From a candidate division WOR-3 bacterium (GTDB lineage Bacteria > Hydrothermota > Tepidihabitantia > SM23-42): a DNA stretch of 48,183 nt. The notes beneath the pieces are model-generated. The model ran no database searches, had not been told where the DNA came from, and was given only the letters and a program-made list of their open reading frames with translations. Positions within the stretch are counted from its first letter, which is position 1. Every line of letters starts with the position of its first letter. Position numbers and translations under genes: made by a program. Location of the stretch: positions 1 to 48,183 of the forward strand of contig JAOUFJ010000020.1 in the NCBI GenBank assembly GCA_029858255.1, written 5' to 3'. Positions 1-48,183 of this stretch are shown piece by piece.

Positions 1-102
1 CGGTTTGCTGCAGGTCGATACACCATGCCCATCGTTCTTCAATGACTCGCTGATAATATCGATGAGTCCCAAATCCTGGCTAATTACGAATATTTTGGCC
101 AC
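1..102 (-). CDS. N-terminus of a receiver-like (CheY-type) protein, truncated by the window edge
   Basis: Only the first 34 codons are present; the gene runs off the left end. It starts at GTG (102-100), preceded by AGGAT at a normal distance. The translation begins MAKIFVISQDLGLIDIISES, which has the pattern of a response-regulator receiver: a first hydrophobic strand, an acidic position after it, then an amphipathic helix. The usual acidic pair after strand 1 is reduced to a single Asp (SQD), so phosphorylation is uncertain. It lies 83 bp downstream of, and in the same direction as, the TonB-domain lipoprotein gene, so the two could be cotranscribed. The family call rests on a short segment. 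Confidence 0.5.
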   Translation of the reverse strand, partial: MAKIFVISQDLGLIDIISESLKNDGHGVSTCSKP

Positions 103-185
103 CGTACTATCCTGCGCAGTTCAAGCAACCGAGGTACGAGAACGCAAAAATCGGCAAATGGTTCTTGCTGCTGACTGTGTTCATA

Positions 186-923
186 CTATTGGTGATCGAT
201 TGCCCTTTTTATCCGACTCATAAGCGTGTCGGTCCGAACAGCACCGAGACTAAGCCGCATCTTGATCTTCTCCTGTTCGAGAAAACGGTTCAGATCAGCA
301 CGAGCTTTCAGCGCCGTGAACGAATCAGGATACCGGTTTATGATATCGACAAACAAAACAACGCGAGCCGGGTATACTGACCAATGGCTTTCCCACACAG
401 CGACGGCCCGTTCAGCAACAATATCTTTGATGTATTGATTGAAATCCAAGTCATCAACATCCCACGGCGAAAATATCATCTGGCGATACAATTCATACAG
501 CTCTTCGATAGCCTCCTGATCGCCCGTCTTTGCGATTCTCCGCTGCAATACTTCAACCTGCGCAAACCATTCGCCATAGTCAACCTCACGGAATTTGAAT
601 TCGATTGGGACCATGACCCATGTCTGCAACTTCTCTTCACCGACGACTGCAGGAGAAAAAACGAATGTTTTGGCGGTCCGCACGGCCGCAGAATCAAGCA
701 GCATATTGTTTGATGACTTCGCAATGCTTACCTCTTCTGCTCTGCCACTCCGATTGACTAAAACCTTCACATGAACGGTACCCTCCATACCCTGCCGCCT
801 GGCTTCGTCTGGATAATCCAACTGGTAATCAAGCAGGACAGGAACCAACAACGCCTTTTTTGCTGAACATGATACTAAGAGCACCCCTAAAAATGCGCAA
901 ATTGCGTAGCTTTTTATGCTCAT
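186..923 (-). CDS. TonB C-terminal domain lipoprotein
   Basis: A 245-residue exported protein. The N-terminus is a lipoprotein signal with a lipobox ending at Cys19 (LVSC), so it should be anchored to a membrane after cleavage. Residues about 31-112 match the TonB C-terminal fold: YPDEARRQGMEGTV, a Val-rich strand, then SAAVRTAKTFVFSPA and a final strand ending IEFKF. The remaining ~130 residues are helical and unrecognised. Classical TonB has an N-terminal transmembrane anchor and a Pro-rich spacer. Here a lipid anchor replaces both, so it is probably not an ExbBD-driven energy transducer but a periplasmic TonB-like module. The start ATG lies 6 bases after a TATATT -10 box with no Shine-Dalgarno, suggesting a leaderless message. 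It is divergent from hisC. Confidence 0.8.
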   Translation of the reverse strand: MSIKSYAICAFLGVLLVSCSAKKALLVPVLLDYQLDYPDEARRQGMEGTVHVKVLVNRSGRAEEVSIAKSSNNMLLDSAAVRTAKTFVFSPAVVGEEKLQTWVMVPIEFKFREVDYGEWFAQVEVLQRRIAKTGDQEAIEELYELYRQMIFSPWDVDDLDFNQYIKDIVAERAVAVWESHWSVYPARVVLFVDIINRYPDSFTALKARADLNRFLEQEKIKMRLSLGAVRTDTLMSRIKRAIDHQ

Positions 924-929
924 TCATAA

Positions 930-958
930 AATATAGCCATTTCGTGAGCGCTCGTCAA
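930..958 (-). promoter_or_regulatory. Promoter of the TonB-domain lipoprotein gene
   Basis: On the minus strand: TTGACG (958-953), 17-bp spacer, TATATT (935-930), then 6 bases to the ATG at 923. The expected transcription start falls on or next to the ATG. Confidence 0.7.
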
Positions 959-983
959 TAGCAAACCTTGCGATACGCATCCC

Positions 984-1011
984 TTGAACTTTAGTGCGAA
1001 CCGAATATAAT
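984..1011 (+). promoter_or_regulatory. Promoter of hisC-ptb
   Basis: TTGAAC (984-989), 16-bp spacer, TATAAT (1006-1011). Transcription should begin near 1018, so the GTG at 994 would be outside the mRNA. This supports the GTG at 1027, which has GGAGG at 1018-1022. Confidence 0.75.
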
Positions 1012-1026
1012 TACGTCGGAGGTACC

Positions 1027-2112
1027 GTGATTGAACTGAGGAACTTTGTCAAGAATATCAGGCCATACAAACCCGGAAAACCTATAGAAGAAGTAACAAA
1101 GGAACTGGGGCTAAGCGGTGATATCCTGAAATTGGCTTCGAACGAGAACCCCCTGGGTGCTTCACCACACGCGATCAGGGCCATGAACGAGAAGATAAGC
1201 GACTCTTTTCTTTATCCTGATGACAATTGCTACTATCTGAAGCAGCGATTGAGTGAGAAATCCGGCATTCCTGTGTCAAATGTCATTGTTGGAAGCGGAT
1301 CAGTTGAGCTGATCGAATTGATTTTCAAAGCATACGTAAATCCAAGAGATCAGGTCATAATGAGTGAACCTTCATTCATCATGTACAAGATCGCCTGTCA
1401 GATTTTTGGTGGCGAGCGTGTTGCCATACCGCTGAAGGATTATCAACATAACATAGAGGCCATGATCGAGAAAATCAACGCAAAAACCAAAATCATCATC
1501 GTTGACAATCCTATAAATCCAACCGGTACTATCATTAAAAAAGTGGAAATGGACCATTTTGTTGACTCGGTACCCGCGAATGTCATCCTGGTCATTGATG
1601 AGGCGTATCATGAGTATATCAAAGAAGCCGACTATCCGCACGGGCTGGATTATCTTAAGAAACACCAAAATATCATCGTCCTCCGTACGTTTTCAAAAAT
1701 TTACGGACTGGCGGGACTGCGCGTCGGCTATGGGTTCGGCAGCGAAGAAATCATAGGTGCCATGATGAAAGTCAGACTACCATTCAACGTAAACCGCATC
1801 GGTCAAATTGCCGCCGGCGCAGCACTCGGCGACACCGATTTCGTCAGGGCCAGCATGGAAAGCAACGAAAACGGCAAGGCCTATCTGTATCGCGAATTCG
1901 CACGTCTGGACCTGAAGTACACACCATCGTTCGGGAATTTCATCCTCGTCGATTTCAAGAGGGACGCTAAAGAGGTATTCGAAGCAGCACAGAAAAAAGG
2001 TATCATTCTGAGAACAGTATACGAGTACGGTCTACCCACGTCACTACGCATCACGATAGGGTCAATGGGCCAAAACGAAAGGCTTGTCAAGGTTTTGCAG
2101 GAAATAGTATAG
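1027..2112 (+). CDS. hisC: Histidinol-phosphate aminotransferase family (PLP)
   Basis: A 361-residue fold-type I aminotransferase, close to the usual HisC length. Seen: the early SNENPLG motif, the DNPINPTGT motif, DEAYHEY with the Asp that contacts the pyridine nitrogen, and RTFSKIYGLAGLRVGY with Lys224 as the expected Schiff-base lysine. The family transfers an amino group from glutamate to imidazole-acetol phosphate in histidine synthesis; relatives act on aromatic amino acids. No other his gene is nearby, so the substrate is not fixed by context. I chose GTG 1027 because GGAGG lies just before it and because the promoter places the transcript start downstream of the alternative GTG at 994. 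The stop codon directly abuts the next ATG. Confidence 0.88.
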   Translation: MIELRNFVKNIRPYKPGKPIEEVTKELGLSGDILKLASNENPLGASPHAIRAMNEKISDSFLYPDDNCYYLKQRLSEKSGIPVSNVIVGSGSVELIELIFKAYVNPRDQVIMSEPSFIMYKIACQIFGGERVAIPLKDYQHNIEAMIEKINAKTKIIIVDNPINPTGTIIKKVEMDHFVDSVPANVILVIDEAYHEYIKEADYPHGLDYLKKHQNIIVLRTFSKIYGLAGLRVGYGFGSEEIIGAMMKVRLPFNVNRIGQIAAGAALGDTDFVRASMESNENGKAYLYREFARLDLKYTPSFGNFILVDFKRDAKEVFEAAQKKGIILRTVYEYGLPTSLRITIGSMGQNERLVKVLQEIV

Positions 2113-3009
2113 ATGAAATCTTTCGATGATGTCTTAAACCTGGCACGGGACAAAGGCAAGAGGAGATGCGTGGTCGTCAAGGCGGAAGACGAAGCGGTTT
2201 TAGAGGGCATCAGGCTGGCCCAGGAACTGGAATTGATAACGCCGGTGCTGGTCGGCGATGCTCAGGCAATCACCACGATCGCAAAAAAAATACAGCTGCA
2301 AACGGCAGATTGTGAAATACACAATTGTCCAGACGAAGCTGAAGCCATCGTCGAAGCGAACACGCTGGTCCGGGAAAAAGGCGATTTTCTCATGAAGGGC
2401 ATGTTGTCAACATCCTCGTTCCTGAAGGGTGTCTTAGATAAAGAGACGGGATTACGAAAAGGAAAGATCCTCAGCCATATCGCGGCACTCGAGATCCCAA
2501 GTTACCACAAGTTAATATTCATGTCGGATGGAGGAATGAATCCACGGCTAGATCTTAATATCCGCATCGAGATAATAAAAAACGCAATTGAGACATTGAA
2601 TCTCATGGGTATTGAGCAACCGAAGATCGGCTTAGTTGCCGCAAGTGAAACCGTACACCCCGACATGCCTGAGACCGTAGATGCGGCCAGGATAGTCGAA
2701 ATGAACCAGTCCGGACGGCTTACTGGCGCAACGATTGCCGGTCCTTTCGGATTCGATGTGGCGATCTCCAAGGAGGCTGCCGCGATAAAGAAAATTGACA
2801 GTCCTGTTGCTGGAGATGTTGATTTCATACTTATGCCCAACATCTCTGCAGCCAACATCTGGGCAAAAGGTTTGATCTACTTCGGCAAGACCAGGGCGGC
2901 GGGCTTGGTGGCTGGTGCGCTCCATCCCATTATTATGCTATCACGCGCTGATGAACCAGTAACCAAACTCAACTCAATTGCCCTGGGTGTAATAATAGCA
3001 GCGACCTAA
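2113..3009 (+). CDS. ptb: Phosphate butyryl/acetyltransferase family
   Basis: A 298-residue protein of the phosphate acetyl/butyryltransferase family, which exchanges CoA for phosphate on short acyl groups in the cytoplasm and allows ATP formation together with an acyl kinase. Its length (~300) fits Ptb better than Pta (>325). Visible family features are the N-terminal VVVKAEDEAVLEG segment, GDFLMKGMLSTSSFLKGVL, MSDGGMNP, TVDAARIVEM, the GPFGFDVAIS region and ADEPVTKLNSIALG at the C-terminus. The ATG follows the hisC stop without a gap, so the two are cotranscribed and probably translationally coupled. No butyrate kinase gene is in the window. Butyryl versus acetyl specificity cannot be read from sequence alone. 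Confidence 0.85.
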   Translation: MKSFDDVLNLARDKGKRRCVVVKAEDEAVLEGIRLAQELELITPVLVGDAQAITTIAKKIQLQTADCEIHNCPDEAEAIVEANTLVREKGDFLMKGMLSTSSFLKGVLDKETGLRKGKILSHIAALEIPSYHKLIFMSDGGMNPRLDLNIRIEIIKNAIETLNLMGIEQPKIGLVAASETVHPDMPETVDAARIVEMNQSGRLTGATIAGPFGFDVAISKEAAAIKKIDSPVAGDVDFILMPNISAANIWAKGLIYFGKTRAAGLVAGALHPIIMLSRADEPVTKLNSIALGVIIAAT

Positions 3010-3062
3010 CATCACGATTCGTCGAGAAAAGAACACATACATTTCTGGCCAGGTAGGAAGCA

Positions 3063-5872
3063 ATGTCGGAGACCTCCAGCTTTTTTCAGGCACCGAGATA
3101 CTCAAAAGACTGTCCAAAGAAAAATCACTGCGAATTGGCGGTCTTTGTGGATCATCAACGACCATCTTCGTCCACGAATTGGCCCGACAAAGACCGATTG
3201 TGTTAGTACCTTCAGGAGAAAACACAGAACGATACCGACGTGAATTGAGAAAAATCGGGAATGATATCACTGCCGTCGATCCTGATCACCCATTCTTTCT
3301 GGATTCGAACATAATCGTCGTTGATCCGGTGATGCTTTCCAGGCAGATAACAAAAAAAGAAGTCATTAACCTCGCCGTGCACCGGAATATTAACGTCGAA
3401 CAATTCATCGCACAACTTGAAACGACGGGATATTCACGAGAGGACAACGTTGAGGAAGAAAATGAATATGCCGTCCGCGGTGGCATCATTGATGTCTTCG
3501 AATCAGATGGATTCCCGGTTCGGATCGAGTTGTACGGCAATAAGGTGTTCTCGATCCGAAAATTCGACACACAAACCCAGAGATCAACGGAAAACATAGA
3601 ACGCACCAGACTGAATCTCGCAAGTGTGGGAACCCAATCAAAATCACTCATCCACCTGATAACCGAAAATCACATAATGATAACTGAAGTCGATATCCAA
3701 CCGACCGTACAATCAGTTTTCCTCGTTGACCGGGGTGACATTCAATACAACTTCAGTGCACCCAGACCGTATTTCGGTGATTTCAGAACGCTCGTTGATG
3801 AGATGAAACAAGAAAGACTTAGATTTAAATTCCTCGTCTCGGCTTCTCTGGGCAGAAAACTACGTTCATTGTTGGGAGAGATCGAGGTCTACCGTGCACC
3901 GTTGGAATGCGGCTTCGTCGACAACACCAATAGAATCGTCCACCTGACAGAAAAAGAGATATTCGGTTCGATAAGAAAACGCAAAGTTGTTTATAAAGGA
4001 CCATTTGTTGACGATCTCATGGGGTTCAAGGAACTTGATTATGTTGTGCATAGCGATTTCGGCATTGGACAATACAAGGGACTCACGCTAGTGGACGTCG
4101 AAGGCAAGAAGATAGAATGCCTTGAAATTGCCTACGCAGGAAACGACAAACTATTTCTACCGGTCGAGCGCATGAACCTTCTGGAAAGGTTCGTAGCGAC
4201 CGATGACCGGCCCCCGCGTCTATCCAAATTGGGAGGGGAATTATGGCTGCGCACAAAGAAGCGAGTAAGAAAAGCAACCGAGCGATTGGCCGTTGAATTA
4301 TTGAAACTCTATGCACAGAGAATGCAGGAACCCGGTTTTGCATTCTCCGGTGACTCTTCAGAAATGAAAGCACTGGAAACAACCTTTCCATATGAAGAAA
4401 CTGAAGATCAGCTTCAGGCCATCAATGATGTCAAAAGAGAGATGGAAACGAAAAAACCCATAGAGCGATTGATCTGCGGAGATGTCGGCTATGGAAAAAC
4501 CGAGATCGCACTCCGCGCTTCATTCAAAGCAGCGCTCGACAGCAAACAGACAATGATCCTGTGTCCGACAACACTGCTTGCTTTTCAACATTACAACACA
4601 TTTACGAGTAGACTTGACCCATTCCCCGTTCGTGTCGAAATGGTATCAAGATTCCGCAAAAAAAATGAGCTGCTAAGGATCATGCAAGAACTAGCAGATG
4701 GCAAAATCGATATTGTCATCGGTACCCACCGCCTGCTGCAACCCGATGTTCAATTCCACGACCTTGGTTTGTTGATCATCGATGAAGAACAAAGATTCGG
4801 CGTGGCTCAAAAGGAAAAGATCAAGAAAATAAAACCGGGTATCGATGTCATATATCTTTCGGCTACACCGATACCCCGTACGCTTTATATGGCGCTTTCC
4901 GGACTCAAGAACATATCAAATATATACACCCCGCCGCTTGGCCGGAAAGATGTGGCGACACATATAATCCATTTTGACGAAGATACGATCGAAGATATTA
5001 TCCGCCGCGAACTCGAGCGGGGCGGCCAGATTTTTTTCGTACATAATCGAATACAGACGATCGAAACAGTACTAAACAAACTGCTGAGCATCATACCCGA
5101 TCTTCGCGTTTGTCTGCTGCACGGCAGGATGCGAGAGGACATCACTGCAAAGAGGATGCTAGCATTCATCGATGGTGGATATGATATCCTTTTGTCAACT
5201 GCGATCGTGGAATCCGGGCTTGATATTCCCAGGGTCAACACGATCTTCGTGGATCAGTCACACAAGTTCGGCCTTGCAGACCTGCATCAATTACGGGGGC
5301 GTGTTGGAAGGGGCGAGCTTCAAGGCTACGCCTATTTCATAGTCCCATCTCACGGGAGAATAACCGCCGAAGCGAACAAAAGACTGGGTGCTTTGGTATC
5401 ATACACATCTCTTGGTTCGGGTTTCCGCCTCGCACTCCGCGATATGGAAATAAGGGGAGTGGGCAACCTGCTTGGGCGCGAACAATCGGGTCACCTCAAT
5501 GCCATTGGCTATCATCACTACATAAGACTCCTCAGTGAATCGGTAAATGAATTACAGGGAAAGAAGGTCGTACATGAACCGATTCTTGACCTCAAGCTGA
5601 ACGCCTATTTCCCGAGCGAATATATTCCCAGTGCTTACGAAAGAACCGCTCTCTATAAGAGATTGCTTGAAATCGACTCACAACACGAACTGGATTCTAT
5701 AAAGGATGAAATCGTCGATCGTTTCGGAAGATATCCCGGAGAAGTCGAGAATCTGTTCACCCTTTCTGCAGTGCGGCTCAAAGCCAGAACGCTCGGAGCT
5801 TCCGAAGTGACCCGCTACGGCAAACAGTATATCTTCTTTAAGGAAGGGACTGTAGTACACAAAACAGGTTGA
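3063..5872 (+). CDS. mfd: Transcription-repair coupling factor Mfd, 5' end apparently frameshifted
   Basis: Mfd releases stalled RNA polymerase from DNA lesions and recruits UvrA. Domains in order are a UvrB-like N-terminal part, the polymerase-interacting CarD-like domain (DYVVHSDFGIGQYKGL, near 4040), RecG-like helicase motifs (Walker A GDVGYGKTE near 4480, DEEQRFG near 4785, SATPIPRTL near 4862), a TRG region, and a shortened C-terminal domain. Total length is about 935 residues, against ~1150 in E. coli. The main frame is open back to 3010, but its first ATG/GTG/TTG is TTG 3179, which would delete conserved N-terminal sequence (GGLCGSSTTIFVHE). An ATG at 3063 with purine-rich AGGTAGGAAG before it lies in another frame. 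A -1 shift in the T6 run at 3081-3086 joins it to the main frame, giving MSETSSFFSGTEILKRL. Confidence 0.85.
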
Positions 5873-5897
5873 CTTGCCACTAATCCATATATATAAT
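5869..5897 (+). promoter_or_regulatory. Promoter overlapping the mfd stop codon
   Basis: TTGACT (5869-5874, containing the mfd TGA), 17-bp spacer, TATAAT (5892-5897). Transcription should start about 10 bases before GTG 5915, almost at the AAAGGAGG Shine-Dalgarno (5903-5910). Confidence 0.8.
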
Positions 5898-5914
5898 CAG
5901 CCAAAGGAGGAAAA

Positions 5915-6217
5915 GTGGAGAAGAAATTTCGAACATTGAGAACTGTTTCTCTGATCCTCAAGGTTGTCGCATGGGTAATCGCCGCCCTGACAGTCATTGG
6001 CTTTATTGCCCTGCTCGTTGGTGGCGCGGCTCTTGCGCAATTTGGTGGACGCTACGGAGGAATGGGATCGTTCGGTCCATTCGGAGCAGTCGGGGTTGCG
6101 TTCTACATCCTGATAATCGGTATAATCTGGTTTCTCAGCATACTGGCAGGTGCTGAGCTGATATTGGTAATCCTGGCAATCGAGGAAAATACGCGGGCCT
6201 GCAAGCCCACGACTTAA
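5915..6217 (+). CDS. Small two-span membrane protein, unrecognised
   Basis: A 100-residue protein starting at GTG 5915, with a perfect AAAGGAGG Shine-Dalgarno 4 bases before it. It has a short basic N-terminus (EKKFRTLR) and two hydrophobic segments (about residues 12-38 and 58-90). A Gly/Phe-rich linker (FGGRYGGMGSFGPFG) separates them, and the polar tail is TRACKPTT. I do not recognise a family. It has its own consensus promoter and stands alone, converging on the small membrane-protein gene at 6293-6475. Function is unknown. Confidence 0.75.
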   Translation: MEKKFRTLRTVSLILKVVAWVIAALTVIGFIALLVGGAALAQFGGRYGGMGSFGPFGAVGVAFYILIIGIIWFLSILAGAELILVILAIEENTRACKPTT

Positions 6218-6292
6218 ACAGCCGTTCAATCCGGAGCAGAGATTTTAGAGGGCAGTAAGTTCCGATCGGTCTGCTGAGCGCAATACTACTGC

Positions 6293-6475
6293 TTACCGTT
6301 CCGGAAAAAGAAAATGGAAAGTTAGAGCGAAGAGTAGCATGGTAACGGTAAGTCGCAGATAGGTTATACCTCCTAGCCCAAGAAGTACATTCCCCGGCGT
6401 CAGCACTCGAGAGACAACACCCATCACGATCATTACCAACGCTGCCGCTAGTGCGACATATTTGAATACCTTCAT
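6293..6475 (-). CDS. Small membrane protein (60 residues), unrecognised
   Basis: ATG at 6475 is preceded by a strong GAGGAGG Shine-Dalgarno. The 60-residue product is almost entirely hydrophobic, with two predicted spans (about residues 5-24 and 33-57) and a short charged end (FPER). It lies 43 bp downstream of the double-ACT gene on the same strand and is probably the last gene of the leftward operon that starts near 13632. No family is recognised. The good ribosome site is the main argument that it is real. Confidence 0.65.
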   Translation of the reverse strand: MKVFKYVALAAALVMIVMGVVSRVLTPGNVLLGLGGITYLRLTVTMLLFALTFHFLFPER

Positions 6476-6518
6476 TACCTCCTCCTCTCACAGTACATGC
6501 GGGACGTCCTCGGCGAAA

Positions 6519-6977
6519 TTATTTCGGGAATTCTTCTCTCAAAGCATCCACCGCGTTCGTAACCCTATCCTCCCCTACAACAATGCTAAGCACGGAAAGT
6601 GAGGCGCTGATCATATCTATATTAATACCGTTCTCGGACAAAACCTTGAATATTCTTCCCGCAATTCCCGGCGTTGTTGCCAACTTTGTGCCGTAAATCG
6701 TAATAAGAGCGCGATCCTTATCCACCGCAATCGTTCGGGCGCCGAAAGTGGTTTTTATCGCCTCTAGAAGCTTAACCACTTCATCAAGATCAGACTCAAG
6801 AACAGCAAATGATATATCAGCACGTCCGCGCCCCATTGAACTGGTCGAGATCAGTTCAACATTAAGACCATGCTCGCCGAGCGCACTGAAGATCTCAGCA
6901 GCCACGCCATAACGATCCGCAACACCCTGTAGTGTAACCTTGGCGATATTTTTGTTATGCTCAATGGATTCTATCAC
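6519..6977 (-). CDS. Stand-alone double-ACT domain protein, aspartokinase-regulatory type
   Basis: A 152-residue protein made of two ACT domains, about residues 10-75 and 88-150. The pattern (ALGEHGLNVELISTSS, then KVLSENGINIDMISASLSVLSIVV) is that of the C-terminal regulatory half of aspartate kinase, but no kinase domain is attached. It may be a free regulatory subunit or an amino-acid sensor. GTG 6977 is preceded by AGGAGT. It follows the C25 peptidase gene by 17 bp on the same strand. Its effector amino acid and its partner cannot be read from context. Confidence 0.75.
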   Translation of the reverse strand: MIESIEHNKNIAKVTLQGVADRYGVAAEIFSALGEHGLNVELISTSSMGRGRADISFAVLESDLDEVVKLLEAIKTTFGARTIAVDKDRALITIYGTKLATTPGIAGRIFKVLSENGINIDMISASLSVLSIVVGEDRVTNAVDALREEFPK

Positions 6978-6994
6978 TTTTTGTACTCCTAGTA

Positions 6995-9900
6995 TTATCT
7001 GGCAATTATGAATTTTTCTACCACATCATCTTGTGAATTATCAGCTTCAACAGACGCCTTCACAATATAGACCCCGTTACTGATCTCATCGCTGTAATTG
7101 TCAAGCCCACTCCAAAATATCTGATTGTAACCGGCAGCGCAAGGGACATTGTCGATAGTCTTGATCATACGGCCCGCGATAGTGAAAACCTTCAGCCGCA
7201 CTGTACCCGAACGCGAAAGAATGAAAGTGAACCACAGACCGCCATCATCCCGTACTGGATTCGGGTAAATCAGAAAATCACTTATTTCTACATTGCCGTA
7301 TAATTCAGTATTTAGGATCAATCTCCTTACGGTTTGGTTAAAATTATTGTCGACGACGTTGACTGTCAACGTATCGACCGCCTCAGGCAGTTCGATCCCC
7401 ACAACAAACTCACCGCTCGTGAAAGAATTTTTATCATAGTAGAAACGATCCCTGAGATCGACCTTGCTATCAAGGTCACTGTTTATATAAGCGTAAAACC
7501 CATTCGTGCTCTCGACAGAATATAGAAGGTTTATTCCACTGCTATCTGCGACATGTCCTGTCAGCAGAAATTTGTTATCAACCCAATCACCATCGTTGAG
7601 CTCTCTGCCACCTTCGTAAAGGACAACTTCGGGTCCGGTCACATCCGTAGATGCAGGTGCTGTGCCGAAGACACGTATCGAATCAAGAACGCCGCTTTGG
7701 TCTCCATATATGCTGCTCAACTTGAGGACGGGCAGATTCACAGTGGAAACTCTTGGCGCAATGATCGTTGCCGTATCGGCGTCCCAATACCCCAAATAGA
7801 CATCTTTTCCGTCGATATAGTAGCCGTAATCAACCCAAGCACTTGTACCCACCTGTACCGAACGGAACACATAGCCACTGATCCTGTCGGCCGTGCTCGC
7901 ATCAAACTTCTCGATATGGGTCGTGTCACGAACGAAAGTCTTCAAATGGTACCGGTTGTTATCAGCAGTGACGGCCAGCCTTTCCACTGGTCTCACCGAA
8001 TCCGGAACGGCGGTCAGGTGCATTGAACGATACATTTTGCGGAACTTCGTTGCCGGATCGCCAATAAGCAGATACTGCTGATACCAATAGCCATCACGGG
8101 CGATCACGCTACACTCTCCCATTGTCAACGTGGTGTCTGGACTGGTAATGTTGCGACACAAACGTTCGCCAATGATCTCGTTGCTGGTTGGATACGTGCC
8201 GGCCGTAGCCGCCATAGTACCGATGGCGCCGTCATGCATACGCACAAACTCTTCACCCAGACATTCGTAGTCCGAGTCATCGAAGCGGCCTACATTGCAT
8301 GAGCCAAAATAAAAGAAAGGAAGCCTGCGGTCGTTGTTGAGACGGCCAATATAGGGACTGCTAAACAGCACCTCATGTGCGAGTTGATGCGTGTTGCCGT
8401 GGCCGTAGAAAAGGCCCAAAAGACCACCTCTGTTGAACTCCCGAATGAAAGCTTCACGGGCATTTGGCTTCTCAGCGGTGCCGGCACCGAGCGGTGGATA
8501 GCTGATCATATAAACTTTTGCGAAATCATACAGAGAATCAGGAATACGCTGGCTGTTACGTTCACAGGCGCCTGTATGTAATGTGGGGTTCTCAAAGCCA
8601 TACGCATACTCATCATCTGCCGTCAGTATCACCCGTTTTGCCCAGTGTCCGATGTTATCCCCGGTTTCATATGTGATCAATTTGTCGATGAAATCCCTCA
8701 CTTCCTGGCGGTTGCGGACCGTGATCCTGCCCAGACACATTGCCTCGCCCTGACCGAAGTTGACGTATTCGCCTTCATAAAGAAGATTATTAGAGAAGAC
8801 CGGACTGCCCGAGAGGTAAGTACCATACTCGTACATGGGTACAAAGTCTGGTGGATTTTCCTTGCCCAGATTATTCCTGTAATCATATGTAGCATCACCG
8901 ACGAGCAAGACGTATTTTGGATACGGGGACCAATTATTCGTCGTGTAGTGTAGGAAATGTTTTATCGCGAGAGGATCGAATCGGCCGAATGAGAAATCAT
9001 CGTATATATCGTCAACGACGACAACTTTCGTCAAATATTCTCGGCTTCGGTACTCCGCAAGCGGCATGATCGCATTATAGAAATCCTCGTGTACGACAAT
9101 GATATACTCGCAGCCGTCGATCTGCGTCCGAAGTCTGCCCGGATCCGTAGCAACGAGCTCGGCAGAACGGACAAAAGATAACTCGGAGAAATACACCATC
9201 TGGAAGGAATCAACCGCATTCGACAAACGCATTGTACTGCCATCGATCGTAAGATTCGAAAATAATATTGGCGCGTTCAAATCCGTTACATCTATCACAA
9301 ACGGCTGTGCCCCGACGCCGCGGTATTGTATTGAATAGTCTTGCGGTGCACCGAACAAAACATGGTGTGGCGCATCAAGGGTAGCACTGCGCTGGTAGTT
9401 TATGTCTACCGCGTTGAGATAGGCACTAAGGCTACTCGATACACCATCCAGCCGTATGACGTCGAACACAAGCACCGACGAGTCCCCGGACAAAGAACCA
9501 TTACCGGTCAGGTATGCCGGCGGCATGTTCGTGTACGCCGCGAGGGACAACGTATCGCTGAAAAACGTCATTCCGTCAACTGTGAAGCGGTACCAGAAAT
9601 TTCCACTTTCCAGAGTGAATAGGCCAACTCTTGTCCTTCCAGCGCCAATAGCGCCGGGGTGTCCAACTTTAATCTGAGCAGTCCCAAGATTCCCGGTCAG
9701 TGGCGACACGTCAGCCCAATACCAATTTGTCCCGGAGCGACTGGGATTGCCATTATCGATCTCATTATGGGCGATGGCGTTGACTGTGGTGTCAGGCGCT
9801 GCGCCGTCCCATGATACATCTACTCCTGTCATGCGTTTGCCTTCATTGCCTCCGAACGTGAACCAGTAAATGTTCTCCACTGCGTAACCGTTTTCAGACC

Positions 9901-10816
9901 AGACCAAACCGGTATCCGCAACATAATGACTCGCTCCGTAACCGTAGAATATCAGATAATCTCCTGTGTCAAAAATGCCGTCCTGTTCACCACTCACATA
10001 GACCGGAACCTCGATCAATGAATCAAGCGAATCTGGTAACGGTACAGTGCGCGGCAGAATATCAAAGGGCGCGGTGAAAATCTTCATTGTCCTCGGGTCG
10101 AACTGATTCGGATCGAGACCCGCATCGGTGATTTCGGCGTGGCCGATCCTGTAGAGCCCTGTTTCGTCGACTGCTATCTTGAACCAGACAGAACCGTCAA
10201 AAGGATTGTTTCGTGTAGATTGTGGTATCCTCTGCCAATCCCTGCATTGCTCGTAGTTAGCGACAGTCCGGCTGTAGATAAGATCGTACGAATCGTCAAA
10301 TGCACGCCTTATCCTGGGCTGTCCCCTGAATTCGATGCTGATTCTGATATTCTCTGATACTCTGAGCTCTCTGGTGACAGGATTGTAACGTACTGGATTC
10401 ATCCTAACATCGACAGTGTAAAGATCACGGAAATAACCCGGTTCGGAAACGCTGATCAGGCTGTCCGGGAAGAACCTGTTCTGTTTGTACACATCCGCAT
10501 GATATATATTGTGGTCTGAGACCGGCCGCTCGTCAACCGCGACATAATATGCCGGTTCAATGACAACATTCCTGTAAACAGTCTCGCGATGGCTAATAAG
10601 CCTCACTTCTACATCGCCATCTTGAGGAATCCCGATCTTGTAGAGTAATGACGGGACATTCGGCTCTCCCAACTTACTGAGCCACACGGCATCGGCGATC
10701 GAGTAATCATCACGACTTATCAATTCGGCTGAAAAGCTGATCTCGACGCCGTTTGTTCCTAACTGCTTGATTGTCGTCGAGCCGACGACAACAAACAGCA
10801 ATAAAAAGCTAACCAT
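6995..10816 (-). CDS. PorU/gingipain-like C25 peptidase with T9SS-type C-terminal domain
   Basis: A 1273-residue exported protein. The N-terminus is a short hydrophobic signal ([11 protein letters not shown]). The peptidase C25 domain lies in the middle: the catalytic His is in [10 protein letters not shown] (near 8385-8410) and the catalytic Cys in [11 protein letters not shown] (near 8285-8310), following [15 protein letters not shown]. The size and layout resemble PorU, the T9SS sortase that cleaves cargo C-terminal signals, as well as gingipain-like cargo. The last ~90 residues ([38 protein letters not shown]) form a FlgD-like/T9SS sorting domain, which favours secreted cargo or a surface protease. 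Its ATG overlaps the Trm112 stop by 8 bases, so it is translationally coupled. PorU versus cargo is not resolved. Confidence 0.85.
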
Positions 10817-10979
10817 CTAACTTCCTCGCTTCTTCAATTAACATAACTGGTATATCATCCTTTATTTGATACGCCAGACCACAATTGTGGCATATCAATT
10901 CCTCATTCTTTTTGTCGTACTCCAGTTCACCCCGGCACTTGGGGCACACCAGAATATCTAGGAGCTCTCTCTTGAGCAT
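10809..10979 (-). CDS. Trm112 family zinc-binding protein (YcaR-like)
   Basis: A 56-residue protein ([15 protein letters not shown]...), easily missed because of its length. It has the Trm112 pattern: an N-terminal LLDILVCP segment, a CPKC pair and a CHNC pair as a likely zinc site, a final hydrophobic strand with IPVMLIEEA. Trm112 proteins in eukaryotes and archaea activate methyltransferases; the bacterial YcaR-type proteins are mostly uncharacterised. GGGAGG stands before the ATG. The gene overlaps the end of the glycosyltransferase gene by 22 bases and the start of the C25 gene by 8, so all three should be translated as a coupled block. Confidence 0.85.
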
Positions 10980-12427
10980 AAAACCTCCCGAGGTTCCAGA
11001 GCAACGATCTTATCCTTGATGGATAGGAAACCCAGGCTAAGAAACCCGAAACTATAGAACAGCAAAAACGGTATAAGTATCAATTGGAGATTGACGATCA
11101 CATATACAAGAGCCGTGAATACATAAATACCGATAAGAATTTCGATGAATGGAACAATTGATTTCGAATCTACCCTGTATCCTCTTAACTCGCCACCCGA
11201 TTTTGGTGTTCTTCGGAAAACATTCTTGCGGTTGAGCCAGCCTTCAAAGAGGGCGAGCGAATTCGACACAGAAAGACCCATGCTGTAAGCCACCACACCG
11301 GCGATAAAAGGTATGCGGCGTCGATAATCCGGGTATAATTCGCGCTGCGAAAGAAAATACAAATACGGATATCCTACTGCTCCGATCGTAAAAAACGATG
11401 CGAAAACAAAGTATCCGTTCGCGACTATATTCTCGACTTTGAAGTAAACAATGATGGGTGAGAACAATGCCAGTCCAAGCAACGCTAGAAAATTAACGTG
11501 ACAAGTCAGATGGACAAATGCTTCATACTTCGCAAGCTTCCCCATTCTTGCACGGAGAACCTGTGATAATAACTTGCGCGCAACCTGAATAGTGCCTTTT
11601 GCCCATCGGTTCTGCTGTATCTTGAAACTTTCTGCACTGGCCGGCAGTTCACCAAGAACCGAGAAATCATCCCGGAATCTTATCTTCCAACCTTTCAGCT
11701 GTACCCGGTAGGACAGATCGAGATCCTCGGCGAGCGTGTCGCTATGCCATCCGCCCGCATCCGCTATCGCTTCCTTACGCCATATACCGCATGTCCCGTT
11801 GAAATTTATGAAGAAACCGGCGTTGAAACGCAGCGTCTGCTCCATCGCAAAATGATTGTCGAGGCCAATTGCCTGGGCACGAGTAAGTAGCGAATCATCG
11901 TGATTGAGATGTGCCCAGCGGGACTGGACACCAGCAACCATTGGTGAATCAAACTCCGGCAGCAATTCCTTAAGGAAATTTGGCGACGGCACAAAATCTG
12001 CATCGAATATCGCAATGAAATCACCTTTTGCCCTGGACAAACCATACTGTAGCGCACCGGCTTTGTATCCTTCACGCGAGCCACGTCGTATGTGGTGAAT
12101 ATTGAAACGCTGCTTGCGGTACTCGCTCACCAGGCGCGCCACTATATCACAGGTTTCATCGTTCGAATCGTCGAGCACTTGAATCTCAAGCTTACTCTTG
12201 GGATAGTCGAGTTCGATAACGCTCTTGAGAAGTCGGTGCACGACGAATTTCTCATTATATATGGGTAGCTGCACCGTGACATTCGGGTATTTGACCAGTC
12301 TTTTAACCTTTCTCTCCGGGCGGTGCCTGAATTTGTAGTATAAATAAAGGAGCACGAATGAATGTAAAGAATAAAAAAAGAGTACTACCAGCAGGATGGT
12401 ATATAACGTCAATATTATATTAATCAA
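10958..12427 (-). CDS. Membrane GT2 glycosyltransferase, cellulose/mannan-synthase type
   Basis: A 489-residue processive-type family 2 glycosyltransferase. There is an N-terminal membrane span (residues 3-32), then the catalytic domain with [16 protein letters not shown] (nucleotide-binding Asp), FDADFVPS (DxD), TLAEDLDLS (catalytic acid region) and QQNRWAKGT (QxxRW). Four or five further spans follow between about 300 and 480. This is the layout of CslA/BcsA-like enzymes that polymerise a sugar from a nucleotide donor while moving it across the inner membrane. No PilZ domain is present. The start overlaps the preceding gene by 4 bases (ATGA), and its end overlaps Trm112. The polymer made is unknown. 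Confidence 0.85.
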
Positions 12428-13632
12428 CGCCGCGCTCCGCCTGAAGCTTTCACTTCATAGCCCCCCAACGGCTGCAGAATATAAGCCCGCAGGATTTCCA
12501 TTTCGGTATATTGCATTTCGGGATATAAATCTATTCTATCCGACTTTACCAGGGTGTCAAGAGTGGCGGTAGCCACCAGGGTACTGTCAACCTCGAGGGC
12601 AACCATGCGAGGCAGTAAACGCTTCCCCCGTAGCTTCAGAGACATATAGAGAGCCGAACTCCTGTCAAACCGTATTTTCACGTCCTTTATATCGCGATCA
12701 GCCGCCAGCCGTTCAGTCAGAAAAAGAGGCTTCTGCACATCGCCCTTCAAATAGCCGATTCTACCGGCATCTTTTCGCTCGTCGGTCACTGCGTAAAGTG
12801 CCATTCCACCCGGCTTTAGAAATTTTGCGGCATCTTCGAGCCCATAGTGAAGAGGAAGTTGCAGCAGAAATCCTTCACCATTCTCTCGAAGCCGATAGTC
12901 CAGCGAGAGTAATTCCAGCCTCCTCTCCAATGACCCCATACCTTCACGTTTTTCGATCTCTGGCCTGATCAGATATTCACGTTTATCCTTTGTTGGCGCC
13001 TTTATCTCTTTCGTTGAGTTATAGTCGAAGATTTGAGCAGTCCAGTAGGTCGAGGAATCCGGTAGACCCGCCCAGATAAAATCGGGCAGAAAATTATCGG
13101 GAGATATTGTGATCTTGCCAACCATTTCCTTACGCCGTTCAGGGTCGAGAAACGGGATATTTGCCTTGAATACGTACTCGTAGCCTTTACCTTTGCCCTC
13201 ATAGTCGAACTTGCTGGTAGACAGGATACGTGTGATCTGAGTGAAAATATCTGATTCTTCTCCGCGTGAGACCTGCTCCCAGGCCCTGTCCTTTTTAGAA
13301 TACTCGATATCCCCCAAACCAATATATTCAAATTCCTGCTCACCGCCTTCACCGTACCACGTACCTGAAAGCTTTTCCCCCTCACCAATTACGCAAAAGC
13401 CTATCCCTTCCACACGTATGAATCTCAGCTTCGCTTCGTATTCATAGTTGAAAGAAATCTGGTGCGTGAAATTCGAGAGCCACTGATTGATATCATTTTC
13501 GGGATCTGGTATATACTTAACATATCTTGCACAAGTCACAGAAACTAACAGCCATGAACCCGTGCAAAATGCAAAAACCAGAACTCGCGAACATGCAAGC
13601 AGTTTATTGCTCAGGTATCGCATGTGAAGCAC
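12424..13632 (-). CDS. Exported protein, LolA-like N-half and SecD-P1-like C-half
   Basis: About 402 residues. A signal-type hydrophobic stretch follows MRYLSNK. The first ~230 residues show alternating strands with W.....V, an aromatic-rich middle and a LPDFIW segment, which resembles the LolA/LppX lipoprotein-carrier fold. The C-terminal ~170 residues resemble the periplasmic P1 part of SecD: LERRLELLSLDYRL, then LPLHYGLEDAAKFLKPGG, and finally IRFDRSSALYMSLKLRG with VALEVDSTLVATATL. No RND membrane spans are present. Both assignments are by eye and of moderate strength. I chose GTG 13632 because a TAATAT -10 box ends 5 bases before it and no Shine-Dalgarno is seen; ATG 13623 is the alternative. 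It heads the operon leading to the glycosyltransferase and the C25 peptidase. Confidence 0.7.
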   Translation of the reverse strand: MLHMRYLSNKLLACSRVLVFAFCTGSWLLVSVTCARYVKYIPDPENDINQWLSNFTHQISFNYEYEAKLRFIRVEGIGFCVIGEGEKLSGTWYGEGGEQEFEYIGLGDIEYSKKDRAWEQVSRGEESDIFTQITRILSTSKFDYEGKGKGYEYVFKANIPFLDPERRKEMVGKITISPDNFLPDFIWAGLPDSSTYWTAQIFDYNSTKEIKAPTKDKREYLIRPEIEKREGMGSLERRLELLSLDYRLRENGEGFLLQLPLHYGLEDAAKFLKPGGMALYAVTDERKDAGRIGYLKGDVQKPLFLTERLAADRDIKDVKIRFDRSSALYMSLKLRGKRLLPRMVALEVDSTLVATATLDTLVKSDRIDLYPEMQYTEMEILRAYILQPLGGYEVKASGGARR

Positions 13633-13637
13633 TACCA

Positions 13638-13665
13638 ATATTAGCTGGATTCGAATGAAAATCAA
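13638..13665 (-). promoter_or_regulatory. Promoter of the LolA/SecD-like-GT2-Trm112-C25 operon
   Basis: Minus strand TTGATT (13665-13660), 16-bp spacer, TAATAT (13643-13638), then 5 bases to GTG 13632. The 9-bp array begins 41 bp upstream of the -35. Confidence 0.55.
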
Positions 13666-13706
13666 GAGCCACACCGACTCACGGCACACAATACAACGTT
13701 GGTTTT

Positions 13707-13784
13707 GTTAGTGTCGTTATTTTCGTTAATATCGTTAATTTCGGTACGGAATATTTCGAATTGCGAAATGCGAATTGCGAATTT
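13707..13784. repeat. 9-bp periodic array (4 units) plus GAATTGCGAA-type tail
   Basis: Four exact 9-bp units (GTTAGTGTC, GTTATTTTC, GTTAATATC, GTTAATTTC) at 13707-13742. They are followed by GGTACGGAATATTTCGAATT and further GCGAA-type repeats to 13784. The same tail follows the array at 36237-36308 almost base for base. Confidence 0.85.
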
Positions 13785-13847
13785 ACAAAGACAGTCCTCG
13801 ATGCGTTCATCTCATCACTTACTCAAACCACAACGCTCGTACCGTGT

Positions 13848-14023
13848 CATTGCGAGGGGTCGGCCGTAGCTTCAGCGATGGCGGACGACGCGGCAATCTC
13901 CGACAGTAAAGGATCGTTAATTCCGTTACTATCGTTGTTCCCGTTTGAACTGGATGCGAACTTCTGCATCATCTTGCATAGCAAGAAGTTATACGAATAC
14001 GATCTACGAATCACGAGTACGAA
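13848..14023. repeat. Composite intergenic repeat region (rest of the 13.69-14.07 kb gap)
   Basis: Holds a CATTGCGAGG...CGGCAATCTC element (13848-13900) and a second 3-unit 9-bp array (13916-13942: GTTAATTCC, GTTACTATC, GTTGTTCCC). It also has a TACGAATACGATCTACGAA core (within 13987-14023) shared with the islands at 17125 and 19383. No gene is visible between 13690 and 14071. Confidence 0.75.
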
Positions 14024-14071
14024 CCCGTATCCTAACCTCAATCATTAGTCGATTTTGTACCTGGGTTCTTG

Positions 14072-15091
14072 TCAGAAACGATCCATCGCCCACCGGGCGG
14101 TTTGTGCAAGTACTGTGTCACTGTCTCTGCAATACTTGTTGAGCAGCGGTATTGTGGTCTTTTCACGGATATTACCAAGGGCGATCAGTGCGTTTCTCTT
14201 AATCGCCTGGAAGTTGACCCAGCGCGCTGCCATCTGGTTACGCGCATACCTCTGCCGGTACTCTCTCTCAGACATCGACAGTATCTGCTGGAGTGATGCC
14301 GAAGGTCCGACATGTCCGACCTTCGCACGAACAGGCTGTGCCTCGACTTTTTGATTGACTGGGCACTTGTCCTGGCAATCAGTACAGCCGTACAGTCGGT
14401 TGCCCCATACCCTGGCGATGTCATCGGGTAACACGCCATGCCAGTTAGTCAGTGCCTGGATGCATCTGCGGCGATCAATAACATACGGCTCTATGATTGC
14501 CTGGGTCGGGCATGTATCAATACAAATGGAACAATCTGCGCAGTCACCCCTGTTCGGTGGATCTGGATGGATTTCGATATCGGTGATTATCTCGCCGAGC
14601 ACGATCAAGGAACCAAAGCGACGATTTATGATAAGACTGTTTTTCCCGTAATATCCGATACCGCTACGTTGGGCAATTGGTTTTTCTGCAATGTGCTCGT
14701 TTGAGAGTACTACAGACGTTGCCATGTATCTACTTTTCAAAACGCTGGCGAACTTCTGCAGGCGTTCCTTCAGGTCGGCATAATGATTACGCCAGGTATA
14801 GCGGGCAATCAACCCGTGTGGTTCACCTGCTGCATTACTCTCAGCTCGCTCGTTGGTGAGGTAGCACTGGCAAGCTGCGATGATCGATCTTGCTTGGGGT
14901 AAAACCGTTCTAACATCGCAGAAATCATCGATATTCCTCAAGTGCCAGTGTTCGCTGTCGAGGTATAACCCATCCTCAATTTGTTGCTTGATACGGAAGG
15001 CGGCATCAATGAACGGGTCCGGGGTTGTGATCTTAATTGCATCGATGCCAAAGTCAGACCCAATCGTTCGGATTATCTGGGCATCGATCAC
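14072..15091 (-). CDS. queG: Epoxyqueuosine reductase QueG
   Basis: A 339-residue protein for the last step of queuosine synthesis, reduction of epoxyqueuosine to queuosine in tRNA, using cobalamin and two [4Fe-4S] clusters. Seen: the cobalamin-domain part with GIGYYGKNSLIINRRFGS, first cluster motif CADCSICIDTCP, an additional Cys in RRRCIQALT, and second motif CTDCQDKCP. The C-terminus carries HEAT-like helices (IKRNALIALGNI). Length is normal. The start is GTG 15091 with only a weak ribosome site. It follows the DUF3098 gene by 18 bp on the same strand. The family usually has GWIGKNTLL; the Trp is Tyr here, a mild deviation. Confidence 0.9.
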   Translation of the reverse strand: MIDAQIIRTIGSDFGIDAIKITTPDPFIDAAFRIKQQIEDGLYLDSEHWHLRNIDDFCDVRTVLPQARSIIAACQCYLTNERAESNAAGEPHGLIARYTWRNHYADLKERLQKFASVLKSRYMATSVVLSNEHIAEKPIAQRSGIGYYGKNSLIINRRFGSLIVLGEIITDIEIHPDPPNRGDCADCSICIDTCPTQAIIEPYVIDRRRCIQALTNWHGVLPDDIARVWGNRLYGCTDCQDKCPVNQKVEAQPVRAKVGHVGPSASLQQILSMSEREYRQRYARNQMAARWVNFQAIKRNALIALGNIREKTTIPLLNKYCRDSDTVLAQTARWAMDRF

Positions 15092-15109
15092 AGCAGAGAA
15101 ATTTTGAAT

Positions 15110-15331
15110 CTACTTAAGTAGTATTCCCAGAGGAAAGAATACGAGATAACCAACGATAAGAAGAATTGGAGCGAACACGATGTCTCCGGCCGCGAGCAAA
15201 ATGAATCCCACAACGACCAGAATCAGTCCGACCCCAAAGAAAATCATGTTCTTCTGTGAGAACTTGACGGTGGCAATAATTCCTTCCCGTTTTGCCGGTT
15301 TATCTTTCTTGATCTTCTGTTTTTTCGCCAT
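15110..15331 (-). CDS. DUF3098-type small membrane protein
   Basis: A 73-residue protein with a very basic N-terminus (KKQKIKKDKPAKR), a segment FSQKNMIFFGVGLILVVVGF that is typical of DUF3098, and two membrane spans. The ATG is preceded by AAGGAG. It is cotranscribed with queG, 18 bp downstream. The family is common in Bacteroidetes and relatives; its function is unknown. Confidence 0.75.
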   Translation of the reverse strand: MAKKQKIKKDKPAKREGIIATVKFSQKNMIFFGVGLILVVVGFILLAAGDIVFAPILLIVGYLVFFPLGILLK

Positions 15332-15347
15332 TTCTTACTCCTTCGCT

Positions 15348-15373
15348 ACCCCGATGTCTGGATTTTTCGGGGT
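15348..15373. other. Inverted repeat between the LpoA-like gene and DUF3098
   Basis: ACCCCGA (15348-15354) pairs with TCGGGGT (15367-15373) over a 12-base loop. There is no T-run, so it may be a weak terminator or a processing hairpin in the leftward transcript. Confidence 0.4.
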
Positions 15374-15407
15374 CGCCCGAGAAATTTAATACGCGCATGA
15401 CTAGCCT

Positions 15408-17054
15408 TCACTCTTTTCTGACATCTGCCAGCTTGATGAATTCTCCGTCTTCTATCTTATAGACGCCGAGAATTTCCGTGCCGCGCAAGGTCTCACCAAT
15501 CAAACGCGGAAGATTTGACCGTTCATAACTGCTAATAGATCTTAACTGTAGAAGCACCGTATAGAAACGCGCCGTGAATTCGTTAATTGGAAGGCCCGAG
15601 GATGTCAGTTGTTTTGATATCGTTTCATCAATTGCAGATGGTGCAACGAATACCGAACCTTCCACATACTTCTCACCAAGACGCGGTACCCTCTCACTCT
15701 GAAAAGCTTCGGTGCCGAGGAGAGTTATTTCCTCAAGACCATAGTAAGCCACCTGGGGTGCCGCATTGATGATCATATCTGTATCCATGGCTAAGAAAAG
15801 CGCCCCGGGTTCCTTCTTCTTGATCGCCTCCAATTCCTTTTGCATGGTTATCGAATCCGCAGGGAAACTGACCATAGCGACGACCTCGCGGTTGTTTCGC
15901 ACCACCTCCTGCGCAAATGCGTTGGCAATAACGCGGTGGCGGCTTTCTTCAGGAAAGAGAACCGCGAATCTGTTCAATCCCATATCATACATGCTGTACC
16001 GGGCTAACATCCGCGCCTGATTCTCATAGGATTGCCCACGCGTGAAAACGAGCGGGAGCGCTTCAAAACGCCCTTCAGTGCTCATGGGCAGTATGATCGG
16101 AATGGCTTTCCCGAAGGCGAAACCACATAATGTGAATGCCTCGAAAGAACTGACTGGCGCGATCAGGAAATCGACACCTACTTCCTCGACAAGTCTTGCC
16201 GCGGCCAGGGCTGCATCTATGGGATCAGATTTCGTGTCCAGAACATGGAGTGAAAAAGGAAGCATCTTGTTCTTTTCGAATGCCCTGACAACAGTGAGCA
16301 AATTCTGTCCGATATTCGAATATTTCCCCGTAAGCGGCAGCAGAATACCTGCTCTGCCAGTGGCTTCTCCAAGGCTGATAAATCTCTTGTATTCTTCTGC
16401 TTCATACAAATACCGGGTCTCTGGAAAGCGTCTGACCAGCAGGTTGAAATCACGTTCTGCTTCTTCTTTCTTACCTTTTTGTGCCTCGGCTTGACCAAGG
16501 TGATACAGTATGTGTTCATCGATATCTTCAGCCATGAAGATCCGGTGTAACTTTTCGAGTTCGGCAATCGAAAGGTCCGGAAGCATCTCAAGAATCCGTT
16601 CGAATGCCTTCTGTCTACCCGACGAATCTTCGGCCTGAACGTAGTACTTGCTCAGGTAGTATGCTGCCTCATAGTCTTCGGCAAGGTGGAAATACGATTC
16701 ACCGACCAGAGACATCGCGTTGAGGTAGTACTTGGAATTAGGAAATTCCTTTAGGTATTTTTCTCCAAAGGAAACTGCATTCTTGAACCGGGCCAATTTG
16801 TACTGGCAGAATGACCCGAGGTACAGTGCCGGTTCATACGATTCAGTCCCGCTGTATTTTTCGACAACCTCCTCGAAGGCAACAAGCGCATTACTGTAAT
16901 CCTTGCGCTTGAAATAATCATTGCCTCTTTCAAAAGTGACCGCAGCTATTTCCGCTACTCTTTGTGAATCCATATCGGCTGCACCTTTGGGTCTTATGTA
17001 AGCGCAACCAAGCAGCAGAAGGAAGATCAGTGGAAGGAATATTGTTCTTTTCAT
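15408..17054 (-). CDS. LpoA-like lipoprotein: TPR region plus periplasmic-binding-like domain
   Basis: About 548 residues from ATG 17054. MKRTIFLPLIFLLLLGC is a lipoprotein signal with Cys17. Residues ~30-240 are TPR-like helices (ERGNDYFKRKDYSNALVAFEEVV and several similar units). The rest is a type I periplasmic-binding fold (AGILLPLTGKYSNIGQNLL, FLIAPVSSFEAF, VFTRGQSYENQARMLARYS, ALFLAMDTDMIINAAPQVAYYG). This layout matches LpoA, the lipoprotein activator of penicillin-binding protein 1A, and related branched-chain amino-acid-binding-like proteins. A peptidoglycan role is inferred from architecture. The reading frame is open further upstream but only through the intergenic repeat. The -10 box lies 7 bases before the ATG and no Shine-Dalgarno is seen. 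Confidence 0.8.
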   Translation of the reverse strand: MKRTIFLPLIFLLLLGCAYIRPKGAADMDSQRVAEIAAVTFERGNDYFKRKDYSNALVAFEEVVEKYSGTESYEPALYLGSFCQYKLARFKNAVSFGEKYLKEFPNSKYYLNAMSLVGESYFHLAEDYEAAYYLSKYYVQAEDSSGRQKAFERILEMLPDLSIAELEKLHRIFMAEDIDEHILYHLGQAEAQKGKKEEAERDFNLLVRRFPETRYLYEAEEYKRFISLGEATGRAGILLPLTGKYSNIGQNLLTVVRAFEKNKMLPFSLHVLDTKSDPIDAALAAARLVEEVGVDFLIAPVSSFEAFTLCGFAFGKAIPIILPMSTEGRFEALPLVFTRGQSYENQARMLARYSMYDMGLNRFAVLFPEESRHRVIANAFAQEVVRNNREVVAMVSFPADSITMQKELEAIKKKEPGALFLAMDTDMIINAAPQVAYYGLEEITLLGTEAFQSERVPRLGEKYVEGSVFVAPSAIDETISKQLTSSGLPINEFTARFYTVLLQLRSISSYERSNLPRLIGETLRGTEILGVYKIEDGEFIKLADVRKE

Positions 17055-17061
17055 TTTCTCA

Positions 17062-17089
17062 ATATTAATCAAAAAAATTGCCATGTCAA
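17062..17089 (-). promoter_or_regulatory. Promoter of the LpoA-like gene
   Basis: Minus strand TTGACA (17089-17084), 16-bp spacer, TAATAT (17067-17062), 7 bases to ATG 17054. The 9-bp array starts 35 bp upstream. Confidence 0.6.
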
Positions 17090-17124
17090 CGGGCAAAACC
17101 ACGATTGCGAAACTCACAAAAGAC

Positions 17125-17296
17125 GTTAATTCCGTTGGGTCCGTTATTTTCGTTAATACCGCTATGACGACGAAGCGAATTGCGAAATGATCTCGTTCCT
17201 CGTGCTTCGTAGGTCGTATTCGTATCTTGCATCGAGTGCCAAGTGCCAAACGCGAATAACGAGAATAACGGAATTAGCGGGAGTAACGAAAGTAGC
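17125..17296. repeat. Intergenic island with inverted 9-bp terminal arrays (172 bp)
   Basis: Left arm 17125-17169 is five 9-bp units of GTTAATTCC type. Right arm 17252-17296 is five units in the opposite orientation (GAGAATAAC type). Between them (about 17196-17230, minus-strand sense) is the TACGAATACGACCTACGAA core. Each arm ends 22-35 bp from the -35 of the promoter it faces. Confidence 0.85.
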
Positions 17297-17318
17297 GATC
17301 GTGCCGATGAACGAATTC

Positions 17319-17347
17319 TTGACTTCTCGCAGTTATATTCATATAAT
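17319..17347 (+). promoter_or_regulatory. Consensus promoter, leaderless type
   Basis: TTGACT (17319-17324), 17-bp spacer, TATAAT (17342-17347), then five bases to ATG 17353, so the mRNA should begin at the ATG. No Shine-Dalgarno is present. Confidence 0.8.
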
Positions 17348-17352
17348 CCAAC

Positions 17353-17667
17353 ATGCTTGAAGATAACAATGCAAAAGAAAAAGACACTGGACAGCAGGAA
17401 GCGCCAAAACTACTCGACGAGCCGATCAAGATGAAAGAAATCGTCTATATGATGATACTATCGCTGGAAGGAAAAGCATGGGCATATCTCGATAAAGTAG
17501 CACATCCAGAAACTCAGAAACATCTAAAAGACGCCGGAGAAGCAAAGGTAGCGATAGATGCCATCGATGCACTCTACAAGGTCATCGAACCCGTGCTTGA
17601 ACAGGCTGACAAAAAAGATATTCAGGTTCGCCTTGCCAACCTGAGACTGAATTTTGCCAAAGATTAG
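17353..17667 (+). CDS. DUF1844-type protein
   Basis: A 104-residue cytoplasmic protein: a hydrophilic N-terminus, then KEIVYMMILSLEGKAWAYLDKV, the characteristic first helix of DUF1844, and AKVAIDAIDALYKVIEPVLEQADKK, ending LANLRLNF. The family is widespread in FCB and related phyla, has no established function, and usually contains PETGK at the position of PETQK here. It overlaps the next gene by 14 bases and so is coupled to it. It is probably translated from a leaderless mRNA. Confidence 0.75.
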   Translation: MLEDNNAKEKDTGQQEAPKLLDEPIKMKEIVYMMILSLEGKAWAYLDKVAHPETQKHLKDAGEAKVAIDAIDALYKVIEPVLEQADKKDIQVRLANLRLNFAKD

Positions 17668-19375
17668 AATCTCTGCCTCGCCGCGCCGATATCTGATTGC
17701 TGTTGGATCGCTTTCAATAATACTTGCGATCTATCTCTACACACTCTGCCCTGATGTCTATTTGATAGATTCAGGCGAATTGGCTGCGGTTTCCTTCACC
17801 CTGGGCATTGCCCATCCCACTGGCTATCCATTATACACGCTGATATCGTACTTCTTTGCTCACTTGCCTGGAGAACCTATATCGTACCTTAACCTGCTTT
17901 CAGGCTTGTTCTCAGTCGCAGCTGCCGCATTCCTTTACGCACTCGCACGTCGTGTAACGGGCAGCAAAATTGCGCCGGTTCTCACCGTCTCAGTATTCGC
18001 TTTTTCTCCCATGATCTGGCGCACATCCATCACAAATGAGGTACACGCGCTTACAGGATTGTTTGCTGTTCTGCTGCTTTTTCTCGCCTACCGGTGCGAC
18101 AATGACCGAATACTATACCTCATCATGTATCTAATCGGTTTGAGTCTGACAAACCACATGATGATCGTATCCCTCGCTGCGCCAATCTTCGTTTACATTC
18201 TTATCATTCATCGCCCAAGCCTCGCCAGGATATCGATCGGAATCATGTTTCTGTTACTGGGTCTTACCCTGTACTATTACCTCGTAGCGCGTACGAATGG
18301 GGGGGCAAAACTGGCATGGGGGAATACCATGAATCTTGAGCGTCTGTTCTGGCATGTAAGCGGAAAACAATACCGCGTGTGGATGTTTACACTCTCGCCG
18401 GCAGAAGTAATCAAGAACCTTATTAACGGCGGCCGGATCCTTGCCCGTAACTTCTTGTATCTTTTCACCATACCTTCCCTTGTCGGCTTTTACGTATTAT
18501 ACAGGGAAAACCGCCGGATATTCTGGCTGTTATTGATTATTCTCACACTCAACGTACTGTACACCATCAATTATTCTATTCCAGACATTGAATCCTACTA
18601 CATACCAACATTCATTGTGTTAGTAATCAGCTTCACCTACGGGATAAAGCAACTAGGCAAGTATCTGAAGAATGCTGTCGTCCTGACATTGGCTCTGGCG
18701 ATTCCGGTCATTAATTTCGATTCCTGTACGCTCAGAGGTAATACCTTCGGCATGGACTTCGGTCAGGCCCACACTCTGATGCTCCCTTATTCCAGCCTTT
18801 TGATCACACCTTACTGGGATATATACGCGCCTCTCATGTATTCCCGAGAGATCAACCGAACAAGAGAAGATCTCGTGGTCATTGACAAGGAATTACTTCG
18901 ACGCACATGGTATCTTATATACCTTGAGCGTGAGTATCCCGTTTTCTACGCAAAAGTGGAATCATCTATTGATGCCTATCGTCTTGAACTTGAGAAATTC
19001 GAATACGGACGGTTGTATAAACCACAGACAATACAAGCGAGATACGTCGAAATGCTTGAGAGCTTTATCGATGCCAAAATAGAGGAAGGTGTATACTTCT
19101 GTTCCCCGTGGCCTGATTATGACTTTGATGCTGTCAAACCGCAATACCTAAGAATACCGTTCGGGCTCGTCCACAGAATCGTACGCGGCACGCCGTCAGT
19201 GCATTTCGATTTCGACGAATTTGACCTCAAGCGCCCGCCAATAGTAAATGATGAACGGGTTCGATATAACTTGTTAATAGTACGTAATATGCTGCGCCAA
19301 AACCTTGGATACTTCCAGGCAACCGGTAACCAAGAACAAGAAGCAAAAGTACGTCAACTCTTGAAATCTTTCTAG
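17654..19375 (+). CDS. DUF2723 polytopic membrane protein, glycosyltransferase-C-like
   Basis: A 573-residue membrane protein of the DUF2723 family, with about nine or ten spans in the first 370 residues followed by a ~200-residue soluble C-terminal part. The family signature is clear: YLIDSGELAAVSFTLGIAHP followed by TGYPLYTL, resembling protein O-mannosyltransferase-type GT-C enzymes with an acidic first periplasmic loop. It presumably uses a lipid-linked sugar donor at the membrane, but the substrate is unknown. The start is TTG 17654, inside the end of the DUF1844 gene. The only alternatives lie deeper in the first membrane span. Such proteins are frequent in WOR-3 and other FCB genomes. 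Confidence 0.8.
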   Translation: MPKIRISASPRRYLIAVGSLSIILAIYLYTLCPDVYLIDSGELAAVSFTLGIAHPTGYPLYTLISYFFAHLPGEPISYLNLLSGLFSVAAAAFLYALARRVTGSKIAPVLTVSVFAFSPMIWRTSITNEVHALTGLFAVLLLFLAYRCDNDRILYLIMYLIGLSLTNHMMIVSLAAPIFVYILIIHRPSLARISIGIMFLLLGLTLYYYLVARTNGGAKLAWGNTMNLERLFWHVSGKQYRVWMFTLSPAEVIKNLINGGRILARNFLYLFTIPSLVGFYVLYRENRRIFWLLLIILTLNVLYTINYSIPDIESYYIPTFIVLVISFTYGIKQLGKYLKNAVVLTLALAIPVINFDSCTLRGNTFGMDFGQAHTLMLPYSSLLITPYWDIYAPLMYSREINRTREDLVVIDKELLRRTWYLIYLEREYPVFYAKVESSIDAYRLELEKFEYGRLYKPQTIQARYVEMLESFIDAKIEEGVYFCSPWPDYDFDAVKPQYLRIPFGLVHRIVRGTPSVHFDFDEFDLKRPPIVNDERVRYNLLIVRNMLRQNLGYFQATGNQEQEAKVRQLLKSF

Positions 19376-19382
19376 ACGTAAC

Positions 19383-19550
19383 GTTAATTTCATTAATCTC
19401 GTTACTATCGTTATTACGGCTGGATACTTGATTCTCGACTCAAGGTACGAATACGATTTACGAAACACGAATACAAGATATCCAAGTTCGCTCTGTCGGT
19501 ATAGCGGTATCAACGAAAATAACGGACCTAACGGGAATAACGAGATTAAC
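19383..19550. repeat. Intergenic island with inverted 9-bp terminal arrays (168 bp)
   Basis: Left arm 19383-19418 has four units (GTTAATTTC type). Right arm 19506-19550 has five inverted units (GAAAATAAC type). The core TACGAATACGATTTACGAA lies at 19446-19464, in opposite orientation to that in the 17125 island. A GGATACTTGATTCTCGACTC motif precedes the core. Confidence 0.85.
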
Positions 19551-19589
19551 GTCTTTTGTCAATTTCGCATTTACCATATCGTTCATGTC

Positions 19590-19617
19590 TTGACAATCCT
19601 ACGCTCAAGTCTATAAT
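19590..19617 (+). promoter_or_regulatory. Promoter of carbamate kinase, leaderless type
   Basis: TTGACA (19590-19595), 16-bp spacer, TATAAT (19612-19617), five bases to ATG 19623. The right array arm ends 39 bp upstream of the -35. Confidence 0.8.
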
Positions 19618-19622
19618 TTGAG

Positions 19623-20558
19623 ATGAAAAAGGCGGTCGTTGCGCTCGGCGGCAATGCAATCTCTTCCACTGGCAAAGAGGATATTCATGAACAATTCGCC
19701 AATACACGCAGTAGTCTTGAAGGGATTGTCGAACTAATACAGGAAGAATACAAACTCGCAATAACCCACGGCAATGGTCCCCAGGTCGGCAATGCTTTGC
19801 TCCGTGTTGAAAGAACAAAACAGGACATCCCTGCACTGCCGTTAGGCGTTATAGTTGCAGACACTGAAGGCGGCATGGGTTATATGATCGAACAGAGTCT
19901 GCAGAACAGGCTCATGGCCCTTGGCATAAAGCGCGATGTTGTAACAATTGTCACTCAGGTCATTGTGGACCCTGATGACCCGTCAATCATAAACCCAACA
20001 AAGTACATTGGCCCTTTCTATACGAAGAAACAGGCCGAGAGTCTCGCAGAAATGTTCAATTGGGTAGTTAAAGAAGATTCAGGACGCGGTCATCGCCGGG
20101 TTGTACCGTCTCCAATACCCAAAAGAATTGTCAATCGGACCACAATTCAAACACTGGTTGATCTGGGAACAATTGTCATCGCGGCTGGCGGCGGTGGCAT
20201 ACCTGTGTACATCGAGAACGACGGGTCCTACGAGGGTGTCGATGCGGTTGTAGACAAAGACCGTGCCTCGGCTGTTCTCGCACACGATATAGACGCCAGA
20301 ACCCTGCTTTTTCTTACGAATGTTGAATGCGTATATATCAATTACAAGAGAGATGACCAGCGGCCACTGACGGTCATCAGCGCCGGCGAAGCAAGAGATT
20401 ATCTAAAGAATGGTCAATTTCCGCCGGGAAGTATGGGGCCGAAAATTGAGGCCGCAACCAGCTTCCTGGAAAGCGGCGGAAAGGAAGTAATCATCACCTC
20501 ACTTGGCAAAGCCAAGGAGGCGATTTTAGGTGACGCCGGTACTAAGATCGTGAGATAG
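19623..20558 (+). CDS. arcC: Carbamate kinase
   Basis: A 311-residue amino-acid-kinase-fold enzyme. It interconverts carbamoyl phosphate plus ADP with carbamate plus ATP, usually to make ATP from arginine or purine breakdown. Seen: VALGGNAISS at the N-terminus, THGNGPQVGNALLR, the carbamate-kinase insert (KYIGPFYTKKQAESLAE, RRVVPSPIPKRIV), AGGGGIPVYI, and DKDRASAVLAHDIDARTLLFLTNVE. The C-terminus has GSMGPKIEAATSFLESGGKEVIIT. Length is normal. No arcA or arcB is present, so its carbamoyl phosphate source is elsewhere. The gene is alone on its transcript and converges with YIP1, with six bases between the stops. Confidence 0.92.
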   Translation: MKKAVVALGGNAISSTGKEDIHEQFANTRSSLEGIVELIQEEYKLAITHGNGPQVGNALLRVERTKQDIPALPLGVIVADTEGGMGYMIEQSLQNRLMALGIKRDVVTIVTQVIVDPDDPSIINPTKYIGPFYTKKQAESLAEMFNWVVKEDSGRGHRRVVPSPIPKRIVNRTTIQTLVDLGTIVIAAGGGGIPVYIENDGSYEGVDAVVDKDRASAVLAHDIDARTLLFLTNVECVYINYKRDDQRPLTVISAGEARDYLKNGQFPPGSMGPKIEAATSFLESGGKEVIITSLGKAKEAILGDAGTKIVR

Positions 20559-20564
20559 TTTATT

Positions 20565-21155
20565 CTATAACAGAACAGGCCGCCACATCGCGGTCATCAC
20601 GGCACTCGAAATACCGCCTACAATAAAGTAGATTACGATCATCACAATAAGGGTTACGACAAAATAACCGACCAGCTTATCCCTGGGAGTCTCCATCATA
20701 ACCGGCATACCGATGTACAACAAATAAAAGGAATAGAGACTTATAAGGAAAACGAGTATGCCCAATGCAGGCAGTATATTGAGGATACCAGCTATGAACA
20801 TCGGTGTTGAAGAATAGACGGCCAGTTTATATGCATTGACACCGCTCTGTTTGGAACCGAATGATGGTGCTAACGCGTTAATGACCAGACCCTCGATGTA
20901 AAGAGCCACGAGTATCAGTACATACCACACGATTGCCCAGACAAGCGCGTAGGTGAATGGTATCCTAAAGAGCCCGGTGATTGGCCCAAAACTCTGACCA
21001 ATCAGAGTGAACCCTAGGAAACCGGCAAGTGCAGGGAGCGCAGCCAGAATCATTGCATAACCAGTAAAGACTTGCCCGATTGTCGTGGATTCTGCCTTGA
21101 TCTGAGGCCATGCATCCTTTGGTTTGAAGATTATATCTTTAATACGTTGAATCAT
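20565..21155 (-). CDS. YIP1-family membrane protein
   Basis: About 196 residues from ATG 21155, chosen because AAAGGAGG precedes it. The N-terminal MIQRIKDIIFKPKDAWPQIK is the typical bacterial YIP1 beginning (I..P...W..I), followed by five membrane spans. Bacterial Yip1-domain proteins are of unknown function. It lies 52 bp after the DUF4870-like gene on the same strand and is probably cotranscribed with it. Confidence 0.8.
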   Translation of the reverse strand: MIQRIKDIIFKPKDAWPQIKAESTTIGQVFTGYAMILAALPALAGFLGFTLIGQSFGPITGLFRIPFTYALVWAIVWYVLILVALYIEGLVINALAPSFGSKQSGVNAYKLAVYSSTPMFIAGILNILPALGILVFLISLYSFYLLYIGMPVMMETPRDKLVGYFVVTLIVMIVIYFIVGGISSAVMTAMWRPVLL

Positions 21156-21207
21156 ACTACCTCCTTTTCCCACCTTACTTTTTGCGAATAGAAGTGCTGA
21201 CCAAGAA

Positions 21208-21531
21208 CTATATTTTGATCTTCTCGGCTATGTCACCCAATACTGGTATCTTCCAGTATTGTCCCTGAAGTGACTTCACCATCCCAATTATTGCCAGAAT
21301 AATCCATACAATGCTGCCGACCGGTCCGATGATGAACCAACCTATAACAGGTATATAGCTCAGCAACCAGACGAGCACTGCAAAGGCGAAAAGCACCAAT
21401 CCCTGTTTCCCGTGAAACAGGGCGAATTTGTTATCTTTCTTACCGAGCAGAGGTACTAAGAATAGAATCCACCAGTATCCAATAAATGCCCATATCTTGC
21501 CGTCTTCAATCTCTTTGTTGGCCTCTGGCAT
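21208..21531 (-). CDS. DUF4870-like small membrane protein
   Basis: A 107-residue protein with AFIGYWWILFLVPLL, then a polar loop KKDNKFALFHGKQGLVLF, and two more spans. This FxxxHxxQG...F layout is that of DUF4870/TMEM-like proteins, which are of unknown function. ATG 21531 is preceded by AAAGGAGG, and a consensus promoter lies upstream. It is the first gene of a two-gene unit with YIP1. Confidence 0.75.
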   Translation of the reverse strand: MPEANKEIEDGKIWAFIGYWWILFLVPLLGKKDNKFALFHGKQGLVLFAFAVLVWLLSYIPVIGWFIIGPVGSIVWIILAIIGMVKSLQGQYWKIPVLGDIAEKIKI

Positions 21532-21549
21532 ATCTCCTCCTTTGTCTTA

Positions 21550-21577
21550 AGTATAACACTAATATTGCGAAAGTCAA
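21550..21577 (-). promoter_or_regulatory. Promoter of the DUF4870-YIP1 unit
   Basis: Minus strand TTGACT (21577-21572), 16-bp spacer, TATACT (21555-21550). AAAGGAGG follows in the leader. Confidence 0.75.
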
Positions 21578-21589
21578 TAATCCGTTCAA

Positions 21590-21735
21590 CATGCTGGATT
21601 GATACTCGATCCTTGATCCTGGATACTCGATTCGAAACAGGACCGTGATTGCAGCGTAGCGTGTCTTCAGGAGCGAAGCGACATGACTCCAGCGTGAGCA
21701 TGTCTTCAATCCGCGCGGCGGATGTGTCTTCAGTT
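21590..21735. repeat. Intergenic composite repeats downstream of the NFACT gene
   Basis: Contains GATACTCGATCC and GGATACTCGATTC repeats like those in the island at 19383. It also has GGAGCGAAGCGACATGACTC, CCAGCGTGAGCATGTCTTC and an ATCCGC-GCG-GCGGAT palindrome, with TGTCTTCA recurring three times. No gene is seen. Confidence 0.6.
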
Positions 21736-23190
21736 CTACGTGGGTAGTCCCGGATCCACAAATACTACCTCTTCTCTCATCAACATAACAGCTCCTGGTT
21801 TCCCTTTTTTGTCTTTCTTCAAATACTTGCGCTGCGTGTAGGATACAGGCACATTCCGTTGTGTTCTTGCCTTGCTGAAATAAGCCGCAATGGCTGCTGC
21901 TATTCTTATCTCGTCCTTCCCGGGACGCTGCCTTTTTGGTATATTCGGTCGTAGTATCGTATGCGCGCCCTCTACACCCCGTGCATGGAAGAAATAATCA
22001 CCGGAACGCGCTTGTTGAAAGGTCAATTGATCATTGCTTCTTGCACTCTTACCAACAAATACCACTGATCCAGAATCAAGATTGAATTTGTGAAACGGTT
22101 CGCGCTTGAGTGTCGTTTTGCCGGTTTCTTTCTTCTCACGCACTATCACACCCGGTTTTTTTCCTACGGCAGCCATTTCCTTTTCCAAGCTGACGAGCTG
22201 CTCCCGAAGCCTGGGCTGTCCCCTTTTTTCCTTCTTATACTTCAAGAAATATTTCTGCGCGTTTGCCTGCGGAGTCAGGCGCGGGTCGAGTTTCACGGTT
22301 ATACTTTTTCGCGTATATGGACTCTGGAGTTCGACCGATAAATGTCCCTTTTTGACCTCTGCCATATTCGCCAGGATCAGTTCGCCACACTCACGAAAAA
22401 ACTCTATCTCCTTCATCGGAAGCAGTTTCTTCTGTAGCCGACTGATACGTCTTTTCAGCCTTCTTATCTGCAGACGCCGCTCCTGCTCAGCATGTTTGTC
22501 ATCAGTCTCCTCAGAGAATTGCATGATAGCATGTTTGAAGAGTTCATCGAGACTGCTGAATTCTGTCGCACCATCGTCTGCAAAAAGACTTATGCAAAGA
22601 GGTTGAGAAGAAACCAATCTAGGACACGCAGCCTTCCCCCGCACAATGGATTGCAGTATTTTAAGGTTCTTTGCATCCAGGAATTTGGCCATTCTTATGT
22701 CAATCCCCTCGATATTCTTCACCATACTTTCAACATTCATATTTGCGATATCTTCCTCACCGAAATCAAGGATAGAAGATTTGGGTTCTTTCTCAATGAA
22801 GCGCGTGAAAATATTTTTCTGCCAGGACCCAACCCTTACGCTGAAATTCGGCGCTTCATGGTAAAAGGACACGATGATTTCCATACTTTCCCTGCCCGGA
22901 AAAGGTTTTTCCAGGATCATCCTCATGACGGGCGCGAAACTATCCTGTAAGACATCAACAACCCTGCATGCCTTCACGACATCGGCGACGGCCTTCAGTG
23001 GTTCGTAGCCACTTACTACATTCTTAGCCAGAAACATACCGAGCGTAGTAGGATGCAGCGATACAACAAGAGAGTGCTGATTGAATATTATCTGGATGAT
23101 CCTACGTCTTATCTGTATGTCTTCGATGTGCTTACCGATTAATTTGTCTCGGATTTCTCTAAGCAGCAAGTAAAGATATATCCCGTTCAT
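21736..23190 (-). CDS. NFACT-family (RqcH/FbpA/Rqc2-like) protein
   Basis: About 484 residues from ATG 23190 (TTG 23202 is possible; neither has a good ribosome site). The N-terminal NFACT-N domain starts NGIYLYLLLREIRDKLIGKHI. The middle is coiled coil (about 250-400), and the C-terminal NFACT-R-like domain has VFVGKSARSNDQLTF, DYFFHARGVEGAHTILR and AAYFSKARTQRNVPVSYTQR. RqcH binds 60S/50S subunits carrying stalled nascent chains and recruits tRNA-Ala to add alanine tails. In this copy the Asp-Arg pair expected after strand RVVDVLQ appears as Ala-Pro (QDSFAPVMRM), so tailing may be lost. It is the last gene of the smpB operon. Confidence 0.85.
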   Translation of the reverse strand: MNGIYLYLLLREIRDKLIGKHIEDIQIRRRIIQIIFNQHSLVVSLHPTTLGMFLAKNVVSGYEPLKAVADVVKACRVVDVLQDSFAPVMRMILEKPFPGRESMEIIVSFYHEAPNFSVRVGSWQKNIFTRFIEKEPKSSILDFGEEDIANMNVESMVKNIEGIDIRMAKFLDAKNLKILQSIVRGKAACPRLVSSQPLCISLFADDGATEFSSLDELFKHAIMQFSEETDDKHAEQERRLQIRRLKRRISRLQKKLLPMKEIEFFRECGELILANMAEVKKGHLSVELQSPYTRKSITVKLDPRLTPQANAQKYFLKYKKEKRGQPRLREQLVSLEKEMAAVGKKPGVIVREKKETGKTTLKREPFHKFNLDSGSVVFVGKSARSNDQLTFQQARSGDYFFHARGVEGAHTILRPNIPKRQRPGKDEIRIAAAIAAYFSKARTQRNVPVSYTQRKYLKKDKKGKPGAVMLMREEVVFVDPGLPT

Positions 23191-23264
23191 ATCATGCGAC
23201 AAAGGTTGCGTTAGTTTGCCTGACAGACATATTTTTTGTCAATGCAGCGATCCCCGCAATTGTA

Positions 23265-24248
23265 TTATCGCGCCGAGTATTCCCGCAGGTAATCCAATAC
23301 TGCTTGCATGTCTTCAGGAAGAGGTGCCTCGAGGTGCATCTTACGTTTGCTGCCAGGATGTACGAAATCAAGTTCGGCAGCATGTAGTGCCTGCCGGTCA
23401 ATCAAACCCAAGATGCCCTTGAAAACGGGCAGCTCTTCACTTTTTCGAATAACACCGGGGCTGCGACCACCGTAATCCTTGTCACCAACTATCGGACATC
23501 CTATATGCTTAAAATGAACCCTGATCTGATGGGTCCGGCCGGTTATGAGGACAACACTCAAGTGGGTTGCGATTCGAAAACGTTGCTCCACGGTAAATTT
23601 CGTCGTGGCGAGCTTTGAGGATAGAGGTGTTACCGTCATTTTCTTTCTGTCCAAACCACTGCGCCCGATCGGTGCTTCGATCACTCCTTCTGGCAAACCC
23701 GGGTAGTTCCAGCAAATGACTTCGTACTTCTTCCTTACCTCCCGCCGCTCAATCGCACGGCTCAACGAAGTCAACGCGCTGTCGGTCTTGGCGAATATTA
23801 TCAAACCAGTAGTATCCTTATCCAAACGATGCAGTACACCCGGACGAATTTTGTCACCGAGGGTGGGCAACTGGCCACAATGATGGAGTAAGGCATTGAC
23901 CATTGTGTGTTGAAAATTGCCTCGCGCGGGATGCACGACAATACCTTTGTGTTTGTTAACAATGATAATCTCACTGTCTTCATGGACAATATCCAGGGCA
24001 ATCTCCTCGGGCTGCATCTGAGGTACCACGTGAACCTGAAAATGCACGCTGATCTCATCACCGGTCTTCACCCGGTACGAACTTTTCACCGGACTATTGT
24101 TGACGAGCACTTTACCGGTGCTGATGAGTTTCTGGGTGAGGCTTCGTGACAGACCTATGCCTGCGCTGATCAGGTACTGATCGATGCGCCGCCCCTTCTG
24201 CTTCTCGGCGACGACACGGGAGAATTCCTTAGATTCTTCTTGACTCAA
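23265..24248 (-). CDS. rluD: RluD-type pseudouridine synthase
   Basis: A 327-residue protein with an N-terminal S4 RNA-binding domain (RIDQYLISAGIGLSRS to about residue 85) and an RsuA/RluA catalytic domain with HRLDKDTTGLIIFAK, whose Asp is the nucleophile. RTHQIRVHFKHIGCPIVGD follows. The family converts specific uridines to pseudouridine in 23S rRNA; the RluD group modifies helix 69. The length and single S4 domain are normal. It starts at TTG 24248, inside the last 20 bases of rph, which implies coupling. The exact target sites are inferred from family only. Confidence 0.88.
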   Translation of the reverse strand: MSQEESKEFSRVVAEKQKGRRIDQYLISAGIGLSRSLTQKLISTGKVLVNNSPVKSSYRVKTGDEISVHFQVHVVPQMQPEEIALDIVHEDSEIIIVNKHKGIVVHPARGNFQHTMVNALLHHCGQLPTLGDKIRPGVLHRLDKDTTGLIIFAKTDSALTSLSRAIERREVRKKYEVICWNYPGLPEGVIEAPIGRSGLDRKKMTVTPLSSKLATTKFTVEQRFRIATHLSVVLITGRTHQIRVHFKHIGCPIVGDKDYGGRSPGVIRKSEELPVFKGILGLIDRQALHAAELDFVHPGSKRKMHLEAPLPEDMQAVLDYLREYSAR

Positions 24249-24954
24249 GGACTTCTTTCTCCATAGCTATTATCTTCTGAACCCCGTAATAACCAAGATC
24301 CATCAACTCATCAAAACGCTTTCGTGCAGCCGGCATCTTCTCCGCGGTCGCCTGCACCTCGATGATTTTACCGCGGCCTGTCATCACCAAATTCATATCG
24401 ACTTCAGCGCTACTATCTTCCTCGTAATCAAGATCCAGCATGGACTGACCTTTGACAATACCCAAACTCACGGCGGCGACATAATCGAGAATTGGCGACT
24501 TGGTGAATTGCCTGTTGACCATCATCTTGGCGACCGCGCTGTACAATGCAACAAAAGCGCCGTTAACCGCCGCTGTCCTCGTTCCACCGTCTGCTTGTAT
24601 CACATCACAGTCAATAATGAACGTCCGCTCCCCTGCGAGACGTAGATCGAAAATCGGGCGCAGCGAACGTCCTATGAAACGACGAATCTCCTGTGTCCTT
24701 CCGCTTAACCGACCGGTATGCGCTTCGCGGAGTGTCCGCTCATGTGTCGCAAAAGGCAGCAGAGAATACTCGGCCGTCAACCAACCACTGCCCCTGCCGA
24801 TCAAGAAGGGAGGCACCCGATTATCTATGCTGACCGCACACAAGACACGCGTGCGACCGGCCGAAACCAAACATGAGCCAGCGGGATATTCGAGATAGTC
24901 AAGTTCAAAAGTCATTTTACGCAACGCATCAACACTCCGGTCGTCACGTCTCAT
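24229..24954 (-). CDS. rph: Ribonuclease PH
   Basis: A 241-residue phosphorolytic 3' exonuclease that trims tRNA 3' ends. Seen: MRRDDRSVDALRKM at the start, SGRTQEIRRFIGRSLR, CDVIQADGGTRTAAVNGA, and DLDYEEDSSAEVDMNLVMTG with the metal-binding acidic residues. ATG 24954 is chosen because AAAGGAGAAG stands just upstream and the family begins RxDGR/RxDxR here. Length is normal. It sits 65 bp after murI and overlaps rluD. Confidence 0.92.
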   Translation of the reverse strand: MRRDDRSVDALRKMTFELDYLEYPAGSCLVSAGRTRVLCAVSIDNRVPPFLIGRGSGWLTAEYSLLPFATHERTLREAHTGRLSGRTQEIRRFIGRSLRPIFDLRLAGERTFIIDCDVIQADGGTRTAAVNGAFVALYSAVAKMMVNRQFTKSPILDYVAAVSLGIVKGQSMLDLDYEEDSSAEVDMNLVMTGRGKIIEVQATAEKMPAARKRFDELMDLGYYGVQKIIAMEKEVLESRRI

Positions 24955-25019
24955 TTCTTCTCCTTTCACTCATTGTCCAGTGAACGCCAGCAAACTCTGA
25001 CTCACGACAATAAGCGAAT

Positions 25020-25826
25020 TCACTTTGCACGACTCCTCAGGGAAACACGAGAGAAGTTCTTCATTGGCTCACCCAAAAAGCGTTCACCTATTTCTTTGTA
25101 ATTCATTGAAAGGTCGGTCAGGTAAATGGCTGTGCTGCCCGTACCCCTGGGGTTCTCCATATCCAATTCCTTCAAACTCTTCGCCAGTTCTGAACCTACT
25201 TCAGCCGATGCATCCACGTAGTTGATATCGCCCATAATTGCTTTGATTGCCTTAAGCAAGAGCGGATAATGGGTGCATCCCAGGAGTAATGTATCAACAT
25301 TATCTTTCTTGAGCGGCTCAAGGTATTCCTGAGCAACAAGCCTCGTGACCTCATGATCGAGCCATCCTTCTTCTACCAAGGGCACGAACAGCGGACATGA
25401 TCGGCCCAATATCTCAGCCTGTGCGCCTTCCTCCTTGAAAGCCTTCTCATAAGCACCGCTATAAATGGTCAGCGATGTTCCAATTACACCGATCTTGCCG
25501 GTCTTCGCCACGTGCATTGCCCTGCGAACGCCTGGACGTATTACACCGATCACGGGTATTGAGAATTCCTTTCTGATCATATCGAGCGCTACTGAAGCAG
25601 ACGAATAGCACGCTATGACTACATACTTTGCACCGCGATCAACCAGGAATTGAGTGTCCTCAAGTGAAAATTGAATTATAGCGTCGATTGATTTGGTTCC
25701 ATATGGCAAGCGCGCCGTATCTCCCAGATAGATAATGTCTTCACGGGGTAGGATCTTTCTTACTGCTTTCACTACGGTCAATCCGCCAATACCTGAATCA
25801 AAAATTCCAATGGGACTTTCCATCAA
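25020..25826 (-). CDS. murI: Glutamate racemase
   Basis: A 268-residue enzyme making D-glutamate for peptidoglycan. Seen: IGIFDSGIGGLTVVKAV, YLGDTARLPYG, the second catalytic cysteine in LLLGCTHYPLLL and PVIGVIRPG. The first catalytic cysteine is in VIACYSSAS, where the family normally has CNTA; the Asn-Thr that contacts substrate is replaced by Tyr-Ser. Length is normal. Two ATG codons occur at the start (25826 and 25823); the first overlaps the amidase stop by four bases. Coupling with the amidase places it in a cell-wall context. Confidence 0.88.
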   Translation of the reverse strand: MMESPIGIFDSGIGGLTVVKAVRKILPREDIIYLGDTARLPYGTKSIDAIIQFSLEDTQFLVDRGAKYVVIACYSSASVALDMIRKEFSIPVIGVIRPGVRRAMHVAKTGKIGVIGTSLTIYSGAYEKAFKEEGAQAEILGRSCPLFVPLVEEGWLDHEVTRLVAQEYLEPLKKDNVDTLLLGCTHYPLLLKAIKAIMGDINYVDASAEVGSELAKSLKELDMENPRGTGSTAIYLTDLSMNYKEIGERFLGEPMKNFSRVSLRSRAK

Positions 25827-27172
25827 TTGTTCAACCTCCTCTCGTAATCTTCGATATAACTCTTTATGCCTCGATATATGCAGAAAGCCAGTTCTTTCTG
25901 GAAATTCTTCTGTCGCAGCATTTTCTCTTCGGCAGGATTAGAAATGAATGCGCATTCAACCAATACAGCCGGCATGAAGGCACCATTAAGAACATAGAAA
26001 CCTGCCTGTTTCACTCCTCTTGAAGGTATTTTCAGGTGTTTCTCTGCAGAGATCTGGATATTCTCGGCAAGATGATTCGATTCGTCCAGGAAGGCGCTTT
26101 GTGCAAGGTCGTATAGGATGAAGCTAAGGTCACCATTGGGCATCACAAGGTTATCGAATTTGAGCGAAGCATTCTCCAGTGCGGCGACTGCTCGTTCCTC
26201 GCTGGTTTTCGCGTCCGACAGGAAGTACGTTTCGAAGCCACTTCGCGGTGCGCCCTTCAAATGCGCATTGCAGTGTATGCTCACAAAGATATCTGCAGCG
26301 TTGCGATTTGCTATGTTGGTGCGTTCCTTCAGCGAAAGATAGACATCCCGGTCGCGGCTCAGAATGACTCGTATCTTAAGAGAATCTTCAACGACATCTC
26401 TCAGCATTTTGCATATTGCCAGGTTGACATCCTTTTCGTACAAACCCTTCTTACCCACCGCCCCAGGATCAATGCCTCCATGACCCGCGTCGAGGACGAT
26501 CAACGCCACCTTCTTACTCACCTTGTTGAAGAATACGACTTCATCGTCCCTCTCGATAACCGAATTGACGCCCTCCAGGGCCATCTCTATAGAAGTGTAC
26601 GTGTTGTGCGGCGTGAGTTTCGCGTCAGTCACTGCGCCCTTTGGTTTGAGCGTTGGCTTTTCTTTGTAGATCCCGTCGATCTCTATTATTGCCAGTCGTG
26701 TCGAGAAACGAACATCAAAATCGATATATCCAGTCCAGGTAAACTTAACAACGGTCGAATCAGCCCGGGAAAGCAATGAAATCTTGTTGATTATTGGTAT
26801 TTCGGTCACACTTTTGATAAAAATCAGTTTCTCGAAGGCGCTGCCCAGCGTCGTGGTGATCAATTGTACGGGGAAATAGACCTCGCCGTTTCGGTAGACC
26901 GGGGCAAAAGGCAAATGATAGTAGTGATTGCCATATTCTATTGTCCTTATGTCCGGAATGAGCAAAAACCTGCGGCCTCCTTGGGTAAGATGAAGCTGCT
27001 GGGTGGTATTATCCATGATATAGCCAAGACCCAATAATTCGGCAACAGACTTAAGAGAAACGTAATCATGCAGCTCGAATCTCTCGGGCTCGAGTACTAT
27101 GCTTGTTTCTTCATACGTAAGCCTGTACTTATTCGGGACAAAACATAACAATGAAAGCAGCAGCAATGTCAT
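25823..27172 (-). CDS. N-acetylmuramoyl-L-alanine amidase (Amidase_3) with N-terminal accessory domains
   Basis: A 449-residue exported zinc amidase that cleaves the peptide from MurNAc. There is a short signal (LLLLSLLCFV), then a copper-amine-oxidase-like N-terminal segment (VSLKSVAELLGLGY) and an AMIN-like beta region to about 225. The Amidase_3 domain follows with zinc ligands His in VLDAGHGGIDPGA, Glu in LYEKDVNLAI and His in SIHCNAH, and a catalytic Glu in LVECAFISNP. Such amidases are usually autoinhibited and activated by EnvC/NlpD. The ftsEX-envC genes lie divergently just 2 kb away, so this is the likely partner. It overlaps smpB and murI by four bases each. Confidence 0.92.
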   Translation of the reverse strand: MTLLLLSLLCFVPNKYRLTYEETSIVLEPERFELHDYVSLKSVAELLGLGYIMDNTTQQLHLTQGGRRFLLIPDIRTIEYGNHYYHLPFAPVYRNGEVYFPVQLITTTLGSAFEKLIFIKSVTEIPIINKISLLSRADSTVVKFTWTGYIDFDVRFSTRLAIIEIDGIYKEKPTLKPKGAVTDAKLTPHNTYTSIEMALEGVNSVIERDDEVVFFNKVSKKVALIVLDAGHGGIDPGAVGKKGLYEKDVNLAICKMLRDVVEDSLKIRVILSRDRDVYLSLKERTNIANRNAADIFVSIHCNAHLKGAPRSGFETYFLSDAKTSEERAVAALENASLKFDNLVMPNGDLSFILYDLAQSAFLDESNHLAENIQISAEKHLKIPSRGVKQAGFYVLNGAFMPAVLVECAFISNPAEEKMLRQKNFQKELAFCIYRGIKSYIEDYERRLNN

Positions 27173-27618
27173 CGCAGCACTTTCCTGGCTTTGGCAATCT
27201 TTCTTTCTTCTTCTTTTCTGAGTATCTTCTCTTTCTTGTCATACAGGCGTTTGCGCCGGCACACGCCAATCTGCATTTTGGCATATCCCCTATCTGTAAA
27301 ATATATCTTAAGCGGGATCAACGTATTTCCGCGCTGCTGCACCAAACCGTACAGCTTCTTGATCTCCTTCTTATTCAGAAGAACCTTCCGCTTTCGTTTT
27401 GGGTCTAACTTGCCTGTACTGCTATACTTGTAATTCGTAATGTGCAAATTGAATACGTATACTTCACCATCGCTGATATGACCATACGCATCACTTATCG
27501 ACACCATTCCCTGGCGTAGAGATTTCACTTCACTGCCAGAAAGCACCAGTCCTGCCTCGTATGATTCAAGAACGTGGAAATCATGCAGTGCCTTGCGATT
27601 ATTAGCCACAATTTTCAC
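27169..27618 (-). CDS. smpB: SsrA-binding protein SmpB
   Basis: A 149-residue partner of tmRNA in trans-translation. Seen: NNRKALHDFHVLESYEAGLVLSGSEVKSLRQG (OB fold), DAYGHISDGEVYVFNLHI, KRKRKVLLNKKEIKKL, GNTLIPLKIYF, and a basic C-terminal tail (KKEKILRKEEERKIAKARKVLR). Length is normal. It starts at GTG 27618, five bases after a TATAAT box and without a Shine-Dalgarno, so it should be leaderless. It is the first gene of smpB-amidase-murI-rph-rluD-NFACT. The tmRNA gene itself is not in the window. Confidence 0.93.
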   Translation of the reverse strand: MKIVANNRKALHDFHVLESYEAGLVLSGSEVKSLRQGMVSISDAYGHISDGEVYVFNLHITNYKYSSTGKLDPKRKRKVLLNKKEIKKLYGLVQQRGNTLIPLKIYFTDRGYAKMQIGVCRRKRLYDKKEKILRKEEERKIAKARKVLR

Positions 27619-27623
27619 GGACG

Positions 27624-27652
27624 ATTATAACGACAACCAATCGCTAAGTCAA
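27624..27652 (-). promoter_or_regulatory. Promoter of the smpB operon, leaderless type
   Basis: Minus strand TTGACT (27652-27647), 17-bp spacer, TATAAT (27629-27624), then exactly five bases to GTG 27618. Five of six -35 bases and all -10 bases match consensus. Confidence 0.85.
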
Positions 27653-27765
27653 GGGAATGCGGCAACGGTGAGCACGGTACCGGATGAGCTTGTGAAATGT
27701 CGCCTCCGATTTATGAATTCAACGGGTGTTGATGCCCAAACGAGGAAATATTGACAACCGCATTG

Positions 27766-27793
27766 TTGACAAAAAAAGAATTCTGGTTATATT
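27766..27793 (+). promoter_or_regulatory. Promoter of ftsEX-envC, leaderless type
   Basis: TTGACA (27766-27771), 16-bp spacer, TATATT (27788-27793), seven bases to ATG 27801. A second TTGACA at 27750 has no clear -10 partner. Confidence 0.7.
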
Positions 27794-27800
27794 AAACTTA

Positions 27801-28460
27801 ATGATTTCCTTTGATAAGGTATCAAAGATCTATCAAAAGGATTGGGTCGCGCTTCAGGACATCACTTTCGATGTTGGAAAAGGTGAATTCGTCTTCATTT
27901 GCGGTTCAACCGGCGCCGGTAAAACCACGCTTCTTAAGATGATATACAAAGATGAAGAGCCGACTCGCGGTGCCATTAAGGTATTAAACCAGAATCTCAA
28001 GGATTTAAGAAAAAGAGAAATTCCTAAATTTCGTCGAAAAATCGGCGTTGTTTTCCAGGATTTTAAACTACTGCAGGACCGTACCCTTGAGGAAAATGTT
28101 GCTTTCTCCCTTGAGGTCACGGACACACCACCCCGCGAGATAAGAAAGAAACTCATGGAAACCCTTACTTACCTTCGGCTCAGCCATAAGAAGTACGCTT
28201 TTCCTTACCAATTATCGGGCGGCGAACAGCAAAAAGTCGCCATCGCACGTGCTCTGGTCAGGGACCCGTACATATTGCTGGCTGATGAACCTACTGGCAA
28301 TCTCGACGCAAGAAGCTCCGAAGATATAACAAACATCCTTCTCGATATCAATTACAGAGGCACAACGGTTCTCATGGCGACCCATAGCATCAGTCTCGTG
28401 AAGAAAATGAAGAAAAGAATGCTCAGGATCGAAGATTGCCGTCTTGTTCAGGATAAATAG
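27801..28460 (+). CDS. ftsE: Cell-division ATP-binding protein FtsE
   Basis: A 219-residue ABC ATPase. Seen: Walker [16 protein letters not shown]-loop VVFQDFKLL, signature [16 protein letters not shown], Walker [12 protein letters not shown], and the H-loop ATHS. FtsE pairs with FtsX at the division site and drives activation of a periplasmic amidase through EnvC. I chose ATG 27801 because the protein then begins [12 protein letters not shown] as in the family. The promoter lies inside the upstream extension of the frame. The gene is followed by ftsX after two bases and envC after that. Confidence 0.95.
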
Positions 28461-28462
28461 AG

Positions 28463-29311
28463 ATGTCTCTACGCATTGGCATAAGAGAAGGTGTCCGGAC
28501 AATAACGCGCAACGCTTCTCTCTTCTTGTTATCGCTGCTGGTTGCCGCCATATCGCTATTCTTGTTGGCACTATTTTCGCTGGTTACGGTAAATCTATAC
28601 AAATCGATCGAACTCCTCGATGAAAAGATCGAGATAATTGTTTTTCTCGACAGAACCGCCAATGCACAGAGCCTTAAAGAAAATATCGAAAAGATAAATG
28701 GTGTCGATCAGGTAATTTATGTCTCCTCAGAACAAGCGCTTGCGGATCTGAAAAACGAGCTGGAGGATACCGAAGAGATATTGAACGTCTTCGAGGAAAA
28801 TCCTCTGCCTGCATCATTTCGCGTAAAATTAAAAAGCAGTTTTCGTAATGCTCAAGGGCTAGAAGAGATTAGCGACAAGATCATGCTGCTATCAGGTATA
28901 GAAGAAACACTGTATGGTGGTGAGCTCGTGGACCAGTTGAAAAAAGTCACCAGGATTATCGTCATGTTTGACCTCGGATTGCTACTCATCATCATATTCT
29001 CGGTCATCTTTGTCATTTTCCAGACAATAAAACTTACAATATTCGCCCGTTCCACCGAGATTGAAATAATGAAGCTAGTAGGGGCTTCCAATGGATTCAT
29101 CGCCGTACCGTTCACGTTTGAAGGCATAGTCCAGGGTTTCGTCGGTGGCATAATTGCCTTCCTGCTGACCTTAGTCACTTATCGCGTAGCAGGATTTTTC
29201 TTTGGTAATCTCTATTTTCCGCACTGGTGGTTCTTGCTTGGTACTATAGTAGGTGGAATATTGTTCGGAATCATCGGTTCCGGTATTGCCGTAAGGAGAT
29301 TTCTAAAATGA
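28463..29311 (+). CDS. ftsX: Cell-division protein FtsX
   Basis: A 282-residue membrane partner of FtsE. One N-terminal span (about residues 20-42) is followed by a ~110-residue periplasmic domain (VFLDRTANAQSLKENIEKI, YVSSEQALADLK, LPASFRVKL). Three C-terminal spans then form the FtsX permease fold (FDLGLLLIIIFSVIFV, EIEIMKLVGASNGFIAVPF). The topology and length are typical. The gene starts two bases after ftsE and ends in a 4-base overlap (ATGA) with envC. The conserved periplasmic domain is where EnvC is expected to dock. Confidence 0.93.
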   Translation: MSLRIGIREGVRTITRNASLFLLSLLVAAISLFLLALFSLVTVNLYKSIELLDEKIEIIVFLDRTANAQSLKENIEKINGVDQVIYVSSEQALADLKNELEDTEEILNVFEENPLPASFRVKLKSSFRNAQGLEEISDKIMLLSGIEETLYGGELVDQLKKVTRIIVMFDLGLLLIIIFSVIFVIFQTIKLTIFARSTEIEIMKLVGASNGFIAVPFTFEGIVQGFVGGIIAFLLTLVTYRVAGFFFGNLYFPHWWFLLGTIVGGILFGIIGSGIAVRRFLK

Positions 29312-30417
29312 AAATACTAATAATTCTCATTTGTTTGTTCTCACAACTTGCCGAGAAACAAGAAGAACTCAATCAACTGAAAACCAAATTGAATACTGTC
29401 CGGCAGGAAATCAAGGAACTGGAAAAACAAAAAGTCGGCACACTGACACACATAGATAAAATCGACGAGGGCATCAACCTCACGATTAAATACATCGATG
29501 AATTGAACGCCCAGGAAGCTCTCGAAAAATCAAAGGTTGCCGAGTTGGAGATGGAGATCGCGCGCCTCGAATCAAAAATGCGTCTGAAAAAAAGCGATAT
29601 GCAGACGCGCATTGTCCGCCTCTACAAATGGAAACCGTTCTACAAAATGAACCTTCTCTTCTCCACAAAATCACTGCCCCAGATCCTCTCCTCCTCTTAC
29701 TATCTGCAGCTTCTCGCAAAGGAAGACCAGCGTGCATTTTTTGAATTCGAACAAGACTGGAAGCGCTACCTCCTGGATAAAGAATTGCGAAAAGAATTGA
29801 TCCTGACACTCGAGGGAAGGAAACGCGACAAGGAAGACGAACTGTCGAAATTGAACGACGAACGTAATAAGAAAAACCAGATCCTCACCGAAGTGGCAAA
29901 GAAAGAAGACAAGAAACGCGCGCTCGAAAAGGAATTGAAGAGCGCACAGCGCAAGCTCGAAGAATTGATCGTCTCCCTCGAACGACAGCGCGAAAAAATC
30001 AGCACCGGTACAAATTATCTCGAAACGAACCGTGGAAAATTGTCCTGGCCTTGCCGGGGCAATATCGTGACGAACTTCGGGAAGGTCATACACCCGAAGT
30101 ACAACACAACAACCAAGAATAACGGAATCGATATCAGCACCAACTACGGTGACAACGTCTACGCCGTGGCACCCGGTAAGGTCGTCTACGCAGATCGCTT
30201 CATGGGATACGGAAATCTCGTGCTCGTTGATCATCTCGACGGCTATTACTCACTATACGGGCATCTGGCGGAAATGCTGGTCAACACCGGTGACGAAATT
30301 ACCGGAGGACGTATAATCGGCCGCGTGGGCGAAAGCGGCTCATTATCCGGTCCGATACTACACTTTGAGTTGCGTAAAGACGGCAAGCCTGTCGACCCGA
30401 TAGCATATTTAGACTAA
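29308..30417 (+). CDS. envC: EnvC-like murein hydrolase activator
   Basis: A 369-residue exported protein: a signal (ILIILICLFSQ), a long coiled coil (about 15-235), and a C-terminal LytM/M23 fold. In active M23 enzymes the zinc ligands are H...D, then HxH. Here the first motif reads NNGIDIS, with Asn where His is expected, while YGHLAEM and LHFELRKDGKPVDP keep later positions. It is therefore predicted to be a non-enzymatic activator like E. coli EnvC. The coiled coil should contact FtsX and the LytM part the amidase. ATG 29308 overlaps the ftsX stop by four bases. Confidence 0.88.
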   Translation: MKILIILICLFSQLAEKQEELNQLKTKLNTVRQEIKELEKQKVGTLTHIDKIDEGINLTIKYIDELNAQEALEKSKVAELEMEIARLESKMRLKKSDMQTRIVRLYKWKPFYKMNLLFSTKSLPQILSSSYYLQLLAKEDQRAFFEFEQDWKRYLLDKELRKELILTLEGRKRDKEDELSKLNDERNKKNQILTEVAKKEDKKRALEKELKSAQRKLEELIVSLERQREKISTGTNYLETNRGKLSWPCRGNIVTNFGKVIHPKYNTTTKNNGIDISTNYGDNVYAVAPGKVVYADRFMGYGNLVLVDHLDGYYSLYGHLAEMLVNTGDEITGGRIIGRVGESGSLSGPILHFELRKDGKPVDPIAYLD

Positions 30418-30423
30418 TAGAGC

Positions 30424-30718
30424 GTTAATTTCGTTAATCTCGTTATTACCGTTATTCCCGTTAACGACAGCGTAGAAAAACTGTCATTGCCAGATTGTAG
30501 GGCAGGGCTTTAGCCCTGCGAAAACATACCGCAAACCTGAAGGTTTACCCTACGTCGTGTTGGTATCATCACACGCATAATGGTCTCGATGGACGATACT
30601 GTAGTCCGATTCGTTTTTCGAAACCGTCTCTCGCAATCGTATCACTTTTCGTAACCGTAAAACGAACAACGAATCACGGTGTCGTCACAGCGGGATTAGC
30701 GAAAATAACGAAACTAAC
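30424..30718. repeat. Intergenic island with 9-bp arrays at both ends (295 bp)
   Basis: Left arm 30424-30468 has five units (GTTAATTTC type, the last degenerate). Right arm 30692-30718 has three inverted units (GGGATTAGC, GAAAATAAC, GAAACTAAC). The interior holds a separate cloverleaf element (30497-30553) and CG-rich ATCGTATCACTTTTCGTAAC-like sequence. It fills the whole gap between envC and trmI; no gene is seen. Confidence 0.8.
30497..30553. repeat. Cloverleaf-forming palindromic element
   Basis: Outer stem GTAGGG (30497-30502)/CCCTAC (30548-30553) encloses two hairpins: GCAGGGC-TTTA-GCCCTGC (30502-30519) and AAACCT-GA-AGGTTT (30533-30546). A 5' half copy lies at 31760-31789. Confidence 0.75.
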
Positions 30719-30745
30719 GTCTGATGTTAATTTCGCATTTCGAAA

Positions 30746-31549
30746 TTACTCTTGATGCTTAACATCAAGAATCTTCTGTGCTCGTATAAGGTATGCCGTG
30801 TGTGTAATGCCGCGTTCACGCGGTCTCACGCCCTGCAAGCGAACGAGCATTTCGCGCTCGATAATCTCCTTGGCTCGAATGCATTTGAAATTACATGCTG
30901 TAAGGGCATCAATTGTTCTTTTAACCTGTTCTACGTTAGGACTCCAGCTGACCAGATGATGGCCGCCCTTCAGTGCCTCGTAAGCCTTAGGCACTATATC
31001 CCACGGTTCAGGCACATCTATGAATACCGCGTCCACTTCGGTCTGTGAAAATCCTACCTGGGCAACATCGGCACACGTAAATTCGACATTCCTCTCGTAA
31101 CCGACATGGGTCAGATTCCTCTTCGCGTTATCGATGAAATCATCACGCCGGTCATAGCTATACACGATACCATCCGGGGCGACCAATTTTGCCAGAACAA
31201 GGGTGAGCGCGCCACTGCCCGTTCCCAGTTCTATGACCCGGGACCCGGGACCAACCGAGGTTTCCAGCAGCAAATAGCCAAGGTCTTTTGGATATACAAT
31301 TGTGGTCGTTCTCTTCACTTTCATCATCAGGTCAGCCGTGCTCGGTTTCAAACAATAGAAATCCCTGCCGAGATGTGTTTTTCCTACAAAGCCAAATGGC
31401 TGGCCAATGATTTGATTTAGATGCAGATCTCCGTGATCGGTCGACACTCTCAATCCCGACACGACCTGTACCAAAAACTGCCTGCGGTCGTCGAGATACA
31501 ACATGACCAGGTCCTTTTCCTTGATGAGGTTCTTCGCTTGCTCGTCCAT
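30746..31549 (-). CDS. trmI: tRNA (adenine-58 N1)-methyltransferase TrmI
   Basis: About 267 residues. The N-terminal small beta domain is followed by a SAM-binding Rossmann domain: RTTTIVYPKDLGYLL, VIELGTGSGALTLVLAK (motif I), VYSYDRRDDFIDNAKRNL, and VDAVFIDVPEPWD (motif IV). The family methylates A58 in the T loop of tRNAs as a tetramer. I chose ATG 31549 because the -10 box ends at 31559, so the GTG at 31558 would precede the transcript start. The transcript would have little or no leader. It is alone on its unit, ending against the island at 30424-30718. Confidence 0.9.
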   Translation of the reverse strand: MDEQAKNLIKEKDLVMLYLDDRRQFLVQVVSGLRVSTDHGDLHLNQIIGQPFGFVGKTHLGRDFYCLKPSTADLMMKVKRTTTIVYPKDLGYLLLETSVGPGSRVIELGTGSGALTLVLAKLVAPDGIVYSYDRRDDFIDNAKRNLTHVGYERNVEFTCADVAQVGFSQTEVDAVFIDVPEPWDIVPKAYEALKGGHHLVSWSPNVEQVKRTIDALTACNFKCIRAKEIIEREMLVRLQGVRPRERGITHTAYLIRAQKILDVKHQE

Positions 31550-31558
31550 ACTCAGCAC

Positions 31559-31586
31559 AGTATACCGTAAAACAACAAGAAGTCAA
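31559..31586 (-). promoter_or_regulatory. Promoter of trmI
   Basis: Minus strand TTGACT (31586-31581), 16-bp spacer, TATACT (31564-31559), nine bases to ATG 31549. The 9-unit array begins 12 bp upstream of the -35. Confidence 0.7.
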
Positions 31587-31598
31587 TTGCTGCAGAAG

Positions 31599-31679
31599 GT
31601 TAATTTCGTTATTCCCGTTGATTCCGTTAATATCGCTACTATCGTTATTCTCGCTATTACCGTTAGTTTCGTTGGGAAC
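31599..31679. repeat. 9-bp periodic array, nine units
   Basis: Nine consecutive in-phase units from GTTAATTTC to GTTGGGAAC, the longest array in the window. Variation is confined largely to positions 2, 4, 5, 7 and 8 of the unit. Confidence 0.9.
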
Positions 31680-32033
31680 CTGACAAACGATACGCAATGC
31701 GTGACACGAAATCCGGAACTCGAAACAAGCACAAATGAACAAAATTCAAAACAACAAGGGTAGGGCAGGGACTTAGCCCCGTGGAAACGCTGAGACTGCT
31801 TCGTATGCGCTCGCAGTGACAGTTGCCAGCTTATCATTGCGAGGAGCGAAGCGACACGGTTCCGCTTACGGGATCTTCCGCTTTAGCAAGAATTCGCGCT
31901 ATAGAATGGCGGAACTCGATTTCTCCCTATTAGAATTGTTCGACATGAAAAATCGGGACAATCTCAGTTTTAAACATTCGTGTTTTGAATTTTATATTTG
32001 TTTAGAGTTTAGTATTTAGGATTTAGAATTTGG
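31680..32033. repeat. Intergenic composite repeats between trmI and the PLP gene
   Basis: Holds a half cloverleaf (31760-31789), a CATTGCGAGGAGCGAAGCGA element (31835-31860) and a TTTAG-phased tract (about 32001-32035: TTTAGAGTTTAGTATTTAGG). The frames are interrupted and no gene is visible. Confidence 0.65.
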
Positions 32034-32066
32034 GGTATTGTCAAAACATCAGGTTTTGACAATACC
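32034..32066. terminator. Perfect 14-bp inverted repeat around the stop codon of the PLP gene
   Basis: GGTATTGTCAAAAC (32034-32047) pairs perfectly with GTTTTGACAATACC (32053-32066) over a 5-base loop that includes part of the TGA stop (32049-32051). There is no T-run on the minus strand, so its action as a terminator is inferred. Confidence 0.55.
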
Positions 32067-33146
32067 AAGTGCATTTCCTATGATTTCAAACTTGTGCAGA
32101 CAAAAATCAAGATCCTCTTTGCTGTGTTCAACTGACAGACATAGCCTGATACGTTCTTTTTTCTGCGCCGCAATGACCTGCTCGTCGATCAGTTTTTTGG
32201 TGAATTCACCGGCTTCTTCATTGTTACCGAAAACAACGACAGCAAGCGGTGTCTCGCTCACCGTCTTAAATCCCATCTGTTTCAAATTCGTAATGAAATA
32301 CCGGCTATTCTTCCATATTTTGTTGTACCTCTCCTTGTTTCTGCCAGTCTCCTTTATCATTTCCAGACCCGCAAGATTCACCGCAAGCATGAACTGAGGA
32401 GCGAAATCAGTAATGTGTCCAACATTCTCTCTTATTTTGTTGATCATATACTTCTTCGACCCGAGATAGCAGCCGAAGCCTCCCAGGTATTTACTGAAGC
32501 TACCAATGTCGATATTGATATCTTCGTATGCATTACATAGATCTACAAAACCCCTGCCCTCACGGCCGAGGAGTCCAAAAGAACTCAACTCATTGGCGAC
32601 AATTACACACTCATTCTCGTGGGCTATCCTCACTAATTCATTTGCCGGACTGATGTTGCCCAGCCAATCGTATATCCCGTCTACGAACATAACTTTTTCG
32701 GCGTGAGCACCGAGCAACCTGCGGAGCTGATCAAGATCTCGGAAATCGTAGTATTCGATATTTCGATACTGTAGTACATTAAGCAAGCTCGATGAACTTT
32801 CGTAGTCGACAAAGAACGTGGTTTTCGGGCCAAAAATCGAGACAAGTGCGAACATCATCGAAACCTCGTCCGGGAAAAAGAGCAAAGACTCAAGTCTCTT
32901 CACCTCGCGCATGACGCCTTGTAGATTTGCCATTATCTCGGCCCGCGAATCAGTGGGTACAATGCCCCTGGCTTCGATATTCATTCGCGCGGTTTCTCGC
33001 AGATATTCACTATTCTTCATATGCAAACAATCCATATGGAGGAAATTTAGATACCGCTTGTTTCCGTACACAAACGACGGTTCAGGCGGAACCGACTCTG
33101 GAATCCTGCCTTCCTCACTGAATAGATGTACTTGAAATGGTTTCAT
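32049..33146 (-). CDS. Alpha-oxoamine-synthase-like PLP protein with altered active site
   Basis: A 365-residue protein of the KBL/BioF (fold-type I) group, which condenses an amino acid with an acyl-CoA. The Schiff-base lysine is present (SFSKYLGGFG) and GRG follows GLLGREGRG. Two usual cofactor contacts are changed: the Asp-Glu-Ala-His-like motif reads ANELSSFG (Asp to Asn, His to Ser), and the ring-stacking His after VDYESSSS is Ser. Its acyl-CoA chemistry is thus doubtful. It could be a divergent enzyme or a pseudoenzyme. Its ATG overlaps the secA stop by four bases, an unusual partner. Function is not assigned. Confidence 0.75.
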   Translation of the reverse strand: MKPFQVHLFSEEGRIPESVPPEPSFVYGNKRYLNFLHMDCLHMKNSEYLRETARMNIEARGIVPTDSRAEIMANLQGVMREVKRLESLLFFPDEVSMMFALVSIFGPKTTFFVDYESSSSLLNVLQYRNIEYYDFRDLDQLRRLLGAHAEKVMFVDGIYDWLGNISPANELVRIAHENECVIVANELSSFGLLGREGRGFVDLCNAYEDINIDIGSFSKYLGGFGCYLGSKKYMINKIRENVGHITDFAPQFMLAVNLAGLEMIKETGRNKERYNKIWKNSRYFITNLKQMGFKTVSETPLAVVVFGNNEEAGEFTKKLIDEQVIAAQKKERIRLCLSVEHSKEDLDFCLHKFEIIGNALGIVKT

Positions 33147-36100
33147 GTTACATTCCTACCACAACATTTTTTATACTTCTTCCCGCTCCCGCAGGGACAG
33201 GGATCGTTTCTACCGACTTTTTTTGTCACTGTAACTGGTGCAGAACCCTTCTGTCCCGGTGCTGCGGCACCGGCATGAGCTGCCGCCACCTGCGCGCCGA
33301 CCGGCTCTGGCGCAGCTTGTGGCCCTATGCTGGGTTTATATTCGCGTGTTGGCGTAGGTTGCCGTCTCCTTGCTGCGCCCGGCCTGGGCTGTGCCCGGAA
33401 CACAAGACCCGACAAATCCCTGGCAAGATCGCGCTGCAATTCATCAAACATCTTGAAAGATTCATGTTTGTATTCGATCAGAGGATCTTTCTGTCCGTAT
33501 GCACGTAGACTGATACCCTCCCTGAGCGCGTCGAGCGAATACAAATGGTCACGCCATTTTCCGTCAACCGTTCCCAGTATCACAAACTTCAACAATTCAT
33601 TGAATATCTCAGGATCAAACTCCTGCTCACGCCAGTTCAGTTTTTCTTTCGCCTTATCCAGAAGCATGTCGAGCAGTTCTTCCTGTTTCATCTTCGGGAT
33701 CTTCTCCCGTGGGATCGTGATATCGGTCACGAATATCAAATTGAACTCGCCTCTGATAGCCTCCCAATCCCACTCTTCTGGATTAGTCTTCGCATCGGTA
33801 TATTTGTATATGATATCTTCTATCGCGTCATCAAAAAATTTGATTACCCTGTCCTTGAGATTCTTGCCCAAAAGCACGTCATCCCGTATCCTGTATATTA
33901 CCTCGCGCTGTTTGTTCATCACATCGTCGTATTCCAACAGGTGTTTTCTGACCTCAAAATGGTTTTCTTCAACGCGCTTCTGGGCATTCGCTATGGCTCG
34001 CGTCACCAGTGGATGCGTCAACGGCTTCTGCTCCTCTCCTCCGAAACGGTCCATTATCTCGGCAACCCGATCTGAACCAAAAATTCTCATGAGATTATCT
34101 TCCAATGAAAGATAGAAGCGGGATGAACCAGGGTCTCCCTGACGTCCACTCCTACCCCGCAACTGGTTGTCAATACGGCGGGATTCGTGACGCTCAGTAC
34201 CGATGATATAAAGCCCGCAAGGCAAATCCTCCAAACATTCCTTCTTTTCTTCATGCGAGCAGTTAGCACAGTCCTCGTCAAGACACTCGAAACAACACTT
34301 TTTGCACTCGACAACACCCTTGCCCAATTTTATGTCGGTCCCGCGGCCAGCCATGTTCGTGGCGATCGTTACCGAGCCAGGTTGCCCAGCCCTGGAAACG
34401 ATCACTGCCTCACGCTGGTGATGCTTGGCGTTGAGAACTTCGTGTGAAATACCCTTGCGCTGGAGCAATCTGGACAAAACCTCGGAGACATCTACCGAAG
34501 TTGTGCCCACAAGGGTCGGTCGCTTCTTCTCGTTCCAGCGGGCGATCTCCTCAACGATCGCATTGTACTTCTCACGCTTGGAGCGGTAAACGATATCTTC
34601 GTAGTCTATCCTGCGGACGGGTTCCTTGGTAGGGATCTCGACAACATCCAACTTGTAGATCTGCCAGAACTCGTTGGCCTCGGTCGCTGCAGTACCAGTC
34701 ATGCCCGCGAGCTTTTCATACATACGGAAATAATTCTGAATGGTGATCGTGGCAAATGTCTGCGTTTCTTCCTGCACTCGCACTCTTTCCTTTGCCTCGA
34801 TGGCCTGATGCAATCCGTCAGAGTAGCGCCTGCCCGGCATCAACCGGCCGGTGAACTGGTCAACGATTATTACCCGGTCGTCCTGTACTACATACTCAAC
34901 ATCCTTTTCAAAAAGCGAGTATGCTTTGAGCAAGGCCCGGAGGTTCGCCAGGGTCTCGTTCTTCCTGGCATAGTCCTGATAAGCTTTTTCTTTCTCAAAT
35001 ATTTTTTCCTTCGCGGTCAGATGTGTATCCTTATCTACCCCGCCAATCGCCTCGCTCAGATCAGGCAAAACGAACATGCTCGGATCCTTCGGAGAGATAA
35101 ATTGACGGCCTTTCTCTGTCAGATCCACGATGTTTGACTTTTCATCGATAACAAAGTACAATTCGTCGTCGACCTCAGCAAAGCTCTTGTCCCGCAAATA
35201 GCCCAATTCAACCTGCTCAATAAGTTTCTTCACACCCGTTTCCTGTTCGAGCTTCAGCAGCTGTTTATTCTTCGGCGAACCACGGCGTGCCTGCAGCAAT
35301 TTTACAGCCGCTTCTTTCTCTTCTCCTTCGTCGAGCAGTTTCTTCGCTTCGGCAACCACGCGATTGACAAAAACGGTTTGCGTCGAGTTCAAACGCTGCA
35401 CGATCGGATTGAGCTCATTGTATGCCTTTGTTTCATGCTCGACCGGACCGGATATTATGAGCGGCGTCCGCGCCTCATCAACAAGAATACTGTCAACCTC
35501 GTCGACGATCGCATAGTGATGGCCGCGCTGAACCTTGTCCTCAAACCGCCAGACCATGTTGTCACGCAGATAATCAAACCCGAACTCGTTATTGGTGCCG
35601 TATGTAATATCGCACTTATATGCGTTGATCCTTTCCTCCTGCTCAATACCCTGCTGGAGAACACCCACGGTCATACCCAGCGACTCGTACACAGGACCCA
35701 TCCACTCGCGGTCGCGGCGTGCAAGATAATCGTTGACCGTGATCAAATGCGCGCCCTTGCCGGTCAAGCCGTTCAAATACAACGGCATGGTTGCGACCAA
35801 GGTCTTGCCCTCACCTGTCTTCATCTCCGCGATCTTACCCTGATGAAGAACAATTGCACCGATCAACTGGACATCAAAAGGCAGCATATTCCATTCGGTC
35901 TCTATATCCACAACCTGCCATTTCTTACCTAGTAGACGTCGGCAGGATTCTTTGACCAGCGCAAACGCCTCAGGCATGACATCATCCAGGGGTTCGCCAT
36001 CCTGTATGCGTTTTTTGAATTCTTCGGTCTTTTCTGTCAGGTCAACGTCTTTGTATTGCTCGTAAAACGCGTTGATTTTATCAACCGTAGGCCAGAGCTC

Positions 36101-36157
36101 TTTTAGCTCACGCGTGGTCTTAGTGCCGAATATTTTTCCAAGGACTTTTTGTATCAT
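33143..36157 (-). CDS. secA: Preprotein translocase ATPase SecA
   Basis: A 1004-residue motor that drives proteins through SecYEG. Seen: MKTGEGKTLVATMPLYLNGL (Walker A), TYGTNNEFGFDYLRDNM, VDEVDSILVDEARTPLIISG (Walker B), GMTGTAATEANEF, TNMAGRGTDIKLG, and ERHESRRIDNQLRGRSGRQGDPG. The C-terminus, after a Pro/Ala-rich linker, is the zinc SEC-C motif RNDPCPCGSGKKYKKCC. It is longer than E. coli SecA (901) because of an insertion near residue 300, common in FCB, and a cysteine-rich insert (eight Cys, about 34217-34306) between the GRGTDIKLG and GTERHESRRID motifs. A TATAAT box ends 12 bases before the ATG. Confidence 0.95.
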   Translation of the reverse strand: MIQKVLGKIFGTKTTRELKELWPTVDKINAFYEQYKDVDLTEKTEEFKKRIQDGEPLDDVMPEAFALVKESCRRLLGKKWQVVDIETEWNMLPFDVQLIGAIVLHQGKIAEMKTGEGKTLVATMPLYLNGLTGKGAHLITVNDYLARRDREWMGPVYESLGMTVGVLQQGIEQEERINAYKCDITYGTNNEFGFDYLRDNMVWRFEDKVQRGHHYAIVDEVDSILVDEARTPLIISGPVEHETKAYNELNPIVQRLNSTQTVFVNRVVAEAKKLLDEGEEKEAAVKLLQARRGSPKNKQLLKLEQETGVKKLIEQVELGYLRDKSFAEVDDELYFVIDEKSNIVDLTEKGRQFISPKDPSMFVLPDLSEAIGGVDKDTHLTAKEKIFEKEKAYQDYARKNETLANLRALLKAYSLFEKDVEYVVQDDRVIIVDQFTGRLMPGRRYSDGLHQAIEAKERVRVQEETQTFATITIQNYFRMYEKLAGMTGTAATEANEFWQIYKLDVVEIPTKEPVRRIDYEDIVYRSKREKYNAIVEEIARWNEKKRPTLVGTTSVDVSEVLSRLLQRKGISHEVLNAKHHQREAVIVSRAGQPGSVTIATNMAGRGTDIKLGKGVVECKKCCFECLDEDCANCSHEEKKECLEDLPCGLYIIGTERHESRRIDNQLRGRSGRQGDPGSSRFYLSLEDNLMRIFGSDRVAEIMDRFGGEEQKPLTHPLVTRAIANAQKRVEENHFEVRKHLLEYDDVMNKQREVIYRIRDDVLLGKNLKDRVIKFFDDAIEDIIYKYTDAKTNPEEWDWEAIRGEFNLIFVTDITIPREKIPKMKQEELLDMLLDKAKEKLNWREQEFDPEIFNELLKFVILGTVDGKWRDHLYSLDALREGISLRAYGQKDPLIEYKHESFKMFDELQRDLARDLSGLVFRAQPRPGAARRRQPTPTREYKPSIGPQAAPEPVGAQVAAAHAGAAAPGQKGSAPVTVTKKVGRNDPCPCGSGKKYKKCCGRNVT

Positions 36158-36169
36158 ATTTTCAAGTTA

Positions 36170-36197
36170 ATTATATGGATTAATCCCATATTGTCAA
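36170..36197 (-). promoter_or_regulatory. Promoter of secA
   Basis: Minus strand TTGACA (36197-36192), 16-bp spacer, TATAAT (36175-36170), 12 bases to ATG 36157. The leader would be about five bases. The array at 36237 starts 39 bp upstream of the -35. Confidence 0.75.
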
Positions 36198-36236
36198 CAA
36201 ACTCCATGAAATTCCTAATGTTTAGACAAAAGAACC

Positions 36237-36343
36237 GTTAATATCGTTAATCCCGCTAATCCCGTTGGTTTCGTTAATCTCGTTACTACCGTTAATATCG
36301 CTAATTTCGGTACGGAATATTTCGAATTGCGAATTGCGAATTT
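36237..36343. repeat. 9-bp periodic array, eight units, plus GAATTGCGAA tail
   Basis: Eight in-phase units (36237-36308: GTTAATATC to GCTAATTTC), followed by GGTACGGAATATTTCGAATT and GCGAATT repeats to 36343. This is the same order as at 13707-13784. The rest of the gap to 36492 shows no gene. Confidence 0.88.
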
Positions 36344-36492
36344 AAGAAACGTTGGTTTAGTTTTGAACGTCTATAATATTATTGTTCGAGCAGGGTCGAG
36401 AACTTCATTCCCTCTGAACCTCTGCCGTATGATCTGTCTCCGGCTCTCCGACTCCTCGGTTCTCCGTGTCTTGTAACATCCCAGGCACATCA

Positions 36493-36520
36493 TTGACAAC
36501 AAACTATCTCTGCATATACT
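36493..36520 (+). promoter_or_regulatory. Promoter of the NYN gene
   Basis: TTGACA (36493-36498), 16-bp spacer, TATACT (36515-36520). The leader to ATG 36561 would be about 34 bases and has no clear Shine-Dalgarno. Confidence 0.65.
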
Positions 36521-36560
36521 CGAATGTGGATATAAATTTGAAGTAATACGCAATTGCATC

Positions 36561-37091
36561 ATGAAGAAGAAAACAAGAAAGCGCAGAAAAACAACAAAGA
36601 ACTATGCCTTCATCGACAGCCAGAATCTTAATCTTGCCATTCGCGAGCAGGGGTGGATCCTCGATTTCCGGAAATTCAGGAAGTATCTGCAAGATAAATA
36701 CAGTATCATGAAGGCGTACTTGTTCATAGGCTATGTTGCAGAAAACCAAGACATGTACACACAACTACAGAAGAGCGGCTACATATTAGTGTTCAAACCG
36801 ACCTTGACTTTGCCGAGCGGAACGCCTAAAGGCAATGTTGACGCTGAACTTGTGCTGCACGCCATGATTGAATATAGGAACTTCTCTAAAGCACTTATTG
36901 TTACGGGCGATGGAGATTTTCATTGCCTTGTAGACTTTCTATCTAAAAACCGGAAACTAATGAAATTGATGATACCGAATAAGCGTAAATTCTCATCGTT
37001 ATATCGGAAAATGATGGATAATATTGTGTTTATGAATGGCTTACGCCGAAAACTTGCGTACGTTCCGAAGAAGAAAAAGAAACAAAAATAA
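36561..37091 (+). CDS. NYN-domain (LabA/DUF88) putative RNase
   Basis: A 176-residue protein with a PIN-like NYN fold. The conserved acidic residues are in AFIDSQNLNLAI, GNVDAELVLHAMIE and IVTGDGDFHCLVDFL. Both termini are strongly basic (MKKKTRKRRKTTK and KKKKKQK), suggesting nucleic-acid contact. Relatives are metal-dependent RNases or regulators; the actual target is unknown. It has its own promoter and is followed by a hairpin. The lysine-rich end and lack of a ribosome site are the only oddities. Confidence 0.82.
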   Translation: MKKKTRKRRKTTKNYAFIDSQNLNLAIREQGWILDFRKFRKYLQDKYSIMKAYLFIGYVAENQDMYTQLQKSGYILVFKPTLTLPSGTPKGNVDAELVLHAMIEYRNFSKALIVTGDGDFHCLVDFLSKNRKLMKLMIPNKRKFSSLYRKMMDNIVFMNGLRRKLAYVPKKKKKQK

Positions 37092-37094
37092 AAA

Positions 37095-37136
37095 GGGAGG
37101 CATTACCGCGGGACAGAACCCTTTGGATGGCCTCCC
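37095..37136 (+). terminator. Hairpin downstream of the NYN gene
   Basis: GGGAGGC (37095-37101) pairs with GCCTCCC (37130-37136), with an inner GGG/CCC pair. Moderately T-rich sequence follows (ATTCTTTAATATT). It begins four bases after the NYN stop. Confidence 0.55.
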
Positions 37137-37211
37137 ATCGTGATTCTTTAATATTATAACAATAAAATCCTCGTCGTCAAGGGGCAAACCGCATCAGTCT
37201 CATTCTAGTCT

Positions 37212-37362
37212 CCCCATCATTCCCCGGTTTATCTGTCTTCTGGTTCAAGCAAGGGAACCGGGAATCCAGTTTATTCGTCCATCATTGTAATCAATATTTC
37301 AATCGCCGTAATCATGCTGCGAAGCAGGGTCATTGCGAGGAGCGCAGCGACGCGGCAATCTC
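37212..37362. repeat. Intergenic repeats before tRNA-Thr
   Basis: Inverted repeat TTCCCCGGTT (37220-37229)/AACCGGGAA (37256-37264) with one bulged base, then a full CATTGCGAGGAGCGCAGCGA...GGCAATCTC element (37331-37362). No gene is seen between 37137 and 37407. Confidence 0.6.
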
Positions 37363-37372
37363 TGACAAATGA

Positions 37373-37400
37373 TTGACATAACGTAGTGTTTTGCTATAAT
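37373..37400 (+). promoter_or_regulatory. Promoter of tRNA-Thr
   Basis: TTGACA (37373-37378), 16-bp spacer, TATAAT (37395-37400). The mature tRNA starts at 37408. Both hexamers are perfect consensus. Confidence 0.85.
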
Positions 37401-37407
37401 AGAGCGC

Positions 37408-37480
37408 GCCAGCGTAGCTCAGTTGGTAGAGCAGCGGTTTCGTAAACCGCAGGTCAGCAGTTCGATTCTGCTCGCTGGCT
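37408..37480 (+). tRNA. tRNA-Thr (anticodon CGT)
   Basis: A 73-base cloverleaf. Acceptor stem GCCAGCG/CGCTGGC, D arm GCTC-AGTTGGTA-GAGC, anticodon stem GCGGT/ACCGC with loop TTCGTAA (anticodon CGT reads ACG), variable loop AGGTC, and T arm AGCAG-TTCGATT-CTGCT. The discriminator base is T. CCA is not encoded and would be added enzymatically. Confidence 0.93.
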
Positions 37481-37497
37481 TTCCGCCTTCGGCGGAA
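37481..37497 (+). terminator. Hairpin directly abutting the tRNA 3' end
   Basis: TTCCGCC-TTC-GGCGGAA, a 7-bp GC-rich stem that begins at the base after the discriminator. There is no T-run. It is either a terminator or a structure guiding 3' processing. Confidence 0.55.
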
Positions 37498-37585
37498 CAG
37501 ATTACACCGATACCAAACTTGATTACAGTGATGTAAAAAAGAGGACGATTCTGCACCTCCCTACGTTCGGCACTTTCACCTCGCT

Positions 37586-37680
37586 GGCTGTTAGTCTCGC
37601 CGAAGGTATCGAGTTCAGCGAGATCAGAGAACCATGTGCTCTCGAGAGGCTGTTAGTCCCGTCGGAGGTATCGAGTTCGG
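37586..37680. repeat. Two 33-bp direct repeats downstream of tRNA-Thr
   Basis: GGCTGTTAGTC...GAGTTC copies at 37586-37618 and 37648-37680, 62 bp apart, differ at a few positions. CTCGCTGGCT, identical to the tRNA 3' end, recurs at 37580-37589. Confidence 0.7.
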
Positions 37681-37707
37681 TCGAAAACTAAAAGTCCTAT
37701 GAATCGA

Positions 37708-38697
37708 CTACCAGAAATGCCTGTCTTCACGCCCTTTGTGTGCCCACGCAATTTGCTTGTCGATATGGCGGACTAATGAAAAACATATTGGTCTAAAATA
37801 TCTTAGCCAGAACGCACCCGCTAAAATATTCTCTCCTTCGAAATCAACTGCACATCGTTCGTAGTCCTGTGATTGAATCCATTCTAGTGACTGTTTTAAA
37901 AGAGCAGTACCTATTCCTTTTCCGCGCATGTGTTCTTTTGTATATGCACCTTGTATCCACACTGTTTTTTCATCAGTAATTAGATAATCTTCATTGATCG
38001 GGCAGATTTTCATATATGCTACTGCCTGTCCATGGTCTAAGGCTAGCCAAATCGAGTGCAACGGGTCTGAAAGCCATTTTTCATGATATTCTTTGCTTCT
38101 TTTTTCTGTCATCGCAACAAAAATCGGCGGCCCAGCCAAATATCGCGCTAGTTCGTGATCCAGTGACACAATCACGTCCAAATCATCGAGGGTAGCGAGC
38201 CGAATCTCGACGTCTATGGCAGGACATTGGATGTTTCCAAGATCACGCATCGCGTCAACTACTGCCATTCCGAAACCAAGCCAAAACAGTGTATCAATCA
38301 CTTCCTTATCGTGCGCAAGCCCGGTTATAAGATGTGTAAAACAACCATTGACGATCCATTCGGACGAGATATACGCATACATCTGTTGATAAATCTTTTT
38401 TCGGCTTTCGCCTTCTCCAGAGTGCGCCCAGAAAGGAACAAAAACACCCCGTCTTCCTCTCCATGAAAGAAATAATTGTCCAATAAGATATCCGGAGATT
38501 CTTCCATTCTCTATTGCAACTACACCAGGTGTTTTTTTAATTTGGTCACGGAGCAAAGGTACTACTGCACTACAATCCTCGTACCTTGGCGGTAGAAGGT
38601 GCATATGTTCTCGTTCCAATCTATAACGCTTTGCGAACAGTATTGCTGCACCTTCGATATGTTTCTCTTCAAATGGTTCTATGTTACAGAATGACAT
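37708..38697 (-). CDS. GNAT-family N-acetyltransferase, probable two-domain
   Basis: A 329-residue protein. The C-terminal GNAT domain is clear: IRLATLDDLDVIVSLD, AYMKICPI, and the acetyl-CoA motif GAYTKEHMRGKGIGTALLK followed by WIQSQDYERCAVDF. The N-terminal ~150 residues look like a second, degenerate GNAT fold (VVAIENGRISGYLIG, LFWLGFGMAVVDAMRDL). Substrate is unknown. ATG 38697 is preceded by AAAGGAG. The gene lies downstream of a promoter, a 19-codon ORF and an intrinsic terminator on the same strand, so read-through of that terminator would be needed unless an internal promoter exists. The gene lies next to tRNA-Thr and could have been acquired. Confidence 0.82.
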   Translation of the reverse strand: MSFCNIEPFEEKHIEGAAILFAKRYRLEREHMHLLPPRYEDCSAVVPLLRDQIKKTPGVVAIENGRISGYLIGQLFLSWRGRRGVFVPFWAHSGEGESRKKIYQQMYAYISSEWIVNGCFTHLITGLAHDKEVIDTLFWLGFGMAVVDAMRDLGNIQCPAIDVEIRLATLDDLDVIVSLDHELARYLAGPPIFVAMTEKRSKEYHEKWLSDPLHSIWLALDHGQAVAYMKICPINEDYLITDEKTVWIQGAYTKEHMRGKGIGTALLKQSLEWIQSQDYERCAVDFEGENILAGAFWLRYFRPICFSLVRHIDKQIAWAHKGREDRHFW

Positions 38698-38761
38698 TTT
38701 TACTCCTTTTATTATGGTTGAAACAGCTTACTTCAATCACCCAATTGACGATTTAAGCAAC

Positions 38762-38783
38762 AAAAAACCGCCCTTGCAGGCGG
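38762..38783 (-). terminator. Intrinsic terminator between a 19-codon ORF and GNAT
   Basis: Minus strand CCGCC-TGCAAG-GGCGG (38783-38768), extendable by a U-G pair closing a GCAA tetraloop, followed by TTTTTT (38767-38762). It is the clearest terminator in the window. It lies 64 bp before the GNAT start. Confidence 0.85.
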
Positions 38784-38809
38784 CATTGATGGCATATCAA
38801 ATAACTACT

Positions 38810-38869
38810 TCAATATCTAATCCGCCTGAGGTATAAATTCAGGGCTATTCCTTTTATCGCATCTTCCAT
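38810..38869 (-). CDS. 19-codon leader peptide or microprotein
   Basis: ATG 38869 follows a strong GGAAGGAGG Shine-Dalgarno and encodes MEDAIKGIALNLYLRRIRY, then TGA. A consensus promoter lies about 50 bases upstream and an intrinsic terminator starts 26 bases after the stop, so the unit is complete. The bases CAGGCGG, spanning its Leu-Arg-Arg codons (38828-38822), are exactly complementary to CCGCCTG in the 5' arm of the terminator (38783-38777). Pairing would form an antiterminator. It thus looks like a leader peptide controlling the GNAT gene by attenuation. The alternative is a free-standing microprotein gene. No homolog is known to me. Confidence 0.65.
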   Translation of the reverse strand: MEDAIKGIALNLYLRRIRY

Positions 38870-38919
38870 AACTATACCTCCTTCCAAGGCGAATTAGCTC
38901 ATACCCCTTGATTAAGTAC

Positions 38920-38947
38920 ATTATATGGCAAGCCAACAAAATGTCAA
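38920..38947 (-). promoter_or_regulatory. Promoter of the 19-codon ORF/GNAT unit
   Basis: Minus strand TTGACA (38947-38942), 16-bp spacer, TATAAT (38925-38920); both hexamers are consensus. Confidence 0.85.
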
Positions 38948-39032
38948 GGCAGTTACACCTTGCCCCCAGCTGGCTATCCGCAACATCTTGGTGAAGTGGA
39001 TGAAAAACGTATGACGATCTATGAATTTCTAT

Positions 39033-40505
39033 TTATTCTAATTTTACGATTTTCTTTGTTATACTTTTATTCGATGTTACAAAACATAGAAAATAGACAC
39101 CGGCAGGCACCAGGTGACCTTGCTGGTCATCACCATTCCAGATTACGACTGACGACGGATGACTGATACCAGAAAACAATTGAGAAAAATCTTTAATCAC
39201 TCTACCTGCAACATCATGAATTTTTGCACTGACTACTGACTGCTGTCTGCTGTTCCCTTGAAATTGAAGTTTAATTTCGGTTTTCTCGCTACATGGATTA
39301 GGATATATGTCGCAAAAAATCGCATTATCACTAAAGACTTTAGAATATTCATCTTCAGAGACACCGGTAACAGGAGCATACTTCACCGTTAAATAATCAA
39401 AATTGCCGCCTATGTAGGATTTCCCTGTTACGATGATGTTATTATCATTATCGACCGCGACACCGTGAGCAATATCGTCGTCACCATTATCGAGTGTACC
39501 TTGCCAGAGAATTGTTCCACTGGAATCATACTCTACTACGAAATAATCATAATCGCCACCCATAGCAGCAGAATAACCTGCCACGATGATATTATTGGTA
39601 TTATTGACTGCCACGCTGTAAGCAACATCATCGTTGTTATTATTATCGAGTGTATCTTGCCAGAGAATTATTCCACTGGAATCGTACTTCAATGTGAAAT
39701 AATCATAATCGCTGAATGGTCCTCCAGAGCACCCTGTCACGATGATATTATTTGAATTATCAACTGCTACGCCATAGGCCTGGTCAAATTGGTATTTGTC
39801 TATTATATCTTGCCAGAGGATTGTTCCACTGGAATCGTACTTCACTGTGAAATAATCATTATTGACGCCGTCTGAAGTATATCCTGTTACTATGATATTA
39901 TTGGCATTATCGACTGCTACGCCCAAAGCAGAATCCCACAAACCATTGCTGAGTGTATCTGCCCAGACAATTGTACCATCGGAGTCATACTTAACTGTGA
40001 GATAAACACAGTCGTTGCCTATATCACAATAACCCGTTACGATAATGTTATTAGCATTGTCGACCGCGACACCACGAGCAATATCATAGAGGCCATTATT
40101 ATCGAGCGCAGCTTGCCAGAGAATTGTTCCGGTGGAATCATACTTGATGATGAAATAATCATAATCGCCACCTATAGAAGAATAGCCTGTCATGATGATA
40201 TTATTTGAATTATCAACCGCCACGCACTCAGCATTATCTGCTGCTCCATTGTCTATGGTATCTTGCCAAAGAACCGTGCCATTGGAATCATATCTCACGA
40301 TAAAATAATCGTTGTTGCCACCAATGTACGATATTCCTGCTACGATGATGTTATTTGAATTATCGACGGCTACGCTGAAGGCGCCATCCCAGTCGCCATT
40401 ATCGAGTGTATCTGCCCATTCGATCTTATAATTATCCGCAACCAGAACACGTGGAAATACAAGAAAAGAGAAAAATAAGGCTACAGGTACGCATCTTAGC
40501 TTCAT
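39033..40505 (-). CDS. Secreted SBBP-type seven-bladed beta-propeller with T9SS sorting domain
   Basis: A 490-residue exported protein. After a signal peptide (VALFFSFLVFPRVLVA) come seven repeats of ~53 residues, each with a core like GVAVDNSNNIIVTGYS, then DYFTVKYDSSGTILWQDTLDN. They should form one seven-bladed propeller. The C-terminal ~85 residues (YPNPCSEKTEIKL, KIHDVAGRVIKDF, VPAGVYFLCFV, KKIVKLE) are a T9SS-type sorting domain. Ligand and role are unknown. The repeats are also close at DNA level (~160-bp period), suggesting recent internal duplication. Two Shine-Dalgarno sequences precede the ATG. Confidence 0.88.
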   Translation of the reverse strand: MKLRCVPVALFFSFLVFPRVLVADNYKIEWADTLDNGDWDGAFSVAVDNSNNIIVAGISYIGGNNDYFIVRYDSNGTVLWQDTIDNGAADNAECVAVDNSNNIIMTGYSSIGGDYDYFIIKYDSTGTILWQAALDNNGLYDIARGVAVDNANNIIVTGYCDIGNDCVYLTVKYDSDGTIVWADTLSNGLWDSALGVAVDNANNIIVTGYTSDGVNNDYFTVKYDSSGTILWQDIIDKYQFDQAYGVAVDNSNNIIVTGCSGGPFSDYDYFTLKYDSSGIILWQDTLDNNNNDDVAYSVAVNNTNNIIVAGYSAAMGGDYDYFVVEYDSSGTILWQGTLDNGDDDIAHGVAVDNDNNIIVTGKSYIGGNFDYLTVKYAPVTGVSEDEYSKVFSDNAIFCDIYPNPCSEKTEIKLQFQGNSRQQSVVSAKIHDVAGRVIKDFSQLFSGISHPSSVVIWNGDDQQGHLVPAGVYFLCFVTSNKSITKKIVKLE

Positions 40506-40545
40506 AATACCTCCTTACACCTCCTTTTCGAATGATCCCCAATTA

Positions 40546-40573
40546 AATATAGTCCAAGGAAAGAAAATGTCAA
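40546..40573 (-). promoter_or_regulatory. Promoter of the SBBP propeller gene
   Basis: Minus strand TTGACA (40573-40568), 16-bp spacer, TATATT (40551-40546). The leader is about 35 bases and contains AAAGGAGG and AAGGAGG. Confidence 0.75.
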
Positions 40574-40953
40574 CCACAGGACCGCAATCACACCCCAGAG
40601 GCATATTCATGTATGTCCAAACCATCTGATTATGTTCAGCTATGACACACTATATAAGAGCCGATTGGATCGAACAGTCCAAGAAGTACGAATCAACACC
40701 CAACCTGTCGTAGATCCTGTTAAGGGCTATATTCTGTTAACTCTCAGCAAAGTAACAAGACGAGATACCATAACAATTATTACTCCATACAGTTTTTCGC
40801 TATCTGCCGTTGACTTTTAATGAAACTCGAAACCGGACGGAGTTAATAGAGCGAGAATGTCAAAAAGTCAACCTCCGTCCCCCGAACTAAGATAGTTAGT
40901 GTAGGTGGCAATACCGCAGCGTTGTGGTAGATACGTTGAAACATATGCTAAGC
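40574..40953. other. Gene-poor stretch with an inverted repeat
   Basis: An open frame at 40632-40820 (62 codons, plus strand) has no ribosome site and no recognised homology, so I do not call it a gene. GGACGGAGTT (40835-40844) and AACCTCCGTCC (40870-40880) form an interrupted inverted repeat of about 10 bp with a 25-base loop. Confidence 0.4.
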
Positions 40954-42267
40954 TCATGCCCGTGCCAGAACTACCACCCTTCGTGCATTTTCAATGTTCA
41001 TTAACGCTGCTATGGCAATTAGGGCCAACGCGGGCTGATTAAGTACACCACCAAGGAAAATAATGAAAATTCTCAGATCACGACCAATCCTAAAATGTCG
41101 ATTCCCTTCACTTCTCATCAGGCTGTCATATTTATCTGCAGTATAACTGTTGATTAATGAACCGATTACTGCCATAAATCCAATAATCATAATCACGGGA
41201 TTGCTGATGACCTGATATGTGTGATAAGTTAGACTGAATAATAAAAAGGCATCGGCGTATCTGTCAAGTACAGCATCAAACCAGCCGCCGAACTCTGTTT
41301 CCAGGAATTTTAGTCGCGCAACCTCACCATCGCAACCATCAATGATTGAGGCGACCTGAGCAAGAATTGCTCCGATTAGGAGGTTCAAGTATCCCTTATG
41401 AAAAAAGAAGAATGCACCAATGATGGAAAGGAAGAAACAAGTTAGCGTAATGGTATTGGGCTGAATTTTGGTTTTCAAAAGAATTTTTGTAATTTGACCA
41501 GATATCGGTCTGTTTATGTATCTTGATACGAATCCATCAGACTTTTTATTTACAAAAACATTTACCAGATGTCTCTTGGCCTGTTTCAGTTTTACCTCAT
41601 TATCTACATCAATCCAGTAATTCCCACTAACGTCACAAACTCTAACCTTACCCTTTTTGGCTAATATCTCAATACCGCCTGATAGGGATGTGTCACCCCT
41701 CTTGGAACTTTGTTCAATTGCGTTGAAGATTGCGGGCGTACAGAGGAATATTCCTGTATCATAGGCATCATACTCTTTAAGATTTTTGCCGATATGCAAA
41801 ATCCTTTTGTTTTTGATAAACACTTTCGTGACATCTTCTTCGTCAACAAAATAATTTACTTTAATATTAGAATCTATTGCTAAAATGACTTCATTATTAT
41901 TTATCCTCTTGTTCTTCAGTTTTGCGATAATTTTCTCATCGAAAATATGATCACTCATCAGGAGAATGAAATTACCATTTATAATATCCTTTGCCTTCAG
42001 CACTGATATTCCATTTTCCTTTCTCCATTCATCATTATGCAGACAAGTAATTTTTATGTTTCTTTTTTTACTGAAGGTTTCTAAATAGTCGCGGAGTATT
42101 TGGCCGCGATAGCCAGTCACCACATAAAATTCTTTTAAGCCGACCTTTCTGGCGCGTAGTATAACCCTCGCGATAAGCGGCATTCCCATTAATGAAGTCA
42201 GTGGTTTTGATCTTGATTTTGAAGCAAGTCTTGCACCTCGTCCTGATGCAATTATGAGACATTTCAT
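40954..42267 (-). CDS. Bifunctional inositol-1-phosphate cytidylyltransferase / CDP-alcohol phosphatidyltransferase (IPCT-DIPPS type)
   Basis: A 437-residue fusion. Residues 1-230 are a nucleotidyltransferase: LIIASGRGARLASKSRSKPL, VVTGYRG, LLMSDHIFD. Residues ~245-437 are a membrane CDP-alcohol phosphotransferase with the signature DGCDGEVARLKFLETEFGG then FDAVLD, and five or six spans. This fusion is the known enzyme pair that activates inositol-1-phosphate with CTP and transfers it, in Archaeoglobus, Thermotoga and relatives, to make di-myo-inositol phosphate, a heat-stress solute. Other members make inositol phospholipid precursors. Which applies here cannot be decided. Base composition is richer in A+T than in the left half of the window. 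It is a single-gene unit. Confidence 0.82.
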   Translation of the reverse strand: MKCLIIASGRGARLASKSRSKPLTSLMGMPLIARVILRARKVGLKEFYVVTGYRGQILRDYLETFSKKRNIKITCLHNDEWRKENGISVLKAKDIINGNFILLMSDHIFDEKIIAKLKNKRINNNEVILAIDSNIKVNYFVDEEDVTKVFIKNKRILHIGKNLKEYDAYDTGIFLCTPAIFNAIEQSSKRGDTSLSGGIEILAKKGKVRVCDVSGNYWIDVDNEVKLKQAKRHLVNVFVNKKSDGFVSRYINRPISGQITKILLKTKIQPNTITLTCFFLSIIGAFFFFHKGYLNLLIGAILAQVASIIDGCDGEVARLKFLETEFGGWFDAVLDRYADAFLLFSLTYHTYQVISNPVIMIIGFMAVIGSLINSYTADKYDSLMRSEGNRHFRIGRDLRIFIIFLGGVLNQPALALIAIAALMNIENARRVVVLARA

Positions 42268-42385
42268 TTACATACGCCCCTTTTTTACACAGATTTCTAT
42301 CAATCTCTTTTTGGTAAATTCTTTGCCTCTGATATATAAGCAAGAAGATTTTGAAAAATTAATACAGTCGTTTTTCTTGCACTTG

Positions 42386-42413
42386 ATTATATCAAATTTT
42401 CTGGGGAAGTCAA
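42386..42413 (-). promoter_or_regulatory. Promoter of the IPCT-DIPPS gene
   Basis: Minus strand TTGACT (42413-42408), 16-bp spacer, TATAAT (42391-42386). The leader of ~110 bases is the longest in the window, with AAAAAGGGG before the ATG. Confidence 0.75.
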
Positions 42414-43008
42414 GTTGTTAACAGCAGTCAAATAAATGGTCGACTTTCACCGATCCTTGTTATTATATTGTTATATTGTACGGCATTTGTGCGGTCCATC
42501 TGCCAAAATAGCCCGCATTGTTCTGTTTTCAGCATATGCGGGACACTCTAGCTGAAATCTAAACGGCACATTCATCAATCTTTTGACTGTTTGTTATCCA
42601 TAACTTCCCAATAAGTTGGACTACATTCATAAGGTTAGAGGAACGGAGTGCTCGTCCGTAGGTTACTGTGTACATCAAATAGCTATTATTTTAATCTTAG
42701 GTTCAACAGTGTGCCGATGTAATAACTCCTCACTGTTAAATCCTCTCCATTGACACACATCTTGATGTATATATAATTATAAGTAGATTTATGATAAATT
42801 AACTGGAGGAGATAAAAATCTATTTGTGGCGTTGTAGTAACAGATTCGAAAAAGGCAAGGGTAGTAATTAGGTAGAAGAAGTGGGTCATTAAGATTCCCG
42901 AAGTAAAGAATTAGAATTAAACTGGGATCTCATTGAGTATTGGCTTTCTCAAGGCACTTAACCTACCTATACTGTGATTTAACCGATTACATAAGAAGGA
43001 GGTAAATC
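42414..43008. other. Long gap with an orphan promoter
   Basis: A consensus promoter reads rightward at 42750-42777 (TTGACA, 16 bp, TATAAT). GGAGGAG follows at 42805-42811, but only a 15-codon frame starting TTG 42824 comes after it, and the frame beyond is broken by stops. A TATACT -10 at 42968-42973 with a weak -35 (TTCTCA at 42946) may serve khpA. The rest has no visible gene. Confidence 0.5.
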
Positions 43009-43248
43009 ATGAACAATCTTAGAGAGCTTATCGAATACATTGAAAAAGCATTAGTAGATAATCCGGAAAAAGTTGAGGTAAAGGAAATCGCCGGAGAAAA
43101 GAGCATTATATATGAGCTTAAAGTCGGTGAAGGTGATCTGGGTAAAGTAATTGGTAAAGAAGGCAGAACAGCAAAGGCTGTCAGAACAATCATTACCGCT
43201 GCGGCAATGAAACAAGGGAAACGCGTAGTATTAGAGATTATCGAATAA
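43009..43248 (+). CDS. khpA: KhpA-like KH-domain RNA-binding protein
   Basis: A 79-residue single type-II KH domain with the GxxG loop in GDLGKVIGKEGRTAKAVRTII, followed by KQGKRVVLEIIE. KhpA (YlqC) proteins bind RNA, in some bacteria together with KhpB, and affect cell division or sRNA stability. GAAGGAGG precedes the ATG. The usual neighbours (rpsP, rimM, trmD) are absent. Fifty bases after its stop lies the tail of a T9SS sorting domain in the same orientation. Confidence 0.88.
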   Translation: MNNLRELIEYIEKALVDNPEKVEVKEIAGEKSIIYELKVGEGDLGKVIGKEGRTAKAVRTIITAAAMKQGKRVVLEIIE

Positions 43249-43300
43249 TGATGTCTTGTATATCTTGTCTTTTTCATCCTGTTTTACACACGTCTAACCC

Positions 43301-43360
43301 TGTATCTATTTCATTGAAATTGATGGTATCATTACAAGGAAAGTAGTCAAGGTTAGATAA
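43301..43360 (+). pseudogene. Orphan tail of a T9SS C-terminal sorting domain
   Basis: In one frame the sequence reads CIYFIEIDGIITRKVVKVR then TAA, the typical end of a T9SS/FlgD-like sorting domain (GIYF....KKVVKVR). A stop lies two codons upstream, so no cargo protein is attached. Confidence 0.65.
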
Positions 43361-43371
43361 AAAACCACAAA

Positions 43372-43435
43372 TTGTAGCACGCGGGGAAATTCCGCAATTT
43401 TAAAAAAGTGCGGGGCCACTTCCTTTTTTGTGCCA
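43372..43435 (+). repeat. 3' element, copy 1 (TTGTAGCAC...GTGCCA)
   Basis: It starts 12 bases after the orphan VVKVR tail and contains GCGGGG...CCGC stem sequence and a T6 run. Its flanks match copy 2 at 44166-44218, although the central parts differ. Confidence 0.55.
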
Positions 43436-43630
43436 TATTTCAGGTGTCTCTTAGCCATATGTTGATAACAGTGAGATAAGGCCGATTACGGTGATATAAT
43501 TTCAGATCTATTGATGCCACTAAATAATAGAATAATAGACAGAAAATCCAAATGTGCTTAGCACATTTTTGATTGCAGTAATAATATTTAGATATCAGTG
43601 ATGATTATAAGGAACCTCTCGAAATAAAAA

Positions 43631-43658
43631 TTGACATTCCACTGAATTTGGATATACT
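43631..43658 (+). promoter_or_regulatory. Promoter of the RRM gene
   Basis: TTGACA (43631-43636), 16-bp spacer, TATACT (43653-43658); AAGGAGG at 43670-43676 precedes ATG 43681. Confidence 0.8.
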
Positions 43659-43680
43659 TATTCTAAATCAAGGAGGTTTT

Positions 43681-43977
43681 ATGAATATATACGTAGGTAA
43701 TTTGTCGCGTGATACTACTGACAACGATTTACAGAAGGCTTTTGAAGCCTTTGGACAGGTTCTATCTGTAAGAATTGTCAAAGATAAGTTCGGTGGACAA
43801 CCAAGAGGATTCGGGTTCGTAGATATGCCGAACAACAAAGAAGCCCAGGCTGCCATCGACGGTTTGAATGGCAAGGTGTTCATGGGCCAAGCACTCAATG
43901 TTAACGAAGCACGTCCTCGTCCAGATCATCGAGGCGGCGGAAAACGAGAAGGCGGTGGTAGAGGTCGCTCCTGGTAG
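43681..43977 (+). CDS. RRM-domain RNA-binding protein
   Basis: A 98-residue protein: one RNA-recognition motif with RNP2 IYVGNLS (residues 3-9) and RNP1 RGFGFVDM, then a short Arg/Gly-rich tail (DHRGGGKREGGGRGRSW). Such small glycine-rich RRM proteins occur in cyanobacteria and many FCB phyla and are often cold-induced; targets are unknown. ATG 43681 is chosen because AAGGAGG precedes it and the promoter overlaps the upstream in-frame TTG. Directly after the stop lies decayed T9SS sorting-domain sequence. Confidence 0.9.
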   Translation: MNIYVGNLSRDTTDNDLQKAFEAFGQVLSVRIVKDKFGGQPRGFGFVDMPNNKEAQAAIDGLNGKVFMGQALNVNEARPRPDHRGGGKREGGGRGRSW

Positions 43978-44156
43978 AATATATTCAAACAATATAAATC
44001 CGTTGCAGAACTCTGCAAACCCACATGATTTTAACAGTGTCGCAGAAGGTATTTGACATAACGGGAAGAGTTGTATTACCCAACAAGATGAAACTAGGTA
44101 TCTATTTCATAGATGTTGACAGTAAGACCACAAAGAAGGTAGTTAAGGTCAGATAG
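43978..44156 (+). pseudogene. Decayed T9SS C-terminal sorting domain
   Basis: One frame reads NNINPLQNSANPHDFNSVAE (like the start of a sorting domain, NIPNPLQNS...). A shift then leads to KVFDITGRVVLPNKM and LGIYFIDVDSKTTKKVVKVR, ending at TAG 44154-44156. The frame change and missing cargo part mark it as a remnant. Its last ~18 bases match those of the 43301-43360 remnant. Confidence 0.7.
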
Positions 44157-44165
44157 AAATCAAAG

Positions 44166-44218
44166 TTGTAGCACAAGGGGAGTGATTCAGACTGTCACTT
44201 CCCTTGTTCCCTGTGCCA
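44166..44218 (+). terminator. 3' element, copy 2, with 11-bp hairpin
   Basis: AAGGGGAGTGA (44175-44185) pairs with TCACTTCCCTT (44195-44205), including one wobble pair, inside the TTGTAGCAC...GTGCCA flanks. Probable transcription end for the RRM unit. The gap to 44405 shows only a CGTGAATT/AATTCACG inverted repeat (44313-44350). Confidence 0.6.
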
Positions 44219-44405
44219 GATTTGTGCCAAGTCTAGGCCAAATGACACAGCACAATTCAGACTTCTGCCGTTTCTTCATCATACAGATTATATAAGAAGG
44301 AAACGGTATCCTCGTGAATTCAGTTGCATCTCTTGAAGCAATAATTCACGGGACCAGCAATGGCCAGAATAACGAAAAGCGTTATCTGTATTACATCAGT
44401 TCAGC

Positions 44406-45857
44406 TCACTCCAATTTTACGATCTTCTTTGTTACACTCTGGCCAAGTGCCTCCAATCGCACAAAATACACACCGCTGGGCACAATTTTGCCAGAATCGT
44501 CCGTGCCGTCCCACGTAACCTTAGTCAAACCAGACGCACACTCTCCATCGACCAGCCGCCGCAACCTCCTCCCCGCCACATCACAAACCGTGACATTCAA
44601 GTATTGAGGGTTCTGCAGATCAAAAGTAATACTACAATCATTGCCAAACGGATTGGGAAACGGAGCATAAAGCTTTACTCCACTTACCCTAAATGGGATC
44701 AGACTCTGTTCAGCCACCGCACCCTGCTCATCATATTTTACTGTGAGAAAGTCAGCGTTACCGCCGTCAATCCGAAAGCCGGTAACAATAATCCCTCCTG
44801 AATTATCACATGCGACACCCCGCGCGTAATCGTCAATGCCATTCCCGCTGTCATAATCAGTAGTCCATAATTCATCGCCGGCCGCAGAATACTTGAGTGT
44901 ATGATAGACAAACGCGGGAATAAGTATATTGTCTTTGTAGTATTCGCCGGTGACAATGATATCGTTGTCATTGTCAATTGCTATATCCTGCGCCGTCCAG
45001 CTGGGATTGGGTAAGATATGAATACGAATCCAGACTGAGTCACCCTGACTGTCGTATTTAACCGTAATAAACCGCGCCGGATAGAATGGATGACCGCAGA
45101 CAGCTATGTTACCTGCAGCATCGGCTGCAACGCCGCGCCCAAAACTGTCATAACTACCGTAATGATATCTCCTTGTCCACAGGGTCTCACCAGCAGGATT
45201 GTATTTAACCGTCAGATAGGTGTGCATACTAATACTAGTATCAACTGAAGCCCCAGTAACAATGATATTGCCCGTTGGATCAGCAGTTATGTCATGAGCA
45301 ATGTCGTTGAGTCCCGCATCTAATCGGCGGCTCCAAATCGTATCACCATTGGCATCGTATTTTATTGTTAGATAATCGTAATCAAGGCCGTTGAATGAAT
45401 AGCCGGTCACCATGACGTTGCGCGCTGAATCGGTCACGACGCTCGTGCCGATATTATCCATACCTGTTACATACCCGGCTTGCCAGATGAAATCGCCCGA
45501 GGCATCATATTTTACGGTAATGTAATCATAAATCGTATCCATCCGCGAAGAGCCAAAAACTACTATGTCGCCATAGCCATCAACAACCACGCCGTGCGCA
45601 AGATCGCTGCCGCCAGTATCAAAAAACCGGATCCAGATAGTATCGCCGGTCGACGTATATTTGATGATGCAAAAATCATAATCTGTGCCGTTGTACGAAC
45701 TTCCAGCGACGACGATATTGTTTTGATTATCTGTGGTGACGCCAAAAGCGTAATCGGCCATACTGCCATCATAAACACGGGTCCAAACAAGCGGCGGTTG
45801 TGCCAAGGCAAAACAGAATATGCCAAAGGCTATTATAATAACGATATATCTTTTCAT
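44406..45857 (-). CDS. Secreted SBBP-type beta-propeller with T9SS sorting domain
   Basis: A 483-residue exported protein: a signal (IVIIIAFGIFCFALA), then about seven repeats of ~55 residues with cores such as GVTTDNQNNIVVAGSS and DYDFCIIKYTSTGDTIW. The C-terminal sorting domain carries APFPNPFGNDCSITF, VCDVAGRRLRRLV, VPSGVYFVRLEA and KKIVKLE. Architecture equals that of the propeller at 39033-40505, but repeats are more diverged. Its ATG overlaps the stop of the preceding gene by four bases, so the two propeller proteins are made together. Ligand is unknown. Confidence 0.87.
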   Translation of the reverse strand: MKRYIVIIIAFGIFCFALAQPPLVWTRVYDGSMADYAFGVTTDNQNNIVVAGSSYNGTDYDFCIIKYTSTGDTIWIRFFDTGGSDLAHGVVVDGYGDIVVFGSSRMDTIYDYITVKYDASGDFIWQAGYVTGMDNIGTSVVTDSARNVMVTGYSFNGLDYDYLTIKYDANGDTIWSRRLDAGLNDIAHDITADPTGNIIVTGASVDTSISMHTYLTVKYNPAGETLWTRRYHYGSYDSFGRGVAADAAGNIAVCGHPFYPARFITVKYDSQGDSVWIRIHILPNPSWTAQDIAIDNDNDIIVTGEYYKDNILIPAFVYHTLKYSAAGDELWTTDYDSGNGIDDYARGVACDNSGGIIVTGFRIDGGNADFLTVKYDEQGAVAEQSLIPFRVSGVKLYAPFPNPFGNDCSITFDLQNPQYLNVTVCDVAGRRLRRLVDGECASGLTKVTWDGTDDSGKIVPSGVYFVRLEALGQSVTKKIVKLE

Positions 45858-48055
45858 CGTATCAGGATGATTTTTCTGGTCTCAACCCACTCATCAGTCT
45901 CCACCCGTAAGAAATAGACACCAGCAGCACCAGGCTGCAGTCCCGCATTATGCATTCCAGGACCAACCCTATCCTCAAATTTATCTACGACCCGGCCGCA
46001 AACGTCGAGCAGACTGATCGTTACGGCTGAACTCACGTCAAGCAAATAGGACAATTCCACCTTTCGGCCGATCGTGGAAACCTTCAAGCGCGAGGTAATG
46101 GAAAGATTGCCAGTTTCCGCAATACCGATGCCATAAGGGTCCAGAATCCACAAGCCGCAATCGCCGGCTGCGGTATAGATAAGTCCTCCTTGCACCGAGA
46201 CGCCACTATGCCTGACCCCGCGACCACAGACTTTGTATCTATAATATCCTACTTCCTGGGGAGTAACCGGGTTTGAGACGTCGAAAATTCTTACTCCACC
46301 GCCAGTAAGATCATCCGAGAGATAGGCATAAATCCCCTCCACATATATGTCATTGACCCGCATGGGATAGTAATAACTCACCGGCAAAGGATTGTACGGA
46401 TCAGATACATCAATGATCCAAAGGTACGACGGGTCATAACCAACATTAAGATATACGTAATTATCAGATACATAGATAGCCCCACCAAGTGACTGTAAAT
46501 CGCATCCCGCAATGACAGTCGGTGCATAGGGATTGGATATGTTAACTATTCTTAGACCGTCGTCTGAGCTACAATATGCAAAGTCACCAGCAACAACCAC
46601 ATTCCATACCGTCAGCGTTTCCCCATAAGGAATCCCGGTAACGAGGTACGGATTTGCCGGATCTGCAATATCACAGACGGCAAACCCGTATCCACCTGCG
46701 CCAGAGGAACCAGAGCAGCCTAAATACGCATAGTTGCCCTGAACACAAACGCTTCTAACCCAACTATAATATGGCGGGAGGCCTGGTATATAACAATGTC
46801 CGATTTCATGAGGATTCGCTAAATCCGAAATGTCAATTACGCGCATACCACTGTCATGTGCCGCAACGTAAAGGTTATTCCCCGCCATCGTAAATCCGCT
46901 AAAACGATAGTTGATATCGCACTTACCCAATTCGAAACAATTTTGAGGATCAGTGACGTCGATAATGCGGAAAAGCCCCGCTGGATCACAGAACACCGCA
47001 AAATTGTCCGAAACCTCAATACGATGTGATCTATACATTATTTCGTACTCGCTAATCTGAAATGGCAAAAAAGGTTCGGTAATATCCAGCACCTCGATTC
47101 GGTCTATTGCCATACTGTAGAGGTAGTCATGCAAAACCGTAATCTGAGTTGTCTGACATGGAATGCAATTCATCAATATTGGATCATCCGGGACAATGAT
47201 GTCAAACACGTATAGAAACATTCCACCAACATATAGGCAATCACCCTTCAGCTGCGGGTTGCCAACCGGGAAATCAACCAGATAGTCCCGCACAACGTAA
47301 GGATTAGCGGGATCAGAAATATCAACGACCCGCAACCCCCATCCGGTAACATAGGCATAGTCACCTTCGACAATAACCTCCATGAATTGACCCAGGTAAC
47401 ACCGGCCTAATTCGTAAGGCAGCGCAGGGTCTGACACATCCAAGATTAACATAGCATCATTCATCCCCATTGCACAGGCGGCGCAAACATAGACACGGTT
47501 ATCCTTAACGTATACATAGTAGGAAAGAATACTGTCTGGTGTCCATTCGCCTTGGACTACAAGAGTATGGGGATCGGATACATCAAGAATCGTCATGCGC
47601 GTGTAAGAAACGACGTAGGCAGAATTTTGACATACGTACACCTGAACAATCGAATCATTGGGCTGCCAACGATTGATCATTACTGGATTTGAAGGATCAG
47701 CAACATTGTAGATCCACAGTCCTTGTTTCTGAGCCGCAATATAGAGCAAAGTATCGTGGAGAAATGGCACCAACGCCTTTATCGGGCTGATTATCTGGCC
47801 AACCTTTGCCGGATTTGCCGGATCGTCCACGTCGAATACCAGAATACCGGAACCTGACGATACAACTACATAGTCAGTGCCGTTTATCACCCCGCTGACG
47901 ATGCCGCCCGTGGCGCTCCCAAATGGATAGCCTCCCACAAACCGTACGTTCAACGAATCCTGAGCAGAAAGAAGGATGGGACAGAATGAAATCATGATCA
48001 ACGTGATGAGTAAAGCCAGTCTACGATTGAACCGTTTACTAATATCGAAAACCAT
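45854..48055 (-). CDS. Secreted LVIVD-repeat beta-propeller with T9SS sorting domain
   Basis: About 733 residues from ATG 48055, chosen because AAGGAAGAG precedes it. A signal peptide (LALLITLIMISFCPILLSA) is followed by roughly 14 repeats of ~42 residues built on IxDVSDPANPxxxG and YAYVxxxxxGLRVVDI (LVIVD repeats), expected to give one or two propellers. The C-terminal ~75 residues (LKVSTIGRKVELSYLLD, ISLLDVCGRVVDKF, AAGVYFLRVET, TRKIILIR) form a T9SS-type sorting domain. It is the first gene of a two-gene unit with the SBBP propeller. Surface adhesion is plausible but is inferred from architecture alone. Confidence 0.87.
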   Translation of the reverse strand: MVFDISKRFNRRLALLITLIMISFCPILLSAQDSLNVRFVGGYPFGSATGGIVSGVINGTDYVVVSSGSGILVFDVDDPANPAKVGQIISPIKALVPFLHDTLLYIAAQKQGLWIYNVADPSNPVMINRWQPNDSIVQVYVCQNSAYVVSYTRMTILDVSDPHTLVVQGEWTPDSILSYYVYVKDNRVYVCAACAMGMNDAMLILDVSDPALPYELGRCYLGQFMEVIVEGDYAYVTGWGLRVVDISDPANPYVVRDYLVDFPVGNPQLKGDCLYVGGMFLYVFDIIVPDDPILMNCIPCQTTQITVLHDYLYSMAIDRIEVLDITEPFLPFQISEYEIMYRSHRIEVSDNFAVFCDPAGLFRIIDVTDPQNCFELGKCDINYRFSGFTMAGNNLYVAAHDSGMRVIDISDLANPHEIGHCYIPGLPPYYSWVRSVCVQGNYAYLGCSGSSGAGGYGFAVCDIADPANPYLVTGIPYGETLTVWNVVVAGDFAYCSSDDGLRIVNISNPYAPTVIAGCDLQSLGGAIYVSDNYVYLNVGYDPSYLWIIDVSDPYNPLPVSYYYPMRVNDIYVEGIYAYLSDDLTGGGVRIFDVSNPVTPQEVGYYRYKVCGRGVRHSGVSVQGGLIYTAAGDCGLWILDPYGIGIAETGNLSITSRLKVSTIGRKVELSYLLDVSSAVTISLLDVCGRVVDKFEDRVGPGMHNAGLQPGAAGVYFLRVETDEWVETRKIILIR

Positions 48056-48073
48056 TCTACTCTTCCTTAACAC

Positions 48074-48101
48074 ATCTTACTCGTAAAAGAAAACCTGTCA
48101 A
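48074..48101 (-). promoter_or_regulatory. Promoter of the LVIVD-SBBP unit
   Basis: Minus strand TTGACA (48101-48096), 16-bp spacer, TAAGAT (48079-48074). Confidence 0.6.
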
Positions 48102-48143
48102 GGCGAATGGCCAGTATACAAAGAGCACAGTAAATCGAAATCC

Positions 48144-48171
48144 AAGGGGGGATGGACATCCATCCCCCCTT
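48144..48171. terminator. Perfect 12-bp hairpin at the right end
   Basis: AAGGGGGGATGG (48144-48155), loop ACAT, CCATCCCCCCTT (48160-48171). There is no strong T-run on either side. It probably ends a transcript coming from beyond the right edge or insulates the LVIVD promoter. Confidence 0.55.
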
Positions 48172-48183
48172 GAAAGCAATACC

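Follow-up and report, generated by a model that had tools for sequence, protein, structure and literature searches.

The window analysed here is the whole 48,183-nucleotide stretch of DNA from a candidate division WOR-3 bacterium. Its minus strand carries a gene for a 329-aa tandem GNAT acetyltransferase (37708..38697, ATG at 38697), the putative regulated gene, behind a candidate attenuator leader. The leader starts at a promoter of the form TTGACA-16-TATAAT (38920..38947), which matches the consensus at 12/12 positions, with TTGACA at 38947-38942, TATAAT at 38925-38920 and a 16-nt spacer when read letter by letter. Downstream on the same strand lie the 5' arm of an outer stem, CUAAUUCGCCU (38887..38897), a Shine-Dalgarno site, GGAAGGAGG (38885-38877; 38873..38885 with the following UAUA), and a short ORF, MEDAIKGIALNLYLRRIRY, of 19 codons plus TGA (38810..38869). 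The last codons of the ORF form an anti-Shine-Dalgarno arm, UAUACCUCAGGCGGAUUAG (38817..38835), which contains CAGGCGG, also the 5' arm of the antiterminator. The intrinsic terminator, GCCGCCTGCAAGGGCGG followed by six T, occupies 38762..38784, and its U6 ends at 38762. Reading the minus strand letter by letter confirmed the place of every element listed in an initial annotation of this DNA, and CAGGCGG (38828-38822) is, as claimed there, the exact 7-nt complement of the terminator 5' arm CCGCCTG (38783-38777). That annotation had named a separate promoter between 38762 and 38697 driving the GNAT gene as a challenge to its proposal; no promoter-like site was found there on the minus strand. 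By plain MFE, the 221-nt leader is of ordinary stability (z -1.15).

The C-terminal domain of the GNAT matches Pfam Acetyltransf_1 (2.8e-13), and its closest relatives recovered from named records are mostly WOR-3 MAGs. It scored 28.5 bits against the AAC(6') aminoglycoside acetyltransferase family, for which the curated NCBIfam cut-off is 140, and is not assigned to that family. The structure model resembles several tandem GNATs; its confidence is only moderate (pLDDT 63.7), so these matches were used solely for the label "tandem GNAT". Both a drug and a ribosomal component are possible substrates. Two other features of the window are recorded here. A perfect TTGACA-16-TATAAT promoter with a TG extension stands directly 5' of a tRNA gene on the plus strand (37373-37480), convergent with the GNAT gene, and the minus-strand gene at 40954-42267 encodes a protein like the bifunctional inositol-1-phosphate cytidylyltransferase/DIPP synthase of the Thermococcales kind, under the curated cut-off, which suggests synthesis of an inositol-phosphate solute or lipid.

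The Shine-Dalgarno segment and the stretch just 5' of it form helices with the final codons of the ORF (GAGGUAUA/UAUACCUC and CUAAUUCGCCU/AGGCGGAUUAG). In the MFE fold GAGGUAUA (38880-38873) pairs with 38835-38828, and the outer arm pairs with 38827-38817. This pairing is a classical anti-antiterminator that overlaps the leader ORF. The leader therefore has three competing pairings, 1:2 between the Shine-Dalgarno segment and the late codons, 2:3 between the late codons and the terminator 5' arm, and 3:4 the terminator itself, which completes a three-way switch of anti-antiterminator, antiterminator and terminator. The initial annotation had described a two-way switch; its antiterminator and terminator are present, but it had missed the pairing of the Shine-Dalgarno segment with the last codons. 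Scanning 1.15 Mb of strand sequence for a short ORF whose late codons pair with the Shine-Dalgarno site and which is followed by a terminator returned 3 loci, all of this leader family, and the same scan of shuffled sequence returned zero. The architecture of the window leader is more than chance.

A survey of 147 genomes from the phylum gave four further leaders of this design, which we call LRR-type after the Leu-Arg-Arg codons, two of them in other genera of the window's family and two in more distant members. The leader in genome G010 (MKVKKVAIIMMSCLRRICC, before rsgA) was the one relative found by a DNA search of 61 genomes, and that in G012 (MTMIAKIESAMSWSYLRRTVH) was found by a GNAT search, before a GNAT 51% identical to the window's and adjoined by the N-terminal half of RsgA. 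Both have a TTGACA promoter, GGAGG, an ORF ending in CCTCAGGCGGA and a terminator. A covariance model built from these two and the window leader matched MKVKTTRTNVRSHLIRVRC in G138 (E 2.6e-4), before a methyltransferase gene, and MHARIEILVLSRPGSIGC in G074 (E 0.0027, on loci found independently via RsgA), before a methyltransferase-rsgA pair. TTGACA stands 5' of all four, the ORF lies in the same place with 18-21 codons across the five leaders, and 43-48 nt separate GGAGG from the anti-Shine-Dalgarno arm in 5/5. The targets are always a tandem GNAT, RsgA GTPase or methyltransferase gene. The check proposed earlier, a search for the leader in related genomes, turned up the same design in four, with differing peptides, and nowhere was the leader peptide found by itself.

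A second covariance model, built from all five leaders, gave no further convincing member in the 147 genomes. Seven genomes of the same genus had neither the leader nor a close relative of the window GNAT, and GNAT homologues in Clostridia and Chloroflexota had no leader by model R1 or by inspection. Viral contigs gave chance matches only, both to the GGAGG/CTCAGGCGG layout and to the AGGAGGYTTC/GAAGCCYCC pattern. One leader-like match, MSGIRDSSLRRLRSE (L102), was set aside as it precedes another gene.

Some neighbouring features of these relatives were also recorded. The RsgA gene of G012 is split into two halves separated by more than 1 Mb (C1:2220483-2220950, minus strand, and C1:958487-958945, plus strand), with a masked stretch beside the first, reflecting either a rearrangement or an assembly error. 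A 154-aa ORF with no Pfam match lies 5' of the G010 leader (L046:3208-3672) and is possibly part of the same accessory region. In G012 (L029/L047) and G074 (L108) the first terminator is followed by another terminator-like hairpin. The 5' arm of this second hairpin is a repeat of the Shine-Dalgarno segment (AGGTATGACC; GGCGTGAC) and complements the late-codon arm; a complementary stretch as long arose in 0/2000 and 28/2000 shuffles, respectively. In these two the late codons may disarm the second terminator too, as tandem attenuation; the window leader has no such hairpin.

The effect of a ribosome was modelled by masking its position during folding, ending the transcript at the terminator 5' arm and reading the antiterminator probability for each position. 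For the window this was 0.03 with no ribosome, 0.88 with one at the start codon, 0.66 at codon 2, 0.95 at codon 9 and 0.00 at codons 11-20. With no ribosome, a start-codon ribosome and a late ribosome the values were 0.49, 0.99 and 0 in G010, 0.62, 0.99 and 0 in G012, and 0.78, 0.98 and 0 in G074; the antiterminator of G138 was weaker. Dinucleotide shuffles matched the start-codon value in 0/200 cases for the window, 5/200 for G010, 0/200 for G012, 0/200 for G074 and 4/200 for G138. On full-length RNA at equilibrium, a start-codon ribosome lowered the terminator from 0.93 to 0.00 in G010 and from 1.00 to 0.24 in G012, the only two leaders with an equilibrium switch. The G138 terminator was kept whatever codon the ribosome occupied, and the first terminator of G074 was disfavoured already without a ribosome (0.02). 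The window terminator, more stable than those of G010 and G012, stayed at 1.00 even with a start-codon ribosome, so switching there would have to be kinetic, with capture of the 5' arm before the 3' arm is made. The mutual exclusion of terminator and antiterminator proposed earlier agrees with the 7-nt complement, with the predicted capture before the 3' arm and with values above those of shuffles.

From these folds, the gene is expected to be on when a ribosome is held at the first codons and off when one stalls at Leu-Arg-Arg. The proposal that ribosome position decides read-through draws support from the comparative evidence, the same layout standing before related genes. It needs two amendments. 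One is the added anti-antiterminator described above; the other is that the Leu-Arg-Arg codons do belong to the antiterminator, but a stall there would lead to termination, and read-through would need a ribosome near the start codon.

This bears on whether the leader could be a macrolide-type arrest leader, with RIR/LRR acting as a +X+ arrest motif similar to the MRLR of erm, mef and hflXr leaders, and drug arrest switching the gene on. R-I-R in the window and R-V-R in G138 do resemble the RLR motif of the hflXr (PMC6310831) and mef (PMC4335068) leaders. However, a ribosome arrested there would cover the antiterminator arm, at the very codons where the folded antiterminator is lost, and the motif is missing in G010 (RIC), G012 (RTV) and G074 (SIG). 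Three genera share the nine bases CTCAGGCGG without change, synonymous positions included, which points to a constraint on the RNA; the LRR codons look conserved as RNA and not as an arrest peptide. We regard a +X+ arrest leader as unlikely.

The leader could also be a free-standing small RNA or small-protein gene upstream of a GNAT gene expressed by read-through or from an unseen promoter; its promoter, ORF and terminator would make a complete small transcription unit, and the terminator is stable at equilibrium. That explanation is quite unlikely given that all five LRR-type leaders stand directly 5' of GNAT, rsgA or methyltransferase genes, that their peptides are poorly conserved, that the gap between terminator and GNAT has no second promoter that we could find, and that the complementarity of the terminator 5' arm to the leader codons exceeds that of shuffles. 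Towards its end the ORF has three Arg codons (AGG CGG AGA), which recall a trp-like attenuator sensing charged tRNA-Arg, but they lie within the antiterminator arm and not 5' of it, so that starvation would favour termination; the last part of the G074 leader carries a single Arg, and the downstream genes (GNAT, RsgA, methyltransferase) are not of Arg metabolism, which makes this very unlikely. Least plausible of all is a metabolite riboswitch or ribosomal-protein leader in which translation plays no role: alternative structures and a terminator do precede the gene, but all Rfam families fell below threshold and relaxed thresholds gave sub-threshold matches only, the conserved parts are the Shine-Dalgarno site, late codons and terminator with no aptamer-like core, and ORF length and Shine-Dalgarno spacing are kept.

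The anti-antiterminator also shows compensatory changes, its helix being rebuilt with different bases in G138 and G074 (window GAGGUAUA/UAUACCUC, G138 GAGGUGUGA/UCACACCUU, G074 GGCGUGAC/GUCACGCC). Slid controls pair far less than these arms. A covariation check had been suggested in the initial annotation, and its outcome depends on the set: the permutation p was ~0.01 with nine leaders and 0.018 with a reduced set of seven, but with only the five LRR-type leaders the test was not significant (p 0.10).

A second type of leader, like MSDERTRTDSWKPPLAPA, precedes rsgA or rsgA-GNAT in other WOR-3 genomes (G028, G032 and G044) and also stands ahead of rsgA-GNAT in one Coatesbacteria genome (L093). 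Here GGAGGUUUC pairs with the codons GAAGCCUCC, so that the Shine-Dalgarno site is sequestered as in the window type, and the rsgA start itself lies inside a hairpin (UCCAGACUGUCC/GGACAGUUUUGGA). This type is probably a translational attenuator with a Pro-Pro motif. The leader peptides 5' of rsgA at L110, L111, L112 and L093 (DSWKPPLAS / DSWTKPPVAS) look unrelated to those of the window type. G056 has a variant (MSESTRPAQDNPAKPLRALT), and a pattern search of the 147 genomes for the second type returned, besides chance or palindromic matches, three leaders, each in front of rsgA; rsgA of G053 and G063 has no visible leader. With both types standing before rsgA and GNAT genes, one set of genes is served by two leader switches that work on similar logic. 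Only 9/147 genomes of the phylum gave strong RsgA homologues, and so rsgA behaves there as an accessory gene.

Altogether the window leader is, with good probability, a cis-acting ribosome-mediated transcription attenuator; we infer that its ORF is translated and that termination happens in vivo, and likewise the inducing signal and what the GNAT does. The strong promoter would transcribe a leader with an ORF of 18-21 codons. If the ORF is untranslated, or freely translated with the ribosome gone, the Shine-Dalgarno segment would pair with the last codons, the terminator would form and transcription would stop at 38762. If an inhibitor or ribosome damage blocks initiation or early elongation, a ribosome held on the start or first codons would occupy the Shine-Dalgarno segment, CAGGCGG would be free to capture the terminator 5' arm, and the polymerase would read into the GNAT gene.

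RsgA, a 30S subunit assembly GTPase, is normally viewed as a housekeeping 30S assembly factor. Because the same switch stands before rsgA, rsgA-GNAT or methyltransferase genes in relatives, the genes under its control look like an accessory response to stress aimed at the ribosome, and antibiotic tolerance is one possibility. A broader reading, which we offer tentatively, makes these leaders an undescribed attenuator family, found in uncultured phyla, in which the leader's own Shine-Dalgarno site serves as the anti-antiterminator arm. Such a family would respond, regardless of peptide sequence, to ribosomes stopped at initiation or within the first codons, and would control an accessory rsgA/tandem-GNAT/methyltransferase cassette that protects or repairs the small subunit against an inhibitor. 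With these leaders, ribosome-mediated attenuation of translation-stress genes would reach into candidate phyla that only metagenomes have revealed, and RsgA would be linked to inducible stress control beside a tandem GNAT and methyltransferases. The leaders also predict which ribosome states activate the genes, and could be used as reporters in laboratory strains to find the inducing inhibitor and the function of the cassette.

The window leader shares with attenuators of the hflXr, bmrB and erm(K) kind a promoter, a Shine-Dalgarno site and a short ORF 5' of an intrinsic terminator, an anti-antiterminator that overlaps the ORF, and a terminator and antiterminator predicted to be mutually exclusive. 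Like the Listeria hflXr attenuator (rli80; PMC6310831), it has a short ORF within the anti-antiterminator, an antiterminator and an intrinsic terminator, and in both systems a target is a GTPase acting on ribosomes. With a mutated start codon the Listeria system could not be induced, and mutants of its anti-antiterminator showed constitutive read-through (PMC6310831). That leader differs in its 14-aa RLR arrest peptide, where the peptides here have 18-21 aa and no shared arrest motif; no sequence relation was found, the target genes and phylum differ, and the on-state here is predicted at the start codon. Macrolide attenuators of the mef(E)/erm(K) type (PMC4335068) likewise have a promoter, AGGAGG, a short leader peptide and a terminator before a resistance gene, but theirs is an MTASMRLR-type peptide with a stall at its end, and here the Arg codons are the antiterminator arm. 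The bmrB leader of B. subtilis bmrCD (PMC4191407) also forms three alternative stem-loops, requires leader translation and senses ribosome inhibitors; unlike the window leader it has 53 codons and an ABC transporter target, and belongs to the Firmicutes. The toiL uORF of E. coli topAI-yjhQ senses several classes of translation stress via stalls at different codons (PMC12121999). It acts on translation and Rho termination with no intrinsic terminator, unlike the window leader, and is closer to the second leader type (rsgA-GNAT). Searches of an open-access library turned up no account of a leader of this sort ahead of rsgA or a tandem GNAT, and the leaders make up a new, apparently undescribed family within a known kind, ribosome-mediated transcription attenuation as in Listeria hflXr.
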